Notes under the pieces: generated by a model
The model's input: only the letters and a program-made list of their open reading frames with translations
Database searches by the model: none
Told to the model about the DNA's origin: nothing
Position numbers and translations under genes: made by a program
DNA from: Bacteroidota bacterium
Lineage (GTDB): Bacteria; Bacteroidota; Bacteroidia; Flavobacteriales; Flavobacteriaceae
Assembly (NCBI GenBank): GCA_024279425.1
Contig: JAJRRO010000092.1
Coordinates: 1 to 64,000, forward strand
Length of the DNA: 64,000 bases
Reading direction: 5' to 3'
Shown here: piece after piece, positions 1 to 64,000 of the stretch
Layout: each line of letters starts with the position of its first letter
Numbering within the stretch: the stretch's first letter is position 1

Positions 1-2
1 CA

Positions 3-110
3 GCAAAAAGGACGATTGCCGGAATAGAAATAGTAAGAATGTTAAAGAAAGATCAACTGTTGGACCCTAAAAGTTCAACGTACAGATCCTTTATCCCATT
101 GGCATCATGA
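3..110 (+). mobile_element. 3' end of an IS6-like transposase (cut by window edge)
   Basis: An open frame enters from the left edge and stops at the TGA at 108-110, giving 35 residues. The tail contains AKRTIAGIEIVRMLKKDQL, which resembles the C-terminal R-T-x-x-G-I-E-x-x-x-M-x-K-x-Q motif of IS6-family (IS26-type) DDE transposases. Only the end is visible, so whether the full gene is intact cannot be judged. The family call is from memory of the motif. The fragment sits at the outer edge of an accessory region, which fits a mobile element. Confidence 0.5.
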
Positions 111-257
111 AACAAGGTCCAAATCAAACTTTTATACTTATTTTGAACAGGTGCGACAGAACCTAATTAATATTGAATTGTCGGCACCATGTCGGCACAA
201 AATAAAAAAGTCTTTACATACATTGCTGTAAATAAATACTTTATAGGGTTTAAATGT

Positions 258-284
258 GGTCCCACCTGGGCTCGAACCAGGGAA
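258..284 (-). other. 3' fragment of a tRNA-Met (att-like scar)
   Basis: Read on the minus strand, this is a T-arm with TTCGAGC loop and CCTGG/CCAGG stem, followed by the 3' acceptor strand TGGGACC and discriminator A. It matches the 3' end of the usual bacteroidetal elongator tRNA-Met, whose body would continue with an anticodon arm ending in CAT context. Here the match stops right after the T-arm and random A+T-rich sequence follows. Such 27-nt tRNA 3' ends are the usual footprint of integrase attachment sites. The tRNA identity is from memory of the family. Confidence 0.6.
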
Positions 285-461
285 TCCCAGATAAAAAATA
301 ATAGTTTAAAATTTTAGTAAATAAGTCTTAATTAAGTTTATTTTATATAAAAGCATCCTATAGGGATAAGCGAATTTTTTATGCTTGTTGAAATCCAAAC
401 TCATAAAAATACCAATTTATAAATTAGTGTTTATGTTACTATACTGTTACCACCAAATATA

Positions 462-497
462 AAAAACCCTGATAATCAATCGATTATCAGGGTTTTT
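462..497. terminator. Perfect 16-bp hairpin terminator
   Basis: AAAAACCCTGATAATC pairs perfectly with its reverse complement across the 4-nt loop AATC, with A/T runs on both sides. It lies directly downstream (minus strand) of the tRNA-Leu 3' fragment. It is therefore probably that tRNA gene's original terminator, displaced together with the 3' end. It has the same A/T-ACCCTG stem style as the terminator of tmRNA at 7286-7321. Confidence 0.8.
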
Positions 498-500
498 AAG

Positions 501-522
501 TACTCGAGGCGGGACTTGAACC
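501..522 (-). other. 3' fragment of a tRNA-Leu (att-like scar)
   Basis: On the minus strand it reads GGTTCAAGTCCCGC, then CTCGAGT and discriminator A: the T-loop, the 3' half of the T-stem and the 3' acceptor strand of a leucine-type tRNA. The 5' half of the T-stem no longer pairs (TCAGG where GCGGG is expected), so similarity ends there. It keeps the correct spacing to the terminator at 462-497. Leucine identity is inferred from the usual acceptor/T-arm sequence of bacterial tRNA-Leu. Confidence 0.5.
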
Positions 523-641
523 TGAAATCCTAGTATTCTTGGAATATTCACTTTCAATAACTTATTAACAGACAATAATGTCAACTACATTGTCGACCAT
601 AATTATAAACTTATATAAATATGGGAGTTACCAATATATAA

Positions 642-652
642 AGTGGAGCCGG
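642..652. repeat. Candidate attL: 11-bp copy of the tmRNA 3' end
   Basis: AGTGGAGCCGG here is identical to 7345-7355, which covers the last nucleotides of the tmRNA gene and two bases beyond. An integrase gene lies just inside the right copy. A chance 11-bp match to this one site within 7 kb is unlikely (of the order of 0.002), but 11 bp is shorter than many att cores. Confidence 0.45.
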
Positions 653-897
653 CAATAAATCGAATTTATAACGGCATTACTGTGTTAAGCTTAGTGCCAT
701 TTATAGTTCATATTTTAAGTCTCCAGATAAGTCCATTTTTTATCGTACTTTCGCATTCTTTCAATTTAACGTCATTCCTACCTCAACAGTATTGTTGTAA
801 TATCTATTACACGGGGTTTCATAGCAGCATAAAGAGCACACTTCTCTTATATAGGGTAGGAGTATTAATGCAGAAAATTATTTAATCAATACAGAAT

Positions 898-1692
898 ATG
901 AGTGAAAACTTTCACAATGATAACGAAAACAATCGAATAACTACAGCATTACTTCTTGCGGCTGGTACAGGAAGTCGTCTTATGCCATTAACGTCTAATT
1001 CTCCTAAATGCCTTACGTTAGTACATGGGCAATCATTTCTGGAACGACTTGTTATTAATTTAATAAAACAAGGGTTCAAACGTCTGGTTGTTGTTACTGG
1101 TTATCAAGAACATTGTATAAGAGAATTTCTTGCAGCATTTTCGAGAGACTTAACATTAGAATTTATTTACAGTCCCCCTTATAAAACAACTAATAATATA
1201 TATTCACTTTGGATGGCTCGTGATATAATTAAAGAGCCGTTTATGTTGGTTGAAGGAGATCTTATTTTTGATGTAGATTTACTTGACAATATGATTTATC
1301 CAGACCGAATTGCCACTGCAAAAATCCTTCCATGGATGAATGGAACAACGGTAACCCTCGCTCCTTTTTCTGAACAAATAAACCATTTTTATAAAGACAC
1401 AATTTCAGACATTGAAGACACGAAATACAAGACGGTTAATATTTACAGTTTTACTCTCGCCTCATGGCATGCGATAATAGAGAGGCTTAACCATCATATT
1501 GAAGCCAATAATGTGAACAGTTATTATGAAACTGTATTTGCCGAAATGGTAGAAGAAGGAAAGCTATTATTTAAAGCTATTGATTTTGATAATAGATATT
1601 GGTATGAAGTTGATACTCTCGAAGATTTAGTGGAAGCAGAAAAATTATTCCCTGCGGAAATTGATGAACAACTTGTTTATGCCAGAATTTAA
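898..1692 (+). CDS. CTP:phospho-alcohol nucleotidyltransferase (LicC/PntC-like)
   Basis: A 264-residue NTP-transferase-fold enzyme. Residues 18-39 carry the nucleotide-binding signature LLAAGTGSRL with PKCL shortly after, and an acidic metal-binding stretch VEGDLIFD lies near 117. Relatives such as LicC, PntC and Campylobacter Cj1416 transfer CMP from CTP to phosphocholine, aminoethylphosphonate or amidated phosphates, giving a CDP- or CMP-activated headgroup. The substrate here cannot be read off. The following PLP enzyme and CDP-alcohol phosphatidyltransferase favour a phospho-amino-alcohol such as phosphoethanolamine. It is the first gene of a four-gene plus-strand run whose members overlap or nearly touch. 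A sugar-1-phosphate substrate is the main alternative. Confidence 0.8.
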   Translation: MSENFHNDNENNRITTALLLAAGTGSRLMPLTSNSPKCLTLVHGQSFLERLVINLIKQGFKRLVVVTGYQEHCIREFLAAFSRDLTLEFIYSPPYKTTNNIYSLWMARDIIKEPFMLVEGDLIFDVDLLDNMIYPDRIATAKILPWMNGTTVTLAPFSEQINHFYKDTISDIEDTKYKTVNIYSFTLASWHAIIERLNHHIEANNVNSYYETVFAEMVEEGKLLFKAIDFDNRYWYEVDTLEDLVEAEKLFPAEIDEQLVYARI

Positions 1693-2800
1693 ATATAAAA
1701 CTCAAGAAGAGAAATACGAATACGTATCAAAACAACATGGGGGGTATTATCGTCACGAATTTACAGACCATGCATATTTATACAATTTGTATTTCCCTCC
1801 AAAAGCAGTTTTTACACACCTAAAAGATAACATTCAAGACATCGTTTTGAATTATCCGATGGCGCAAAATGCACTTGCCGAACTTATTGGAAACTTCATC
1901 AATCAACCTACGGAGCGAATTGTAGTAGGTAATGGTGCTGCCGAGATCATTAAGATACTATCGGGGCATTTAGCAAAAAAACTAATTGTTCCTGTTCCTT
2001 CTTTTAATGAATACGCCAATGCGGCACCAGTAGATAATGTGGTTGAGTTCCCTCTTGAATTTCCATCATTTCAACTTGATGTAGATAAATTCGCTGCAGA
2101 AGCAATAAAGAAGAAGGCTGATATAGCTGTTGTGGTAACACCTAATAATCCTACTTCGTTATTGGTTCCAAAAGAAGACCTTATTGGTTTGGCAAAAAAG
2201 CTAGAGGGTCATAACTGCATGCTTATCATTGATGAATCATTTTTAGATTTTACAGAAAATAAAGACAATATCAGCTTAGAACAAGAAATTCATTTGTACC
2301 CCAATGTGGCAATACTTAAAAGTATGAGTAAGGCTTATGGTATTTGTGGTCTTAGAATAGGATATTTATTAACCGCAAATTTAGAATTTGTAAACGTTGT
2401 TCGAGATGGAATCCATATTTGGAATATTAATGGGTTTGCAGAAGAGTTTTTACGCATATTACCTCAGTACAAACAAGAGTTTGAAGAAAGCTGTAAAAAA
2501 GTAATTGTTGATAGAGATGAGTTTTACAATAAACTTTGCTCAATTTCAGGAATGAAAGTGTTTAAGCCTGATGCGAATTACATTTTTTGCCGTTTACCAG
2601 AAAAAGCTTTAAGTGGACCAGAAATAGTAAAACAATTATTTATTAAATACAATATATACATAAAAGACAGCCACGGTAAAACACAACCCGATGCTGATCG
2701 CTATCTTCGAATCGCTAGTCGTACCGAAGAAGAAAACTGTAAATTAATCGAAGGATTAAAGGACGTAATGTACTTGAAAAAGGAATTGAAGTATGAATAA
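1679..2800 (+). CDS. PLP-dependent aminotransferase/decarboxylase, HisC/CobD type
   Basis: A 373-residue fold-type I PLP enzyme. The cofactor residues are all present: PNNP at about 155-158, Asp185 in IIDESF, and Lys218 in SMSKAYG with the LRIGYL segment after it, plus a C-terminal substrate-carboxylate Arg region (LRIASR). HisC/CobD relatives transaminate phospho-substrates or decarboxylate phosphothreonine and phosphoserine; Campylobacter Cj1436 makes phosphoethanolamine from phosphoserine. By position between a CTP transferase and a CDP-alcohol transferase, I infer it supplies a phospho-amino-alcohol. The gene overlaps its upstream neighbour by 14 nt from this ATG; an ATG at 1661 is also possible. 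In other bacteria similar nucleotidyltransferase and PLP domains are fused, which supports a shared pathway. Confidence 0.8.
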   Translation: MPEFKYKTQEEKYEYVSKQHGGYYRHEFTDHAYLYNLYFPPKAVFTHLKDNIQDIVLNYPMAQNALAELIGNFINQPTERIVVGNGAAEIIKILSGHLAKKLIVPVPSFNEYANAAPVDNVVEFPLEFPSFQLDVDKFAAEAIKKKADIAVVVTPNNPTSLLVPKEDLIGLAKKLEGHNCMLIIDESFLDFTENKDNISLEQEIHLYPNVAILKSMSKAYGICGLRIGYLLTANLEFVNVVRDGIHIWNINGFAEEFLRILPQYKQEFEESCKKVIVDRDEFYNKLCSISGMKVFKPDANYIFCRLPEKALSGPEIVKQLFIKYNIYIKDSHGKTQPDADRYLRIASRTEEENCKLIEGLKDVMYLKKELKYE

Positions 2801-3431
2801 CAAGCATAAAGCGAGCATGCTTAGTTTCGCTAAAGATTTGCCAAACATATGTTCTTTAACTGGGCTATTGTGCACTATGTTTGCTATATATTTTGCTGCC
2901 GCGGGTTATTTTATTGCATCAATAATCAGTATTCTATGGTCGGTGTTATTTGATTGGTTTGATGGAATTATCGCTCGCAAGATGAAAGGTAGAACGAAAG
3001 AGCAAAGGATTTTTGGAGGGCAACTTGACTCCATGATAGATATAGTCAGTTTTGGAGTTTTTCCAGCCGTTCTTCTTTTGAGTTATGGAGATTATAATCT
3101 CTGGTTTATGCCCGGTGCATTTATTATTGTTGCCAGCAGTGCTATTCGATTAAGCTATTTTAATATTTATGGGCTGATTGACTCTAAAACGTATATGGGT
3201 TTGGCAGTTGACAATAATGGAATAATATTAGCCTTCGCATTTTTATTTGAGAGCTTTATTAGCCATTCCATATTTTCATTTATACTGTATGGATTAGTAC
3301 TAAGTCTGGCAGGATTAAACATATCTTCAATACCAACTCCCAAATTGGCAGGAAAATGGATTTATATTCTGATAGCTTATGTTCTGATTTTAACAATAAT
3401 TTTTGGTTGGATTTTATGGAGTAAAGCTTAG
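2793..3431 (+). CDS. CDP-alcohol phosphatidyltransferase family membrane enzyme
   Basis: A 212-residue membrane protein with about six hydrophobic segments. The family signature D-x2-D-G-x2-A-R...G-x3-D-x3-D is complete: Asp54, Asp57, Gly58, Ala61, Arg62, Gly75, Asp79 and Asp83. These enzymes move a phospho-alcohol from a CDP-activated partner onto a hydroxyl, as in phosphatidylserine, phosphatidylinositol or ethanolamine-phospholipid synthesis. It begins in an 8-nt overlap with the PLP gene, implying translational coupling. The context suggests that the CDP-linked amino-alcohol made by the two upstream enzymes is its donor. The acceptor (diacylglycerol-like lipid or glycan carrier) is unknown. 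It is not an obvious housekeeping pssA or pgsA, given the accessory location. Confidence 0.85.
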   Translation: MNNKHKASMLSFAKDLPNICSLTGLLCTMFAIYFAAAGYFIASIISILWSVLFDWFDGIIARKMKGRTKEQRIFGGQLDSMIDIVSFGVFPAVLLLSYGDYNLWFMPGAFIIVASSAIRLSYFNIYGLIDSKTYMGLAVDNNGIILAFAFLFESFISHSIFSFILYGLVLSLAGLNISSIPTPKLAGKWIYILIAYVLILTIIFGWILWSKA

Positions 3432-3449
3432 AATCGAAAGAAGAAGGTT

Positions 3450-4696
3450 ATGATAAAAGACAAAACTTTTAGAGATTGCATATTCGATAATTTCCCCCAG
3501 TTTCCCTTAAGGGATAGTTCTACCTCCTCTAAATGCGATAGAACGCTTGCAGCTGCTAACTCAAATGATTTGGTAATATTACGAGGGAAATTAGATGCTG
3601 ATTACCATGAATGGCTGCGTTCATTTGGTCTTGGTTCAGATTTTATTATTGAGTATGGAGCTGATACAGATGAAATGACACTATCAGAACTAATTATTAA
3701 TAATCCAGAGCCAATAAAAGAAGTCATTCGTGATACACGAAGGAAACCTGTTTATGTACCATGGTTTTCCAGCCAAAAAGAGAATGAAGCAGCAGATATT
3801 CTAAATGCTGGTTTTTTTGGCTCTCCAGAATCTGAAACATTCAGATACAATGACAAAGCAGCCTTTAAAACTATTTGTCAACAATTGGACATACCTGTTA
3901 TTGAAGGGGTTTCTTTCGAAATGCAGCCACTCAAAAGTGAAAATTATGCACTGATGAAAACCATTGTGGATGGCTATTAAATAAATATAAAAACGTCATT
4001 ATTCGTGGCACATTTGGTGAATCAGGTATGTCATTGTATAAAACCAATGGTAATGATATTGCTGAAATATATAAGGAAATATCTGATTGTAATGAAAGGG
4101 TTGTTCTTATTGAACCATTTTTAAGTGTTTCATCTTCACCAAATGATCAATGGATTATTGGTAGAAACGGAGAAATTAATCACCTAGGAATGCGAGCCCA
4201 AATATGTAAAGAGGGAATGATACATATGGGAACTATTAGTGAACTACATATTTCAGATGAAGAGTCTGCTCATATAAAAGAGAGTTCATTGAAAATTGTA
4301 AAAAAGATGCGTGCTACTGGATATATTGGAGTAGTAGGTATTGATTATATCGTTTCTGATGAAGGTGTGTTTCCTGTTGAAAATAATGCTCGTTTTAATG
4401 GATCTTCATATTCCCTAATGATTGTAGAACGAATTGAAAAGTTGTTTTATAAGATTCCTGTATGGAAATTCATTAAAGTCAAGACAGCCCCATGCTCATT
4501 TATAGAATTGAAGAAAAGACTTAAATCAAGCATTTTTGATGGTGTAAAAAAGCAATCGATATTCCCTTACAATTGTGACTTATTACAAAAAAATGGAAGT
4601 TTTAGCGTTCTTCTTTTAGCTGACAACATGACTCAAATTTCGGAATTAGAGCATGAAGTGCAAACTATGGAAGCAAGTAAGTTTGCTGTTATCTAA
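3450..4696 (+). pseudogene. ATP-grasp ligase, split by a -1 frameshift
   Basis: Two open frames (3450-3980, 176 aa; downstream frame to 4696 with its first ATG at 4028) together make one ATP-grasp protein of about 415 residues. The downstream frame is open upstream of its ATG and supplies LLNKYKNVIIRGTFGESG, the nucleotide-binding strand and glycine-rich loop. The C-terminal half has the metal-binding block with VVGIDYI and ENNARFNGSS (E-x-N-x-R). The frames join around 3957-3965, where ATGAAAACC would read through as ATGAAAAACC if one A were restored. ATP-grasp enzymes join a carboxylate to an amine; here the amino-alcohol headgroup is a plausible acceptor. It may be a true pseudogene or a homopolymer base-call error. 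Confidence 0.75.
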
Positions 4697-4873
4697 AGAT
4701 TAGATTTTCATTTAGTCCTTCTAGAAATAACCTTTCGTCTTAATGGACTCTTCCTCAAAATTATTTTTGGGTCATGCTCAAAAAAAAACAAGCAGTTGAC
4801 TTACGATAGCCACATGAAATAAAAGTACTTGTAAGAGTAAAAGTAAGTTCGAACCGAGGGTGTAAACTAAACT

Positions 4874-4914
4874 CTGTCTGAAATAAATTTTAAGTATTAA
4901 TTTTATTCAGACAG
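4874..4914. repeat. 9-bp inverted repeat before transposase remnant
   Basis: CTGTCTGAA at 4874-4882 is the exact reverse complement of TTCAGACAG at 4906-4914. The pair sits immediately upstream of the transposase-like start codon at 4919. It may include the left terminal repeat of the insertion sequence or a hairpin that shields it from outside transcription. No right-hand partner was found. Confidence 0.4.
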
Positions 4915-4918
4915 AACC

Positions 4919-5041
4919 ATGACAAAAGAAGAACAAAAAGAACTAGAAAAAAAGGCACTTGAACAGTTCATATCGGGCAAGAATCTACACAAGAGCCATA
5001 AGAAAGGAAAGGTCTTATGTCAAAACTGGTACAAAACATGA
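4919..5041 (+). mobile_element. N-terminal remnant of an IS256-like transposase
   Basis: A 40-codon frame begins MTKEEQKELEKKALEQF and continues with SGKNL, close to the start of flavobacterial Mutator/IS256 transposases, where a KALEQFKSGKSLFGKDG-like stretch is typical. After residue 23 the similarity is lost and the frame stops. So only the first tens of codons survive, with a deletion or rearrangement behind them. The family call rests on my memory of that N-terminus. Confidence 0.45.
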
Positions 5042-5053
5042 AGCTTATATTTC

Positions 5054-5656
5054 ATGAAAAAAATATTGGTAATGGTCACATTGGCATTGGCGGGCTGCAA
5101 TGGTGCTAAGTATGCATGTGCTTTTGATCAAGGCAGTTCTTTAGACTTTAGCAAAGGGAAATGGATATTGAACAAACCTTTTGAAGAAGGTATAAACGCA
5201 CGGATGTATGGTCTTGCCATAAAACATTTTGGTGTAATATTAGGAGATTCTCTTATGGAAATGCATAATGTTCGAAGTGAAGGTTTGATTGCTTCACAAT
5301 CCCCTTTTGAACCCACCAAGGAAGAATTAGAGGATATTCGAATAGGGACACAGTGCGATTATCTAATTAATATCAAGGGTACCGTGTTAAAGGAAGAAAT
5401 GTCAGGTTTTGCGGGGTCTACAACCTATGGTTCTGCCGAACGCTCCAATACGGCCAAAGTGGATATAAGAATTTACGATCTTAACAATTTTGAACTGGTG
5501 TCAAGTTCTTTTGCAATAGGCAAGGATAAGCGGACACTTACCGAAGACCATGATTGGAGCTTGGTGACTGGAACCAAAACAATCCGACTGAAGGGTCTTT
5601 CTAAATTGATTCGAAAATATAAAAAGAACCAACTGAAAACATTATCCAAGAAATAG
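5054..5656 (+). CDS. Predicted lipoprotein of unknown function
   Basis: A 200-residue protein beginning with a lipoprotein signal peptide (lipobox LAGC, Cys15), so it should be lipidated and envelope-anchored. The mature part alternates beta-rich stretches: a region with CDYLINIKGTVL near 105-115 and KVDIRIYDLNNFELVSSS near 135-152. This resembles small periplasmic proteins that report a quantity per cell, but I cannot assign a family. It lies inside the integrated region between the IS remnant and the integrase gene, so it is probably cargo. No partner gene is adjacent on the same strand. Confidence 0.7.
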   Translation: MKKILVMVTLALAGCNGAKYACAFDQGSSLDFSKGKWILNKPFEEGINARMYGLAIKHFGVILGDSLMEMHNVRSEGLIASQSPFEPTKEELEDIRIGTQCDYLINIKGTVLKEEMSGFAGSTTYGSAERSNTAKVDIRIYDLNNFELVSSSFAIGKDKRTLTEDHDWSLVTGTKTIRLKGLSKLIRKYKKNQLKTLSKK

Positions 5657-5873
5657 ATTAAACTTGATGTGCAATTTAACAATGCCACGAAGCATATCAT
5701 CAGCGCCCTATGTCGTTTTTATGGCTCGATTATCTGCCGGAACTCGATAAAAACAACACAGGATCCTGCGCAAGGTAAGTTATGGACAGATTTGGGGGCA
5801 GTTCGCTTTGTAGTAAATATGGTAGTTAGAAATGAAGTATATAGTTTAAGTTGTTATTTAAGCTTGTAGACTT

Positions 5874-7108
5874 TTAAATCTGATTATTGTCTGCAATGTT
5901 TGCCAACTTCTCCCTCAAAATCTTCATATCCTCTTCCACCTTCGAATCAATGATCTTGGCATAATGCTGCGTAGTCCGTAGATTTTTATGTCCCAACATT
6001 TTACCTACCGTTTCTATAGGTACACCGTTAGTTAGAGTAACTGTAGTTGCAAAGGTATGACGCGCCAAATGGGTAGTTAGGTTCTTTTTAATGTCACAAC
6101 GATCCGCAATCTCTTTAAGGTAGGCGTTAGACTTTTGGTTGCTTAGTACAGGTATCACACAATTCTTATTCATCACTTTAGGGTGGTCTTTGTATTTCTC
6201 GATGATGGCCGTGGCTATATGTAATAATGGAATCGTAAAACCGGTGTCCGTTTTAGAGCGTTTGGATTTTATGTAAAACCCTCCTTCCTCATTTTCATAA
6301 ATTTCTTCTGGCCTCAGGGTTTGAATATCAATATATGCCAGTCCGGTAAAACAACACAGCACGAACATGTCCCTGACCACATTTAGGCGGTCTCCTTCAA
6401 TTTCTTTGCTCATAAGCCGTTGGAGTTCCTCTTTGTTTAGAAACTCGCGTTCTACGGCCTTAAATTGTACTTTGTAGTTATAAAAGGGGTCTTTAGCGAT
6501 CCAATCATTAGCGACTGCCATACGAACAATCTTTTTAAAATTGTTCACATACTTTAAGGCTGTATTATGGTTACAAGCTTTCGTAATCTTTAAGAAGTAC
6601 TCAAAACCCTTGATAAACTTTAAATTCACATCCTTTACGGGAATGTCCCTTTTATGATATTCGGCTTGTAAATATTCTGCAACATGGCTTCGAGTGGTGT
6701 GATATCGTTTATACGTGGCCAGGGCAAATTCAATCCCGATCAATTTTCCATTTGCTGGTTGTGCTCGTCAAAAAGCTCCAGCAACATTTTTAGTTTTTCA
6801 CCTTTCCCCGAATACAAATTTTTCATGTCCGAAGAAGTGAATGGTTTATCGTCCTCAATCAGTTGCCGATGGATTTTGTTGACCTTGCTTCGAACGGTGT
6901 CTAAAAATTGATTCAATTGCGTGGCTTCTAGGTTCGTACCCCGCATTCTTCCCGTCCGAGCATTCCATTTTTCGGGGTCAACCTTATGGGAAATGCTCAA
7001 TTCCCTACGTTGGCCATTTACTGTTAAACGTAAGTATATTGGTACTTTCACGTCTTTTTCGAAGTGCTTTCCTTTTAAATAAAATAGCTGGGAGAATGAA
7101 TGATTCAT
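5874..7108 (-). pseudogene. Tyrosine recombinase (Bacteroidetes-type integrase), -1 frameshift
   Basis: Two minus-strand frames overlap at 6740-6743 and together give about 411 residues, the normal length for this family. The first part (from ATG at 7108) is an arm-type DNA-binding domain with IYLRLTVNGQRRELSIS. The second carries the SAM-like core-binding domain and the catalytic domain: LARHTFAT, LGHKNLRTTQHYAKI with the nucleophilic Tyr. At the first catalytic arginine position the sequence reads FTGLAYIDI rather than TGLR, as in several Bacteroidetes integrases. The frames join where ATGGAAAATTG would give M-E-K-L-I-G if one A were added. The gene lies 240 bp from the 3' end of tmRNA, the presumed attachment site. 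Confidence 0.85.
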
Positions 7109-7285
7109 TTTGGGTATCTTTATTAACAGAAATAAAAGTACAAAAAGGAAAAATATTAATTTCATAATTAACATATAATCAGTTAATTACAAGTAAATAG
7201 GTGAGTGTTTTACAGCTAAAAAAATGCTCACCGAATAAGTAACTTTTTATATGCTATAATTTGATATCAAACGATACTATAAAAA

Positions 7286-7321
7286 ATGAAAAACCCTGTA
7301 AATCATATGCTTACAGGGTTT
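7286..7321 (-). terminator. Terminator of tmRNA
   Basis: AAACCCTGTAA and TTACAGGGTTT form an 11-bp stem; on the minus strand it is followed by a T-rich tract (TTTTTCATTTTTT). It lies 25 bp beyond the tmRNA 3' end and fits a rho-independent terminator for that gene. Confidence 0.8.
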
Positions 7322-7344
7322 ATGGTTTAAAATGATACCATTTC

Positions 7345-7355
7345 AGTGGAGCCGG
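7345..7355. repeat. Candidate attR at the tmRNA 3' end
   Basis: AGTGGAGCCGG is repeated exactly at 642-652. It covers the 3' acceptor strand of the tmRNA plus two downstream bases. Integration at tmRNA 3' ends normally leaves such a copy at each end of the element. Confidence 0.45.
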
Positions 7356-7742
7356 AGGGAGTCGAACCCTCGTCCAAACAAGCAACGTCAATGCTTTCTA
7401 CAGGCTTAGTTTCCGATTAATTTTCGATGTATGCCTGACCGGAAACGGCCTAACATACACTTATCTTCTTAAGGTTTTGGTGCTACTATCGAAGTGCTAG
7501 TAGCCTTATATCGACATTTATGGTGCTCCGAATTGAATCGCCGTCGACAGAGGCTATCCAGGAACATCTCGCTTCCCTACCTAGTAGGGACGAGGCTAAA
7601 TCCTACTATAATTCGGATTAAGCGGCAAGAGCGTAATTATTATCGCCAATTAAAAGTGTGGAAAATGAGATTTACGAGCTGTATCCCAGCGCTCGGCTTG
7701 CTTACATCGCCATTGGTCTTGCTGTCAAAACCAGTCGGCCCC
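7347..7742 (-). ncRNA. ssrA: Transfer-messenger RNA
   Basis: On the minus strand the RNA starts GGGGCCGACTGGTTTTGACA and ends with a T-arm (GGTTCGACTCC-type) and CGGCTCCA. GGGGCCG pairs with CGGCTCC over seven positions including one G-U, leaving discriminator A at 7347; the CCA tail is not encoded. The internal reading frame encodes GDNNYALAA before a TAA. tmRNA rescues stalled ribosomes by adding this degradation tag to unfinished proteins, acting with SmpB. Length (396 nt) fits Bacteroidota. A terminator follows at 7286-7321, and the adjacent integrase suggests that the gene doubles as an integration site. Confidence 0.96.
7618..7647 (-). other. tmRNA tag-peptide frame (GDNNYALAA)
   Basis: The nine sense codons GGC GAT AAT AAT TAC GCT CTT GCC GCT are followed by TAA. 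The ALAA end is the usual ClpXP-type degradation signal, and the peptide fits flavobacterial tags (GENNYALAA and variants). Confidence 0.93.
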
Positions 7743-8065
7743 TTCAATGAGATAGCAAATCTTTGATTTGCGTAATCGAATTAATCCTACCGAGCCTTTA
7801 AGGCGAACGTCAGGATTATATCCTCTCATCTTTTTTTTCAAAGAACAATATTTATTTTGTGGGTTTTATCGGATACCCCATCCGTGCTGCATTCTAAGGC
7901 TTTTGGAACAGTGTCTTTGCTTTTATCTCGACTACGCTCGATAGACAGCAAAGGTAAACATACTAAATTTCAATTCCCAAATTCGATGCCCTCCGAAACT
8001 TTGATCGCCCCCAGCGACCTGCCGAAAGGCGACAAAGATACCCCAAAAAGTATTCCAAAAAAAGT
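7743..8065. other. Intergenic spacer between tmRNA and next gene
   Basis: The stretch must hold the minus-strand tmRNA promoter, though no exact TAnnTTTG is visible there. Positions 7926-7944 read CTCGACTACGCTCGATAG, a short imperfect palindrome of a kind scattered through flavobacterial genomes. An open frame across 7857-8138 shows no protein-like features. Confidence 0.45.
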
Positions 8066-8096
8066 TTTGTCATGCTCCTACCAACGGTTACATTTG
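8066..8096 (+). promoter_or_regulatory. Bacteroidetes-type sigma promoter
   Basis: TTTG at 8066-8069 and TACATTTG at 8089-8096 are separated by 19 bp, matching the -33 TTTG / -7 TAnnTTTG consensus. The start codon of the following gene is 38 bp downstream. Confidence 0.65.
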
Positions 8097-8134
8097 ATAC
8101 CGTATCCAATCCTAACCTTAAAACCAATGCAAAG

Positions 8135-9340
8135 ATGAAGTTTGGAATAATAAGAGAACGTAAAAACCCGCCAGATCGGCGCGTGGTATTATCCCCAGAA
8201 GCCTGCCAAAAAGTACAAACTGCACATAGTGGAGCGGAAATTATCGTCGAACCCTCCCCCATACGAACGTTTACAGATTCTGAGTACACCGAGGCTGGGG
8301 TCGCGGTTGCTTCTATGATGGGGGAGTGCGAAGTACTGTTGGGCGTAAAGGAAGTGCCTATAGAAGCCTTGATTCCTAATAAAAAATATTTTTTCTTTTC
8401 CCATACCATTAAAAAACAGCCCTATAACCGCAAGTTGCTCAATGCAATTTTGGACAAGAACATTGAGCTGTACGACCATGAAATCATCACCAATTCCAAA
8501 GAAATACGTTTAGTAGCCTTCGGTAGATATGCCGGTATCGTTGGTGCCTACAACGGATTTCGGACTTACGGATTAAAATTTGGCACATTTGAGCTGCCAA
8601 AGGCCATGAGCCTTAAAGATCAGCAGGCCCTGATCCACGAGCTTCGAGAAGTACAACTCCCGGCCATCAAGATTGTGTTGACCGGAAAGGGGAGGGTAGG
8701 CAATGGTGCCAAAGAGATACTGGATGGCATGGGCCTTCAAGAAGTTTCGGTAAAAGTGTATCTGGAAGAAGCCTTTGCCATACCCGTGTATTGCCAAATT
8801 GACGTGATGGATTATAACCTAAAAAAAGATGGGACCAAGGGTGATATGATGGACTTTTTTCAAAACCCGGAGACCTACAGATCCAACTTCTTTCGATTTG
8901 CCCAAGTGACCGATTTCTATATTGCCGGACATTTTTATGGGGATGGGGCACCCTATCTCTATACGAGGGAAGATGTGAAACAGCCTGATTTCAAAATTAA
9001 AGTGGTGGCCGATGTGAGCTGTGATATCGACGGGCCAGTGGCAACCACCCTTCGTGCTTCCACTATCGCCGATCCCAATTATGGATATGATCCAATTTCC
9101 GAGAGCGAAATTGATTTTATGGATTCCAAGGCCATAGCCATCATGGCGGTGGATAACCTTCCGGCAGAATTGCCCAGGGATGCCAGTAACGGCTTTGGGG
9201 AAGCTTTTGTGGCACATGTGATTCCTTCCTTTTTTAATGGGGATAAAGATGGGGTACTCAAACGGGCCAGAATGACCCAAAATGGCAAACTGACCAAACG
9301 CTATGCCTATCTACAGGATTATGTGGATGGGAAGGAATAG
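8135..9340 (+). CDS. Saccharopine dehydrogenase (lysine-forming)-like NAD(P) oxidoreductase
   Basis: A 401-residue protein of the alanine dehydrogenase/transhydrogenase N-terminal family. It opens MKFGIIRERKNPPDRRVVLSP, the substrate-domain signature, and has a Rossmann segment with KIVLTGKGRVGNGA near 175-190 and VVADVSCDIDGPVATT near 290. The resemblance is to the LYS1 type of saccharopine dehydrogenase, which interconverts saccharopine with lysine and 2-oxoglutarate; alanine dehydrogenase is the alternative. Lysine catabolism is a plausible role, but no partner enzyme adjoins. The ATG at 8135 is chosen because it begins exactly at the conserved domain and lies 38 bp behind a good promoter. 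It is the first core-type gene beyond tmRNA. Confidence 0.75.
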   Translation: MKFGIIRERKNPPDRRVVLSPEACQKVQTAHSGAEIIVEPSPIRTFTDSEYTEAGVAVASMMGECEVLLGVKEVPIEALIPNKKYFFFSHTIKKQPYNRKLLNAILDKNIELYDHEIITNSKEIRLVAFGRYAGIVGAYNGFRTYGLKFGTFELPKAMSLKDQQALIHELREVQLPAIKIVLTGKGRVGNGAKEILDGMGLQEVSVKVYLEEAFAIPVYCQIDVMDYNLKKDGTKGDMMDFFQNPETYRSNFFRFAQVTDFYIAGHFYGDGAPYLYTREDVKQPDFKIKVVADVSCDIDGPVATTLRASTIADPNYGYDPISESEIDFMDSKAIAIMAVDNLPAELPRDASNGFGEAFVAHVIPSFFNGDKDGVLKRARMTQNGKLTKRYAYLQDYVDGKE

Positions 9341-9399
9341 GTTTGTCAAAATAAATTTGGGTAACCCTGTTAATTCTATGCAGCGATCAACTAGCTGAA

Positions 9400-10854
9400 T
9401 TATTTTTTTATGGCATAATCTATACCCAAGTCGTTTGTCCTGATCTCGGCAAGTTTTGCTTTCAACCGCTCTTTAAATAAGGTTACGATATGTCTATACT
9501 CTGGTGATTCGGCCAGATTGGTGTATTGCTTGGGGTCCTTTTTCATGTCAAACAATTCAATTCCGGAAGCGGCATCCTCATCGTATTGAATATACGCCCA
9601 GTCTTCATCACGGAGTAAAAAAGTTTTCCCGCCTTGCGAAACCGAAAAGGCTATATCCCTGACCTTATAATTTGGGTCATCCAGGGTCTTGACCAAAGAT
9701 TTCCCCTGTAGGTTTTTGGAGTACTCCAATCCGGCCAATTCTGCAATAGTGGGGTATAGGTCAATCAATTCGGTAAAGGAATGGTGTACCGCAGGCTTTT
9801 TACCCGGAACTTTGATGATAAATGGTACTTTGACCGATTCTTCATGTAAACTCACTTTCATCCAAAAACTGTGCTCCCCCAAATGAAAGCCATGATCGGA
9901 AGTGAAAATGACAATGGTATTGTCTTCCAATCCTTCTTCTTTCAAAGTTTTTAAAACCTTGCCCACTTGAGCATCCATATAGGTGACCGAGGCATAATAA
10001 GCCGCAACCGCTTTTTGTTCTTGTACGGTATTCATTTGTCCATTGACGCTGGTCACGTAATTAATACCGCGTTTCGGGATATCGTCCCAATCACCCTCCA
10101 CTTTTATGGGGAGCTTTGTTTCTTGATAGGGATAAGGGCCAAAATAGTCTTTGGGGGCCACAAAAGGGACATGGGGTCTAACGAAGCCGACCGCTAAAAA
10201 GAAAGGTTCATCCTTATGCTTTCGAATCAATGCACTTGCTTTTTCCGCTGTCTTTCCATCGGAATGCACCAAATCGTCCCCATCGGCCTTAACAATAGTC
10301 ATTACATTACCTCCTTTTATCGGTAGCGTGCCATCTGGATTACCTTGTACCAATTCCCCATCTCCAGGTGCCTTCCATTCCGGACCTTGACTGTTAAAGC
10401 GTTCCTGCCAGGAAGCTTCATCATCGGTCCCATTGCTCCCTGTCTCGATATCTATGGGAACCCCCATATGGAAGATTTTGCTTACCCGTGCCGTATAATA
10501 TCCGTTTTCCTTGAATAATTGCGACCACATCTTTTTGTCTGGGCCAATATTCTTACGACCGCTTATATAACCATAGGTTGTCGTGGCACTGGGGTAATAC
10601 CCTGACATAAATGAAGCTCTTGAAGGCCCACAAACCGGATATTGACAATAGGTCCTAGTATACCGAACGCCCTCCGAAGCCAATCGATCTATATTAGGGG
10701 TGTTACAGGCGGGATTCCCATAAGCAGATACTGCTGTGGTCGTAAGGTCATCTGCGATGATGAACAACACATTGGGCTTTTTTGCTTCTTGGGTACAGGC
10801 CGATACAATGAAAAGGAGCGCCAAAATGGAGCCTAAAGGTCTTGTATGGATCAT
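9400..10854 (-). CDS. Lipoprotein sulfatase, iduronate-2-sulfatase-like
   Basis: A 484-residue type I sulfatase. The signal peptide ends in IVSAC (Cys20), predicting a lipidated envelope protein. NVLFIIADD provides the metal-binding Asp pair at about 34-36, and CGPSR at 75-79 is the C-x-P-S-R motif whose Cys75 must be converted to formylglycine. The C-terminal half has TSDHGFHLGEHSFWMKVSLHE, typical of iduronate-2-sulfatase-like members. It should remove sulfate esters from a uronic acid or sugar unit of a sulfated polysaccharide. The ATG at 10854 is preferred over one at 10899 because it starts directly before the signal peptide. It is one of three sulfatases in this minus-strand block. Confidence 0.88.
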   Translation of the reverse strand: MIHTRPLGSILALLFIVSACTQEAKKPNVLFIIADDLTTTAVSAYGNPACNTPNIDRLASEGVRYTRTYCQYPVCGPSRASFMSGYYPSATTTYGYISGRKNIGPDKKMWSQLFKENGYYTARVSKIFHMGVPIDIETGSNGTDDEASWQERFNSQGPEWKAPGDGELVQGNPDGTLPIKGGNVMTIVKADGDDLVHSDGKTAEKASALIRKHKDEPFFLAVGFVRPHVPFVAPKDYFGPYPYQETKLPIKVEGDWDDIPKRGINYVTSVNGQMNTVQEQKAVAAYYASVTYMDAQVGKVLKTLKEEGLEDNTIVIFTSDHGFHLGEHSFWMKVSLHEESVKVPFIIKVPGKKPAVHHSFTELIDLYPTIAELAGLEYSKNLQGKSLVKTLDDPNYKVRDIAFSVSQGGKTFLLRDEDWAYIQYDEDAASGIELFDMKKDPKQYTNLAESPEYRHIVTLFKERLKAKLAEIRTNDLGIDYAIKK

Positions 10855-10935
10855 TTCAAAATCATTTGTACTATGGTTGCTGGTCCAGAAACCTTTCAAA
10901 ATCCAAAAACTTTCTGGTTGTTGTTCTCCTAAATC

Positions 10936-12051
10936 TTAGTCAATATCGATTTTCCATTGGATCGTTGGTTGCTGTTTGGGTGCTGTAAAAGCACCTAAAG
11001 CTTTCAACTTAAGATTAAGGGTTTCCAGAATTTCCAAAGTTTTAATTTCGAGGATTAGAGTTCTTTCGGCCGGAATCGTAAAAACTGGAGATTGGTTATA
11101 GAAAGTATAGGGCATTTGGTTTTCGAAAAGTAAATCGCTACTCGAAACATTTTTCAAAACCACTTTCAGAATGGATTTGTCCTTTAAATAACCAGCTTCA
11201 CTTACCTGAACACTTGAGGCTATTAGCGGCTTTAAAAATTCGGATTTACCCACCAATAGGGAATTGTATATGGCCACCGTGCGCCCGGCAAATAGTGCCT
11301 CTTGGAGACTTTTCAAACTTTTTTCCTTGGCAAATACCAAGGTAATGGGCCGATGGTTTCCTTTTTCGGTATAGTCCCAATCGATCAATCCATGAATATC
11401 GCTGGTTCCCATAATGGTCAGATTGTGCTCTAGGGCCAAGGCTAGTGATTCTTCAGAATAATCCACACTATTGATGACTTCTATGCCGTGCAATTCCCCG
11501 TTTTTGATACGTTCTTTTTGAAAATCACTCAGATTTGGATTTCCATCGGGACTTTGGACGGACCAATAGGGGTGATTCCAAAAGACAAAGGCATTTTGTT
11601 TTTTGGCCTCTTGGAAGGGGGTGGCATCCTTTTCGGCCAAAAGCTTATTTGCATCTGAAATGAACAATGCATTACTATGACCTACGGGAGCAGAACGGGT
11701 AATTTCAGACCCATGAACGATGAGTAAATCATGATTTTCAGCTTCGGCCATGACCAATTCAAAAGATCGGTTGCGATTCGGGTGAGGAATATCTTTTATA
11801 TGAGGTTGGTACTCCAAATGCTCAGTTAAAGAAATGGCATCCAGGTTCTCTCGGAGGGCCTCTGCCACCCGAATGGTTGGCCAAACATTACCATCGGAAA
11901 AAACAGTATGTTGGTGAAGATCCGTCTTTAAGGTCACATAGCCTTCAATGTTTGGATAGGTAAGTGGTTGGGCCCTGGCGTGGGAATGGGATTGGGCATT
12001 AAGAGCTAAAAGAGAACAAGATGCGAGAAGGGTTAATACGGTTTTTTTCAT
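10936..12051 (-). CDS. Secreted PHP-domain phosphodiesterase (Sb-PDE-like)
   Basis: A 371-residue protein with a signal peptide ending near SLLALNAQ, then a PHP metallo-hydrolase domain. Metal ligands are visible: H46-x-H48 in DLHQHT, His78 in TEHLEY, a Glu in VHGSEIT, the His in WNHPYW and DIHG. The combination FSDGNVWPTIRV with LTEHLEYQPH is characteristic of the group annotated as Sb-PDE family phosphodiesterases, named after a Sphingobium phosphotriester-degrading enzyme. The natural substrate in marine flavobacteria is not settled; phosphodiesters from organic matter are likely. It lies between a sulfatase and a transglutaminase-like gene on the same strand. The start at 12051 excludes a non-signal extension that begins at 12108. 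Confidence 0.78.
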   Translation of the reverse strand: MKKTVLTLLASCSLLALNAQSHSHARAQPLTYPNIEGYVTLKTDLHQHTVFSDGNVWPTIRVAEALRENLDAISLTEHLEYQPHIKDIPHPNRNRSFELVMAEAENHDLLIVHGSEITRSAPVGHSNALFISDANKLLAEKDATPFQEAKKQNAFVFWNHPYWSVQSPDGNPNLSDFQKERIKNGELHGIEVINSVDYSEESLALALEHNLTIMGTSDIHGLIDWDYTEKGNHRPITLVFAKEKSLKSLQEALFAGRTVAIYNSLLVGKSEFLKPLIASSVQVSEAGYLKDKSILKVVLKNVSSSDLLFENQMPYTFYNQSPVFTIPAERTLILEIKTLEILETLNLKLKALGAFTAPKQQPTIQWKIDID

Positions 12052-12108
12052 GGGATGTTTTTGAAAATTGGTTTTAAAATAATTTTTTTGTTCAGGTGGG
12101 TGAAACAA

Positions 12109-13092
12109 TCAATTGGGTTTTGGCCTTAATTTGAAGTCCAATATCGGTTTATTCTCTAAAAATAGGGTCAAATAAGTATCCGATTTAATTTTTTTCCTCA
12201 ATTTTAATATGGAAAGATAACTCCTCCGATGTAGTTTTTTTACCCGTACTCTTTTCCGTTGTTGAAAGCCATCCAAAGAATATTGCAAACTATATCTTTT
12301 AGGAAGGTTGTTGAATGAAATTCTAAGTTCTTGGTTTTTGGTCACTTCCCAAATTCCCTGGGTATCGGATACCAATTCAACTTTTTTTAAAAAATAATTT
12401 GGGTAAAATATGGGAGATTCCATAAAACTTTTGACCAATATGGGCTCATTTAATAATTGCCACTGTTCCTTACCCGGAAAATGATCCTTGATAAAATCGG
12501 AAGGCGTAGTGAAGAAAAAATGTTTTTGGAATTTTTTTACAAAAATATCTTTTTTCAAATCCCAATAGCCTGAACCCCATGTAGCATCCATTAATTGCCA
12601 TGTCCCATTAATATGAACAGCATTCCAAGTGTGATTTTTGTATAGCTGTTCTACCGATGCTTTTTCAATTGTGGTTTTTGCTATTCCAGATAGTACTTTG
12701 GAAGGGAAGTCTAATAGGGAGCAAATTTCATTTAGAAGTAGGGAGTAATCATAGCAAACTCCACGTTTTGTTTTTAGAACCTGATCAATTCTTTTTAGTT
12801 CGCTTTTTCGTATTTGGTATTTTTTCCCGTATTCTGAATAATACACAAATTTTTCCCTGGGCTTGAATACTTCACTTAGCGATTGATAATACGAGATGTT
12901 ATGGGTGACCCAAACAAAGGCCGCCCTTACTTGTTCCTCATCCGTTTTAAAATCGTTCTGTATTAGGAGCGCAAGTTCCGTGAGCGTTTCGTAATTGGGA
13001 TAATTTCTAACGGTATGGTCCAATTCTGAATAATCCTGGGAAAAGGAGAATGCACTTAGCAGTAGAAAAAGAGAAAAGACTAGTTTGGACAT
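12109..13092 (-). CDS. Secreted transglutaminase-like protein
   Basis: A 327-residue protein with a signal peptide (ending SAFSFSQ). The transglutaminase/protease-like catalytic triad is seen as Cys113 (KRGVCYDYS), His154 (NHTWNAVHI) and Asp169 (QLMDATWG), so the core domain is about residues 50-175. The C-terminal part is beta-rich and uncharacterised. Bacterial members of this fold act as peptidases or amide-handling enzymes in the periplasm; the substrate is unknown. It ends next to the PHP gene on the same strand and may share its transcript. Confidence 0.78.
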   Translation of the reverse strand: MSKLVFSLFLLLSAFSFSQDYSELDHTVRNYPNYETLTELALLIQNDFKTDEEQVRAAFVWVTHNISYYQSLSEVFKPREKFVYYSEYGKKYQIRKSELKRIDQVLKTKRGVCYDYSLLLNEICSLLDFPSKVLSGIAKTTIEKASVEQLYKNHTWNAVHINGTWQLMDATWGSGYWDLKKDIFVKKFQKHFFFTTPSDFIKDHFPGKEQWQLLNEPILVKSFMESPIFYPNYFLKKVELVSDTQGIWEVTKNQELRISFNNLPKRYSLQYSLDGFQQRKRVRVKKLHRRSYLSILKLRKKIKSDTYLTLFLENKPILDFKLRPKPN

Positions 13093-13111
13093 CTGTTGTT
13101 TTTATAAAGAT

Positions 13112-13241
13112 ATGAATCCTGCTGAAAAATACATACTCAATCAACCAGAACCCTATAGAAGTATGTTATTGCATGTACGCCATAATTGAATATACGATTC
13201 CTGAGCTCCACTTGAAATATAAATACTAGATGCCTCTTTGA
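13112..13241 (+). pseudogene. 5' remnant of a DUF1801 (YdhG-like) gene
   Basis: Reading from the ATG at 13112 gives MNPAEKYILNQPEPYRSML and continues LHVRH before a stop. Shifting the frame by one base at about 13182 continues IIEYTIPELHLKYKY, then a stop at 13227, then MPL. Together these match the start of DUF1801 proteins (NPAE-x-YI-x-NQPEPF, later IPE...LKYKW). A 2-bp loss (ATAT to AT) explains the shift. The gene is cut off after about 45 codons. No similar sequence is seen beyond 13241. The family call is from memory of the motif but the agreement is good. Confidence 0.65.
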
Positions 13242-13384
13242 TTAGAATTAAGAAGTTTTAAAACAATATTCAGATTTCAGAAATTAGATAACACAAATCA
13301 GCAGAAAGACTTGATATACTTTATAAAATAAGCTTATTCTACTTTTTTAGCACTGCAAACTGTTAATTGTCTACTGCTAACTGT

Positions 13385-14992
13385 TCACTCTTTAATCCAC
13401 CCTTTTTCTTTATACAATTGAATGTAGCTATTGCTACGTTCATCTGAATCCTTGTATTTGGTTCGCAGTGTTTCAAGTTTTTGCTTCATTTCACCAACGA
13501 TTTGGGAATAATCGGGGTTATCGTAAACATTGTTCATTTCTTGGGGATCCTTCTTCTGGTCATAGAGTTCCCATTTGTCAACATCATAATAAAAATGGAT
13601 AAGCTTATAATCTTTGGTTGCTATACCATAGTGCCTTTTCACTGCATGCTCGGCGGGATATTCGTAATAGTGGTAGTACACTGCATCGCGATCCCATTTT
13701 TCTTTCTCCCTTTTTAATAGAGGGACCAAAGATTCTCCCTGCATATCATCGGGAGAAATGACGCCAGCTACTTCCAAAAAAGTTTGGGCAAAATCCAAAT
13801 TTTGAACCATCTCATCTTCAGTGGTTCCTGGACTTATGACATTGGGCCATTTAATCAATAAAGGTGTTTTGAAAGATTCATTGTACATAAACCGTTTGTC
13901 AAACCAACCGTGTTCCCCGAGGTAAAACCCTTGGTCCGAGGTGTAAACGACCAGGGTGTTTTCTGTTAACCCTTCGGTATCCAAATAATCCAATAGCCGA
14001 CCTACATTTTCATCAACCGCCGCTATAGTTCCCAAATAATCCTGCATATAGCGCTGATATTTCCAAACGGCCAAGGTTGAATCATTCATTGTGGGATATC
14101 GTTTTTCGAATTCTTCGCTAATTGGGTCATAAATCGAATCCCAAGATGCCTTTTGTGCCGTATTCAATTTGTTAACGCCCCCTGCGCCCAGTCTTTCTTT
14201 CAAGCCTAATTCCTCAAGCGTTTCTAGTGGTACTTTTAAATCGTACCTTAAAAGCATATGATCCAGAATGCCCATCTCGGCAGGTCCTGCCGTAGTTTCC
14301 CTAGTTTTGTACTCGTCGAAAAGCGTCTCAGGTAGGGGATAGGTGTTTTTGGTAAAACTTTGGTAATGTCTCTTGGCTGGCATCCATGTGCGGTGTGGTG
14401 CTTTATGAAGGTACATTAGCAAAAAAGGCTTTTGTTTATCCCTTCGGTTTTTCATCCAGTCCAATGTAAGATCTGTTGTGATATCCGTTACATAACCTGT
14501 AACTGTTGTGTCGCCTTCTGATGTTATGAACTTGGGGTTGTAGTAATCACCTTGGCCAGGAAGAATCTTAAATTCATCAAAACCCTTGGGATTATTACCA
14601 AAATGTAACTTCCCAAACATTGCGGTTTGATACCCAGCATTCTTTAAAAGTTGAGGGAAGGTAACATTGGTAGTATCAAACGGCGAGCGGTTATCTATTT
14701 TGCCATTAATGTGGGAATGCTTCCCAGTGAGAATTACAGCCCTGGAAGGAGCGCATATAGAATTGGTAACACTTGCATTGGTAAACAACATGCCTTCTTT
14801 GGCAATCCGATCAATATGAGGTGTTTGAATCAATTTGTCGCTATACGCACTAATGGCCTGGTAGGCATGGTCATCAGACATGATAAAGACAATATTGGGT
14901 CTTTGTTCGACCGTTTCTTTTTTTGTTTTTGCACAAGAGCCCATGATGAGTAGAACACTTCCTAAGGCAATAAATAAGACATTATTTTTCAT
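13385..14992 (-). CDS. Lipoprotein sulfatase, N-acetylglucosamine-6-sulfatase-like
   Basis: A 535-residue type I sulfatase. Residues 1-20 form a lipoprotein signal peptide (LIMGSC, Cys20). PNIVFIMSDDHAYQA provides the metal-binding Asp pair, and CAPSRAVILTGKHS from Cys80 is the sulfatase signature. The insert with YLHKAPHRTWMPA and TSDQGFYLGEHGWFDKRFMY resembles heparan and mucin glucosamine-6-sulfatases and related choline-sulfatase-like enzymes. It requires a formylglycine maturase, which is not encoded in this window. Its sequence differs clearly from the two neighbouring sulfatases, so the block probably attacks different sulfate positions of one polysaccharide. Confidence 0.88.
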   Translation of the reverse strand: MKNNVLFIALGSVLLIMGSCAKTKKETVEQRPNIVFIMSDDHAYQAISAYSDKLIQTPHIDRIAKEGMLFTNASVTNSICAPSRAVILTGKHSHINGKIDNRSPFDTTNVTFPQLLKNAGYQTAMFGKLHFGNNPKGFDEFKILPGQGDYYNPKFITSEGDTTVTGYVTDITTDLTLDWMKNRRDKQKPFLLMYLHKAPHRTWMPAKRHYQSFTKNTYPLPETLFDEYKTRETTAGPAEMGILDHMLLRYDLKVPLETLEELGLKERLGAGGVNKLNTAQKASWDSIYDPISEEFEKRYPTMNDSTLAVWKYQRYMQDYLGTIAAVDENVGRLLDYLDTEGLTENTLVVYTSDQGFYLGEHGWFDKRFMYNESFKTPLLIKWPNVISPGTTEDEMVQNLDFAQTFLEVAGVISPDDMQGESLVPLLKREKEKWDRDAVYYHYYEYPAEHAVKRHYGIATKDYKLIHFYYDVDKWELYDQKKDPQEMNNVYDNPDYSQIVGEMKQKLETLRTKYKDSDERSNSYIQLYKEKGWIKE

Positions 14993-15074
14993 TAAATCTT
15001 TGCTTGATTACGGTTTCAATCTAACCATTTTGTGAGAGGTAGAAGCTATTGTCGGGCATTTCCATCCCATTTTT

Positions 15075-16397
15075 TCATTTTTCGTATTGGGTCAACACCT
15101 TTTTAAAGGAATTGATAGTGGCTTGCACTTGGGGTGATTGTTTATGAATGTCTAACGGATTTTTTTCCAAGATATCCTGTTCCAAATCATAGAGATCGCC
15201 ATTGCCATATAATTTCCACTTTCTGTTTTGTACATAACGTCTTGGGGTAAATTTTCCCCAATGAGGTTCATAGTGACAAAAAATCCAATCTCTGGTTTTG
15301 GTGGTTTGTCCTAGCAATTGATTATAAAAGCTAAGTCCATCAGATTGATTGGCGGAGAGTGTCTTTTGGGTAGCGGCTTCCATAAGCGTAGGAAGGAAAT
15401 CGGTAAAATCTATAAGGTTGTCATTGACACTTCCCGATTTTATTTTTCCTTTCCAATGGGCAATGAATGGAACATGGGTTCCGGCGTCGGTTGGATACCC
15501 CTTGTTTCCAGTTAGCCTTGTGCCGTTCCATTCAGAAGTAACATCACGATCAGTTCCATTATCACCAATAAAAAGTATTAGGGTATTGTCTTGAATACCG
15601 AGTGATTCAATTTTATTGCGTATCCGTCCGACAAGCTTGTCCATATAGGTGACCATTTCGCCAAAATGGGTGGTGTCGTTTACTTTTGAAGTGGCGTCGA
15701 AGTCTTTAAAACCAGGATTGTCGGGAGTGGGAACAAAGGGGGCATGGGTCAATACCATGGGGTAATAGATAAATATAGGTTCCTTTTGGTGTTTGTCCAT
15801 AAAGGTTTCCATACGTTCTACAAAGATATCGGAGCCAAATAGCCCTTCATATTTTTCCGTTCCTTTATTGGAACTGATCAAGGGATCCTTATAACGCTTA
15901 CCTCGCTGGTCTATTTGCCAAAGGTTGTACTCGTCAAAACCAGCAGCTTCAGGGGTCGTTCCATGTAGGCCACCCGCCAATTCCTGCTGACGGGCATTTC
16001 CCAATAATTGCCATTTCCCGGCAATAAAGGTTTTGTATCCTTCCTCCTTCATATAATGTCCGAAGGTCTTCTCTTTGGCATCCAACAGTCCAAAGCCAAT
16101 GTAATTTCTGAAGTTGTATTTTCCGGTCATCAATTGTACTCGGGAAGGGGTGCATAATGGAGTGGAGTAACAATGGTCGAAACGCATTCCGTCTTGCGCC
16201 AATTGGTCCAGGTTTGGTGTTTGGTAGCTTGTGCCTCCATAGGTGCCCAAGGTCTCGTAGCCCAGATCATCGGCCATAATCAGGATGATATTAGGTTTTT
16301 TTTGGAGGGTTTGGGGTGGCTCTTTGGTTTGCTTGCAAGAAATTAGAAATAGAAAAGAAAAGAAAAGTGTAATGCTACATCGAATAGTTTTCATCAA
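15075..16397 (-). CDS. Lipoprotein arylsulfatase A-like sulfatase
   Basis: A 440-residue type I sulfatase. The lipobox is LISC (Cys21); PNIILIMADDLGYETLG provides the Asp pair and CTPSRVQLMTGKYNFRNY from Cys82 gives the formylglycine motif with the arylsulfatase-A-like R-N-Y end. IGDNGTDRDVTSEWNGTRL carries the later metal-binding Asp-Asn. A second methionine follows the first directly, so the start may be one codon later. It is the most upstream member of the sulfatase block, 82 bp from the start of the neighbouring sulfatase-coding region. Confidence 0.88.
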   Translation of the reverse strand: MMKTIRCSITLFFSFLFLISCKQTKEPPQTLQKKPNIILIMADDLGYETLGTYGGTSYQTPNLDQLAQDGMRFDHCYSTPLCTPSRVQLMTGKYNFRNYIGFGLLDAKEKTFGHYMKEEGYKTFIAGKWQLLGNARQQELAGGLHGTTPEAAGFDEYNLWQIDQRGKRYKDPLISSNKGTEKYEGLFGSDIFVERMETFMDKHQKEPIFIYYPMVLTHAPFVPTPDNPGFKDFDATSKVNDTTHFGEMVTYMDKLVGRIRNKIESLGIQDNTLILFIGDNGTDRDVTSEWNGTRLTGNKGYPTDAGTHVPFIAHWKGKIKSGSVNDNLIDFTDFLPTLMEAATQKTLSANQSDGLSFYNQLLGQTTKTRDWIFCHYEPHWGKFTPRRYVQNRKWKLYGNGDLYDLEQDILEKNPLDIHKQSPQVQATINSFKKVLTQYEK

Positions 16398-16445
16398 GAC
16401 CCAATTTTGGATACCATCGTAAATTACGAATTATAAACGAGCCGT

Positions 16446-18408
16446 TTATAGCCTTTTAAAGACAACCAACGAATTGTTCTGTACCTCAACGACATGTTTA
16501 AAAATATCTTTCAGGCCTTGGTAGTCTTCCGCTTTGATATGAGAACTGTTCAGAGCCAGGTCAAAAGTAAGGGTAACTTGGTTTTGTGATGCTTTGTGGA
16601 AGAATTGGAAGATTACCATTTTCTCGCCCAATTGAACCACCTTATCCTCGGGTAGTTCATGAACTTGATAGCCCTCTGGAATAGTGATATTTATGGAATA
16701 TTTAAAATTTCTGGGGTATCCGAAATCCACGAGATAGGTACGTTCTTTCAAGAGAAAGGGGTTTTTGTCGAAAAAACGCATTACAAACGGATTAAAATAT
16801 ACCATATCGCCATTCAGTATGTTCTCCAGCTCAAATTCGAAACGTTCAGCGACTTTCCTGTCATTGCTGAGTTCTTTTCTAATCTGATGTGATGTTAAGG
16901 TAAGGTCGCCTTCAATGTCCTCTTCCATATTTTCCAAATACTCATCTGTACTATATTGATCGAGAAGCTCTTTGGTCGAAACCGCACTATAACCCATGCT
17001 AAGAATGTCCAAAATACCTGTGGCCTTCTTTTCTTTCACGTTGAATTTTAGTTGTGCCCTTATCTGTTGTCTGTTTTTCCGTTCTGGGATTATATTAAAC
17101 CAGTAACTGGCTTTTTTGAAGTCCATGACCCTCCCATAATGGTTAAGTGCTTTAAAAGGAAGCATTCCGAACGGCATATATTTGTTTGTTGTATCCAAGA
17201 GATAGTCTTTGCCATCGATGGTTGCTTTTGCAATACTATAGTTGAAGTCGCTCATGACAGGGTGTGTCTTCTTAGGAAGCCCGCGTTGGCGTGTTGACAA
17301 TAGCATTAGGTTGGGCTTGATGCCGGCAGCATTTAAAAGGTTGATCAAAGACATATTTATTTCTCCAACACCTCCCTTTTCGTTTTCGAATGCTTCTTTG
17401 ACTCGCGCCTTTCCAAAAACTCCAAATTCATCGTTCCAAGTAAAATAGCCATGTACGAACGAATATATGTTTTTGGCTTTTGTTAGGGGGTCACCTTCTG
17501 TTAGTAATTTTTCAGGAACATTCTTTTCAAAAAAACCTTTTTTGGTCAATTGGCGCCCAACGTTCTTATCACCTCGAAATTCCCTATCGACATCCTCCCA
17601 ACTTTTTGTGTATTTATCGGTTGTACCATCAAATCGATTGTATTGAGAAAGCTCAAAATCAAGTCGGGATATATAATTGTTGGAAGATAACATAAAATCC
17701 GTTTCCTCCTTGAATGCCGGAATATCTTTGATGGCATATTTCAATACTTCGCAATCCGCAGCTTTAGCAAAACCTTGAATGTGAAAACATTCTTTTTTTA
17801 TTTTGGCATCGTTGATCCAATTTAAGTCTTCCGCCCATTTCCCTATTGTAAACATAGTTTCCTGGGATTTTAGCGTTGAACTCACTATAGAGTTTGGGTA
17901 TATGGGATTGAAACTCCCAGCTACTAAAATTATAAAAGTAAGGAGAGGTTAAGGTGTAAGAATATTCAAGGATACTTCCTTTTTGAATTTTAGGAAAGGT
18001 GAAGGTCTTCTCTTTCCATTTTTCTGAAAGGTCTGAAGTATAGATTTCTGAAGGTAAAACATTAAATTGGGTATCTCCATTATGGGTCACCGCCTTTATT
18101 TTGGTTAGTTTTTCTGTGGAAGTCCCACTATGGTAGAGTGGAATGGAAATGGTGCCTTCAGGAAAACCTTTTTCACTTAATATTTTTATTTTGGTATGGT
18201 ATTCCTTTACCAACAAAATACGATTGGCGAAAACTTTAAAGTAGTTGTCTCCCCGCTCGTAAAGAACCAACGCACTCGCCTCAGGGTCTTTTTCGTAAGT
18301 TATCAGATTCTTTTCTGCTATTGTGATTTTTCCAAAATTGGAACCCCTATTTTGTGCAAAAGCATGGGCAACAAGTAAAAATAGGGTAAGGTTTAAGAAA
18401 ATCTGTGT
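16446..18408 (-). pseudogene. DUF3857/transglutaminase-like secreted protein, broken gene
   Basis: Two minus-strand frames (17764-18270 and 16446-17885) join into one protein of about 654 residues, the normal size for DUF3857-transglutaminase proteins. The upstream frame has GDTQFNVLP and FTFPKIQKGSILEYSYTL (DUF3857), ending KIPGNYVYNR. The downstream frame begins to match at AKIKKECFHIQGF and includes the transglutaminase region. The shift is +1 near 17812-17822 (reading LD-C-NDAKIKK), not at a homopolymer. The coding frame is open up to 18408 and encodes a good signal peptide (LTLFLLVAHAFAQ). But no start codon exists: the codon before it is TGA, after GTG. Both lesions together argue for real decay rather than a sequencing error. 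Confidence 0.75.
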
Positions 18409-18465
18409 TCACACGGAGAAGATGGTATGGTTAGGTTATGGCTGATAAACAGGATAAAAGGTGAA

Positions 18466-19287
18466 TTATTGTAATTGATTCACCGATTTCCGGAGTATAA
18501 CCAGGTTTGTCAACAGTTTTTCCAAATAATCCAAATGTAACATATTGGCCCCGTCACTTTTGGCAATGGAAGGGTCGTAGTGGGTTTCTATAAAGAGGCC
18601 ATCAACACCAGTGGCAATTCCTGCCCGGGCAATGGTTTCAATCATATCTGGTCTGCCACCGGTAACTCCAGAGGTTTGATTGGGTTGTTGCAACGAATGG
18701 GTGACATCCAGAACCACAGGGGCATAGTGTTTCATAGTAGGGATGCCCCTAAAATCAACCACCATATCTTGATAACCGAACATAGTGCCTCTATCAGTGA
18801 TCATGACTTGCTCGCTTCCGGAATCCAATACTTTTTGAACAGCATGCTCCATGCTTTCAGGGCTCATGAATTGGCCCTTTTTAAGGTTTACCACTTTTCC
18901 TGTCCTAGCTGCGGCTACGACCAAATCGGTCTGGCGCACCAAAAATGCGGGAATCTGCAAAACATCCACATATTCAGCGGCCATCTGTGAATCTGATATT
19001 TCATGGATATCAGTCACCGTAGGTACCTTAAAGGTTTCGGATACTTTACGCAATATTTTCAAAGCTTTTTCATCTCCAATTCCAGTAAAGGAATCTACTC
19101 GACTTCGGTTGGCCTTTTTAAAGCTCCCCTTAAAAACATAAGGAATTTTGAGCTTGTCGGTAATCGTGATTATCCGTTCCGCTATGCGCATGGCCATTTC
19201 TTCCCCTTCAATCGCACAAGGCCCCGAGAGTAGAAAAAAGTTGTTGCTATCGGCATAGTTTATCTGGGGTATTAGATTCAGTTTCAT
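18466..19287 (-). CDS. kdsA: 3-deoxy-D-manno-octulosonate 8-phosphate synthase
   Basis: A 273-residue enzyme that condenses phosphoenolpyruvate with arabinose 5-phosphate to KDO-8-phosphate, the first committed step toward the KDO of lipopolysaccharide. Full-length match features: GPCAIEG, KGSFKKANRSR, TDIHE, PAFLVRQTDL, DRGTMFGY and SGVTGGRPDM. Cys24, His197, Glu234 and Asp245 fall where the metal ligands of the Aquifex-type (metal-dependent) enzyme sit, whereas the E. coli metal-free type has Asn instead of the Cys. It is transcribed divergently from typA. Confidence 0.95.
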   Translation of the reverse strand: MKLNLIPQINYADSNNFFLLSGPCAIEGEEMAMRIAERIITITDKLKIPYVFKGSFKKANRSRVDSFTGIGDEKALKILRKVSETFKVPTVTDIHEISDSQMAAEYVDVLQIPAFLVRQTDLVVAAARTGKVVNLKKGQFMSPESMEHAVQKVLDSGSEQVMITDRGTMFGYQDMVVDFRGIPTMKHYAPVVLDVTHSLQQPNQTSGVTGGRPDMIETIARAGIATGVDGLFIETHYDPSIAKSDGANMLHLDYLEKLLTNLVILRKSVNQLQ

Positions 19288-19381
19288 GTACGGTAAATTG
19301 ATGCATCAAAGATAATGGATTTTCATTCTAAAAATTTAAGATAGAACTATCTATAAATCAATTAAATAAGAATTCACAGCC

Positions 19382-19417
19382 TTTTGTGATTAACTCTAAA
19401 AAATAGAAGTATCTTTG
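19382..19417 (+). promoter_or_regulatory. Promoter of typA
   Basis: TTTTG at 19382-19386 and TATCTTTG at 19410-19417 are 23 bp apart, and the start codon lies 35 bp downstream. This matches the flavobacterial TTTG/TAnnTTTG consensus with slightly long spacing. Confidence 0.6.
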
Positions 19418-19452
19418 CGCGCTGAAATAGCAGGGCCATATAAAATAAAGTT

Positions 19453-21252
19453 ATGTCAACAACTAAGAATATTGCGATTATCGCACACGTAGATCATGGG
19501 AAAACGACCTTGGTGGATAAGATTTTGCACCACTGTGAATTGTTTCGTGAAAATGAAAAGACCGGTGACCTAATATTGGATAGCAATGATTTGGAACGTG
19601 AACGTGGAATTACCATTGTTTCCAAGAATGTTTCCGTTACTTACAAGGGCACGAAAATCAATATCATTGATACTCCTGGTCACGCCGATTTTGGTGGTGA
19701 AGTTGAACGTGTCTTGAATATGGCCGATGGTGTTTTGTTATTGGTCGATGCTTTTGAAGGCCCAATGCCACAAACACGATTCGTTTTGCAAAAAGCGATT
19801 GATTTGGGCTTAAAGCCTTGTGTAGTAATCAATAAGGTCGATAAGGAAAATTGTACACCCGAAGAGGTGCATGAGAAAGTATTTGATTTGATGTTTGAAT
19901 TGGGTGCTGAAGAATGGCAATTGGATTTTCCTACTGTGTATGGATCAGCCAAAAACAATTGGATGAGCGATGATTGGAAAAATGAAACAGATTCCATTGA
20001 GCCATTATTGGATATGGTCGTAGAACATATCCCTACTTTTGAGCCCCAAGAGGGCAATACGCAAATGTTGATTACATCTTTGGATTTCTCATCTTTTACT
20101 GGAAGAATCGCCATTGGAAGATTACAACGGGGTAGTTTAAAGGAAGGACAACAAATTTCCTTGGTAAAGCGTGATAAGAGTATAGTAAAATCTAAAATAA
20201 AGGAGCTTTTTATATTTGAAGGTTTAGGGAGAAAGAAAGTTCAGGAGGTGGCGACCGGTGATATCTGCGCCATTATTGGCCTTGAAGGTTTTGAAATTGG
20301 GGACACCCTTGCAGATCTAGAAAATCCTGAAGGCCTTAAAACTATAGCAATTGATGAACCAACAATGAGCATGTTGTTCACCATAAATGACAGCCCATTC
20401 TTTGGTCAGGATGGTAAATTTGTTACCTCAAGACATATTAAGGAACGTCTGGAAAAAGAATTGGAAAAGAATTTGGCACTACGCGTCAAGGAAACCGATA
20501 GTGCCGATAAATTCATGGTTTTCGGTCGTGGTGTTCTTCACCTTTCAGTATTGATCGAAACAATGCGTAGGGAAGGTTATGAACTACAGATTGGCCAACC
20601 CCAAGTAATCATTAAAGAGATTGACGGTGTAAAATGTGAACCCATTGAGCATTTGACCATTGATTTGCCCGAGGAAGTTTCAGGGAAGGCCATTGAGATG
20701 GTATCGATCAGAAAAGGTGAAATGACCAGTATGGAAGCTAAAGGAAATCGTATGGTTTGTGAATTCTTGATTCCTTCAAGAGGTATTATTGGATTGCGAA
20801 ATCAATTGTTGACAGCAACCGCTGGTGAAGCCATTATGGCGCACCGATTTTTTGAATATCAACCCTTGAAAGGTGAAATACCACAAAGGCAGAATGGTTC
20901 CTTGGTTTCTATGGAAAAGGGAAAAGCCATTCCTTATTCAATTGATAAATTGCAGGATAGAGGCAAGTTTTTTGTTGATCCAGGCGAAGATATTTATGAA
21001 GGGCAGGTTATTGGAGAGAATTCACGTGGCGATGATATGACCATAAATATCACAAAGACCAAAAAACTTTCGAATGTACGTTCATCAGGAGCAGATGATA
21101 AGGCCAAAATTGTTCCGGCCATTAAATTTTCTTTGGAAGAAGCCTTGGAATACATTCAGAAGGATGAGTATGTTGAGGTTACACCCAAACATCTTCGTCT
21201 TCGTAAGATTTATTTGACTGAGGTTGATCGCAAGCGAAATAAGATTGCTTAA
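19453..21252 (+). CDS. typA: Ribosome-associated GTPase TypA/BipA
   Basis: A 599-residue translational GTPase. G1 is AHVDHGKTT at 11-19, the switch region RGITIVSKN carries the invariant Thr, G3 is DTPGH and G4 is NKVDKE. Domain order is that of EF-G-like factors without domain IV: G domain, beta-barrel, domain III, V and the BipA-specific C-terminal domain (KLSNVRSSGADDK, VEVTPKHLRLRK). It binds the 70S ribosome and supports 50S assembly at low temperature and stress adaptation. It has its own promoter and a strong terminator, so it is probably monocistronic. Confidence 0.97.
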   Translation: MSTTKNIAIIAHVDHGKTTLVDKILHHCELFRENEKTGDLILDSNDLERERGITIVSKNVSVTYKGTKINIIDTPGHADFGGEVERVLNMADGVLLLVDAFEGPMPQTRFVLQKAIDLGLKPCVVINKVDKENCTPEEVHEKVFDLMFELGAEEWQLDFPTVYGSAKNNWMSDDWKNETDSIEPLLDMVVEHIPTFEPQEGNTQMLITSLDFSSFTGRIAIGRLQRGSLKEGQQISLVKRDKSIVKSKIKELFIFEGLGRKKVQEVATGDICAIIGLEGFEIGDTLADLENPEGLKTIAIDEPTMSMLFTINDSPFFGQDGKFVTSRHIKERLEKELEKNLALRVKETDSADKFMVFGRGVLHLSVLIETMRREGYELQIGQPQVIIKEIDGVKCEPIEHLTIDLPEEVSGKAIEMVSIRKGEMTSMEAKGNRMVCEFLIPSRGIIGLRNQLLTATAGEAIMAHRFFEYQPLKGEIPQRQNGSLVSMEKGKAIPYSIDKLQDRGKFFVDPGEDIYEGQVIGENSRGDDMTINITKTKKLSNVRSSGADDKAKIVPAIKFSLEEALEYIQKDEYVEVTPKHLRLRKIYLTEVDRKRNKIA

Positions 21253-21270
21253 AAAAGGAAAAACCAAATA

Positions 21271-21302
21271 AAAAGGCCCAAACGGAAGTTTGGGCCTTTT
21301 TT
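21271..21302. terminator. Bidirectional terminator between typA and ppgK
   Basis: AAAAGGCCCAAAC and GTTTGGGCCTTTT form a long G+C-rich stem with A and T runs on the two flanks, lying between convergent genes. Confidence 0.9.
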
Positions 21303-21316
21303 ATATACGCTAGCTA

Positions 21317-22066
21317 TTAATCTTTGGGAGCCTCATGTAAGGCAGCTGCGGCTGCACCTACTATGCCCGCGTAGTTTCGGAGAACAGCAGGGATTACAGG
21401 GGTGTCAATAGTTATATACTCCTTAAACTGATCGAATTTTTTAGATGTTCCTCCTCCCAGTATGATCAGGTCTGGGGATATGATCAAATCTACCAGCTCT
21501 AAAAAAGTATTGAAGCGTTTGCCCCATTTCTCAAAAGACAAGCCTTCGCGCTCTTTGGCAGAAGCTGCGGCCCATAATTCTATCTTTTTGTATTTTTTGT
21601 AAGGTATCTGGCCCAACTCCATATTGGGAATCAACTCTCCATCTAAAAAGGCACCACTTCCCAGACCGGTTCCGATGGTTATCATAAGTACAAAACCTTC
21701 TTTGCCCTTTCCAATTCCGTAGTTCATGGTAGCATATCCCGCAGCATCGGCATCATTGATTACCGTTACAGGTAAGCCTGTGTATTCGCTGAACAATTCC
21801 TTTACGTTGACATTCATCCATTTTTTGTGGAGATTTCCGGGAGATTTGCAAACACCATGTTTAATAACCGTAGGGAAACCAACACCGACCGGACCTTTAT
21901 GGTCAAAATGCTTTGCCAATTGGGCAACAACTTTTGCCATTTCTTTAGGCTTTCTGGAAGGCGGAGTGGGTATACGATAGCGTTCGGTCAACATTTCGCC
22001 AGTTAATGAATTTACCAATGCGCCCTTTATTCCAGAACCTCCAATATCAACACCGAGAACTACCAT
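21317..22066 (-). CDS. ppgK: Polyphosphate glucokinase (ROK family)
   Basis: A 249-residue ROK-family sugar kinase that phosphorylates glucose with polyphosphate (and often ATP). GVDIGGSGIKGA at 4-15 is the phosphate-binding loop; GVGFPTVIKHG, NDADAAGYA with the catalytic Asp, and ITIGTGLGSG follow. The short length and the DADAAG and LWAAASAKERE stretches fit the actinobacterial PPGK type rather than longer NagC-like repressors; there is no helix-turn-helix domain. It is convergent with typA. Substrate preference between polyphosphate and ATP cannot be judged from the sequence. Confidence 0.88.
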   Translation of the reverse strand: MVVLGVDIGGSGIKGALVNSLTGEMLTERYRIPTPPSRKPKEMAKVVAQLAKHFDHKGPVGVGFPTVIKHGVCKSPGNLHKKWMNVNVKELFSEYTGLPVTVINDADAAGYATMNYGIGKGKEGFVLMITIGTGLGSGAFLDGELIPNMELGQIPYKKYKKIELWAAASAKEREGLSFEKWGKRFNTFLELVDLIISPDLIILGGGTSKKFDQFKEYITIDTPVIPAVLRNYAGIVGAAAAALHEAPKD

Positions 22067-22359
22067 TTTAACTTTTTATATTTCAAGCGCAAAGTAGCAA
22101 AAAGAATTAGGAATTTTGGTGCCGTAATAAAAATTGGTGATTAATTGTTGGACTTGACAATGCAAACGATGGAATTGGAAGAATGTATGGGGTCGATAAA
22201 ACCCAAATAATCGCTTATGTATTTTCCAAATCTTTCTAAGGTACACCTCTTTAATTTGAAGGAATTCATGCAGGCCCAGACTTGCAGGCTAACTTTGAAA
22301 ATGTCGTTGAGGCAAAAGTGGGAATTTAAATAATGGAATTTATGTTTTCAAGAAACCTC

Positions 22360-23094
22360 TTATTTTTTCAAAACCGCCTTGCTAAAAAGGTGTTCGGAAA
22401 TAGGAGCATTAAATTCAATTTTAGATACAATAAAGTCGGTGCCTTTTCCATCTTTCAACATGTCCTTGTAGTTCATCTTTCGTGGATACCAACGCCCGCC
22501 TATTTGTGCTATGTCTTCCATTGTCACCCGCTTTAAAAGTTGTCCGCTTTTGGCAAAAAGATCCTCTTTTAATGGGACAAATCGCTTTTGGTCTATCCAC
22601 ATTTTTCGCTTAACGTACGGAACATCGGCAACCTTGGCATCCAACTCTAAAATCCATGTTAGGCGACCATTGATTGTTTCTTCACCAGCTATTTTAACAT
22701 GGTACATTTCAGTAAGTTTGCGATTTTCCATCATGTCTTCATAGGAAAGGTCTGATCCCATGACGGATTGCCTAAGCATATGCCCCGATAATTGGATGAC
22801 ACGGTCCGTTGCAGGAGAATATATCCATAGACGATCATCCAATTTCAGCATCTTGGTACCTTTTTCCCTAGCTGGGGCCAAGTATTCGGTAAACGACTTT
22901 TCATAACCTTCTGAATAGCCCTTGGAAGAAACTGTTCTACTTTTTCTCCTCCCATGAATAATCATTTGGGATTCGGTCACTCTGGAATCGGATGACATAT
23001 TTTCATCCACTTTTTTTATGATAGATGCTGCCTTGGGCTCGCTTTGAGCCGTTACAGGTCCACAGCATAGGAGTAACAACAGTAGATATTTCAT
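22360..23094 (-). CDS. LolA-like outer-membrane lipoprotein-sorting family protein
   Basis: A 244-residue periplasmic protein with a signal peptide ending GPVTAQ. The mature part is the LolA-like fold of the pfam17131 group: SRVTESQMIIHGRRKSR, then KMLKLDDRLWIYSPATDRVIQL, then WIDQKRFVPLKEDLF. Members occur beside exporters rather than in the essential Lol pathway. It is the last gene of the six-gene minus-strand operon starting with a TetR regulator, 24 bp behind a permease. I infer that it ferries a hydrophobic substrate released by the ABC transporter toward the outer membrane. Confidence 0.82.
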   Translation of the reverse strand: MKYLLLLLLCCGPVTAQSEPKAASIIKKVDENMSSDSRVTESQMIIHGRRKSRTVSSKGYSEGYEKSFTEYLAPAREKGTKMLKLDDRLWIYSPATDRVIQLSGHMLRQSVMGSDLSYEDMMENRKLTEMYHVKIAGEETINGRLTWILELDAKVADVPYVKRKMWIDQKRFVPLKEDLFAKSGQLLKRVTMEDIAQIGGRWYPRKMNYKDMLKDGKGTDFIVSKIEFNAPISEHLFSKAVLKK

Positions 23095-23118
23095 TTGTTT
23101 TATTTTAAATAAATTTCT

Positions 23119-24393
23119 TTAAACTTCCAATTCTTTGAACAACGCGGCCGTTTGGCGTTTGTAAATTCCAATGCCGGAAAGCATATTACCAAAAACCATG
23201 GCAAATAATCCCGGGATGAAACCGATGTAGAACAGCTCTGGAGTTACTTGGGCCCTAATCACCGATGGCATAAGCATGGTTGCATTTTCCAAGTACTTTC
23301 CAATATCAATGCCAACTACCTGTAAATAATAAGTACCTCCAAGACCCATCGCAGTTCCCACGATGGAACCTATAATACCTATAAGCGTAGCCTCATAGAT
23401 CAATGTCTTGTAAATATGTCCCTTAGACTCCCCGAGTGCAAGACGTATGCCGAATTCCTGATATCTACGCAATCCCCCTAAAAGTCCAGTGTTCCAGAGA
23501 ACGATGGACATAACAATCACGAAAATAGTAACGAACATGGCGGAATATACATCTACATAATCCAAATACCCTGCTAAATTGTTCTGATCTTTTAAGCGTA
23601 GCATAATCGGTGCAAATTCATTGGTATTGTTTACGAACCTGGCATTGAATTCTTCAGTAAGTTCGAGGGCTTTTTCATCATCATAAATTTCGTCGGATTC
23701 AAAACCCAGTATTTCACCTGCTCCATCCTCCATGTCTAGCATGGTCTGGGCGTCGGAAATATCTATGATAATAGCACCTTTATCCAAGGCGGGTGTGCCA
23801 AACCGTACGGAACCTGTAATCGTAAAGTTTTTAAAGGCCATGCTGCCGTTCATGGTAGAGCCAAAATAGGTGACCTTGTCACCAATTTCAAGACCTAACT
23901 TATCCACAAATTCTTGTCCAATGAGGGCTTCCCCTACTTGTTTTGGCAATGTCCCATGAACTAAAGAACTGGGGATATTCATACGCTGAATTTCACCTGA
24001 ATTTGTGTTGAACAGTTCAATAGCCATACCTGAGGCCGGGCCCTGTCCTTTGGTTTCCCCTTTGTCATCGGGTACATCTATTATTCCCCCAAAACGAATT
24101 CGTTTTACCCAGATCATATTGGGATGGGATGTTTTCAATTCATTTATTAGAGAATCAACGCCTAAAAAAGCAAGGTCATTGGGTATCTGACTTTTGTTTT
24201 CTGCATAGGCTCTTGTCATAATCTTTACATGACCAGTATCAAACCGGGCATTCTGGTTGATTATGTCTCCCATGGCCCCCCGAATATATCCGCTAAGTAG
24301 TACCGTGAGTGCAACACCTATCGAAATAATTATAATGGGCAGTACACTTCTGTTCTTATCCCCTAACACTCCCTTTAATAAAAACTTAATCAT
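23119..24393 (-). CDS. ABC transporter permease, FtsX/LolCE type (second)
   Basis: A 424-residue membrane protein: one N-terminal transmembrane helix (ISIGVALTVLLSGYIRG), a large periplasmic domain of about 240 residues, then three helices with the FtsX signature region GGLRRYQEFGIRLALGESKGHIYKTLIYE. This MacB/LolCE-like layout moves substrates by transmitting ATP hydrolysis to the periplasm instead of channeling across the membrane. It overlaps the preceding permease gene by 4 nt. The two permeases differ in length and sequence, so a heterodimer like LolC-LolE is likely. Confidence 0.88.
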   Translation of the reverse strand: MIKFLLKGVLGDKNRSVLPIIIISIGVALTVLLSGYIRGAMGDIINQNARFDTGHVKIMTRAYAENKSQIPNDLAFLGVDSLINELKTSHPNMIWVKRIRFGGIIDVPDDKGETKGQGPASGMAIELFNTNSGEIQRMNIPSSLVHGTLPKQVGEALIGQEFVDKLGLEIGDKVTYFGSTMNGSMAFKNFTITGSVRFGTPALDKGAIIIDISDAQTMLDMEDGAGEILGFESDEIYDDEKALELTEEFNARFVNNTNEFAPIMLRLKDQNNLAGYLDYVDVYSAMFVTIFVIVMSIVLWNTGLLGGLRRYQEFGIRLALGESKGHIYKTLIYEATLIGIIGSIVGTAMGLGGTYYLQVVGIDIGKYLENATMLMPSVIRAQVTPELFYIGFIPGLFAMVFGNMLSGIGIYKRQTAALFKELEV

Positions 24394-25547
24394 TGTAATT
24401 TTCCTTTTAAAGCATCGACCGGATTCATTTTTGCAATTTTTCGTGCCGGTAAAAAACTAACTATTGTTGCGGAGGTGACCACCAGGGCTACTGTCCCTAG
24501 AATAAGTCCCAGACCATATACTGGAAAAATGCGTTCGGCAATGGCAATACCCATATTTCTTGAGGCCGGAGGAATTCCAATCCCAATATCCGCTATGTAC
24601 ATAAAAAAGGGGATACCATATAGGCAGCCTACCAAAGTGGCCATAAAACTATACATGGAACCTTCTACGGTAAATAAACCTGCCACTTGCCAACGCGTCA
24701 TCCCCATGGCTATATAGGTGCCAATTTCCCGTTGTCTACGAAAAATTGAGAGTACCTGGGTGTCAAAAATGGCCAATAGGGCAATGGCCAAAAGCATCAT
24801 ATACATTAAAGAACCGCTTACTTTTTTGGTTTGGATAATGTCACTTAGACTTTTTAAAAGGCTTTCTTGACTTTTAAATCCCCACCCTACTATCTTTCCA
24901 ATTTTAGATTCATTATTTACTATGAATAGGGTGGCGTGATCCTGCAATCCGGTCATTTTCCAAAGCTTTTCAATTGAAATCCATATTTGCCCATTATCCA
25001 CGGTCGGGACATTGGAATCGAATATTCCCACAATCGTCATTTGGGTAGCATCGAAGGTTCCATTTTTATCGCGCCAGCGGATTAAAACTTCGCCCCCTTC
25101 TTTCAAATTTGCCGAGGCGGCCATGCGATTTCCGATCAGGGCAGGAAGCGCAGCTTTACTATCGAGCAGTTTTTCTGTGGGGAGATCCAAAATGCTTTGT
25201 GCCGCTTCTATACCTTTAAGGGCAACGGTAAGCATTCTCCCATCTGGATAAATAGAAGCTTGTCGCAGTAATATAGGGGTTAATCCCTTTGTTTGTTCTG
25301 GAGGGAGCATTCCATGTCCGTCTTGGAGGGTAAAAGGATCTAACGGGTCATATTTGTCATTGATCAATTGTCCTTGACCATATTCCCAAGCGATACTATC
25401 GTTCATGGCCTGTTCATTCCATCCGTCAATCATTCCATTGTAAAATATGACGACGACAAAGGCAAATGACAATACTATGACATTGAGCCAGGTTCGTAAT
25501 CCTGCGCCGATTAAATTTTTATAGGCCAATTGAAATGCCAGTTTCAT
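24390..25547 (-). CDS. ABC transporter permease, FtsX/LolCE type (first)
   Basis: A 385-residue membrane protein with the same 1 + 3 helix plan as its neighbour: an N-terminal helix (LNVIVLSFAFVVVIFYNGM), a periplasmic domain of about 220 residues, then the coupling segment FRRQREIGTYIAMGMTRWQVAGLF and two more helices. It ends NPVDALKG, a typical end for LolC/MacB-like permeases. Four-nucleotide overlaps with both the ATPase gene upstream and the permease gene downstream show tight translational coupling. Confidence 0.88.
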   Translation of the reverse strand: MKLAFQLAYKNLIGAGLRTWLNVIVLSFAFVVVIFYNGMIDGWNEQAMNDSIAWEYGQGQLINDKYDPLDPFTLQDGHGMLPPEQTKGLTPILLRQASIYPDGRMLTVALKGIEAAQSILDLPTEKLLDSKAALPALIGNRMAASANLKEGGEVLIRWRDKNGTFDATQMTIVGIFDSNVPTVDNGQIWISIEKLWKMTGLQDHATLFIVNNESKIGKIVGWGFKSQESLLKSLSDIIQTKKVSGSLMYMMLLAIALLAIFDTQVLSIFRRQREIGTYIAMGMTRWQVAGLFTVEGSMYSFMATLVGCLYGIPFFMYIADIGIGIPPASRNMGIAIAERIFPVYGLGLILGTVALVVTSATIVSFLPARKIAKMNPVDALKGKLQ

Positions 25548-26254
25548 AGCGCTGTTGTTTTAGGTAGTACAATTTTATCCAAAGCCACCTTACCATCCTC
25601 TAAATGGATGATTCGATCTAGATAGCCCATCACTTTTTCGTCATGGGTTGAGAATAGAAAGGTGGTATTCAATTCCTGGTTTAATTTCTTCATGGTTTGT
25701 ATGATGGCATGGGCATTGGCGGCGTCCAAGTTAGCCGTAGGTTCATCGGCAAGTACAATATTGGGTCGTTTTACCATGGCGCGGGCAATGGCCACACGTT
25801 GTCCTTCACCACCAGAGAGTTTTGAAGGTTTTTTATTTGCCATATTTTCAAGCCCAACCCATTCCAAGGCTTCCATGACCATTCTCTTTCGCTCAGCGCT
25901 GCCTATGTTTTGAAGAATCAAGGCAAACTCCACATTTTCATATACGGTATACACTGGTAGCAAGTTAAAAACCTGAAAAATGAAGCCAATATGTATATTT
26001 CTTAGCTGAGCAGATTCCTTATGCGACAGATCTGAAATATTACGACCCATTACAATTGCTTTGCCTTGCGTGGGGCTGTCCAAAGAACCCATAATGTTTA
26101 GCAAAGTAGTCTTTCCTGATCCACTGGGACCGACCAGACCTGCAAATTCGCCTTCTTTGAGCTCTAGGTTAATATCGCTCAAAGCTGTAAATACACCATC
26201 CCCGACGGGAAATCGCTTCGTTACATGTTCAATGGTGATAATGTTTTTACTCAT
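25544..26254 (-). CDS. ABC transporter ATP-binding protein, LolD/MacB type
   Basis: A 236-residue ATPase with Walker A GPSGSGKTT at about 42-50, Q-loop FIFQVFNLLP, signature LSGGEGQRVAIARA (Glu in place of the commoner Gln) and Walker B IVLADEPTANLD. The LLNIMGSLD and NLLPVYTVYENVE segments are typical of LolD/MacB ATPases that pair with FtsX-type permeases. It lies 10 bp behind the outer-membrane protein gene and overlaps the first permease by 4 nt. It should energise release of a substrate from the outer face of the inner membrane. Confidence 0.92.
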   Translation of the reverse strand: MSKNIITIEHVTKRFPVGDGVFTALSDINLELKEGEFAGLVGPSGSGKTTLLNIMGSLDSPTQGKAIVMGRNISDLSHKESAQLRNIHIGFIFQVFNLLPVYTVYENVEFALILQNIGSAERKRMVMEALEWVGLENMANKKPSKLSGGEGQRVAIARAMVKRPNIVLADEPTANLDAANAHAIIQTMKKLNQELNTTFLFSTHDEKVMGYLDRIIHLEDGKVALDKIVLPKTTAL

Positions 26255-26264
26255 CTCATGTGAT

Positions 26265-27404
26265 TTAATGGTTATAGACCAACATATACCGGATACCAGG
26301 TCCGGAAAAGGTATTTACAAGTTCGTTTTGTAGAAAACCTTGCTGCGCATGGGGATTGTAATAGGCCATAAAATATCCCGTAATTTTGTTGAATTGGTGC
26401 TGATAATTAATGAAAAAGGTAGTGTCATTGGTTGTCCAATTATAATATGCAAGAGTATTTAAACTTCCGAATAACCCTAAGGGATAAGATACATTAAAGG
26501 CTGTAAATTGATTTTTGTTTTTGAACTGAAATGCCTGCTCATCATAGGAAGCGACGAGGTGCTCGGCTATTAGGTTAAGTCCGTTTCCGATACCGAACGT
26601 ATAGTCTGCTCCGATATTCAATAAGGTTTGATTGGCAAGCATTCCTATGTTTTCCGATTTATGGCTATAGGTAGCTTCGAGCCAAAGTCCAATTTCGATA
26701 TCCCACTTGGCGTCAAATCCAATACGATTTTCGGGAATTTGATTATCAATGGAAAGATTGGAAAGGTTGCTTGAATTTGCAGTACGATGATGGTACGAAA
26801 TGGCAATTTCACCCTTAGGCACGGGATATTGGATTCTCCCACCAAATTCAGGACGTTTTTTGTTTGTTTCAACAACATCGAACCCCCTTGTCTTTTCGTT
26901 CTCAATCAATCCCCAGACCCAAATATTGGCATTGTTCAAAAAATAATACCGAACCAATAGGCCATAAACGCCATTAGTTAACGATAAGGGGTCTCTAGGG
27001 TCTATTTGATTAAACCATTGTAAGGGTCTTAGCATGGTGGCCGAGCCAAAGTCGATTTTTTGAAGTCCAAGTCGTACCTCGAATTGTTTGGACGAATATC
27101 TGGCCCATATACGATAAGGGTCAATATCACCTTGGGCGTTTCCTTTATAAAAAGGACTAAGATTAGTTGACGCATGAAGGTTGCCTGAAACCTGGAAATC
27201 CAAAGCTTTTGTGGAATCCAATGGAATAGTATAGTCCAGTTCTGGGATATAGCGTCCTCCAAAGAATACATCCAACTCATTGTCAGGACTATAATTGCCA
27301 AAAGCAGCTAATTGCCCATCAAACTCTAAAGAGTGCTGTCCATTGACTGTCATTGTGAAAAATAACAACCCTATCAAGAATCCTATGAATGGCATTTTGC
27401 TCAT
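26265..27404 (-). CDS. Outer-membrane beta-barrel protein of the export operon
   Basis: A 379-residue protein with a signal peptide (ending MTVNGQ) and many alternating beta strands ending in YMLVYNH. The stretch VRLGLQKIDFGSATMLRPLQ and the following NQIDPRDP resemble the DUF1302-type porins found in proteobacterial operons with LolA-like and RND genes, though I cannot prove homology. It overlaps the TetR gene by 4 nt and precedes the ATPase by 10 bp. I infer a passage or acceptor in the outer membrane for the substrate handled by the transporter and LolA-like carrier. Confidence 0.7.
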   Translation of the reverse strand: MSKMPFIGFLIGLLFFTMTVNGQHSLEFDGQLAAFGNYSPDNELDVFFGGRYIPELDYTIPLDSTKALDFQVSGNLHASTNLSPFYKGNAQGDIDPYRIWARYSSKQFEVRLGLQKIDFGSATMLRPLQWFNQIDPRDPLSLTNGVYGLLVRYYFLNNANIWVWGLIENEKTRGFDVVETNKKRPEFGGRIQYPVPKGEIAISYHHRTANSSNLSNLSIDNQIPENRIGFDAKWDIEIGLWLEATYSHKSENIGMLANQTLLNIGADYTFGIGNGLNLIAEHLVASYDEQAFQFKNKNQFTAFNVSYPLGLFGSLNTLAYYNWTTNDTTFFINYQHQFNKITGYFMAYYNPHAQQGFLQNELVNTFSGPGIRYMLVYNH

Positions 27405-27997
27405 GAACGCTTTTCAGTTAACAGTCCATAGAAAATAAAGTTGGTCAGTTCCATAATCAGGTCATGTGGATTTTTGTACATGGAAATTAGGCGCTGGTCC
27501 AACATTTTTTCGTTCAGACTTTGCAACATGTATATCACAAAATCTATTTTAAGGTTGGACCTTATTTCACCAATATTTTGTGCCTTCTTAAGATCTGACC
27601 GAAGTTTTGAGAGCATTTCTTTTCGATTGGACTCTATGCGGAATTGAAGTGATTTGTTGTCAGTTTTGTATATATCCTTTATGAACTCTTCACTAATATC
27701 TTGGGACAACTCATGCTTTAACTGCACAAATTTTGCAATTTTGTCTACAAACGGAACGGGTAGTGCCATGATAGTATCATATGCTCTTGAACCTCTTTCC
27801 ATTTCACGTACCAGTACCTGTTCCGCAAGATTGTTTTTGTTTTCGAAATTCCGGTAAAAGGTCATTTTACTGACCATTGCTTCTTTACAGATCTCTTCAA
27901 CCGTTACCCTTTTAAAACCATATTTCCAAAACAGGGTTTTGGCGGTATCCATGATTATAGTATAGCTCTTTGCCTTTTTTTTAGAAACGGGTTTCAT
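27401..27997 (-). CDS. TetR-family transcriptional regulator
   Basis: A 198-residue regulator. Residues about 15-60 form the TetR helix-turn-helix: TLFWKYGFKRVTVEEICKE, then AMVSKMTFYRNFENKNNLAE. The C-terminal two thirds is a helical ligand-binding and dimerisation domain with no close named relative. It is the first gene of the export operon, overlapping the outer-membrane gene by 4 nt, so it probably represses itself and the operon until a ligand, perhaps the exported compound, binds. A palindrome upstream (28037-28046) is a candidate operator. Confidence 0.9.
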   Translation of the reverse strand: MKPVSKKKAKSYTIIMDTAKTLFWKYGFKRVTVEEICKEAMVSKMTFYRNFENKNNLAEQVLVREMERGSRAYDTIMALPVPFVDKIAKFVQLKHELSQDISEEFIKDIYKTDNKSLQFRIESNRKEMLSKLRSDLKKAQNIGEIRSNLKIDFVIYMLQSLNEKMLDQRLISMYKNPHDLIMELTNFIFYGLLTEKRS

Positions 27998-28036
27998 TAT
28001 AAAAGTTACTTTTAAGATAGTAAAGTTACGAAAAAA

Positions 28037-28046
28037 GTATTAATAC
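28037..28046. promoter_or_regulatory. Candidate TetR operator palindrome
   Basis: GTATTAATAC is a perfect 10-bp palindrome about 40 bp upstream of the TetR start codon. It is short and A+T rich, and the sequence around it has no clear -7 element, so the assignment is tentative. Confidence 0.25.
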
Positions 28047-28275
28047 AACTATATAGTAATATTATTACGATGAATAACTGATAAAAGGTAAGTTATACGA
28101 TTGTTTTTGTAGCTTAAAATATCGTAAAGCTATTTAAATGGGTTTCACTCTTAATGAAGGGTGTTCACATGCAAGTAATTGGGTATTACTCCTATAGATG
28201 TGACTTGTATATCTAAAGATCAATACCTACTGGAAATAGACGGAGGTCTTTTTGTTTTGAAATGCCAATTTAATG

Positions 28276-28959
28276 TTACACTGCTTTTTGAACCACTTCA
28301 AAAACTTTACTGCCATCACATTTAAGTGTTTTTGAAGGGTATTTTAATATTAGGGCATAGTCATGGGTGGCCATTAGAATGGTTCGTCCTGCTTTATTGA
28401 TTTCCTGTAATACCTTCATGACCTCAACACTGGTTTGGGGGTCGAGATTTCCAGTAGGCTCATCAGCCAAAATAAGTTCTGGGTCATTAAGAAGTGCACG
28501 GGCTATGGCAATTCGCTGTTGCTCACCACCAGAAAGTTCATGAGGGAACTTAAAACCTTTGGTCTTCATGCCTACTTTGTCCAGAACTTCCTCGATTTGG
28601 GCATTCATTTTAATCTGATCCTTCCATCCTGTGGCTTTAAGTACAAATAGAAGGTTGTTATTGATATTTCGGTCAGGCAACAATTTAAAATCCTGAAAGA
28701 CAATACCTAACTTACGACGTAAAAAGGGAATGTCCTTTTCCTTTAGGGACTTTAAGTCAAACCCAACGATTTTTCCCTCGCCCTGGGTTAAGGGTAAATC
28801 TCCATATAAGGTCTTCATAAAACTGCTTTTCCCGCTGCCCGTTTTCCCAATCAAATAAACAAATTCACCCTTTTTTACGTCCAAACTAACATTGTTCAAG
28901 ACCATACTTTCCTTTTGGAAAACGGCAACACCATTCAATTCTAATATAGATTCGGACAT
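28276..28959 (-). CDS. ftsE: Cell division ATP-binding protein FtsE
   Basis: A 227-residue ATPase with Walker A GKTGSGKSS at about 38-46, the FtsE-typical MKTLYGDLPLTQG, FQDFKLLPDRNINNN, signature LSGGEQQRIAIARALL, Walker B LILADEPTGNLD and H-loop MATHDY. With the membrane partner FtsX it controls peptidoglycan hydrolases at the division site. ftsX is not adjacent here, as is common in Bacteroidota. The neighbour on the far side of a 424-bp spacer is a TPR protein on the other strand. Confidence 0.92.
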   Translation of the reverse strand: MSESILELNGVAVFQKESMVLNNVSLDVKKGEFVYLIGKTGSGKSSFMKTLYGDLPLTQGEGKIVGFDLKSLKEKDIPFLRRKLGIVFQDFKLLPDRNINNNLLFVLKATGWKDQIKMNAQIEEVLDKVGMKTKGFKFPHELSGGEQQRIAIARALLNDPELILADEPTGNLDPQTSVEVMKVLQEINKAGRTILMATHDYALILKYPSKTLKCDGSKVFEVVQKAV

Positions 28960-29383
28960 AATTTCGTTGTTGATATAAAAGTAATAAGTTATATGTGAAA
29001 ACAGAGGTCGCTTTTGTAAAATATTTTTCTTTGTTATTGAACTTGTTTAAACGTTTTTGGTTGTGACGAAAAAATAGATATTTGGTGACCAGATGAAGGT
29101 TTTTTTGAACTGCATAGCGGTGCTACGGAGAAAAAAAGACAAGATGGGGTTGCAAAGGGCTTTTAGCAGCCAATTAAAGAGAGTTTAAGCGAGTTCGTAG
29201 ATACAATTTGAGTCAAGGATATACTTAGGAACGATATTTGTCGTTATTCTTTTTAATTAAGGAGAATTCCTTGCTGATTGTAGTAAGGTTTCAACAAATG
29301 TCATTCCCGCAAAGGCAGGATCTTAAATAAAGCATTTCTTGAAATTCTTTATTGTACGGAATTTTTAAAATAGTTAGAACACT
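28960..29383. other. Divergent spacer with REP-like element and a tiny frame
   Basis: The spacer separates the divergent ftsE and TPR genes. It holds a partial REP-like repeat (29300-29324) and a possible 31-codon frame at 29093-29188 (MKVFLNCIAVLRRKKDKMG..., ending QLKRV). The latter has no recognised family and may be chance. No exact TAnnTTTG promoter was identified. Confidence 0.4.
29300..29324. repeat. Partial REP-like repeat
   Basis: GTCATTCCCGCAAAGGCAGGATC resembles the widespread GTCATTCCCGCGAAAGCGGGAATC palindrome seen in many bacterial intergenic regions, here with the G+C stem partly degraded. Only one copy was found in this window. Confidence 0.4.
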
Positions 29384-32300
29384 ATGCTGAAAAGAATCAC
29401 CGCTTTTATTCCCATTTTCATGGGAATTATTTGGATTGGGACTGCCCAAGAAACCAAAATCTACACCCACGAACAAAAAGACTATCAAGATGCCCTGGCA
29501 CTGTACAATAATCAGCAGTACCAAGCCGCCCAAACCATTTTTGAAAAGGTCAAATTGTCAACCAAGAATTATGAGACAGAAGCCAACAGTGCCTATTATG
29601 CGGCTAATGCTGCTGTGCGGTTGAACCAATTGGGAGCTGATCGGCTGATGGAGGATTTTGTGGAAAGATACCCGACTTCGACCAAGCGTAACTCGGCATA
29701 TTCAGATGTGGCGGAGTATTATTTTGAAACAGGAAAATATCCTTATGCCTTAAAATGGTACAACAAGGTTGATCAGAGCGCAATGTCCCGTGGTGAAAAG
29801 GACAAGTTTAATTTCAACTATGGCTATTCTTTGTTCTCTTCGAAAAAGGCCCAGGAGGCTGAACGTTATTTGAACAAGGTTGCCAATTCCCCAATTTATG
29901 GCTCACAAGCCAAGTATTATTTAGGCTATATAGCTTATCAACAGGATGATTATGAGGGCGCCAATGAGCGTTTTGACCAAATTACCGACCAAGAGGTTCT
30001 GGAGGAAAAACTTTCCTATTATCAAGCTGATATGAATTTTAAACTTGGAAAGTTTGAAGAAGCCATTGCCGTCGCTAAAAAACAATTACCAAAATCGGAC
30101 CGAAAGGAAGTTTCGGAACTGAACAAAATAATAGGTGAGAGTTATTTTAATCTTAAGCAATATGCTAATGCGGTCGCATATCTTGAAGCTTACAAAGGGA
30201 AAAGAGGTAAATGGAGTAATACCGATTATTATTTATTGGGATACTCCTTTTATAAGCAAGGGGATTTTGCCAATGCCATTCAACAGTTCAATAAGATCAT
30301 TGGAGGCACCAATAGCGTTTCGCAAAACGCCTATTACCATCTGGCGGAATGTTATTTGAATTTGAATAAAAAGCAGGAGGCCTTGAATGCTTTTCGCAAT
30401 GCCTCCCAAATGGATTTCTCTGCCGAGATACAAAAAGATGCTTATTTGAATTATGCTCGATTAAGTTATGAAATCGGTAATGCCTATGAGCCGGTACCCC
30501 AGGTGATTTCCGGGTATTTACAACAATATCCGAAGGATTCCAATGCATTGGAAATGCAAGAGCTCTTGGTAGATTCCTATATTACTTCCAAAAACTTTGC
30601 CGGAGCGATGGAGCTGCTGGAAAAGAACCGTAGTTATGCCAGTAAGACTACCTATCAAAAAGTGGCTTTCTATAGAGGAGTAGAGCTCTTTATTGATGGG
30701 GACTACACAAGTGCAGCGCAGATTTTTAAGAAATCTCTGGACAGTGCTGAGGATGCTCTATTTGAGGCAAGGGCCAGTTATTGGAAGGCGGAATCCGATT
30801 ATTTATTAAACCGTTTTGATGAAGCTTTGGCCGGATACAATAGTTTCAAACAGAATCCAAATGCAAAGAGAAGCAAGGAGTATGATGATTTAGAATACAA
30901 TCTGGCTTATACCCATTTCAAACTAAAGGATTATGGTAAGGCGATTACCTATTTTAATGGGTATTCAAAATCGGGAACCACCGATAGGGGAAAACTAAAT
31001 GATAGTTATTTGCGATTGGGAGATAGTTATTTTGTGACCAGTAAATATTGGCCGGCAATTGAAACCTACAATAAGGCATTGGCACTTTCAGGCCCCGAAA
31101 AAGATTATGCAGCATTCCAAAAAGCCATCAGTTATGGGTTTGTGGGTAAGAGTGCTTCAAAAATTGAATGGTTGGACAAGTTCGTTAAGCAGTACCCAAA
31201 ATCCACTCTAAAAGATGATGCACTTTTTGAACTGGGTAATTCATATGTCTCAGGGGGGCAGGAGAACAAGGGGCTGATGACCTATGATAAACTTATACAA
31301 GGCTATAGGGGCAGCTCATTGGTCCCCCAGGCTATCATGAGACAGGGGTTAGTGCATTATAATGCAAACCGAAATGAAAAAGCCTTGGCCAAATTCAAAA
31401 CAGTGGTAAGGGACTATCCCAATACCCAGGAAGCTGTCCAAGCCGTGGCCACGGCAAAGTTGGTTTATGTTGATTTAGGTCGCGTCGATGAATATGCCTC
31501 ATGGGTCCGCAATCTTGATTTCGTTGAGGTGACAGACGTGGAGCTTGACAATGCAAGTTATGAGTCGGCAGATAAACAAAATTTGGAAGGAAATACGAAT
31601 GCGGCAATTAGAGGCTATGAAAATTATATTAAGCGATTCCCGAATGGCTTACATGCCGTTAAGGCCAACTTTAATTTGGCGCAATTGTATTTTGGTAAAA
31701 ACCAAAAAGACAATGCATTACCATATTACAAATATGTGGCGGATTTAGGGGCGAGTGAATATGCAGAGCAGGCCTTAACAAGGGTTTGTGAGATTTATAT
31801 CCGCAACAAAGATTACAATACAGCGCTCTCTTATTTACAGCGACTGGAAGAACAAGCCGATATTCAGCAGAATAGAACCTTTGCACAATCTAATTTGATG
31901 AAAGGATATTACGAACAGAAGAACTATGATCAGACGATTTCCTATGCAGAGAAGGTTCTGGCTACCCCATCGATCGACAATAGGATCAAGAGCGATGCCC
32001 ATATTATGATTGCGCGTTCTGCGATACAGACCAATAATGAAAACAAGGCCGAATCTGCCTATGCAGAGGTCTTGAAAATCGCTTCTGGTAAAACGGCTGC
32101 CGAAGCTTTTTATTACGATGCCTACTTTAAGCATAAAGCAGGCCAATATGAAAGTTCGAATACCTCAGTTCAGAAACTTGCCAAGGATTATTCAAGCTAT
32201 AAAGAATGGGGTGGTAAAGGGCTGGTCTTAATGGCAAAGAACTTCTATGCCCTGAATGACGCTTACCAAGCTACATATATTTTAGAAAGTGTAACCACCA

Positions 32301-32407
32301 ATTTTAGTCAATATCCCGAAATAGTTGCAGAGGCCAAGGGAGAATTGACCATTATCAAGGCGAAAGAAGCTCAGAGCAACTCATCTGTAAACCCTGACGG
32401 AAATTAA
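29384..32407 (+). CDS. Large secreted tetratricopeptide-repeat protein
   Basis: A 1007-residue protein with a signal peptide (ending IGTAQ) followed almost entirely by TPR units. Typical helices include YKDALALYNNQQYQAAQ-like starts, YYLGYIAYQQDDYEGANERF and YYLLGYSFYKQGDFANAIQQF, spread from about residue 30 to 990; I estimate more than 20 repeats. TPR solenoids make protein-binding surfaces; this one should sit in the periplasm. It is followed after 25 bp by a plug-less beta-barrel gene. Such TPR plus barrel pairs recur in flavobacteria but have no defined function that I know. Confidence 0.88.
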   Translation: MLKRITAFIPIFMGIIWIGTAQETKIYTHEQKDYQDALALYNNQQYQAAQTIFEKVKLSTKNYETEANSAYYAANAAVRLNQLGADRLMEDFVERYPTSTKRNSAYSDVAEYYFETGKYPYALKWYNKVDQSAMSRGEKDKFNFNYGYSLFSSKKAQEAERYLNKVANSPIYGSQAKYYLGYIAYQQDDYEGANERFDQITDQEVLEEKLSYYQADMNFKLGKFEEAIAVAKKQLPKSDRKEVSELNKIIGESYFNLKQYANAVAYLEAYKGKRGKWSNTDYYLLGYSFYKQGDFANAIQQFNKIIGGTNSVSQNAYYHLAECYLNLNKKQEALNAFRNASQMDFSAEIQKDAYLNYARLSYEIGNAYEPVPQVISGYLQQYPKDSNALEMQELLVDSYITSKNFAGAMELLEKNRSYASKTTYQKVAFYRGVELFIDGDYTSAAQIFKKSLDSAEDALFEARASYWKAESDYLLNRFDEALAGYNSFKQNPNAKRSKEYDDLEYNLAYTHFKLKDYGKAITYFNGYSKSGTTDRGKLNDSYLRLGDSYFVTSKYWPAIETYNKALALSGPEKDYAAFQKAISYGFVGKSASKIEWLDKFVKQYPKSTLKDDALFELGNSYVSGGQENKGLMTYDKLIQGYRGSSLVPQAIMRQGLVHYNANRNEKALAKFKTVVRDYPNTQEAVQAVATAKLVYVDLGRVDEYASWVRNLDFVEVTDVELDNASYESADKQNLEGNTNAAIRGYENYIKRFPNGLHAVKANFNLAQLYFGKNQKDNALPYYKYVADLGASEYAEQALTRVCEIYIRNKDYNTALSYLQRLEEQADIQQNRTFAQSNLMKGYYEQKNYDQTISYAEKVLATPSIDNRIKSDAHIMIARSAIQTNNENKAESAYAEVLKIASGKTAAEAFYYDAYFKHKAGQYESSNTSVQKLAKDYSSYKEWGGKGLVLMAKNFYALNDAYQATYILESVTTNFSQYPEIVAEAKGELTIIKAKEAQSNSSVNPDGN

Positions 32408-32432
32408 TATCCCATTACAAAAAGAACACATT

Positions 32433-34184
32433 ATGCCCAAGCAGATTATTATAGCCTTATTTTCAGTAGTCGGACTTTTTCAGGTTGTACATGCCCAAGA
32501 AAAAGAAGAAGACGATTTGGGTACAGAAACGATAACGGTAACTAAAGCGTATACCCCAACGATTTCTGATGCCTTTAAAATTAAGTCGACCCCGGATTTG
32601 AATGACCCAATCATACTACAGAAAAAAAAGATAGCCTATACTATTTTTTCTGTTCCCGTGGCTTCAACGTTTACCCCTACAAAGGGTAAGGCTTCTGCGG
32701 TAAAAAAAGCACCTCCCCCAGAACTGTTTAATTCCTATGCTTCGGTAGGGGCAGGAAGCCCAAGTAATGCTATGGCCAAATTTTATACCAGTAGGGCCAT
32801 AAATAGGGATGAACGCCTGGATCTAGGACTTAATCACAATTCTTCCAGGGCCAATATCGATGGTGTTGACTTGGAAAGCAAGTACATGAATACTGAATTA
32901 GATGCGTCATATTCCAAAAGGGATAGGGATATGAATTGGGGTGCTAATGTTGGGCTGCAACACCAATTATATAATTGGTACGGTCTGCCCGAAGGAGTTT
33001 ATGATTTGGCCACAGCTCTTACCATCGATGAAAGACAGAATTATTATATGGGAGAGCTTGGTGGATATGTTAAAGTCGAAGACGCTTATTTTAAGAAGGT
33101 GAATCTGAAATATCGAAGGTTTTGGGATGCCGTTAAGTCCGGTGAAAATAGAGCAGTTTTTGGAGCCGGATTTGAGTTCCCCGTTAATGATGAGACCTTT
33201 GGAATAAATCTAAAGTTGGATTATGTAAACGGTAATTTTGCAAATGCCGATGTGAACAGTTTTGCAAACGACTCTGAAATAAAATATAGTCACATCCAAG
33301 TAGGTATTAATCCGACACTTAATATGCTCAAAGATGATTTTGAACTCAATTTAGGGGTCAACCTTGTGTATGGAATGGATATGGAACAGAGTGATGGTAA
33401 TTTTTATGTCTATCCGGCCGTGACCGCATCCTATCGCTTACTGGAAGAAACTGTTATTGCTTATGGGGGCATTATGGGAGAGTTAAAACAGAATTCGTAT
33501 TACGATTTGGTAGAAGAAAACCCCTATGTTTCGCCAACATTGGACATTCAACCAACAGATTCGCAATATGATGCCTATGTAGGTTTAAAGGGTCAACTAT
33601 TACCTAACCTGAGTTATAATATCAAAGGCTCCTATACTGCTGAGAATCGTAGGTCGTTGTTTAAGTTGAATCCTCAAAATGACTTTAGGGATGACGAAAA
33701 AGGATACTATTATGGTAACTCCTTTGAGGTTTTTTATGACGACATAAAGACTTTGGGTCTGTTTGGCGAATTGAATGTTGATGTTAACCGCAATTTTACC
33801 TTGGGCATTAATGCTGAGGTGTACGATTATGACACAGAAACTGATAACCCAGCTTGGAATTTGCCAAATATAATGGGGTCATTGTTCATGGATTACCAAA
33901 TTGACGAAAACTGGTTTATGGGGGCCAATTTATTTTATATTGGGGAGCGCGAGGATTTTTCAACGGTTGTGGTTCAGAATGCATTGCCTTCAGATTCAGC
34001 GACCCTTATCAACTTGGAAAGCTATTTTGATGCCAATGCGCATTTGGGGTATCGTTTAGACAATCAATTGTCAGTATTTGTAAAAGCCGCCAACATTGCC
34101 AATAATAATTATCAAAGATGGGCCAACTATCCTGTTCAAGGCTTCCAGATTATGGCCGGTGCAACCTACAAGTTCGATTTTTAA
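32433..34184 (+). CDS. TonB-receptor-like outer-membrane barrel without plug
   Basis: A 583-residue outer-membrane protein with a signal peptide (ending VVHAQ). An acidic N-terminal segment (EKEEDDLGTETITVTKAYTPT) precedes a barrel of alternating strands and ends in ATYKFDF, a good outer-membrane insertion signal with terminal Phe. No CarboxypepD-like or plug domain is present, unlike SusC proteins. It lies 25 bp behind the large TPR gene, so the two are probably co-transcribed and may work as an outer-membrane complex with a periplasmic TPR arm. Confidence 0.8.
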   Translation: MPKQIIIALFSVVGLFQVVHAQEKEEDDLGTETITVTKAYTPTISDAFKIKSTPDLNDPIILQKKKIAYTIFSVPVASTFTPTKGKASAVKKAPPPELFNSYASVGAGSPSNAMAKFYTSRAINRDERLDLGLNHNSSRANIDGVDLESKYMNTELDASYSKRDRDMNWGANVGLQHQLYNWYGLPEGVYDLATALTIDERQNYYMGELGGYVKVEDAYFKKVNLKYRRFWDAVKSGENRAVFGAGFEFPVNDETFGINLKLDYVNGNFANADVNSFANDSEIKYSHIQVGINPTLNMLKDDFELNLGVNLVYGMDMEQSDGNFYVYPAVTASYRLLEETVIAYGGIMGELKQNSYYDLVEENPYVSPTLDIQPTDSQYDAYVGLKGQLLPNLSYNIKGSYTAENRRSLFKLNPQNDFRDDEKGYYYGNSFEVFYDDIKTLGLFGELNVDVNRNFTLGINAEVYDYDTETDNPAWNLPNIMGSLFMDYQIDENWFMGANLFYIGEREDFSTVVVQNALPSDSATLINLESYFDANAHLGYRLDNQLSVFVKAANIANNNYQRWANYPVQGFQIMAGATYKFDF

Positions 34185-34335
34185 CCTTGTTGGGACAACT
34201 CTTTTTCTTGAGCATCAGATTGGGTCAATACCGAATTTGTACGCCTTGGTCTACGAATTTGTGTCTTTAGGCGAACACAATTTGTGAACTGCTATAATTT
34301 TCTATTTTTAGTAAGAGATAATAACTCTAGTTGTT

Positions 34336-35451
34336 TTGCGAACTTCATTAAAATATATTTTGTGGCTTTTGTGTACAAATTGTACGGTAGGAATGCTTTC
34401 CCAAAATCTAATAAAAAATCCCAGTTTTGAGGATTTCAAGAATTGTCCTGAAAAATTGGGGAATTTCAATGACGATGTACAGTTCTGGTCCACGCCAACT
34501 GCTGGGTCTACAGATTATTTTAATGGTTGTAGTACTGCAATGGGTACCCCCGAAAATTTCAAAGGGTCACAACCAGCTGATTTTGGGGTAGGCTACGCGG
34601 GATTATATTTTTATGCGCCTAGTGATTATCGTGAATATCTTCAGGCAGAACTGAAACAAACCTTGCAACGAGGCAAAAAATACAAGATTTCATTTTATGT
34701 GAGCCGCGCCGAGCGCTCAGACTTTGCCATCAAGGAATTTGGGGTTTTGTTTTCAAAGAACAAGTTGAAAATTCCAATTCGAAAAGAGCTTTCAAAGATG
34801 CATTTGTACAAGGAACGGGAAAATAAGTACAACTATATGGAAATAGGCAATTCCAATTTTTATTCCGATACCCAGGACTGGATACTGGTTCAATCCCAGT
34901 TTAAGGCTAAAGGCACGGAAAATTTCATTTCCATAGGCAATTTCAAGAGCAACGTGCGAACGCGTTCGTCCAAGACCAAAAGAAATGCCAAGCAGGGTGC
35001 CTATTACTATGTTGATATGGTCTTGCTCGAGTCTGCCGAATCTGATGATTTTGGAGAGAAACCAATAGTCATTTCCATGAATTCGGAAGTTAAGGACTTT
35101 ACATTGGAAAAGCCCCATATTTTTGAAAATGTATTATTCAACTTTGATGATTCTAAGCTTGTTGATGGCACAAAAAAGGAGATGCAAAGGCTTTTCAACT
35201 ATTTGAAAGTCAATAATTCGTCTCAAATCTCTATAAAAGGACATACAGATTCAATGGGCTCAGAAATCTATAACCATAGCCTTTCCCGAAAAAGGGCGGA
35301 AGCTGTAGCCAATTATTTGGAACACCTAGGTTTATCGCAAGAAAGGATTTCTTGGTCTGGCCTTGGAGGCACCAAGCCTATAGCCAGTAATTCTTCCGAG
35401 GCGGGAAGGCAGCAGAATAGACGGGTTGAGTTTGTGATAACCAAAAAATAG
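34336..35451 (+). CDS. OmpA-family peptidoglycan-associated protein
   Basis: A 371-residue envelope protein. An N-terminal signal (ending GMLSQ) is followed by a galactose-binding-like domain (NLIKNPSFEDF, later YYVDMVLLE). The C-terminal OmpA domain (about 255-371) has VLFNFDDSKL, IKGHTDSMGSEIYNHSLSRKRAEAV and the peptidoglycan-binding NRRVEF. It should link the outer membrane or a surface domain to the cell wall. The start is TTG at 34336; no ATG exists before the signal peptide. A MITE lies 10 bp after its stop. Confidence 0.85.
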   Translation: MRTSLKYILWLLCTNCTVGMLSQNLIKNPSFEDFKNCPEKLGNFNDDVQFWSTPTAGSTDYFNGCSTAMGTPENFKGSQPADFGVGYAGLYFYAPSDYREYLQAELKQTLQRGKKYKISFYVSRAERSDFAIKEFGVLFSKNKLKIPIRKELSKMHLYKERENKYNYMEIGNSNFYSDTQDWILVQSQFKAKGTENFISIGNFKSNVRTRSSKTKRNAKQGAYYYVDMVLLESAESDDFGEKPIVISMNSEVKDFTLEKPHIFENVLFNFDDSKLVDGTKKEMQRLFNYLKVNNSSQISIKGHTDSMGSEIYNHSLSRKRAEAVANYLEHLGLSQERISWSGLGGTKPIASNSSEAGRQQNRRVEFVITKK

Positions 35452-35460
35452 AAAAACTAA

Positions 35461-35620
35461 GAGACTGTTTTGAATTTTATGATTGGAATTTGTATAGGCC
35501 ATTTTTGATGCAACATGAGATAAAATAGATGATAATAGCAGGGCTACTTGAAGAGATTTTAGCAAAATGGTGCGCAAAAAGAATCATAGAAAAACAATTG
35601 ATAGAATTCAAAACAGTCTC
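35461..35620. mobile_element. 160-bp MITE with near-perfect terminal inverted repeats
   Basis: GAGACTGTTTTGAATT at the left end is the reverse complement of AATTCAAAACAGTCTC at the right end, and the match extends to about 19 bp with one mismatch. TAA flanks both ends (35458-35460 and 35621-35623), a likely target-site duplication. No transposase is encoded. The ends resemble IS5/IS1182-class inverted repeats that begin GAGACTGTT, so a full-length IS elsewhere in the genome probably mobilised it. It sits between an OmpA gene and a NIPSNAP gene that converge. Confidence 0.8.
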
Positions 35621-35629
35621 TAAGGGTGT

Positions 35630-36421
35630 TCAATAATCCGAATACGCCGTAGGGTATAAGAAAAACCTATCTATATGCGATACATTATTCTGATACTTCG
35701 GCTTGGAGGATATTTCTTTCCATTTTGGGGCATTCCTAAATGCATCCCAATGTTTGTCTCTACTTTCTTGATTTTCAAATGTGGTCATATACATGAGATT
35801 GGGCATTTTGTCACCTGAAAGTACCTCAGCATAAAATACAGCGTTAAAGCCCAATTCTTCAAAGAGTTTGACTTCGCCTCCTGCATTGAACATATCTACC
35901 TTATTTTTGAAAATTTTCTCGGTTGGGGATTCATAACTTCTTAATTCATAAATTCGGTCTTCACGTGGCCCTTCAACCTTTGAAGCTGACATTTTTGGCA
36001 TGTCTTCAAAAGCTACCATTACTGTGGTGTTAACTCGGTCATAGGGTGGTTGGTCGTAAGTAGTTTCAAGATACTCCTTGCCAGCTTTTTGATAGGCGGT
36101 ATCATTCCATAACCTAGCTTCCGTATCATATAATTTGTCTTGTGAGGAAAACGGAATTAAAACAAAGATCTTGTTTGAGATGACATACTTGCTCGGATGC
36201 ATTTTAAAAACACCAACATTATGAATGCCCATTCTTTTTAAAGCTGGTAAATACGCATTTTCAAGATAGGTGTCGACCAAGTTCTCCTGGTTTTCATTTT
36301 CCAACGTATAGGTCTTAAGTTGGTAGAATTCACTTTGCTCATTTTGTGCATGTATACTTGTGAAAACTCCAGTTAGAAGGGCTGTGCAGACTATGGTCTT
36401 AAAGAAGGTAAAAGCTTTCAT
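35630..36421 (-). CDS. Secreted NIPSNAP-family protein
   Basis: A 263-residue protein with a signal peptide (ending FTSIHAQ) and two tandem dimeric alpha/beta-barrel (NIPSNAP) units: FYQLKTYTLENENQENLVDTYL near 28-50 and RIYELRSYESPTEKIFKNKV near 150-170. The second unit carries HWDAFRNAPKWKEI, a hallmark of NIPSNAP proteins. The molecular function in bacteria is unknown; many are found near sugar-catabolic genes. The start at 36421 is chosen for the signal peptide; an in-frame ATG lies 27 bp upstream. Confidence 0.85.
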   Translation of the reverse strand: MKAFTFFKTIVCTALLTGVFTSIHAQNEQSEFYQLKTYTLENENQENLVDTYLENAYLPALKRMGIHNVGVFKMHPSKYVISNKIFVLIPFSSQDKLYDTEARLWNDTAYQKAGKEYLETTYDQPPYDRVNTTVMVAFEDMPKMSASKVEGPREDRIYELRSYESPTEKIFKNKVDMFNAGGEVKLFEELGFNAVFYAEVLSGDKMPNLMYMTTFENQESRDKHWDAFRNAPKWKEISSKPKYQNNVSHIDRFFLYPTAYSDY

Positions 36422-36564
36422 TTTGGTTCTATTTAGAATTTTCCTCAAACTTAGTTATCATGATTCTTATTTCCAATATTTTCTTTAAAAACTCTTTTTT
36501 AAATTCCCCTTGGTCTAATCATGAAAGGTAATTGACGTATTTTAGCCGTTTGTTTTTGAACAAT

Positions 36565-37869
36565 ATGTCTAACCCCAACCAGTTTTCAGTTGTAAACCCC
36601 TCTAAAAGTCCGGTCTTTTATGGCTATGTGGTACTCATTATGGGCACAATTGGTATTTACTGTAGTATTCCGGGACAAACGATAGGTGTATCTGTTTTTA
36701 CGGATCCTGTAAAAGATGCGCTGGGACTTTCCCGAAACCAGTTTAGCAATGCCTATATGATAGGTACTATTTTCAGTTCACTGGTCATAGGGCGTGCGGG
36801 TATTTGGTTCGATAAATACGGGGCGCGGTATGTGGCATTTTTCGCCACTCTTACCTTGGCTTTCTCTCTTTTACTATGCTCATGGTCGGTTCATATGAGT
36901 GAGTTTGTAAAGCGGTTTCTTGATCAAGACTCTTGGATGATACCCTTTGTTATCATGACTGTACTTTTCTTTTTGATTCGGTTTGCGGGCCAGGGAGTGC
37001 TTACTATGGCTTCGAGAAACATGATCATGATTTGGTTTGATAAGAATAGGGGTAAGGTGAACTCATTCAGTAGTGTAGCCATATCTTTCGGTTTTTCCTC
37101 TTCGCCGCTATGGATAAATCAATTGATCGAAGGCTATAGTTGGGAAGGTACGTGGCAAATTTTGGCCTTGGGGCTATTAGCATTTAGTTTTTTTGTCTTT
37201 CAACTTTACAAGAACAGTCCCGAAAACCACGGTTTGTTGCCTGATGGTGCCAAGAGGTTGATTGAATTTGATATCGAATCCAAGCTTTTGGGAAAACAAT
37301 ATACCGTAAAGGAAGCTAAGGAGACTAGGGCTTTTTGGATGTATGGGTTGTTATTGGCCTTTAACAGTTTTTTTATAACGGGGCTTACCTTTCATGTGGT
37401 CTCCATTTTTGCGAGTGAAGGCTTTTCCAAAGAAGATGCTATTTCCATTTTTTTGCCGGAGTCGGTGGTGGCTGTTACTATTTCTACGCTATTCAATTTT
37501 TTAAGTGACTATCTTCAACTAAAGTTGTACTTATATTTGATGATTTTAGGGGGTATCATGGCCTCCGTAGGTTTTATATTTTTGCCTACTGCCATTGGTA
37601 TTCCATTCATAATTGGCGGTTTTGGTATTATGGGCGGTTTTTTTGCAGTGCTTAATGCCATAGTCTGGCCTCGTTTTTATGGAAGAAAAAGCCTAGGGGC
37701 CATAACAGGAAAGATCATGGGCATGCTTATTTTGGCCAGTGCCTTGGCACCATCGATTTTTAGTCTGTGCTTTTCAACATTTGACTCTTACAGGTTATTG
37801 GGTTATATGGGCTTGGCTTTCTTGTTTTTTTTGGTATTGGGTTCTATTAAGGCCAACAACCCACAATAA
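36565..37869 (+). CDS. MFS transporter
   Basis: A 434-residue major facilitator with 12 predicted helices. The helix 2-3 loop has GIWFDKYGARY, a variant of the MFS G-x-x-x-D-x-x-G-R motif, and residues near 195 (NSPENHGLLPDG) form the central loop. The overall style (FYGYVVLIMGTIGIYCSIPGQ, then SVFTDPVKDALGL) resembles OFA-type and monocarboxylate/anion carriers. The substrate cannot be determined and no catabolic genes adjoin. ATG 36565 is preferred to a TTG 33 bp upstream. Confidence 0.85.
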   Translation: MSNPNQFSVVNPSKSPVFYGYVVLIMGTIGIYCSIPGQTIGVSVFTDPVKDALGLSRNQFSNAYMIGTIFSSLVIGRAGIWFDKYGARYVAFFATLTLAFSLLLCSWSVHMSEFVKRFLDQDSWMIPFVIMTVLFFLIRFAGQGVLTMASRNMIMIWFDKNRGKVNSFSSVAISFGFSSSPLWINQLIEGYSWEGTWQILALGLLAFSFFVFQLYKNSPENHGLLPDGAKRLIEFDIESKLLGKQYTVKEAKETRAFWMYGLLLAFNSFFITGLTFHVVSIFASEGFSKEDAISIFLPESVVAVTISTLFNFLSDYLQLKLYLYLMILGGIMASVGFIFLPTAIGIPFIIGGFGIMGGFFAVLNAIVWPRFYGRKSLGAITGKIMGMLILASALAPSIFSLCFSTFDSYRLLGYMGLAFLFFLVLGSIKANNPQ

Positions 37870-37970
37870 TTCCAACTATTTCTACCATAAAATAGATGGT
37901 TTATGAGTCTTAATTAATTTATTTTTAGGACTTTACAACGGTAATAGTCACTTATTACGTTTATTGGTAT

Positions 37971-37978
37971 TATCTTTG
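37971..37978 (+). promoter_or_regulatory. -7 element of the cold-shock gene
   Basis: TATCTTTG matches TAnnTTTG and lies 32 bp before the start codon. No clear -33 element was found. Confidence 0.5.
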
Positions 37979-38010
37979 GCTTACATAAGTAATTAATTTA
38001 AATTTTAATA

Positions 38011-38202
38011 ATGAACAAAGGAACAGTAAAGTTCTTCAATAATGCCAAAGGATTTGGTTTTATAACTGAAGAAGGCGTAGACAAAGATCATTTTGTACAC
38101 GTATCTGGATTAGTTGACGAGATTCGTGAAGGCGATGAAGTTGAATTTGATCTACAAGAAGGTAATAAAGGATTAAACGCGGTAAACGTAAAAGTTATTT
38201 AA
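38011..38202 (+). CDS. Cold-shock domain protein
   Basis: A 63-residue CspA-family protein made only of the cold-shock OB fold. RNP1 is KGFGFIT at 13-19 and RNP2 is HFVHVSG at 27-33 (the usual first residue is Val, here His-Phe-Val). It binds single-stranded nucleic acid and acts as an RNA chaperone in the cytoplasm. A single-gene unit with its own promoter and terminator. Confidence 0.95.
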   Translation: MNKGTVKFFNNAKGFGFITEEGVDKDHFVHVSGLVDEIREGDEVEFDLQEGNKGLNAVNVKVI

Positions 38203-38231
38203 TAGATACTTTTTAATTTTTTAAGACAGAA

Positions 38232-38259
38232 GTCTATCAGAATTGATAGGCTTTTTTTA
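38232..38259 (+). terminator. Terminator of the cold-shock gene
   Basis: GTCTATCA and TGATAGGC form a stem around GAAT and are followed by a run of seven T. Confidence 0.8.
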
Positions 38260-38334
38260 TGGGCTTTTGTTAAATTATTCTCTAAATTGCTATACCCCAT
38301 TTCTTTTTGTTGAAATTCATAAAAATACATTCAT

Positions 38335-40029
38335 ATGAAAACATTTTTGTTCACTTTATTTACAAGTTTTTTTATTGGCAATATGGGCTTGTGCCAAGAT
38401 AGGGTTACCGGGAAAACATTTGCGACCCGCTCCGAAGTATTGGCCCAGAATGGAATGGTGGCAACAAGTCATCCGCTGGCGACGCAGGTTGGACTTGATA
38501 TCCTTAAAAATGGAGGTAATGCCATTGATGCTGCAATAGCAGCCAATGCTGCATTGGGATTGATGGAGCCCACGGGAAATGGTATTGGTGGAGATTTATT
38601 TGCCATTGTATGGGATGCCAAGACGAAAAAACTCTACGGACTTAACGCCAGTGGTCGTTCTCCCAGAAAGTTGACTTTGGAATATTTTGAAAAACAAGGA
38701 ATGGATAAAATCCCTTCCCACGGCCCATTGCCTGTAAGTGTCCCTGGGGCTGTAGATGGCTGGTTTGAACTTCATGAAAAGTTTGGTTCAAAGCCAATGG
38801 AGGAAATCTTGGCTCCAGCCATTTCCTATGCAGAAAAAGGCTTTCCGTTGACCGAATTGATAGCCTGGTATATGCAAAGTGTAAATACCTTTCAAAAAGG
38901 CGGGTTTGCCAATATAAAGGAAACTTATATTGATCAGAACAATGGCAAATTGCCAGGAGAAGGGGAAATCTATAAAAACCCATATTTAGCCAATACCTTA
39001 AAAAAAATCGCAGAAGGCGGTCGTAATGCATTTTACAAAGGGGAAGTAGCCAGATCCATTGCAAAATTCATTCAAGAAAAAGGCGGTTTTTTATCTACCA
39101 AGGATTTGGCAAACCATACATCGGAATGGGTTGAACCTGTTTCGGTCAATTATCGCGGGTACGACGTTTGGGAATTGCCACCAAACGGACAGGGAATAGC
39201 GGCTCTTCAAATGTTGCAGATTTTGGAAGGTTACGATTTTTCGAATATCGAATTTGGTAGCGCTGAGCACTTGCATTTGTTTACAGAGGCTAAGAAACTG
39301 GCGTTTGAGGATAGGGCCAAGTATTATGCGGATATGGATTTTGCCAAAGTACCGGTATCTGAATTGCTTGCCGACGACTATGCGGCTGATAGAAGAAAGC
39401 TCATTGGAGAACAGGCCTCCTCTTATGATGCAGGTGAAATCAGTGCCGGGGAAACCATTTATATGACGGCTGCCGACAAGGATGGAAATATGATTTCCTT
39501 GATTCAGAGTAATTATCGGGGCATGGGATCTGGTATGGTACCGCCCAAATTGGGTTTTATGTTACAGGATCGAGGTGAATTGTTCAGCTTAAAGAGAGGA
39601 CAGGCCAATACCTATGAACCCGGCAAGCGCCCTTTTCATACCATAATCCCTGCGTTTATTACCAAAGATGGCGAACCCTTTGTAAGTTTTGGGGTTATGG
39701 GAGGCGATTTTCAACCACAGGGTCATACACAGATAGTCATGAACCTGGTTGATTTCGGCATGAACCTTCAAGAGGCGGGCGATGCTCCTCGTTGGGACCA
39801 TACCGGTACTTCAACACCAACAGGTTTCCCAAAAAAGGGAACTGGTGAAATTCGATTAGAATCGGGGATACCCTATCAAACGATTAGGGGCCTTATGGAT
39901 AGAAGGCATAAAGTGAGTTTTGGCCGTGGAATATATGGTGGTTATCAGGCTATTATGTGGGATAAAAAGAATAAGGTATATCGTGGCGCCTCCGAAAGTC
40001 GCAAAGATGGTCAAGCAGCGGGGTATTAA
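38335..40029 (+). CDS. ggt: Secreted gamma-glutamyltransferase
   Basis: A 564-residue N-terminal nucleophile hydrolase with a signal peptide (ending NMGLCQ). GNAIDAAIAANAALGLMEP and GNGIGGDLFA are GGT hallmarks. The autocleavage and catalytic threonine is Thr374 in GETIYMTAADKDGN, followed by SLIQSNYRGMGSG. The precursor would be cut into about 373- and 191-residue subunits in the periplasm. It transfers or hydrolyses gamma-glutamyl groups of glutathione-like compounds, often for amino-acid salvage. A metallo-beta-lactamase gene starts 14 bp after its stop, so they are probably co-transcribed. Confidence 0.9.
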   Translation: MKTFLFTLFTSFFIGNMGLCQDRVTGKTFATRSEVLAQNGMVATSHPLATQVGLDILKNGGNAIDAAIAANAALGLMEPTGNGIGGDLFAIVWDAKTKKLYGLNASGRSPRKLTLEYFEKQGMDKIPSHGPLPVSVPGAVDGWFELHEKFGSKPMEEILAPAISYAEKGFPLTELIAWYMQSVNTFQKGGFANIKETYIDQNNGKLPGEGEIYKNPYLANTLKKIAEGGRNAFYKGEVARSIAKFIQEKGGFLSTKDLANHTSEWVEPVSVNYRGYDVWELPPNGQGIAALQMLQILEGYDFSNIEFGSAEHLHLFTEAKKLAFEDRAKYYADMDFAKVPVSELLADDYAADRRKLIGEQASSYDAGEISAGETIYMTAADKDGNMISLIQSNYRGMGSGMVPPKLGFMLQDRGELFSLKRGQANTYEPGKRPFHTIIPAFITKDGEPFVSFGVMGGDFQPQGHTQIVMNLVDFGMNLQEAGDAPRWDHTGTSTPTGFPKKGTGEIRLESGIPYQTIRGLMDRRHKVSFGRGIYGGYQAIMWDKKNKVYRGASESRKDGQAAGY

Positions 40030-40043
40030 GTTTGAGACTAAGG

Positions 40044-40784
40044 ATGGGATATAAAACTGTTGCGATAATCAGCATTGTAATACTGGTATTAGGATGTAAA
40101 ACAACACCTTCGGAGGTCGAGACCTATGCATCCGAAAACCTTAAGATTGAAAGATTATCGGATAACGCTTTCCTGCATATTTCTTATTTGGACACAAAAA
40201 AATATGGCAAAGTATCCTGCAATGGAATGATTGTAATATATCAAGGTGAAGCTATAGTTCTTGATACACCTACTAATGATGAGGCAACTGTAGAATTGCT
40301 GAATTGGATAGAGTCGAAGGCTAGAAGTAAAACTAAAGCGGTCGTAGCTACTCATTTTCATATGGATTGCCTTGGAGGCTTAAATGAATTCCACAAAAGA
40401 CAGATTCCGTCTTATGCCCATAATAAGACCATTGAATTGGCAAAAGCCGACAATACTATCCTTCCCGAAAGTGGATTTGAAAATTATCTGGAACTCAAGA
40501 TTGGCAATGAAATTGTGGTCAATGAGTTTTTTGGGGAAGGGCATACAAAGGATAACATTATCAGTTATTTTCCAAAGGAAAAGATAATGTTTGGAGGATG
40601 TTTGATAAAAACAGATGGTGCAGGAAAAGGTAATCTGAACGATGCCAATGTAAGTGATTGGCCAAATACCGTAAAGAAAGTGAATGAAAAGTACGTGGAT
40701 GTCAAAATCGTAGTCCCAGGGCATGGCAAAGTGGGTGGTGCCAATCTATTCGATTATACGATTAACCTTTTTAAAAAGCAGTAA
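40044..40784 (+). CDS. Lipoprotein subclass B1 metallo-beta-lactamase
   Basis: A 246-residue zinc hydrolase with a lipoprotein-type N-terminus (VLGC). All six subclass B1 ligands are present: His104, His106 and Asp108 (THFHMDCLGG), His167 (GEGHTKDN), Cys186 (GGCLIK, with the Lys used to bind the substrate carboxylate) and His227 (PGHGK). Subclass B1 enzymes hydrolyse penicillins, cephalosporins and carbapenems in the periplasm; lipidation as in NDM would anchor it. Activity is predicted, not shown. It follows a gamma-glutamyltransferase by 14 bp and precedes a GyrI-like gene by 9 bp. Start at 40044 (ATG) rather than a TTG 12 bp upstream. Confidence 0.88.
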   Translation: MGYKTVAIISIVILVLGCKTTPSEVETYASENLKIERLSDNAFLHISYLDTKKYGKVSCNGMIVIYQGEAIVLDTPTNDEATVELLNWIESKARSKTKAVVATHFHMDCLGGLNEFHKRQIPSYAHNKTIELAKADNTILPESGFENYLELKIGNEIVVNEFFGEGHTKDNIISYFPKEKIMFGGCLIKTDGAGKGNLNDANVSDWPNTVKKVNEKYVDVKIVVPGHGKVGGANLFDYTINLFKKQ

Positions 40785-40793
40785 AATGCATAA

Positions 40794-41300
40794 ATGGTAA
40801 ATTCTAGAATTGAAGTTATACAAGGAAAAAAATTGATTGGCATTAACCTAAAGATGTCCCTTATCAATAACAGAACTCGACAATTGTGGGGGCAGTTTAT
40901 GCCAAGGAAAAGTGAAATTGTCAATTCAATCACAGAGGATAGGATATCGTTACAAGAATATCCTGCAGACTATTTTACAAAATTCAATCCTAATACAGAA
41001 TTTGAAAAATGGGCGGCCGTTGAAGTAAATGATTTTCAAAATACACCAGATGCAATGGAAGCCTTACTATTGGTTGGCGGACTATATGTTGTCTTTGAGT
41101 GTAAAGGATTGAGCAATAGCAACGAGATATTTGAATATATTTTTTCAAATTGGATTCCCAATTCAGAATACAAGCTTGATGATAGACCCCATTTTGAGGT
41201 TTTGGGAGAGAAATATAAAAATAATGATTCTAATTCCGAGGAAGAAATATGGATTCCGATTCAACTCAAATATACCCCAAAAGCACCCTCGATTGGTTAG
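40794..41300 (+). CDS. GyrI-like small-molecule-binding protein
   Basis: A 168-residue protein of the SOUL/GyrI-like (AraC effector-binding) fold, without any DNA-binding domain. Visible features: IGINLKMSL near the start, RQLWGQFMPRKSEI, WAAVEVNDF, GLYVVFECKG and FSNWIPNSEYKLDDRPHFEVLGE, the family core. Stand-alone members bind drugs or other hydrophobic small molecules, and some act as hydrolases or gyrase protectants. It begins 9 bp after the beta-lactamase stop, so it is probably the third gene of the same operon. That may hint at a toxic-compound role. Confidence 0.82.
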   Translation: MVNSRIEVIQGKKLIGINLKMSLINNRTRQLWGQFMPRKSEIVNSITEDRISLQEYPADYFTKFNPNTEFEKWAAVEVNDFQNTPDAMEALLLVGGLYVVFECKGLSNSNEIFEYIFSNWIPNSEYKLDDRPHFEVLGEKYKNNDSNSEEEIWIPIQLKYTPKAPSIG

Positions 41301-41466
41301 GCAAGGTGGCTTCAACAAAGTTGAAGACGGAAGGGTAGTCAAAATAACCTCAATCCTATACTGAGCAAAAGACGATAAAAAAGAACCAAAAAAATAAACA
41401 ACCGACAACCCTAATTTGCTAAATTTACATATCTAAATAAGTAGTAAACACTAAAAATCATTTCTA

Positions 41467-41886
41467 ATGAAATCAATTACAAAAAAATTGCAGTATGTTT
41501 TCGTTGCAGCCTTACTTCTATGTGTAACCGCAACAATTGCTAACACCAACATTACAGAGAATAAAATGGACATTTCAGTATCGGCCGATGAACTTTTAGG
41601 AGCTTGGGTGTATACGGTTGAGAATGTCCCTTATGAATATAGCAAAGGGGTTTTCCTGATTTCCAAAGAAAAAGGTGCTTATAATGTACAGGTACAGTTA
41701 CCCCATGCTACCTTGATCGGTGAGGATATTGAGGTCAAAGGTAATACCGTAAAGTTTAACCTTATTATTGAAGGTCAAAGTGTTTCTGTAGAACTGACTT
41801 CAAATGGAGATAATATTACAGGAGAAAGTAATTCTATGGATGGCACCTACCAGATTGAAGGAAAAAGACAGGCGCAGCCAGAATAA
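41467..41886 (+). CDS. Small secreted protein of unknown function
   Basis: A 139-residue protein with a signal peptide (ending ATIANT). The mature part is an all-beta lipocalin-like strip: ADELLGAWVYTVENVPYEY, then GVFLISKEKGAYNVQVQLP, then GDNITGESNSMDGTY. A G-x-W start and this strand pattern resemble small lipocalin-like proteins, but I cannot place the family. A hairpin terminator follows. Confidence 0.7.
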   Translation: MKSITKKLQYVFVAALLLCVTATIANTNITENKMDISVSADELLGAWVYTVENVPYEYSKGVFLISKEKGAYNVQVQLPHATLIGEDIEVKGNTVKFNLIIEGQSVSVELTSNGDNITGESNSMDGTYQIEGKRQAQPE

Positions 41887-41910
41887 AATGCACAAGTTTT
41901 AAAAAAATAT

Positions 41911-41949
41911 AATCCAAGAAGGTCAATAACTGGTTTTCTTGGATTTTTT
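41911..41949 (+). terminator. Hairpin terminator after 41467-41886
   Basis: AATCCAAGAA and TTCTTGGATT form a 10-bp stem followed by a T run. Confidence 0.85.
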
Positions 41950-42034
41950 GTTTCAATAAATCACGTGGATATGGAGTTTAAAAATAGCGTCGTACTCCTT
42001 TTAGTATTTATTATTTTTGAGTAAATATCTAACG

Positions 42035-43549
42035 ATGAAAATTAGATTCCTTCTTTCTTTTCTTTTGTTAATTGTCAACTTCACCAATGGTCAGAAAATA
42101 AACCAACAACGTTTGAATGAGTTGTCAAGTCAGTTTGCCAAGAGTTCATTTCCATTGTTAAAGGAAATATTGAGTATTCCCAATGATGCTTTTTATCCTA
42201 ATGAAATAGAAAAGAATGTAAAATGGTGTGAGAGTCAATTTGCAAAACGAAATTTTTCAACCACGCGGATCAGCACCGAAAAAGCGCCACTGCTATTGGC
42301 GGAGCGAAAAAGTAAAAGGGCGAAAAAAACCGTATTGATCTATCTTCAAATTGACGGGCAGCCTGTAGATTCAACAAGATGGTTTCAGGAAAGTCCGTAT
42401 ATGCCTGCTTTGAAAAAACGAAATTCAAATGGAGAATGGTCAGAAATCCCATGGAATCAAATTGAAGAGTATGATGATGAATGGCGGGTTTTTGCGAGAT
42501 CGGCTTCTGACGCCAAGGGGCCTGTGGCCATGTTTCTATCCGCTCTTGATGCACTATCCAAGATTAAGGTAAACCCTAATTTCAATATTAAGGTCATTAT
42601 GGATTTTGAGGAAGAGCTGGGGTCTCCGCATTTACCAAAAGCAGTAACCGATAACGCAGAGCTACTCAGTGCCGATATGTTGGTGATTTTTGATGGTCCA
42701 AGGCATATTACCAACAAGCCCACATTGACCTTTGGGGCTAGGGGCATTGCGACCATAACCTTGACCACATACGGACCGGTTGTGCCGCAACATAGTGGTC
42801 ATTTTGGTAATTATGCGCCAAATCCGGCATTTCGTTTGTCCAAAATACTTGCCGGAATGAAAGATGATGATGGCAAGGTCACTTTACCCGGGTTCTATGA
42901 TGGAATTCAGATTGACGCAAAAACACGGGAAATACTTAATGCCGTTCCTGATGACGAAAAGGAAATCCGTTCCCGATTGCAACTGGGAAGTGTAGATAAG
43001 GTGGGTAGTAACTATCAGGAAGCCATTCAATACCCTTCATTGAACATACGAGGCATGCAATCTGGTTGGATTAATGAAAAAGTGCGTACCATTGTTCCAG
43101 GCTGGGCCAGGGCAGAAATTGATGTACGGTTGGTGTTGGAATCCAATCCAGAAAGATTGATAGGCCTGGTTAAGAGTTATATTAAGGACCAAGGCTATTT
43201 TGTTACAGATCAGGTTCCTACCAAAGAGGAGCGTATGTCCCATGAAAAGGTTGCAACTTTTACCTACGAAATATCGTATCAATCCTTTAGAACCGATTTC
43301 GATTCAGAGGTGGGTGTTTGGCTGCAAAGAGCCATGGAAAAAGCTTTTGGTGAAGATCCCATTATGATTCGTATGAGTGGTGGTTCTATTCCGATTTCAC
43401 CCTTTGTGACCACATTGAATATTCCTGCCGTCACGGTACCCACGGTAAATCGCGACAATAATCAACACAGTCCTAATGAAAATTTACGTCTAGGAAATTA
43501 TAGGGAAGGCATTAAAACGATGATAGCCATATTAAGTGAGAAATTATAG
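42035..43549 (+). CDS. Secreted M20-family metallo-hydrolase
   Basis: A 504-residue M20/M25/M40-type peptidase with a signal peptide (ending TNGQ). The dimerisation domain is inserted in the usual place. Ligand motifs: YLQIDGQPVDS (where M20 enzymes have H-x-D, here Gln replaces His), SDAKGP with the bridging Asp, DFEEELGS with the Glu pair, IFDGPRH, and NNQHSPNE with the last His. Peptide or acyl-amino-acid hydrolysis in the periplasm is likely. The Gln replacement may be a subfamily trait. ATG 42035 is chosen over an earlier TTG. Confidence 0.82.
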   Translation: MKIRFLLSFLLLIVNFTNGQKINQQRLNELSSQFAKSSFPLLKEILSIPNDAFYPNEIEKNVKWCESQFAKRNFSTTRISTEKAPLLLAERKSKRAKKTVLIYLQIDGQPVDSTRWFQESPYMPALKKRNSNGEWSEIPWNQIEEYDDEWRVFARSASDAKGPVAMFLSALDALSKIKVNPNFNIKVIMDFEEELGSPHLPKAVTDNAELLSADMLVIFDGPRHITNKPTLTFGARGIATITLTTYGPVVPQHSGHFGNYAPNPAFRLSKILAGMKDDDGKVTLPGFYDGIQIDAKTREILNAVPDDEKEIRSRLQLGSVDKVGSNYQEAIQYPSLNIRGMQSGWINEKVRTIVPGWARAEIDVRLVLESNPERLIGLVKSYIKDQGYFVTDQVPTKEERMSHEKVATFTYEISYQSFRTDFDSEVGVWLQRAMEKAFGEDPIMIRMSGGSIPISPFVTTLNIPAVTVPTVNRDNNQHSPNENLRLGNYREGIKTMIAILSEKL

Positions 43550-43636
43550 TTTTTGAAGCACTACAAGTGAGGGTAAACCCATAATTTTGAAAGGGTTGAC
43601 GGTCGTGGCATGACAAATAATTAAAAATTAACGGAA

Positions 43637-45262
43637 ATGAAAAATAGTCTAATACTGCTTGTTTTGGTGTTGATGGGTTGTGAAGCACCAAGGGAAAATG
43701 TTGATCTGTTGGTGATAAATGCAAATGTGTACACTGTGGATAAGGATTTTTCCAGAGTTGAGGCCTTTGCCATAAAGGACGGTAAGTTTGCGGATATTGA
43801 TACTTCGAAAGAAATACAGAAAAAATATTTATCCAATCAAATAGTCGACCTGAAAGGCCGTACGATTACTCCTGGGCTTATAGATGCCCATTGCCATTTT
43901 TATGGGTTGGGACAAAACCAGCAAGTACAAGTAGTTGACCTTGTAGGGACTAGAAGTTATGATGAGATATTGCAAAAAGTGAAAAGTTTTCAGGAGGAAA
44001 ACCCCAAAGGGTTTATCCTAGGCAGGGGTTGGGATCAAAACGACTGGGATGTAAAAGAATTTCCCACCAAAAAAGAACTTGATGCGTTATTTCCTGATAC
44101 TCCGGTAGCCCTTCGTCGTGTTGATGGCCATGCCCTTTTAGTGAACCAAAAAGCTTTGGATATGGCCGGGATTAATGAAGATACCAAGACAACAGGTGGG
44201 GAAATCGTAAAGAAAAATGGGAAAATAACGGGGGTTCTAATAGATGGTCCAACGGGAATGATTGGGGAGATAATGCCTAGTTCCAATAGAGCTGCCCAGA
44301 TACAGGCTTTAAAAGATGCTGAACAGATTTGTTTAAGCTACGGACTCACGACAGTGAATGATGCAGGCCTCGATCGTTCCACGATTGAGTTGATAGACAG
44401 TTTGCAACAGGCTGGGGAATTGTTGATTCGGGTATATGCAATGATCAGTGCTTCAAAAGAGAATATGGATTATTATTTGGCTCGAAAGCCATATAAAACG
44501 GATAGATTGAACGTCCGTTCTGTAAAAGTGTATGGTGATGGAGCATTGGGCTCAAGAGATGCTGCCTTAAAAAAACCGTATTCTGACAAGCCTGGACATT
44601 TTGGAGCTATGACTACTCCTCTAAAAGAAATCGAATCCATAGCTGAAGATATAGTCCAAACCGAATACCAAATGAATACGCATGCTATTGGTGATTCCGC
44701 AAATGTATTTGTATTAAAGACCTATCAGAAAGTCTTGAATGGTACAAAGGATAGACGTTGGAAAGTGGAACACGCCCAAATAATATCGTTAGATGATTTT
44801 GATTATTTCAAACAAGGCATAATTCCATCTATACAACCCACACATGCCACCAGTGATATGTATTGGGCAGGTGATAGGTTGGGAGAAGAAAGGGAAAAAG
44901 GAGCTTATGCTTTCAGGACATTGTTGGATAAAGCGGGTACGGTAGCCTTAGGAACAGATTTTCCAGTAGAACAGGTCAGTCCGTTTTTGACGTTTTATGC
45001 GGCTGTTGCAAGAAAGGATTTGGATAATTATCCAGAAGGTGGATATCAAATGAATGAAGCTCTTTCAAGGGAAGAAACATTGAAAGGAATGACCATATGG
45101 GCCGCGCATTCTAATTTTGAGGAAGATGAAAAAGGTAGTATTGAGGTTGGGAAGTTTGCAGACTTCACAGTTTTAAGTGCCGACCTAATGGAAGTGCCCA
45201 TTGAAGAGGTTCCAAAGATAAAAGTTGAACAAACTTTTGTTGGAGGGATAAGGGTAAAGTAG
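43637..45262 (+). CDS. Lipoprotein amidohydrolase (YtcJ-like)
   Basis: A 541-residue metal-dependent amidohydrolase of the YtcJ/Amidohydro_3 group. The lipobox is LMGC. VINANVYTVD and FAIKDGKF are the N-terminal beta-sandwich, ITPGLIDAHCHFYGLG gives the first metal ligands (H-x-H), DGHALLVN and THAIGDSAN follow, and ALGTDFPVE has the catalytic Asp; IEVGKFADFTVL closes the sandwich. Substrates of YtcJ-like proteins are mostly unknown hydrolysable amides. A terminator follows at 45304. Confidence 0.87.
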   Translation: MKNSLILLVLVLMGCEAPRENVDLLVINANVYTVDKDFSRVEAFAIKDGKFADIDTSKEIQKKYLSNQIVDLKGRTITPGLIDAHCHFYGLGQNQQVQVVDLVGTRSYDEILQKVKSFQEENPKGFILGRGWDQNDWDVKEFPTKKELDALFPDTPVALRRVDGHALLVNQKALDMAGINEDTKTTGGEIVKKNGKITGVLIDGPTGMIGEIMPSSNRAAQIQALKDAEQICLSYGLTTVNDAGLDRSTIELIDSLQQAGELLIRVYAMISASKENMDYYLARKPYKTDRLNVRSVKVYGDGALGSRDAALKKPYSDKPGHFGAMTTPLKEIESIAEDIVQTEYQMNTHAIGDSANVFVLKTYQKVLNGTKDRRWKVEHAQIISLDDFDYFKQGIIPSIQPTHATSDMYWAGDRLGEEREKGAYAFRTLLDKAGTVALGTDFPVEQVSPFLTFYAAVARKDLDNYPEGGYQMNEALSREETLKGMTIWAAHSNFEEDEKGSIEVGKFADFTVLSADLMEVPIEEVPKIKVEQTFVGGIRVK

Positions 45263-45303
45263 ATGTTAAATGCCGCTTTCCATAAACTAGTGGGGAATGA
45301 GCG

Positions 45304-45336
45304 AAAAAAAACCGAAGTGTTTTGCTTCGGTTTTTC
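45304..45336. terminator. Bidirectional terminator
   Basis: AAACCGAAG and CTTCGGTTT form a stem around TGTTTTG with A and T runs on each side, between convergent genes. Confidence 0.88.
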
Positions 45337-45371
45337 TTTTCCCTGAAAAATGGGATTAAAATAGTATAGTA

Positions 45372-45911
45372 TTACATCATAATTGGAAGTGAAACTCTAG
45401 TAGTTCCCCAGCCCATTACCAAATGTGCACCACCATCAACCTCTTTAAAAGCTATTGAAAAAGCATCCAAAGACTCAGAATCGGTACTGGCCGAAGCCTT
45501 AACACGGGCAACATCTGCCTTCTTGCTATATGAGTAGGCGCCCCATTGGTTGAGGTTATTGTTAAAAATAACGGTCCATTCACTTCCCCCAGGAATAGTA
45601 AACAAAGAATAAGTACCTGCTTTTATATCTGTTCCACCAACCTTGGCATCTTTATAGAATGTAATCTCAACGGCTTCGTTAGCACCAGTTCTCCATACTT
45701 CACCAGCAGGAGCAAGTTCAGAGACAGAACGACCTTTAAGTTGTGGCCGGCTATACGTTACTCGAACAGTTTTATCGGATATTTTATAACTGGAAGGAAA
45801 AGTAGCCACATCCATTGGGCTCTTGTCCAATCCGCCAAATTTTTGTGCAGAGGCATCTGTCGTAAACACCAAGGCAAGCATTAAAATAGAAAGCGCAAAT
45901 AATTTTTTCAT
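45372..45911 (-). CDS. Secreted DUF2911 protein
   Basis: A 179-residue protein with a signal peptide (ending TDASAQ) and the DUF2911 domain over most of the rest: VTYSRPQLKGRSV, VWRTGANEAVEITFYKD, GTYSLFTIPG and WTVIFNNNLNQWGAYSY. The family is common in Bacteroidota and has no assigned activity. It is convergent with the amidohydrolase and divergent from asnB. Confidence 0.93.
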   Translation of the reverse strand: MKKLFALSILMLALVFTTDASAQKFGGLDKSPMDVATFPSSYKISDKTVRVTYSRPQLKGRSVSELAPAGEVWRTGANEAVEITFYKDAKVGGTDIKAGTYSLFTIPGGSEWTVIFNNNLNQWGAYSYSKKADVARVKASASTDSESLDAFSIAFKEVDGGAHLVMGWGTTRVSLPIMM

Positions 45912-46152
45912 AATCGTGTTTGTTTTTAGTGTCCCAAATCTAAGTAGTAATCAATATAAAGGCATATAAAAAGTCGTTAAAATTATCCCAACTTACAGAA
46001 TGTCTCAATTTGCACTATTTTTTTTATACCTAATTACATATATAATCATTAACGTAATAAATTGTATTAAAATGTAATTAATTATTGTTTTATATTTTAT
46101 AATTGAAATTATAATCGCATATTTGCCTTCAAATTGAAATAAATAGCTAAGT

Positions 46153-47823
46153 ATGTGTGGAATTGTATGTGCATTTGATGTTAAAGAAAGTACGGATGTT
46201 TTAAGGTCCCAATTATTGGAAATGTCCAAGAAAATAAGACATAGAGGGCCTGATTGGAGTGGAATTTATGCTGATGGGAAAGCTATTTTGGCCCATGAAA
46301 GACTGGCGATTGTAGACCCAGCTTCGGGGAAACAGCCACTGTTCAGTGAAAATGGAAAATTGATATTGGCCGCTAATGGCGAAATATATAATCATAGGGA
46401 ATTACGTAAGCAATTTGATGGAAAGTATAATTTTCAAACACAATCGGATTGTGAAGTTATACTGGCGTTATATCAGGAAAAAGGCGTTGATTTTATAGAT
46501 GAGATGAACGGTATTTTCGGTTTTGCTATCTATGATGCAGAAAAAGATGAATATTTTATTGCTCGTGATCATATGGGTATTATTCCTTTATACATGGGTT
46601 GGGATCAAAATGGTACGTTTTACGTTGCTTCTGAATTGAAAGCATTGGAAGGAACTTGTACCAAAATTGAATTGTTTCCCCCAGGTCATTATTTACATAG
46701 CAGCGATGGAGAGCTTAAAAAGTGGTACACCCGTGATTGGATGGAGTACGATGCGGTAAAAGAAAATGCGACTAGCATTCAGGAAATAAAAGAAGCTTTG
46801 GAAGCAGCGGTCCACAGACAGCTAATGTCAGATGTGCCCTATGGAGTATTGCTTTCTGGAGGATTGGATTCTTCGGTAACTTCGGCGATCGCCAAGAAGT
46901 ATGCAGAAAAAAGGGTGGAGTCGGACGATACCAAGGAGGCCTGGTGGCCACAACTCCATTCTTTTTCAGTGGGCTTGGAAGGTTCTCCTGATTTAGCGGC
47001 CGCACAAAAGGTAGCAGATTACATAGAAACTGTACATCATGAAATAAAATTTACCATCCAAGAAGGACTGGATGCAATTAAGGATGTTGTTTATAACTTG
47101 GAAACATACGATGTAACTACCATAAGGGCCTCGACTCCGATGTATTTGATGGCTAGGGTAATCAAGTCCATGGGGATAAAAATGGTGCTTTCTGGTGAAG
47201 GTGCGGATGAGTTGTTCGGAGGCTATTTGTATTTTCACAAAGCTCCAAGTCCAATAGATTTTCATGAAGAGACTGTTCGTAAATTGGATAAATTACATAT
47301 GTACGATTGTCTCCGGGCAAACAAATCGTTGGCGGCATGGGGAATTGAGGGTCGTGTTCCGTTTTTGGACAAGGAATTTATGGATGTGGCGATGCGGATT
47401 AACCCAAAAGATAAGATGATCAATGGAGAGCGTATGGAAAAATGGGTGGTACGTAAGGCTTTTGAAGATATGTTGCCTGAGAGTGTTACATGGCGCCAAA
47501 AAGAACAATTTTCAGACGGTGTTGGGTATAGTTGGATTGATACTTTAAAGGAGGTTGTCGAGGCCGAAGTTTCGGATGAGCAATTGGTAAATGCCAAGTT
47601 TCGTTTTCCATTACAGACCCCAACTACAAAAGAAGAGTTTTACTACCGCTCTATATTTGAATCTCATTTTCCATCAGATGCTGCCGCTTTATGCGTTCCT
47701 CAGGAGCCATCAGTGGCTTGTAGCACCAAAATTGCCCTGGAATGGGATGAGGCATTCAAGAATATGAATGATCCATCAGGTAGAGCCGTAGCGCAAGTGC
47801 ATGAAGATGCATATGAAAAATAA
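46153..47823 (+). CDS. asnB: Asparagine synthase B (glutamine-hydrolysing)
   Basis: A 556-residue two-domain enzyme making asparagine from aspartate, glutamine and ATP. Cys2 (MCGIV) is the glutaminase nucleophile, with RHRGPDWSG, HERLAIVDP and NGEIYNH in domain one. The synthetase domain has the pyrophosphate loop LLSGGLDSSV at about 231-240, LSGEGADELFGGY and EGRVPFLD. Length and motifs are full and intact. Only a near-consensus CATATTTG is visible 27 bp upstream. The hairpin terminator at 47884 follows. Confidence 0.96.
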   Translation: MCGIVCAFDVKESTDVLRSQLLEMSKKIRHRGPDWSGIYADGKAILAHERLAIVDPASGKQPLFSENGKLILAANGEIYNHRELRKQFDGKYNFQTQSDCEVILALYQEKGVDFIDEMNGIFGFAIYDAEKDEYFIARDHMGIIPLYMGWDQNGTFYVASELKALEGTCTKIELFPPGHYLHSSDGELKKWYTRDWMEYDAVKENATSIQEIKEALEAAVHRQLMSDVPYGVLLSGGLDSSVTSAIAKKYAEKRVESDDTKEAWWPQLHSFSVGLEGSPDLAAAQKVADYIETVHHEIKFTIQEGLDAIKDVVYNLETYDVTTIRASTPMYLMARVIKSMGIKMVLSGEGADELFGGYLYFHKAPSPIDFHEETVRKLDKLHMYDCLRANKSLAAWGIEGRVPFLDKEFMDVAMRINPKDKMINGERMEKWVVRKAFEDMLPESVTWRQKEQFSDGVGYSWIDTLKEVVEAEVSDEQLVNAKFRFPLQTPTTKEEFYYRSIFESHFPSDAAALCVPQEPSVACSTKIALEWDEAFKNMNDPSGRAVAQVHEDAYEK

Positions 47824-47883
47824 ACCCGGGTATTTCCGGAACGGAAAATTCTGTTTTTCAGTTTTTATTTTAATTAGTCATTT

Positions 47884-47917
47884 AGAAGTACCATTAATTT
47901 GGTGCTTCTTTTTTTTA
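47884..47917 (+). terminator. Terminator of asnB
   Basis: AGAAGTACCA and TGGTGCTTCT (one G-T pair) make a stem around TTAATT, followed by eight T. Confidence 0.85.
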
Positions 47918-50100
<2,183 letters not shown>

Positions 50101-50119
50101 GAAATAGCACTTTCACAAC

Positions 50120-50151
50120 AAAAACTCTGATAGAAACGTCAGAGTTTTTAG
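50120..50151 (+). terminator. Terminator of gyrB
   Basis: AAAAACTCTGA and TCAGAGTTTTT form an 11-bp stem across TAGAAACG. Confidence 0.88.
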
Positions 50152-50172
50152 TTTTAGGGAAAATTCGCACAG

Positions 50173-51177
50173 ATGAAAAAACTATTTCCCTTAATGCTTG
50201 TGGCATGTGGCTATCAAGCTATGGCGCAGTCCAATATCAATGAAATATTGGCAGCTGGCCTCAATGACGCTGAAAAATTCACGACAGATTATCTATCACC
50301 TGCTTCAGAAGGTATAATGTATAGTATCTCGAGCGGTTGGTATAATACTGCAGATGCTAAACCTCTGGCAGGGTTTGAAATTTCGGTAATCGGTAATATG
50401 TCAAATTTTAAGAACAAGGCCGATAAGAAATCTTTTATCCTTGACACCTCGGATTATGAGAACCTACAATTGACTGGAGGAGGTACTACCCAAACGGTAT
50501 CTACCGCATTAGGTGATATTGAAGGTGTGGGTGTTTTTATAGAAGGCGCAGGTGGTGCTTTGCGGACCGACTTTGAATTACCTACAGGTTTGGCTTCCGA
50601 AAATATAAATTTTGTCCCATCAGGCTTTATTCAGGCAAGTGTGGGTATTATTAAAGGTACCGAGCTTAAAGCTAGATTTTTACCTAAAATCGATACAGAG
50701 GATTTTGGAATGAGCATGTATGGTTTTGGAATCCAACATGAGTTTACCAAACATTTACCAGCGGATAAGATTTTGCCAATAGCAATTTCTGCGGTTATTG
50801 GTTATACCCATTTAGATGCCTCCTACGATTTCACCAATTCCAATATTATTGCAGGAGAAAATCAAAAGTTGGAAATGGTCTTGAATACTTGGGTATTTCA
50901 AGCCGTGGTATCTACTAAACTTCCAATTATAAATTTTTATGGTGGAGTTGGATACCTTACAGGTAAATCATCTACTGATGTATTGGGAACCTACATAGTA
51001 CAGTCCGGCCCTTTTCAACAGCAATATGTAGATCCTTTTTCAATTGATAAGGATGCAAGTGGAGTTACCGCAAATATAGGTGCCAAATTAAAGCTTGGGT
51101 TCTTTAGATTACATGCGGATTATACGCTCGCTGAATTCAATACATTGTCAGTAGGGATCAATTTTGGATTTAGGTAA
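50173..51177 (+). CDS. Outer-membrane protein of the DUF6588 type
   Basis: A 334-residue protein with a signal peptide (ending YQAMAQ). Conserved segments include LAAGLNDAEKFTTDYLSPASEG near the start, which I associate with DUF6588, and a barrel-like C-terminal half with alternating strands ending in LSVGINFGFR. This predicts an outer-membrane beta-barrel of unknown role. It has a terminator on each side and so is probably transcribed alone. Confidence 0.7.
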   Translation: MKKLFPLMLVACGYQAMAQSNINEILAAGLNDAEKFTTDYLSPASEGIMYSISSGWYNTADAKPLAGFEISVIGNMSNFKNKADKKSFILDTSDYENLQLTGGGTTQTVSTALGDIEGVGVFIEGAGGALRTDFELPTGLASENINFVPSGFIQASVGIIKGTELKARFLPKIDTEDFGMSMYGFGIQHEFTKHLPADKILPIAISAVIGYTHLDASYDFTNSNIIAGENQKLEMVLNTWVFQAVVSTKLPIINFYGGVGYLTGKSSTDVLGTYIVQSGPFQQQYVDPFSIDKDASGVTANIGAKLKLGFFRLHADYTLAEFNTLSVGINFGFR

Positions 51178-51198
51178 AAAAAATATTGAAGACAAATA

Positions 51199-51231
51199 AC
51201 AAAAGCCTAGCGCTAATGCCAGGGCTTTTGT
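51199..51231. terminator. Bidirectional terminator
   Basis: ACAAAAGCCT and AGGGCTTTTGT pair with one bulged G across a GC-containing loop, with A and T runs at the two flanks, between convergent genes. Confidence 0.8.
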
Positions 51232-51252
51232 GTTCCTATTTATAATTATTTG

Positions 51253-51624
51253 TTATTCTCGCAGGGCCAAAATAGTACCCTTGGCATCTTGTAGTACAGT
51301 ACCTTCAGCAGATTCTTCCATGCTTACCAAATCATCGGCTTTGTCCATACCTGGATATGAAATGGTATAAATGCCGTCTTTCTGTGTCCATTTAAAATCA
51401 GTTTTAACAACAATATTTCCATTTTCCAAAACATGGTATCTCCCGAGATAGGCATCATTGAAAATCCATTCAAAGCGAATGGAACTCTTGCCGGATTCAC
51501 TGTTTGTCAAGGAAGATGTATTGGCCCATATGCCAATTACCGCATCATTATTTTCAGGTATTTTAGAACAGTTACTGGCCAGTATTATGCCAACAATTGC
51601 AATGAACGAAAAGATTTTTTTCAT
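51253..51624 (-). CDS. Small secreted beta-rich protein, possible lipoprotein
   Basis: A 123-residue protein with an N-terminal hydrophobic signal followed by LASNC, an imperfect lipobox because Asn replaces the small residue before Cys19; lipidation is therefore uncertain. The remainder is beta-rich (IGIWANTSSLTNSES, IRFEWIFND, TYIISYPG-like strands) and resembles small lipocalin-like proteins. No family can be named. Confidence 0.6.
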   Translation of the reverse strand: MKKIFSFIAIVGIILASNCSKIPENNDAVIGIWANTSSLTNSESGKSSIRFEWIFNDAYLGRYHVLENGNIVVKTDFKWTQKDGIYTISYPGMDKADDLVSMEESAEGTVLQDAKGTILALRE

Positions 51625-51834
51625 CAGGTAGATAATTGTGGATTCGGGTTAGTGGCTATTGAACGAGAATTTTACGCTGGGTATTGTTAAAATTCGATGT
51701 ACGGTTCAATATTTTGGAAATCTTCGTTGAAACGCTTGTTTTTTTAACAATCTATGTATTCTATTAAGGTTTCGAAGGGTCTTCGAAAAAAATATTAAAC
51801 TGATTTTTGTCATCTTTTTTCAATTAGGAATCAG

Positions 51835-51842
51835 TACTTTTG
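51835..51842 (+). promoter_or_regulatory. -7 element of the mdh promoter
   Basis: TACTTTTG matches TAnnTTTG, 35 bp before the mdh start. A TTTTTG at 51804-51809 is 25 bp upstream, somewhat far for a -33 element. Confidence 0.5.
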
Positions 51843-51877
51843 CATGATCAAAAATTACAATTTTAAACCATATACAT

Positions 51878-52804
51878 ATGAAAGTTACCGTAGTAGGGGC
51901 AGGAGCTGTTGGCGCTAGTTGCGCTGAGTATATTGCCATTAAGGATTTTGCGTCTGAAGTAGTGATATTGGACATTAAGGAAGGGTATGCTGAAGGCAAG
52001 GCCATGGACTTGATGCAGACAGCTTCTTTAAACGGATTTGATACCAAAATTATAGGTACCACGAATGATTATTCCAAAACTGCCGGTAGCGATATTGCCA
52101 TAATTACTTCAGGTATTCCTAGAAAGCCGGGCATGACTCGTGAGGAGCTTATAGGGATTAATGCAGGAATCGTTAAAACGGTTTCCTCAAACTTAATTGA
52201 ACATTCACCTAATGTGACCTTGATCGTGGTAAGCAACCCTATGGATACCATGACCTATTTAGTGCACAAAACGACCGGATTGCCAAAGCATAAAATAATT
52301 GGAATGGGCGGGGCACTTGATAGCGCTCGTTTTAAATATAGATTGGCCGAGGCTTTGGATGCTCCTATCTCTGACATTGATGGTATGGTGATTGGCGGCC
52401 ATAGCGATACAGGTATGGTGCCTTTGTCGTCACAAGCCACTAGAAACAGTATCGGCGTTTCAGAATTTATTGCAGAAGATCGTTTGCAACAAGTAGTTGA
52501 GGATACCAAAGTGGGTGGTGCGACCTTGACAAAATTATTAGGTACCAGTGCGTGGTATGCGCCAGGTGCGGCAGTGTCTTCAATGGTTCAGGCCATTGCC
52601 TGTGACCAGAAAAAAATGTTCCCTTGTTCAACCTTGCTTGAGGGAGAATATGACTTAAATGATATTTGTATCGGAGTACCTGTGATCTTAGGGAAAGATG
52701 GGATTGAGAAGATTGTCGACATTCCTTTATCAGAGGCCGAGAAAGCAAAAATGCAAGAGAGCGCGGTAAGCGTTTCCAAGACCAATGGTCTTTTGGAAGT
52801 ATAG
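51878..52804 (+). CDS. mdh: Malate dehydrogenase
   Basis: A 308-residue NAD-dependent enzyme of the LDH-like MDH type, interconverting malate and oxaloacetate in the citric-acid cycle. GAGAVGASCAE at 7-17 is the nucleotide loop and VILDIKEG gives the Asp that selects NAD. ITSGIPRKPGMTREELIG forms the active-site loop with substrate-binding arginines (the R-x-P-G-M-x-R stretch), VVSNPMDTM has the Asn, and GGHSDTGMVPL carries the catalytic His. Complete and intact. Confidence 0.96.
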   Translation: MKVTVVGAGAVGASCAEYIAIKDFASEVVILDIKEGYAEGKAMDLMQTASLNGFDTKIIGTTNDYSKTAGSDIAIITSGIPRKPGMTREELIGINAGIVKTVSSNLIEHSPNVTLIVVSNPMDTMTYLVHKTTGLPKHKIIGMGGALDSARFKYRLAEALDAPISDIDGMVIGGHSDTGMVPLSSQATRNSIGVSEFIAEDRLQQVVEDTKVGGATLTKLLGTSAWYAPGAAVSSMVQAIACDQKKMFPCSTLLEGEYDLNDICIGVPVILGKDGIEKIVDIPLSEAEKAKMQESAVSVSKTNGLLEV

Positions 52805-52829
52805 GGCAATAGTTTCGAATAAATTAGTA

Positions 52830-52868
52830 AAAGGCATCCCAATATATAAATAGTGGGGTGCTTTTTGT
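52830..52868 (+). terminator. Terminator of mdh
   Basis: AAAGGCATCCCA and TGGGGTGCTTTT pair with one G-T wobble and end in a T run. Confidence 0.75.
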
Positions 52869-52892
52869 TTTTTACATTAACTCAGAAATATA

Positions 52893-52923
52893 TTGTCAAT
52901 TCTTAGTGTAAATCATATATTTG
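52893..52923 (+). promoter_or_regulatory. Promoter of secDF
   Basis: TTG at 52893-52895 and TATATTTG at 52916-52923 are 20 bp apart, an ideal Bacteroidota spacing, 40 bp upstream of the start codon. Confidence 0.65.
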
Positions 52924-52963
52924 CTGGCTGTTGAGAAAAGCACACATAAAATATACATAACCA

Positions 52964-55930
52964 ATGCAAAATAAAGGACTTATAAAGCTTTTTGCCTTCT
53001 TGTTCGGGCTAGTTAGTATCTATCAATTATCGTACACTTTTATTACGGGGAAAATTGAAAAGGATGCTGAGGTTTATGCTTCAAGCAGTATTTCAGAGGA
53101 TGAGGATAATTATGTTTCCAAGCGGGAGGCTTTGGAAGTTAGGTATTTGGATTCAATCGGAAGCAATCCCATTTTAGGATACACCAGTTACGATGAGGCC
53201 AAGAAGAAAGAATTGAATAAAGGTCTTGACCTTAAGGGAGGAATCAACGTCACCTTGCAAATATCGGTAAAGGATATATTAAAAGGTCTGGCTAATAAAT
53301 CAAAAAATCCAATTTTCAATAAAGCTTTGGCAGATGCCGATATAGCTTCCAAAAATAGCGATGATACATATGTAGATTTGTTCTTTGATGCTTTTGATGA
53401 CATAAAAGGCGATGGAAAATTGGCTTCCCCTGAGATTTTTGCCAATAAGGGGCTTAGCGATGAAATTAATTTTCAAATGACCGATGATGAGGTCAAGCCA
53501 ATCATCCGTAGAAAAATAGATGAGTCCATCGTATCCGCTTTTGAAGTATTGCGCGAGCGTATTGATGGTTTTGGTGTTACCCAACCCAACATCCAGCGCG
53601 AAGGCAACTCAGGACGTATTTTGGTCGAATTGCCTGGAGCTAGAGATATAGCTAGGGCCCAGGAATTATTATCGAGCACCGCACAATTAGAATTCTGGGA
53701 AACCTATGAGCAAAATAATCCGAGTTTTGACCAGTTTGTTGTGGCCGCCAATGAAAGGCTTAAATCCATTGTAAAAACCGATGTCGTTGAAGAACCTGTC
53801 AAGGAGGAATCTGAGTTGGATTCTTTATTGTCCGATATTGCTGACCCTTTGGATTTGGCGAGTCAGGTAAACCCATTATATGATCTATTGCTTCCGGCTA
53901 TTCCTGGAAACAATGCCATGTTCAGGGCTGCTATAAGGGATACTGCCAAAATAGGAGAGTATCTGAGAATGCCTGAGATTGTTCGTTTATTGCCCACAGA
54001 TATTCAGTTTACAAAATTCGTTTGGGAGCGTCCTTCTACAGACAATGTTGAGATACTGAGCTTGTATGCTTTAAAATCAAATCGTTCAGCAACGCCAAGA
54101 ATTAGTGGTGATGTGGTAAGTGATGCGAGAGACACTTATGATCAATTCAGCAAGCCGGCCATTAGCATGAGTATGAACTCTAGAGGGGCAAAAGAGTGGC
54201 AAAAATTAACCAGTGACGCAAATATAAACGGAACAGGTATTGCTGTTGTTTTGGATAATAAGGTATATACTGCTCCAGGATGCTCTGTGGTTGGTGGTAT
54301 TTCAGGAGGTGGAACCGAAATTACCGGTACGTTTACTATTGATGAAACAAAAGATATTGCCAATGTATTGCGTGCGGGTAAATTACCTGCCACGGCTGAG
54401 ATAATTCAATCAAATGTAGTGGGACCTTCTTTGGGTCAAGAAGCTATTGATAGTGGATTTATGTCTTTTCTGATTGCAATGGCAATTGTTTTGATATGGA
54501 TGGTTTTCTATTATGGAAAGGCGGGAATATTTGCAGATATAGCTTTACTATTGAATATCTTACTGATTTTTGGAGTTCTCACCAGTTTAAGTGCTGTGCT
54601 TACGCTACCTGGCATTGCAGGTATTGTATTGACCATAGGCATGTCTGTTGATGCGAACGTACTTATTTTTGAACGTATCAAAGAGGAATTGGCCAAAGGA
54701 AAAGGAAAGTCCCAGGCGGTGGCCGATGGTTTTGGGAATGCATTATCTTCAATTTTAGATGCAAACATTACCACTGGTTTAACAGCATTGATATTGTTCT
54801 TATTTGGATCAGGCCCCATTAAAGGTTTTGCAACTACCTTATTGATTGGTATTCTTACTTCATTGTTCACAGCGATATTCATTACAAGATTATTGGTGGA
54901 TTGGTATGTAAGCGGAAAAGGAAGGTCTTTGGATTTCTCTACGGCACTTACTAAAAACCTGTTTACAAATATCAATATCAATTTCTTGAGCAAGCGGAAA
55001 ATCGCTTATGTCATTTCATTTATTTTGGTTGGCATTGGATTGTTCTCCTTGTTCTTTGGCCCAGGATTACAGCAGGGCGTCGATTTTGTCGGCGGGCGTT
55101 CCTACCAAGTGCGCTTTGAAAAGGAAGTCAACCCTTCAGAAATCAAATCAGAACTGAATGCTGTTTTTGGTAGTGGAACCAATGTAAAAACCTATGGCGA
55201 CCCCAATCAAATAAAAATCACGACAGCTTATAAAGTAGACGTAGAGGGTGTTGAGGTAGACAATGAGATTCAAGACAAACTATTTACTTCACTACAAAAG
55301 TACTTGCCAGATGGTACTACCCAAGATGATTTTATGGTAGGTAGTGATGAAAAAACCATTGGTATCATGCAATCGGTTAAAGTGGGACCGACGATTGCTG
55401 ATGATATTAAGAACAATGCCTTCTTGGCCATAATCGGCTCTTTATTCGTGGTTTTCTTATACATATTATTGCGATTTAGAAAATGGCAATTCTCATTGGG
55501 TGCGGTTACTGCTGTTTTCCATGATGTCTTGATTGTATTGGGAATCTTCTCAATAGCCGGTGAAATTATGCCATTTAATATGGAAATTGACCAAGCTTTT
55601 ATTGCAGCAATATTAACGGTAATCGGTTATTCATTGAACGATACCGTTGTGGTATTTGACAGAATTCGTGAAATTGTCGGTGAGCGTGGCTGGAAAGGTG
55701 GTGATAACATCAACTCTGCCGTAAATAGTACATTAGGTCGTACTTTGAACACCTCTTTGACTACCCTAGTAGTATTGCTTACCATATTCATTTTTGGCGG
55801 TGAATCGCTTCGAGGATTTATGTTTGCGATGATTGTAGGGGTTGTCGTGGGTACTTATTCTTCTGTATTTATTGCAACGCCTATAATGTTTGATACATTG
55901 AGAAAGAAAATATCGGCAGGAAAGGAATAA
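52964..55930 (+). CDS. secDF: SecDF fusion protein, protein translocase subunit
   Basis: A 988-residue single chain joining SecD and SecF, the normal arrangement in Bacteroidota. The SecD half has LDLKGGINV near 90, a large periplasmic P1 domain including RIDGFGVTQPNI and ILVELPGA, and a helix bundle with IGMSVDANVLIFERIKEEL. The SecF half begins near 670 with LQQGVDFVGGRSYQV and ends with SLNDTVVVFDRIRE and RTLNTSLTTL. The conserved Asp/Arg residues in the bundle use the proton-motive force to pull proteins from SecYEG. The P1 domain has an extra insert of about 100 residues (around 270-370), common in this phylum. Confidence 0.95.
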   Translation: MQNKGLIKLFAFLFGLVSIYQLSYTFITGKIEKDAEVYASSSISEDEDNYVSKREALEVRYLDSIGSNPILGYTSYDEAKKKELNKGLDLKGGINVTLQISVKDILKGLANKSKNPIFNKALADADIASKNSDDTYVDLFFDAFDDIKGDGKLASPEIFANKGLSDEINFQMTDDEVKPIIRRKIDESIVSAFEVLRERIDGFGVTQPNIQREGNSGRILVELPGARDIARAQELLSSTAQLEFWETYEQNNPSFDQFVVAANERLKSIVKTDVVEEPVKEESELDSLLSDIADPLDLASQVNPLYDLLLPAIPGNNAMFRAAIRDTAKIGEYLRMPEIVRLLPTDIQFTKFVWERPSTDNVEILSLYALKSNRSATPRISGDVVSDARDTYDQFSKPAISMSMNSRGAKEWQKLTSDANINGTGIAVVLDNKVYTAPGCSVVGGISGGGTEITGTFTIDETKDIANVLRAGKLPATAEIIQSNVVGPSLGQEAIDSGFMSFLIAMAIVLIWMVFYYGKAGIFADIALLLNILLIFGVLTSLSAVLTLPGIAGIVLTIGMSVDANVLIFERIKEELAKGKGKSQAVADGFGNALSSILDANITTGLTALILFLFGSGPIKGFATTLLIGILTSLFTAIFITRLLVDWYVSGKGRSLDFSTALTKNLFTNININFLSKRKIAYVISFILVGIGLFSLFFGPGLQQGVDFVGGRSYQVRFEKEVNPSEIKSELNAVFGSGTNVKTYGDPNQIKITTAYKVDVEGVEVDNEIQDKLFTSLQKYLPDGTTQDDFMVGSDEKTIGIMQSVKVGPTIADDIKNNAFLAIIGSLFVVFLYILLRFRKWQFSLGAVTAVFHDVLIVLGIFSIAGEIMPFNMEIDQAFIAAILTVIGYSLNDTVVVFDRIREIVGERGWKGGDNINSAVNSTLGRTLNTSLTTLVVLLTIFIFGGESLRGFMFAMIVGVVVGTYSSVFIATPIMFDTLRKKISAGKE

Positions 55931-55952
55931 GATTTCCCTGAGTATAAAAAAT

Positions 55953-55987
55953 AAGCCATTTTGATTTCGTTCAGGATGGCTTTTTTA
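55953..55987. terminator. Terminator between secDF and the ABC gene
   Basis: AAGCCAT and ATGGCTT form a stem with a long loop, followed by a T run; the ABC gene stop codon overlaps its right edge. Confidence 0.7.
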
Positions 55988-57268
55988 TTGAACAGTTCCG
56001 ATGGAACCTTCGTCTTCCATTTCTAGCCTAAAGACGAAATCGGGGTTTAATTCTCGCTCTGTCCTATGGGATACAAAAACAATGGTCGAATTGCTTTCCT
56101 TCGCAATTTTGTTCACCAAAGAAACCAACAAAGCGGCTGAATCATCGTCAAGACCAGCTGTTGGTTCGTCCAATATCAATAATAAGGGATGTTTGATCAT
56201 GGCCCTGGTGGTCATTACCAGCCTTTTTTGACCCATTGTCAGGTCATGAAAATGCTTGTCTTTGAGCTTCCACATATCAATTAGCACTAACCATTCCTTT
56301 GCCAGCCGTAGTTGAGCTTCCGTAGGCTGAACGTATAAACCCACTGAATCCAGTATACCGGAGATCATCATGTGTTCAACAGAATGATACCCGGTAAATT
56401 TGTCGGTCATGGAAGGTGTGAAATAGCCGATATTTTTTTTTATGTCCCAGACACTCTCACCGCTTCCCTTCATATGACCAAAAAGAAATAGATCTTGGCC
56501 GTAGCCTTTGGGATTCTCTCCGGTAATCATTGAAAGTATAGTAGTCTTTCCACTCCCATTGTTTCCGCTAAGCTCCCAAAACTCCCCTTTTCCTATTCTC
56601 CAATTGATATCTTTTAAAATGGGCCTGCCATTGTAACTTACATTCACTTTTTTAAGTTCAATCAGTGTGTCACCTTCAAACTCGATATGCTGTAGAGGAG
56701 GAGGAATGAATCCTTTAAAATTAACAGGGGATTCTTCAGGTACTATTGTTTTTAATTCTGAATGTGAAACTAATTCCCGATGGAGGAGATCGGAATAATT
56801 AGTTATAAATGGTAGGAGGTCATCTTTTCTGCTTATGATTTGAATTAACACAATGTCCTTGGCAATATTGGTAAGGAGTTGCTTTAGTTGAACTTGAGAG
56901 TCTTTGTCTAGATTATCAAAGGGATTGTCTAGTATAAGATACTCGGGGTCGGTTGTTAATAAATGCTTCAGTAAGGCTTTTTTTTGTTCACCGCTCGACA
57001 TTGATTGAAGGCTTTGAGTGGTTTCCTTGGTCACTTCGGTCTGACCATGCCGGCTTTCTTCGTCGATTAGTTTTATCAAAGTCAGTTTTGAGAATAAAGC
57101 ACCCTGTAACCCATTCAGTACCTCAAAACCACCGGTAACGCTACCACTTAGCAGATTGTCGATAAAGAAACTTTTATCTGATGTATTTTTAATAAATACG
57201 GCTCTATGTTTTTTTTTGGGTACGATATGTATAGTAGATTTAGAATTCGTTGCGTTATCTCTTTGCAT
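55985..57268 (-). CDS. Two-domain ABC ATPase, ModF-like
   Basis: A 427-residue cytoplasmic protein with two ABC domains and no membrane segment. The C-terminal domain (about 205-420) is complete: Walker A SGNNGSGKTT, signature LTMGQKRLV, Walker B LLILDEPTAGLD and switch VSHRTE. The N-terminal domain keeps MSSGEQKKALL and LILDNPFDNLD but shows no Walker A, so its nucleotide site is probably degenerate. This layout resembles ModF/YlmA-type proteins whose role is uncertain. It lies 33 bp before the GNAT gene region on the same strand. Confidence 0.82.
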   Translation of the reverse strand: MQRDNATNSKSTIHIVPKKKHRAVFIKNTSDKSFFIDNLLSGSVTGGFEVLNGLQGALFSKLTLIKLIDEESRHGQTEVTKETTQSLQSMSSGEQKKALLKHLLTTDPEYLILDNPFDNLDKDSQVQLKQLLTNIAKDIVLIQIISRKDDLLPFITNYSDLLHRELVSHSELKTIVPEESPVNFKGFIPPPLQHIEFEGDTLIELKKVNVSYNGRPILKDINWRIGKGEFWELSGNNGSGKTTILSMITGENPKGYGQDLFLFGHMKGSGESVWDIKKNIGYFTPSMTDKFTGYHSVEHMMISGILDSVGLYVQPTEAQLRLAKEWLVLIDMWKLKDKHFHDLTMGQKRLVMTTRAMIKHPLLLILDEPTAGLDDDSAALLVSLVNKIAKESNSTIVFVSHRTERELNPDFVFRLEMEDEGSIGTVQ

Positions 57269-57301
57269 TGCAGAACAGCTATTGAAACTGAAAAATATCG
57301 A

Positions 57302-57823
57302 TTATTTAGAATATACCCTAAAGATATGAACGGGATTGTTTTTGTAGCGGGTCGTTTTGTCCAATAGCATGCCATTGTGGATGGCTACTTTTTGCGATGC
57401 CTTATTTTCTATGTGGATTATGGATATTAATGAATTAGCCAATGTATGGTCAAAAGCGAACGATTTACATCTTTCAGCGGCTTCTGTTGCGTACCCTGTA
57501 TTTCGATAAGCAGGTAGAATAGAATATCCAATTTCCAATTCTGGGATGGCGTCCACGGTTTGTTTCAGTAATCCACATTGACCTATAAAATTACCAGTGG
57601 TCTTATCTATCAATGCATTCATGCCTCCCAAACGATTTTCGTATCTGTAAAATACTTTGGAAAACCATTGTTCACAGGCCTCCTTAGGGTCAAGAAGTTC
57701 TCCAGACCAATGCCCAATACTTTGTGAATCTTCATGAAATGGAAGCCAAAGGTTAAAGTCCGAAGGTTGTATTTTTCGATATAAAAGCCTTTCGGATTCC
57801 TCACCAGTCAGGAGGTAATCCAT
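57302..57823 (-). CDS. GNAT-family N-acetyltransferase
   Basis: A 173-residue acetyl-CoA-dependent enzyme starting MDYLLTGEESERLLYRKI, the RimJ/RimL-like beginning. The pyrophosphate-binding motif is seen as ELEIGYSILPAYRNTGYATEAA. RimL-type members acetylate ribosomal or other amino groups, but the target here is unknown. The start at 57823 is preferred to an in-frame ATG at 57943, because it begins the conserved domain and abuts the DUF192 stop codon. Confidence 0.85.
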   Translation of the reverse strand: MDYLLTGEESERLLYRKIQPSDFNLWLPFHEDSQSIGHWSGELLDPKEACEQWFSKVFYRYENRLGGMNALIDKTTGNFIGQCGLLKQTVDAIPELEIGYSILPAYRNTGYATEAAERCKSFAFDHTLANSLISIIHIENKASQKVAIHNGMLLDKTTRYKNNPVHIFRVYSK

Positions 57824-57824
57824 C

Positions 57825-58322
57825 TTAGGGTATTTTCGTGAATTCGACCCGACCACCGATTCCCAACTGCCACTTTTCGGAAAGACCCGCATTGATCTCG
57901 AGGACATATTGAATGGGGACTTTCGATGGTAATGAACTCTCATTAAAGGGTTTTGCGTTTTTCTGAAAACTGGCGATTTTCAAATTTTCATCAATGAAAA
58001 TGATATCCAATGGAAATTCGGTGTTCTTCATATGAAAATTATGGCGACGAATATTTGGGAAAATGAACAACATCCCTTGTTTTTCTTCCATGCTCTTACG
58101 GTACATTAATCCAGTTTCGTATTCATAGTCAGACTCGGCAATTTCAATATCCAAGCTGACCAGTATGGAATCCGTTTCCGTTTTGAAAATGGTTAAGGTA
58201 CCTTCTTTGGTAAAAGTCACCGGCTCGGTTTTAATTACTTTTTTAGTATCCTCTTTACATGATTGAAACCATATGAAAGAACCTATAAGAAGTAATAAAA
58301 AGTACTTATCCGATTTTATCAT
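57825..58322 (-). CDS. DUF192 lipoprotein
   Basis: A 165-residue protein with a lipoprotein signal (SFIWFQSC, Cys22). The DUF192 domain covers about 50-160: TGLMYRKSMEEKQGMLFIFP, MKNTEFPLDIIFID and VLEINAGLSEKW are its standard motifs. The function is unknown; the family is widespread and often envelope-linked. It sits between lgt, whose product would attach its lipid, and a GNAT gene that begins right after its stop. Confidence 0.92.
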   Translation of the reverse strand: MIKSDKYFLLLLIGSFIWFQSCKEDTKKVIKTEPVTFTKEGTLTIFKTETDSILVSLDIEIAESDYEYETGLMYRKSMEEKQGMLFIFPNIRRHNFHMKNTEFPLDIIFIDENLKIASFQKNAKPFNESSLPSKVPIQYVLEINAGLSEKWQLGIGGRVEFTKIP

Positions 58323-58372
58323 TGATGATGGGTGAATTATCTAAAAGCAATAATCTTAACTTCCAACTGCTG

Positions 58373-59329
58373 TTAACTGGCCTTTGGCCTGAACATAAAG
58401 TAAAGTCCAATCAATATGAACGGAATGCTCAACCATTGCCCTGTGGATAAAAGACCAAGGGATTCTTCAAATCCACCTTGACTTTTCTTAACGTATTCTA
58501 CAAAGAAACGCACCGTCCACAACAGTACCAAAAACAATCCGAACAGGTAACCCAATTTATTTTTCTTATCGGTTTTCCAGTATAGATAATACAACAATAA
58601 AAAGACAAAAATATAGCATACCCCTTCGTAGAGTTGGGCAGGATGCCTGTATGGGATTTGTGTGAGATACTCAGAAAACTCCGCATTATTCTCAATGGCA
58701 TCATAAGCGGCATTCAAAGTCTTTTCCTTGGTAACCCCTAAAGCCTTAGAAGGATGCATGTCGTCTGAGTCCCGAATGAATTTTGTGGCAAAAATAAAAG
58801 ATTCATCGGTAACTTTCCCATTGATCTCCGAGTTGAAAAAGTTACCTAAACGAACGCAAAAAGCACCAATGGCCACAGGGATCACAACGCGATCCAAAAC
58901 CCATAGCAATTTGAATTCGGGAAACTTCCGGGTGTATAGATACATACCCGCAATAACACCAATTGCAGCACCATGACTTGCCAACCCTGTAAATCCAGTA
59001 AATTCATAACCATTGATAAGTCCGAAAAGTGCACTGTCTCCACTTTCGCGAATGGGTAGCAAGATTTCTGCAATATGGTTTTTGTAATACGGCCAATCAT
59101 AGAAAAAAACATGACCTAATCGCGCTCCGAGCATAGTAGCTAAAACAGTATGTATGAACAGGGAATCTAATTGTTCAACAGATTTTTTCTCATTGACGAA
59201 AATCCGTTTCATAATATACCATCCGAGTGCAAAAGAAACAATCCAAAGTAAGTTGTAATATTTGATTTGAAGAAATCCAATATTGAATAACGTTTCATTC
59301 GGATTCCAGGTAAAGCCTAAAAAGTACAT
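58373..59329 (-). CDS. lgt: Prolipoprotein diacylglyceryl transferase
   Basis: A 318-residue inner-membrane enzyme with about seven helices that transfers diacylglycerol from phosphatidylglycerol to the lipobox cysteine of prolipoproteins. GLASHGAAIG contains the essential His, RLGNFFNSEINGK is the Lgt signature, and RHPAQLYEG supplies conserved His and Tyr residues. It acts on the many lipoproteins of this window (sulfatases, DUF192, beta-lactamase). It precedes the DUF192 gene by 50 bp on the same strand. Confidence 0.95.
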   Translation of the reverse strand: MYFLGFTWNPNETLFNIGFLQIKYYNLLWIVSFALGWYIMKRIFVNEKKSVEQLDSLFIHTVLATMLGARLGHVFFYDWPYYKNHIAEILLPIRESGDSALFGLINGYEFTGFTGLASHGAAIGVIAGMYLYTRKFPEFKLLWVLDRVVIPVAIGAFCVRLGNFFNSEINGKVTDESFIFATKFIRDSDDMHPSKALGVTKEKTLNAAYDAIENNAEFSEYLTQIPYRHPAQLYEGVCYIFVFLLLYYLYWKTDKKNKLGYLFGLFLVLLWTVRFFVEYVKKSQGGFEESLGLLSTGQWLSIPFILIGLYFMFRPKAS

Positions 59330-59428
59330 AGATAAAATTTGAAGGGCTAAGATAAGAAAATTGGAGATAAGCCGATGCCCTTTTAGAAAATAGGGTACAG
59401 AAAAAGACAGAGCGTGGAGAAATCACCA

Positions 59429-59650
59429 TTATGGAACCGGGTCATAACCTTTACCGCCCCAAGGATGACAACTAAAAATACGCTTTATGGCAAGCCATCC
59501 ACCCTTAAAAAGGCCATGTTTTTGTAAGGCCTCTAGAGTGTATTGTGAGCAAGTAGGGGAGTACCTGCATGTGGCGGGTGTATAGGGCGAAATAACATAT
59601 TGATAAAATTTGACCAAGAGAACAAAAGGCGTGATAAGATTTTTTTTCAT
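59429..59650 (-). CDS. yidD: YidD membrane-protein insertion efficiency factor
   Basis: A 73-residue peripheral membrane protein. The amphipathic N-terminus is followed by [20 protein letters not shown], and [14 protein letters not shown] ends the protein; three conserved cysteines fit the family. It assists insertion of inner-membrane proteins with YidC and SecYEG, although its mechanism is not settled. Here it lies between lgt and cysS rather than in the rpmH-rnpA-yidC group, as in several Bacteroidota. Confidence 0.95.
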
Positions 59651-59732
59651 TATTAGATGAATAAGTCAGTAACCAGTTGAGTCTTTTGGTCAGATTTTAA
59701 GAGATACCGACAGTCCTCCAACCAACAATATT

Positions 59733-61214
59733 TTACGAAATACTGAAAGTTGTACCCTCTTTGCCATCTTTTAATTGAATGCCCAAGGCCAACAACTGAT
59801 CACGAATTTTGTCAGAGGTGGCAAAATCTTTATTGCCACGGGCATCATTTCGTAATTGAATCAATAACTCAACAACCCCTTGTAGCTTATCAATATCTTG
59901 ATGACCATTACTCTTGTTTTCCAAGCCCAAAACATCGAACACAAAGCTGTTCATGGTTAGTTGTAGTAATTCCTTGTCCGAGGGGGTTATATTTTCTTTG
60001 CCTTCTTTTATAAGATTGATATGTTTAACGCCTTCGAACAAATTGGCAATTAAAATGGGTGTGTTAAAATCATCGTTCATAGCATCATAACATTTCTGTT
60101 TCCAATCGGAGACATTGAAATCTGAATTCGCTCCAGTTTCCAATCCGGACATGTTATCCAAGGCATCCATAAGTCTGTTGTATCCTTTCTCTGATGCTAA
60201 AAGAGCATCATTGCTTAAATCCAAGATGCTGGTATAATGGGCCTGCATCGTAAAAAAACGGACTACTGAGGGCGTAAATGGTTTACTCAGGAAGGTATTG
60301 TCACCTGAAAAAATTTCGCCTGGTAAAATGTTGTTACCCGTTGATTTCGCCATTTTCTTACCATTCATGGTCAACATATTGGCGTGTAACCAATAATTAA
60401 CTGGAGAGTTGCCATTGCTTGCTTCAGCTTGCGCTATTTCACATTCGTGGTGCGGAAATTTCAAATCCATTCCGCCACCGTGAATGTCAAAGGTTTCGCC
60501 GAGATACTTAGTGCTCATTGCCGTACACTCTAAATGCCAACCTGGAAAACCGTCTCCCCAAGGTGATGGCCATCTCATGATATGTTGAGGCTCGGCTTTT
60601 TTCCATAGGGCAAAATCCTGCGGACTTTTTTTATCGCTTTGCGCGGTTAATTCACGGGTATTGGCAATCATATCCTCCAATTTTCTACCGCTCAATTTGC
60701 CATATTCAAAGCTCTCATTGAATTTTTTTACATCAAAATAGACAGAACCATTTACTTCATAGGCAAATCCCTTTCCCAGGATTTCCTTGATAATTTCCAA
60801 TTGTTCAATAATATGGCCTGTAGCAGTTGGCTCAATACTTGGTGGTAAAAAATTGAATTGTCCCGAAATATTATGAAAGTCAACGGTATAGCGCTGAACT
60901 ACTTCCATAGGTTCAATTTGTTCCAACCTTGCTTTTTTTGCTATCTTATCCTCGCCTTCTTCCGCATCATCAACCAAGTGTCCGGCATCTGTTATATTAC
61001 GCACGTAGCGTACTTTATACCCCAAATGTTTGAAGTACCTGAAAATCATATCAAAAGACATGAAAGTCCTACAATTCCCTAAGTGCACATTACTGTATAC
61101 GGTAGGTCCACAAACGTACATACCTATATGGCCTTCGTTAACTGGATTGAAAACTTCTTTTTTGCCGGTAAGAGAATTGGTGACTTTTAGGGTTTGGTCT
61201 TTATATAACTGCAT
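59733..61214 (-). CDS. cysS: Cysteine-tRNA ligase
   Basis: A 493-residue class I synthetase that charges tRNA-Cys. [17 protein letters not shown] carries the HIGH-type motif (HLGN) and the first zinc Cys; HLECTAMS and FPHHECE supply further zinc ligands; [10 protein letters not shown] is the KMSKS loop. The C-terminal DALR anticodon domain begins near 370. The ATG at 61214 starts the conserved [11 protein letters not shown], so an upstream in-frame codon was not used. Confidence 0.95.
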
Positions 61215-61229
61215 TTTAGGCTCAAACAA

Positions 61230-61910
61230 TTAGAATTTAGTATCTAGGTTAATGTAGTCCAAAAATTCGCGACGAACAGCTTCATCTTTGAATTTACCAC
61301 CATATTCGGCAGTAACCGTACTACTTTCGATATCCCTGATTCCCCTAGAATTTACACAGAGGTGCTTGGCATCGATTACACAGGCAACATCATCTGTATT
61401 GAGTACTTTTTGTAATTCTCTTACTATTTGGATGTTCAAGCGTTCTTGTACCTGGGGCCTTTTTGCGTAATAATCGACAATACGGTTCATTTTTGACAGG
61501 CCAACAACGGTGCCATTGGATATGTAGGCAACATGTGCGGTACCAACTATGGGCAATAAATGGTGTTCACAGGTAGAATATAGGGTGATGTTCTTTTCAA
61601 CTAACATCTCGCCATATTTATATTTATTCTTAAATGTGGAGGATTTTGGTTTTCGCTTTGGGTGAAGTCCCCCAAAAATCTCTTTTACAAACATTTTTGC
61701 TACACGATTTGGAGTGCCATTAAGGCTATCATCGTCCAAATCCAACCCTAATGTGAGCATAATCTCCCTAACGTTTGCTTTTATCCTTTCAATCTTTTCA
61801 TCATCATTCAAGACAAATGCATCCTCGAGCATTGGAGTGTCTTCAGACGAGGAAACATGATCGTTCCCCATTTCCTCAAAATGCTCTTCTAATGTACTAT
61901 TAATTTTCAT
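61230..61910 (-). CDS. folE: GTP cyclohydrolase I
   Basis: A 226-residue enzyme that converts GTP to dihydroneopterin triphosphate, the first step of folate synthesis. The core (about 60-226) has GLDLDDDSLNGTPNRVAKM, the zinc-binding STCEHHLLP with Cys and two His, HVAYISNG, VVGLSKMNRIVDYYAKRPQVQE and DVACVIDAKHLCV. The ATG at 61910 gives an acidic, poorly conserved N-terminal extension; a longer frame to 61988 lacks support. It is 15 bp upstream of cysS on the same strand. Confidence 0.95.
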   Translation of the reverse strand: MKINSTLEEHFEEMGNDHVSSSEDTPMLEDAFVLNDDEKIERIKANVREIMLTLGLDLDDDSLNGTPNRVAKMFVKEIFGGLHPKRKPKSSTFKNKYKYGEMLVEKNITLYSTCEHHLLPIVGTAHVAYISNGTVVGLSKMNRIVDYYAKRPQVQERLNIQIVRELQKVLNTDDVACVIDAKHLCVNSRGIRDIESSTVTAEYGGKFKDEAVRREFLDYINLDTKF

Positions 61911-62047
61911 CCAAAATATAACTTTAAAGAACGGCAAAGATATACATAATATGGCACTTAATACTCTAATAGGCCTATTACACAACATAAATTAGTGTTA
62001 AGATAGTACACTGATTATTTTTATAAACTGCAAGTTTAAGTCTGCTT

Positions 62048-63856
62048 ATGAAGTGTAAGGATATTTTTCTATATCTCTCATTGCTATTGGGAATATCAAG
62101 TGCCTATGCACAGGTTTCCCCTGATTGTGTCAATGCTATTCCAATATGTAGTAACACACCTGTAAATGGAGGAACACTGGGTCTTGGTGTGGATGATTTT
62201 AATGGTGCCTTGATGAGTGGGTGTTTGGAAGAAGCCCTATTGGGAACTATAGAATCCAATTCGGCTTGGTATCATTTTCGTACTGGTGCATCTGGGCAGT
62301 TGGGTTTCAATATTGGTTTTGATATCATGGAGGATTGGGACTTTGCACTATACAAGACCAGTGACTGTGCTAATCTTGGTGACCCCATTCGGTGTAATTT
62401 TTATGATAACCAGGATGAAGATGCGTTTATTGGTATAGGCGAGGATCCAACCGGTCAATCAGGTAATGTGCAATATGAAGATTGGCTCCCGGTAGAATCG
62501 GGTGAGGATTACTATTTATTAATCAATAATTTCAGTAATCAGAATTCAGGATTTTCAATTCAGTTTTCGGGTAACATTTTTGTAACAAACCCTTATGATG
62601 CTTTAGATTGTTCTATAATCAACAATTTATTGGGGCCGCCCATTACATCTTGTGAGAATGAGGTGGTCGTTTTGGACGCTACCACGACTATGGCAATTGA
62701 TTATGATTGGTTCGAGGATAATGGGAACGGGTTTCAGCCTATTTCTGGAGTACACGATCCTACTTTGCAAGTCACCACTTCTGGAATGTACAGGGTGAAT
62801 GTGATTATGCCTTCTAATAACAATCTCATTAGTGATGTACAGGTGTACTTTTCATCAATGCCCGTGACTTATCCTATTTCTGATGATGCATCTTGCTCGG
62901 GTTCTTCGATCTACGACCTTTCTCAAAAAGATATTGAGGTATTAGGTTCACAAAATGTAACAGAATTCTTGGTGAGCTATTATAATTCATTGGCTGATGC
63001 GATGAATGGAACCAATGTTCTTCCCAAGAACTATATTACCGGTAACGGTGCACAAACTATTTATGTACGTGTGTCATCAATCAGCAATCCTCAATGTTTT
63101 GATGCTTCCCAACAATTTCAACTGATTAATCTGGAAACGCCCGAAATGGATTTTGAGACGGACGTCTATTTGTGTGAATCAAATTCAAGTATTGTTATTG
63201 GGGAAGAAACATCACCAAACTCCAATTATACCTATTCGTGGGATTCTGGTGAAAGCACTTCGAGTATTTCAGTTTCCCAGGCAGGTTCACACACAGTAAC
63301 TTCGACCAACCACCAAGGAGGTTTGAGCTGTAGTAAGACCAAGACCATTACGGTGACCACGGGGATTACTCCTAATATTACCGATATAATAATTGAAGAC
63401 CTACGAAATGATAACTCAATAACCATAATGACTAACATTACGGGGGATATCGAATATCAATTAGATGATGGTACCTTTCAAGCAGAAAATACTTTTACCG
63501 ATGTGCTGCCAGGAGTACATAGTATTACTGTCAATGAGGTGAATGGATGTGGTGTCGTAACAGAACAAATAGTGGTTGTGGGCTTTCCTAAATTTTTTAC
63601 GCCAAATGGCGATGGTAACAATGATTTATGGCATATTCAGGGAATTTCCAATCTTGAGAACCCTGTTGTGTTTATTTATGATCGTTTTGGAAAATTATTA
63701 AAACAGTTGAATAAAACAGATATTGGATGGAACGGCAGTTTTATTAACAAGGAATTACCCTCCTCGGACTACTGGTTTAAGTTGACCTATGTTGACGCTA
63801 CAGGCCAAAGGACCGAAGCGAAGTATATTAATAACCACTTTTCGTTAAAAAGGTAA
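62048..63856 (+). CDS. Large secreted protein with T9SS type-B C-terminal domain
   Basis: A 602-residue secreted protein with a signal peptide (ending SSAYAQ). The N-terminal domain (about 22-180) resembles pre-peptidase or jelly-roll-like cell-surface modules (WDFALYKTSDCANLGDP), followed by Ig-like beta domains with paired cysteines. The C-terminal 90 residues hold FTPNGDGNND and the FDRFGK-like stretch VFIYDRFGKLLKQLN, the gliding-motility-associated (type-B) sorting domain used by the type IX secretion system. It should be exported and anchored on the cell surface. No PorXYZ or SprA-type machinery lies in the window. Confidence 0.9.
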   Translation: MKCKDIFLYLSLLLGISSAYAQVSPDCVNAIPICSNTPVNGGTLGLGVDDFNGALMSGCLEEALLGTIESNSAWYHFRTGASGQLGFNIGFDIMEDWDFALYKTSDCANLGDPIRCNFYDNQDEDAFIGIGEDPTGQSGNVQYEDWLPVESGEDYYLLINNFSNQNSGFSIQFSGNIFVTNPYDALDCSIINNLLGPPITSCENEVVVLDATTTMAIDYDWFEDNGNGFQPISGVHDPTLQVTTSGMYRVNVIMPSNNNLISDVQVYFSSMPVTYPISDDASCSGSSIYDLSQKDIEVLGSQNVTEFLVSYYNSLADAMNGTNVLPKNYITGNGAQTIYVRVSSISNPQCFDASQQFQLINLETPEMDFETDVYLCESNSSIVIGEETSPNSNYTYSWDSGESTSSISVSQAGSHTVTSTNHQGGLSCSKTKTITVTTGITPNITDIIIEDLRNDNSITIMTNITGDIEYQLDDGTFQAENTFTDVLPGVHSITVNEVNGCGVVTEQIVVVGFPKFFTPNGDGNNDLWHIQGISNLENPVVFIYDRFGKLLKQLNKTDIGWNGSFINKELPSSDYWFKLTYVDATGQRTEAKYINNHFSLKR

Positions 63857-64000
63857 ATACTAGCTAAGATTTAGGTCTACTGAAACTTACCAATTAATGG
63901 CATATTATTTTGACAAAATATAATAAAACCAAGGCTGTTGAGTTATACTATTTATCAGTAGTATAATGTTAGCCCCATATTCTATGCGAACACTTATTTG

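Follow-up and report, generated by a model that had tools for sequence, protein, structure and literature searches.

What could the run of genes at positions 898-4696 of our window (the whole stretch of DNA analysed, 64,000 nucleotides) make, and do these genes form one pathway? The run opens with a putative LicC/PntC-like CTP:amino-alkyl-phosphate cytidylyltransferase (898..1692, + strand, 264 aa; Pfam NTP_transferase and NTP_transf_3), continues with a CobD-like PLP enzyme, a probable L-phosphoserine decarboxylase (1679..2800, + strand, 373 aa; Pfam Aminotran_1_2), and a CDP-alcohol phosphotransferase of the phosphatidylserine synthase (PSS) fold (2793..3431, + strand, 212 aa; Pfam CDP-OH_P_transf; alignment A4), and closes with an ATP-grasp ligase. 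For the PLP enzyme we took ATG 1679 as the start, the listed frame 1661-2800 beginning at TTG 1661; counted from 1679, the first three genes overlap by 14 and then 8 bases. The ORF list, Pfam and NCBIfam bore out the coordinates and families that a first-pass annotation had assigned to four genes, except that the ATP-grasp gene, which it had taken for a single open frame, lies in two: an N-terminal fragment (3450..3980, + strand, 176 aa) without a Pfam match that aligns to intact relatives, and a C-terminal fragment in another frame (4028..4696, + strand, 222 aa) with weak ATP-grasp_3 and LdmS matches, which aligns to them as well. The answer that we narrowly favor is a portable three-enzyme pathway that would lead from phosphoserine through phosphoethanolamine and CDP-ethanolamine to a phosphodiester, N-modification being optional.

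A probably mobile, three-gene unit shared by bacteria and archaea

The genes had been placed on a mobile segment, and several features lend this tentative support. A tyrosine integrase occupies a pair of frames that overlap (5874-6743, 6740-7174; together 5874..7174, - strand), of which the first carries Pfam Phage_int_SAM_5 and Phage_integrase, and the second clusters with a frame of L015/L041, two loci of one genome. The tmRNA found by ARAGORN (7346..7742, - strand) is the probable integration site, and a candidate att copy (643..652, + strand) is identical over 10 bases to the tmRNA 3' end at 7346-7355. This 10-mer matches only twice in the window, where 0.03 matches are expected; the att assignment is tentative because the repeat is short (10 bases), and none of the other repeats examined was a better candidate. 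Window base 1 is also contig base 1, and the island view covers the sequence downstream of that point. Our tRNA scan covered 23 chosen loci, without a background control. Carriage by phages or viruses was considered and set aside; the relatives in 5 phage records (25-30% identity) and 8 viral contigs (27-34%) are all distant.

To characterize conservation, we compared the best 80 of at least 472 related loci, which span 61-83% PLP identity, and the proportions given here are valid for that range only. Most of these records are metagenome bins by title, and neighbors were judged within stretches of 3,203 to 15,107 bases per locus. Among these best 80 of at least 472 relatives, the CTP transferase gene is present in 77 loci and the CDP-alcohol gene in 73, and the order transferase-PLP-CDP-alcohol is kept across bacteria and archaea. 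Seven of the ten missing-gene cases, taking both genes together, are contig ends; in L059, L060 and L087 the CDP-alcohol gene is absent despite room, which counts against the pathway that we favor. The co-occurrence of the three genes is far above chance, and the conserved association across phyla that the earlier annotation had set as a check was thus found. Its four-gene set holds for these three genes, which form the conserved unit, but not for the ATP-grasp gene, an optional fourth that occurs in 20 of the best 80 of at least 472 relatives and is broken in the window.

The hosts of these best 80 of at least 472 relatives include Bacteroidota, Thermodesulfobacteriota, other bacteria and seven methanogen/ANME archaea; the bacterial hosts are mostly marine, and the archaeal hosts are methane-cycling. 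Named strains with the cassette are Saccharicrinis aurantiacus HQYD1, Carboxylicivirga marina N1Y132 and Pontiella sulfatireligans F21. The tree was a quick one without bootstrap, and its root is unsure because the outgroup row L016 is very long. On plasmids, where we opened 10 of 18 records and the PLSDB gene table is incomplete, several relatives are annotated as histidinol-phosphate transaminase, and distant relatives carry genes annotated as asparagine synthase, formyltransferase or opine dehydrogenase. Other neighbor families, which include sensor kinases and sigma factors and were named by eye, each recur in 3 to 7 loci and are probably chance associations. The suggestion of a surface modification found no support: no glycan gene family recurs among the clustered neighbors of the cassette loci.

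The putative cytidylyltransferase keeps a glutamate pair that contacts the amine in PntC

The family profile of the transferase finds LicC (1jyk, 4e-28) and PntC-AEPT (6pd1, 2e-23) as its best PDB matches, followed by the next at 2e-15. According to the available part of PMC6697681, the primary amine in Tde-PntC is contacted by Glu104 and Glu196, and LicC has Asp at both places. Glu119 and Glu211 of the cassette enzyme align to this pair and are unchanged in all 25 rows. The PntC residue numbers were counted on the printed alignment; our alignment to LicC runs only as far as Glu119, where it is shifted by one residue, and the LicC equivalence is taken from the same available part of PMC6697681. 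LicC and PntC are the closest relatives of this transferase among solved structures, and it keeps both amine-contacting glutamates of PntC.

The PLP enzyme is a probable decarboxylase related to CobD

Against PDB, the PLP family scores 198 bits with 6oux, which is named threonine phosphate decarboxylase-like, 180 bits with 3ftb (labelled HisC), 139 with CobD and 90 with E. coli HisC. Its best NCBIfam model is CobD, at 177 bits against a cut-off of 290.55, which makes it by profile score a relative rather than a member of the CobD equivalog family. We regard it as a probable L-phosphoserine decarboxylase. The 180 bits of 3ftb leave room for a transaminase, and a DHAP transaminase would turn the same genes into a route from serinol phosphate to CDP-serinol and a serinol phosphodiester. 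The CobD/HisC fold does both kinds of reaction, and in the available part of PMC11800397 the C. jejuni capsule PLP enzyme Cj1437 makes serinol phosphate from DHAP. However, the best solved match is decarboxylase-like and CobD stands well above E. coli HisC, and we judge the serinol reading rather unlikely.

The CDP-alcohol enzyme departs from phosphatidylserine synthase at the serine site

MjPSS is both the best PDB match and the best fold match of the CDP-alcohol enzyme, and the best NCBIfam matches are archaetidylserine synthase and pssA, both below cut-off. Could it then be a conventional phosphatidylserine synthase that was picked up together with unrelated neighbors? The DxxDGxxAR...GxxxDxxxD motif is present (the four Asp and both Gly in 25/25 rows, Arg62 in 24/25), and Lys157, one of three named MjPSS anion ligands in the available part of PMC8633023, appears to be retained as Lys184 in 25/25 rows. 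In contrast, the PSS motif RLARF, whose Arg affects serine Km in Cho1 (PMC8727905, available part), is replaced by an RLSYF-type sequence that puts Tyr122 at the serine-binding Arg position in 25/25 rows, whereas RLAKF is retained in the PssA-like housekeeping protein of the host. The GLPxPA stretch is altered as well, and the conserved order with the transferase and PLP genes speaks against unrelated neighbors. The pssA model, at 79.2 bits against 107, is a weak test because the host's housekeeping PssA-like protein also falls below its cut-off. With Tyr in place of the serine-binding Arg, an ordinary PSS is disfavored and appears very improbable. Since phosphatidylserine synthase, the nearest relative, uses a CDP-lipid as donor, the direction of transfer in the cassette is one that we infer.

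A phosphonate product would be exceptional

The earlier statement that no PEP mutase is present is correct as far as the cassette goes. A different contig of this genome, however, carries a PEP mutase cluster of its own, and genes that score above the PEP mutase model's cut-off occur in two distant relatives on rhizobial plasmids. This bears on a further alternative, in which the PLP enzyme and the transferase would yield CMP-aminoethylphosphonate, and for which it also speaks that the nearest transferases are PntC and LicC. For the main clade we rejected this reading: of 49 cassette genomes, chosen from the 80 loci and mostly on longer contigs, 1 has a PEP mutase above the cut-off and 6 have any match, while its EDK motif or a relaxed ED motif was found in 0 of 80 cassette loci among open frames of at least 150 codons. 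Moreover, the PEP mutase of the window's genome lies in a polysaccharide cluster, next to genes for an iron-type alcohol dehydrogenase and a protein resembling decarboxylases. The exceptions are the relatives on plasmids of Mesorhizobium loti and Bradyrhizobium 187 (2 of 10 opened), whose genes pass narrowly (348 and 332.6 against 319.55 bits), carry EDT and EDS in place of the Ppm motif EDK, and have no phosphonopyruvate decarboxylase that we saw nearby. If the PLP enzyme of these variants decarboxylated phosphonoalanine, which is phosphoserine's C-P analogue, their route would be complete, and the variants would fit a decarboxylase somewhat better than a serinol-forming transaminase. The EDT and EDS motifs weaken this argument, and checking the two proteins leaves slightly less for the route from phosphoserine and slightly more for serinol phosphate. 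A phosphonate is a possibility for the two plasmid relatives; as an account of the cassette it is a long shot.

The ATP-grasp gene probably encodes an optional finishing enzyme

In the window the ATP-grasp gene is split by an apparent frameshift, whereas in full-length relatives it is a single frame of 423-465 aa. Some 11 residues close to the N-terminus, present in the other rows reaching that far, are missing as well, and the C-terminal fragment scores under the cut-off of the Pfam ATP-grasp model. From these features the window copy looks inactive, and the window's cassette would therefore yield an unmodified product. The fold of intact relatives is nearest to peptide/amide ligases, and the enzyme probably modifies the amine. 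A methyltransferase occurs in 8 other loci among the best 80 of at least 472 relatives.

A possible route from phosphoserine to a zwitterionic phosphodiester

The pathway that we favor would start from L-phosphoserine, a normal serine intermediate, which the CobD-like enzyme would decarboxylate to phosphoethanolamine. The LicC/PntC-like enzyme would then use CTP to form CDP-ethanolamine or a close primary-amine analogue, the best supported of the steps. Next, the membrane CDP-alcohol enzyme would move the amino-alcohol phosphate onto a hydroxyl acceptor. The resulting phosphodiester would be a soluble zwitterion or, by a Kennedy-type route, an aminophospholipid. In some hosts ATP-grasp would acylate the free amine, and in others the methyltransferase may methylate it. 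This sequence of steps, from PLP enzyme through CTP transferase and membrane transferase to N-ligase, is the one first proposed, and it fits the closest characterized relative of each enzyme. The sequence shows the families, the gene order and its conservation, the active-site residues and the break in the ATP-grasp gene; the reactions are predictions.

Two loci count in favor: in L087, LicD and a different CDP-alcohol gene follow the PLP gene, and in L016 LicD comes directly after a distant fusion. A relative of LicD, mf1, uses CDP-ethanolamine as its donor in phosphoethanolamine transfer (PMC11982090, available part). Against it, PS decarboxylase is present in 44 of 49 cassette genomes and in the window's own genome, so ordinary PE synthesis has no need of the cassette; on this ground we rejected a role in PE replacement. 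A single lipid acceptor is also less obvious because archaeal and bacterial lipids differ. That bacteria and methane-cycling archaea have passed between them a self-contained pathway to a new class of zwitterionic phosphodiesters, with host-specific finishing of a common amine-bearing core (by acylation, by methylation or, in distant plasmid relatives, by the annotated genes named above), is an idea that we hold tentatively and with more doubt than belief. On this view the product may be no lipid but a solute, made by anaerobes of saline habitats. If the favored pathway is right, a de novo CDP-amino-alcohol route from phosphoserine would be common to prokaryotes across the lipid divide, and it would yield a headgroup or solute overlooked by standard lipid and metabolite annotation.

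Comparison with known systems

Kennedy-type logic is already known; for the cross-domain cassette itself, we found no description in the open-licence literature among the matches listed. In the Kennedy pathway, phosphoethanolamine is made by ethanolamine kinase. CTP then activates it, and a CDP-alcohol phosphotransferase follows (PMC8027125, available part); the cassette would share both steps with this eukaryotic pathway. In contrast, its phosphoethanolamine would come from phosphoserine via the PLP enzyme, and its phosphotransferase is PSS-like. The archaeal IPCT-DIPPS (NF041135, 4mnd), whose phosphodiester product is soluble, likewise couples a nucleotidyltransferase to a CDP-alcohol enzyme, and the transferase similarity is clear (9e-18), whereas the CDP-alcohol parts are weakly similar (7e-4; fold E 0.29). 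Unlike the cassette, it acts on inositol substrates, is a fused protein and comes without a PLP enzyme.

Lic/Pnt tailoring (LicC, PntC, LicD; PMC6697681, available part) shares a related cytidylyltransferase and transferase-PLP fusions, and two cassette relatives pair with LicD. However, Tde PntC-AEPT is a member of PEP mutase clusters and its aminotransferase is labelled class V, whereas the cassette has a CobD-like PLP enzyme and PEP mutase is nearly always absent (1/49). The phosphonoalamide pathway resembles the cassette in a PLP step, giving phosphonoalanine, and in ATP-grasp ligases, but its PLP enzyme is an AAT-superfamily transaminase, and its four-step route, in the available part of PMC11867202, runs without CTP activation. 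Finally, in the Campylobacter capsule system Cj1436/Cj1437/Cj1438/Cj1435, as the available part of PMC11800397 describes it, there is a tested parallel, in which Cj1436 converts phosphoserine to phosphoethanolamine and Cj1438, through an ATP-dependent domain, couples this product to a carboxylate; PLP enzymes for phosphoethanolamine or serinol phosphate and an ATP-dependent amide former are likenesses to the cassette, as is the phosphatase, whereas that part of the source describes no CTP activation of the amino-alcohol phosphate and has the amine joined to capsule glucuronate.

A conserved gene triad with an accessory ATP-grasp gene

The window covers bases 1-64000 of contig C114, so that its start is the contig end, and the cassette follows on the forward strand with a nucleotidyltransferase (898-1692; Pfam NTP_transferase), a PLP enzyme (frame 1661-2800; Aminotran_1_2) and a CDP-alcohol enzyme (2793-3431; CDP-OH_P_transf). 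ATG 1679 is most likely the start of the PLP gene, so that the overlaps among these three genes come to 14 and 8 bases. The ATP-grasp gene is split on the same strand into a first frame (3450-3980) and a last fragment (4028-4696) that matches Pfam ATP-grasp_3 weakly, below cut-off. Alignment with 18 relatives places the frame break near 3980 and shows about 11 residues absent near the N-terminus; the two loci closest to the window by tree, L022 and L024, carry the gene in a single frame.

Matches at 1e-40 occurred in 3 of 199 genomes of a family sample and 2 of 296 of a phylum sample, the window's own genome counted each time; the second phylum match shares just 30% identity. When one genome per species was scanned, at least 591 pattern stretches came up, at least 472 of them relatives, of which we kept the best 80. 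Of these loci, 77 have the nucleotidyltransferase, the other three having at most 512 bases upstream, and 73 have the CDP-alcohol enzyme. Four of the seven loci lacking the latter have at most 167 bases left; the exceptions are L059, with a class III aminotransferase (Pfam) in its place, L060, with a gene of the same cluster in that position, and L087, with a LicD gene and a different CDP-alcohol gene. One Methanosarcina bin (L048, 6022-12342) has the whole triad duplicated in tandem.

An ATP-grasp gene was counted in 20 of the best 80 loci, among them L091, where it is a remnant, L085, where it is short, and L055 and L074, where the contig ends within it. Of the 59 loci that have a CDP-alcohol gene and extend 2 kb or more beyond the PLP gene, 18 carry it. 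Intact relatives match the amide ligases 7r8p, 8ynd and 8yi6 by sequence, and their NCBIfam names include LdmS and BesA, far below cut-off. In a fold search (model pLDDT 80) the leading matches were 8ynd, BesA and 3wvq, followed closely by biotin carboxylases. Judged from the intact relatives, the enzyme probably acylates an amine; the window copy is broken. A methyltransferase family occupies 8 other loci among the 80 and a calcineurin-like phosphoesterase family 8 of the 80 (one member scanned for each), several of the phosphoesterase genes being not directly adjacent to the cassette or on the opposite strand. Neighbour clustering across the 80 loci found no other family in more than 7. In a Spirochaetales bin, a phosphotriesterase-family gene (Pfam PTE; L061, 3428-4534) lies directly 3' of the triad.

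Predicted chemistry of the three core enzymes

A 25-row nucleotidyltransferase profile matched LicC (1jyk, 4e-28) and a Treponema PntC-AEPT fusion (6pd1, 2e-23) best in the PDB, the third match standing at 2e-15. According to PMC6697681, Glu104 and Glu196 of PntC are positioned to bind the primary amine, with Asp105 and Asp192 as the LicC equivalents. Counted along the printed alignment, the PntC residues fall on window Glu119 and Glu211, both present in 25/25 rows; in the LicC alignment Asp192 is consistent, and at the first site the alignment stops one residue out of register. These two glutamates are the strongest direct clue to a primary amine on the substrate.

The top solved relative of the PLP enzyme (27-row profile) is the threonine phosphate decarboxylase-like 6oux (198 bits), which we take to be SMUL_1544, presumably a phosphoserine decarboxylase. 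Further scores were 180 (3ftb), 139 (CobD, 1lc5), 122 (3fkd), 113 (3euc) and 90 bits (E. coli HisC), and the best NCBIfam match was the CobD model, below cut-off. An excerpt of PMC7755780 names SMUL_1544 threonine phosphate decarboxylase-like, and a title in the reference list of PMC6461909 links it to norcobamide synthesis. A decarboxylase is the favoured assignment, short of proof.

The CDP-alcohol enzyme retains the family motif of four aspartates and two glycines in 25/25 rows, and Methanocaldococcus phosphatidylserine synthase (MjPSS) was its first match by both PDB and fold search (model pLDDT 88). Passages of PMC8727905 describe the RLARF motif residues of Candida Cho1 as required for activity and its Arg189 as influencing the serine Km. 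MjPSS rows retain RLARF and the PssA-like protein of the window's own genome keeps a basic residue (RLAKF), whereas Tyr replaces the Arg in 25/25 cassette rows. Among the MjPSS anion ligands given in part of PMC8633023 (Asn109, Lys111, Lys157), only Lys157 is kept throughout, as Lys184 (25/25; alignment by eye). This Tyr and the mostly unconserved ligands indicate an acceptor or donor site unlike that of PSS.

Phosphonate genes and plasmid relatives

Neither a strict nor a relaxed PEP mutase motif was found in open frames of at least 150 codons of the 80 loci, and the PEP mutase model finds a match in 6 of 49 cassette genomes, 1 of them over cut-off. On another contig, the window's own genome holds a polysaccharide cluster (L017, 8241-12993; contig C115, about 48.2-53.0 kb) with a PEP mutase, an iron-type alcohol dehydrogenase and a gene that by eye resembles phosphonopyruvate decarboxylase. 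That PEP mutase has the EDK motif and, by eye, an N-terminal cytidylyltransferase-like part, and the cluster also holds a transferase named TagF-like by eye; judged by its gene arrangement, the cluster may place hydroxyethylphosphonate on a surface polymer.

We opened 10 of 18 plasmid records with relatives (34-43% identity). Two rhizobial plasmids, from Mesorhizobium loti (PLP enzyme 43% identical) and Bradyrhizobium sp. 187 (41%), each have a gene just over the PEP mutase cut-off (L112 2543-3529 and L113 3018-3959) beside transferase and PLP genes; the Bradyrhizobium plasmid has a CDP-alcohol gene annotated nearby, with no Pfam match at 1e-5. No phosphonopyruvate decarboxylase was annotated or visible by eye in the listed frames of either. 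A PLP decarboxylase using phosphonoalanine would explain this arrangement, and phosphonopyruvate is known to be transaminated to phosphonoalanine (PMC11867202). Counting against it, EDT and EDS stand at the Ppm-specific EDK position, so the two proteins may not be PEP mutases and may have a variant or another activity.

A CDP-alcohol gene is annotated nearby in 8 of the 10, and the Priestia and Rahnella plasmids carry a transferase-PLP fusion by Pfam. Annotated neighbours include asparagine synthase, formyltransferase, methyltransferase, opine dehydrogenase and ATP-grasp genes, many of which could modify an amine. On Priestia megaterium pBM700 (L114, 811-8915), two ATP-grasp genes, an AAC(3) family gene and an additional DXR gene accompany the fusion; together they might make a compound that inhibits DXR, the additional DXR copy then giving self-protection. 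Three Sinorhizobium plasmids (L117, L119, L121) combine PLP relatives with CDP-alcohol, asparagine-synthase-like and methyl- or formyltransferase genes, adjoined by ABC transporter genes, and by analogy may resemble make-and-uptake sets like those for opines.

Mobility and spread across hosts

G+C is 0.33-0.35 in the first 6 kb (2-kb windows) versus 0.35-0.44 in the remaining window. Downstream of the cassette lie two overlapping integrase frames and a tmRNA whose last ten bases recur at 643-652, the sole two matches within the window (0.03 expected). An element of about 6.7 kb delimited by this repeat is possible, ten bases being little. Two stretches (258-292 and 505-530) resemble tRNA 3' ends by eye, with no tRNA reported there by ARAGORN, and may be traces that previous insertions left at the edge of the contig. 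A tRNA lies near the cassette in 4 of 23 loci scanned, a fraction that stands without a background rate: within about 0.6 kb in L022, L040 and L034, and in L015, where integrase frames and tRNA-Pro precede the cassette. In genome G088 two genes of chromosomal look (by eye) flank the triad, and no integrase was seen among the frames listed around it.

In a quick PLP tree (84 rows, 83 different), Bacteroidota fall mostly together, and Thermodesulfobacteriota and Myxococcota (titled 'Deltaproteobacteria') are dispersed. A single branch (SH-aLRT 94) separates the seven archaeal rows from the rest, with desulfobacterial and other bacterial rows as their neighbours. On 62 labelled rows, the distribution of ATP-grasp takes no fewer than 12 changes to explain, that of the methyltransferase no fewer than 5. 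Gene transfer is the simple reading of the tree pattern, with binning errors and paralogy as alternatives. Record titles, uncounted, give the impression of a bias to marine or saline hosts.

Likely role of the cassette

The three-step core likely holds at the level of reaction types. We consider CTP activation of an amino-alkyl phosphate probable and phosphoserine decarboxylation somewhat favoured; a lipid acceptor has slightly better than even chances, a soluble one is a tentative second candidate, and some other kind of acceptor is unlikely. A dedicated surface glycan fits poorly with the spread across domains and with neighbourhoods in which no glycan gene family recurs; a part in basic phosphatidylethanolamine synthesis fits poorly with PS decarboxylase being present in 44 of the 49 cassette genomes. 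The cassette is a new form of CDP-alcohol chemistry, a chemistry itself already known.
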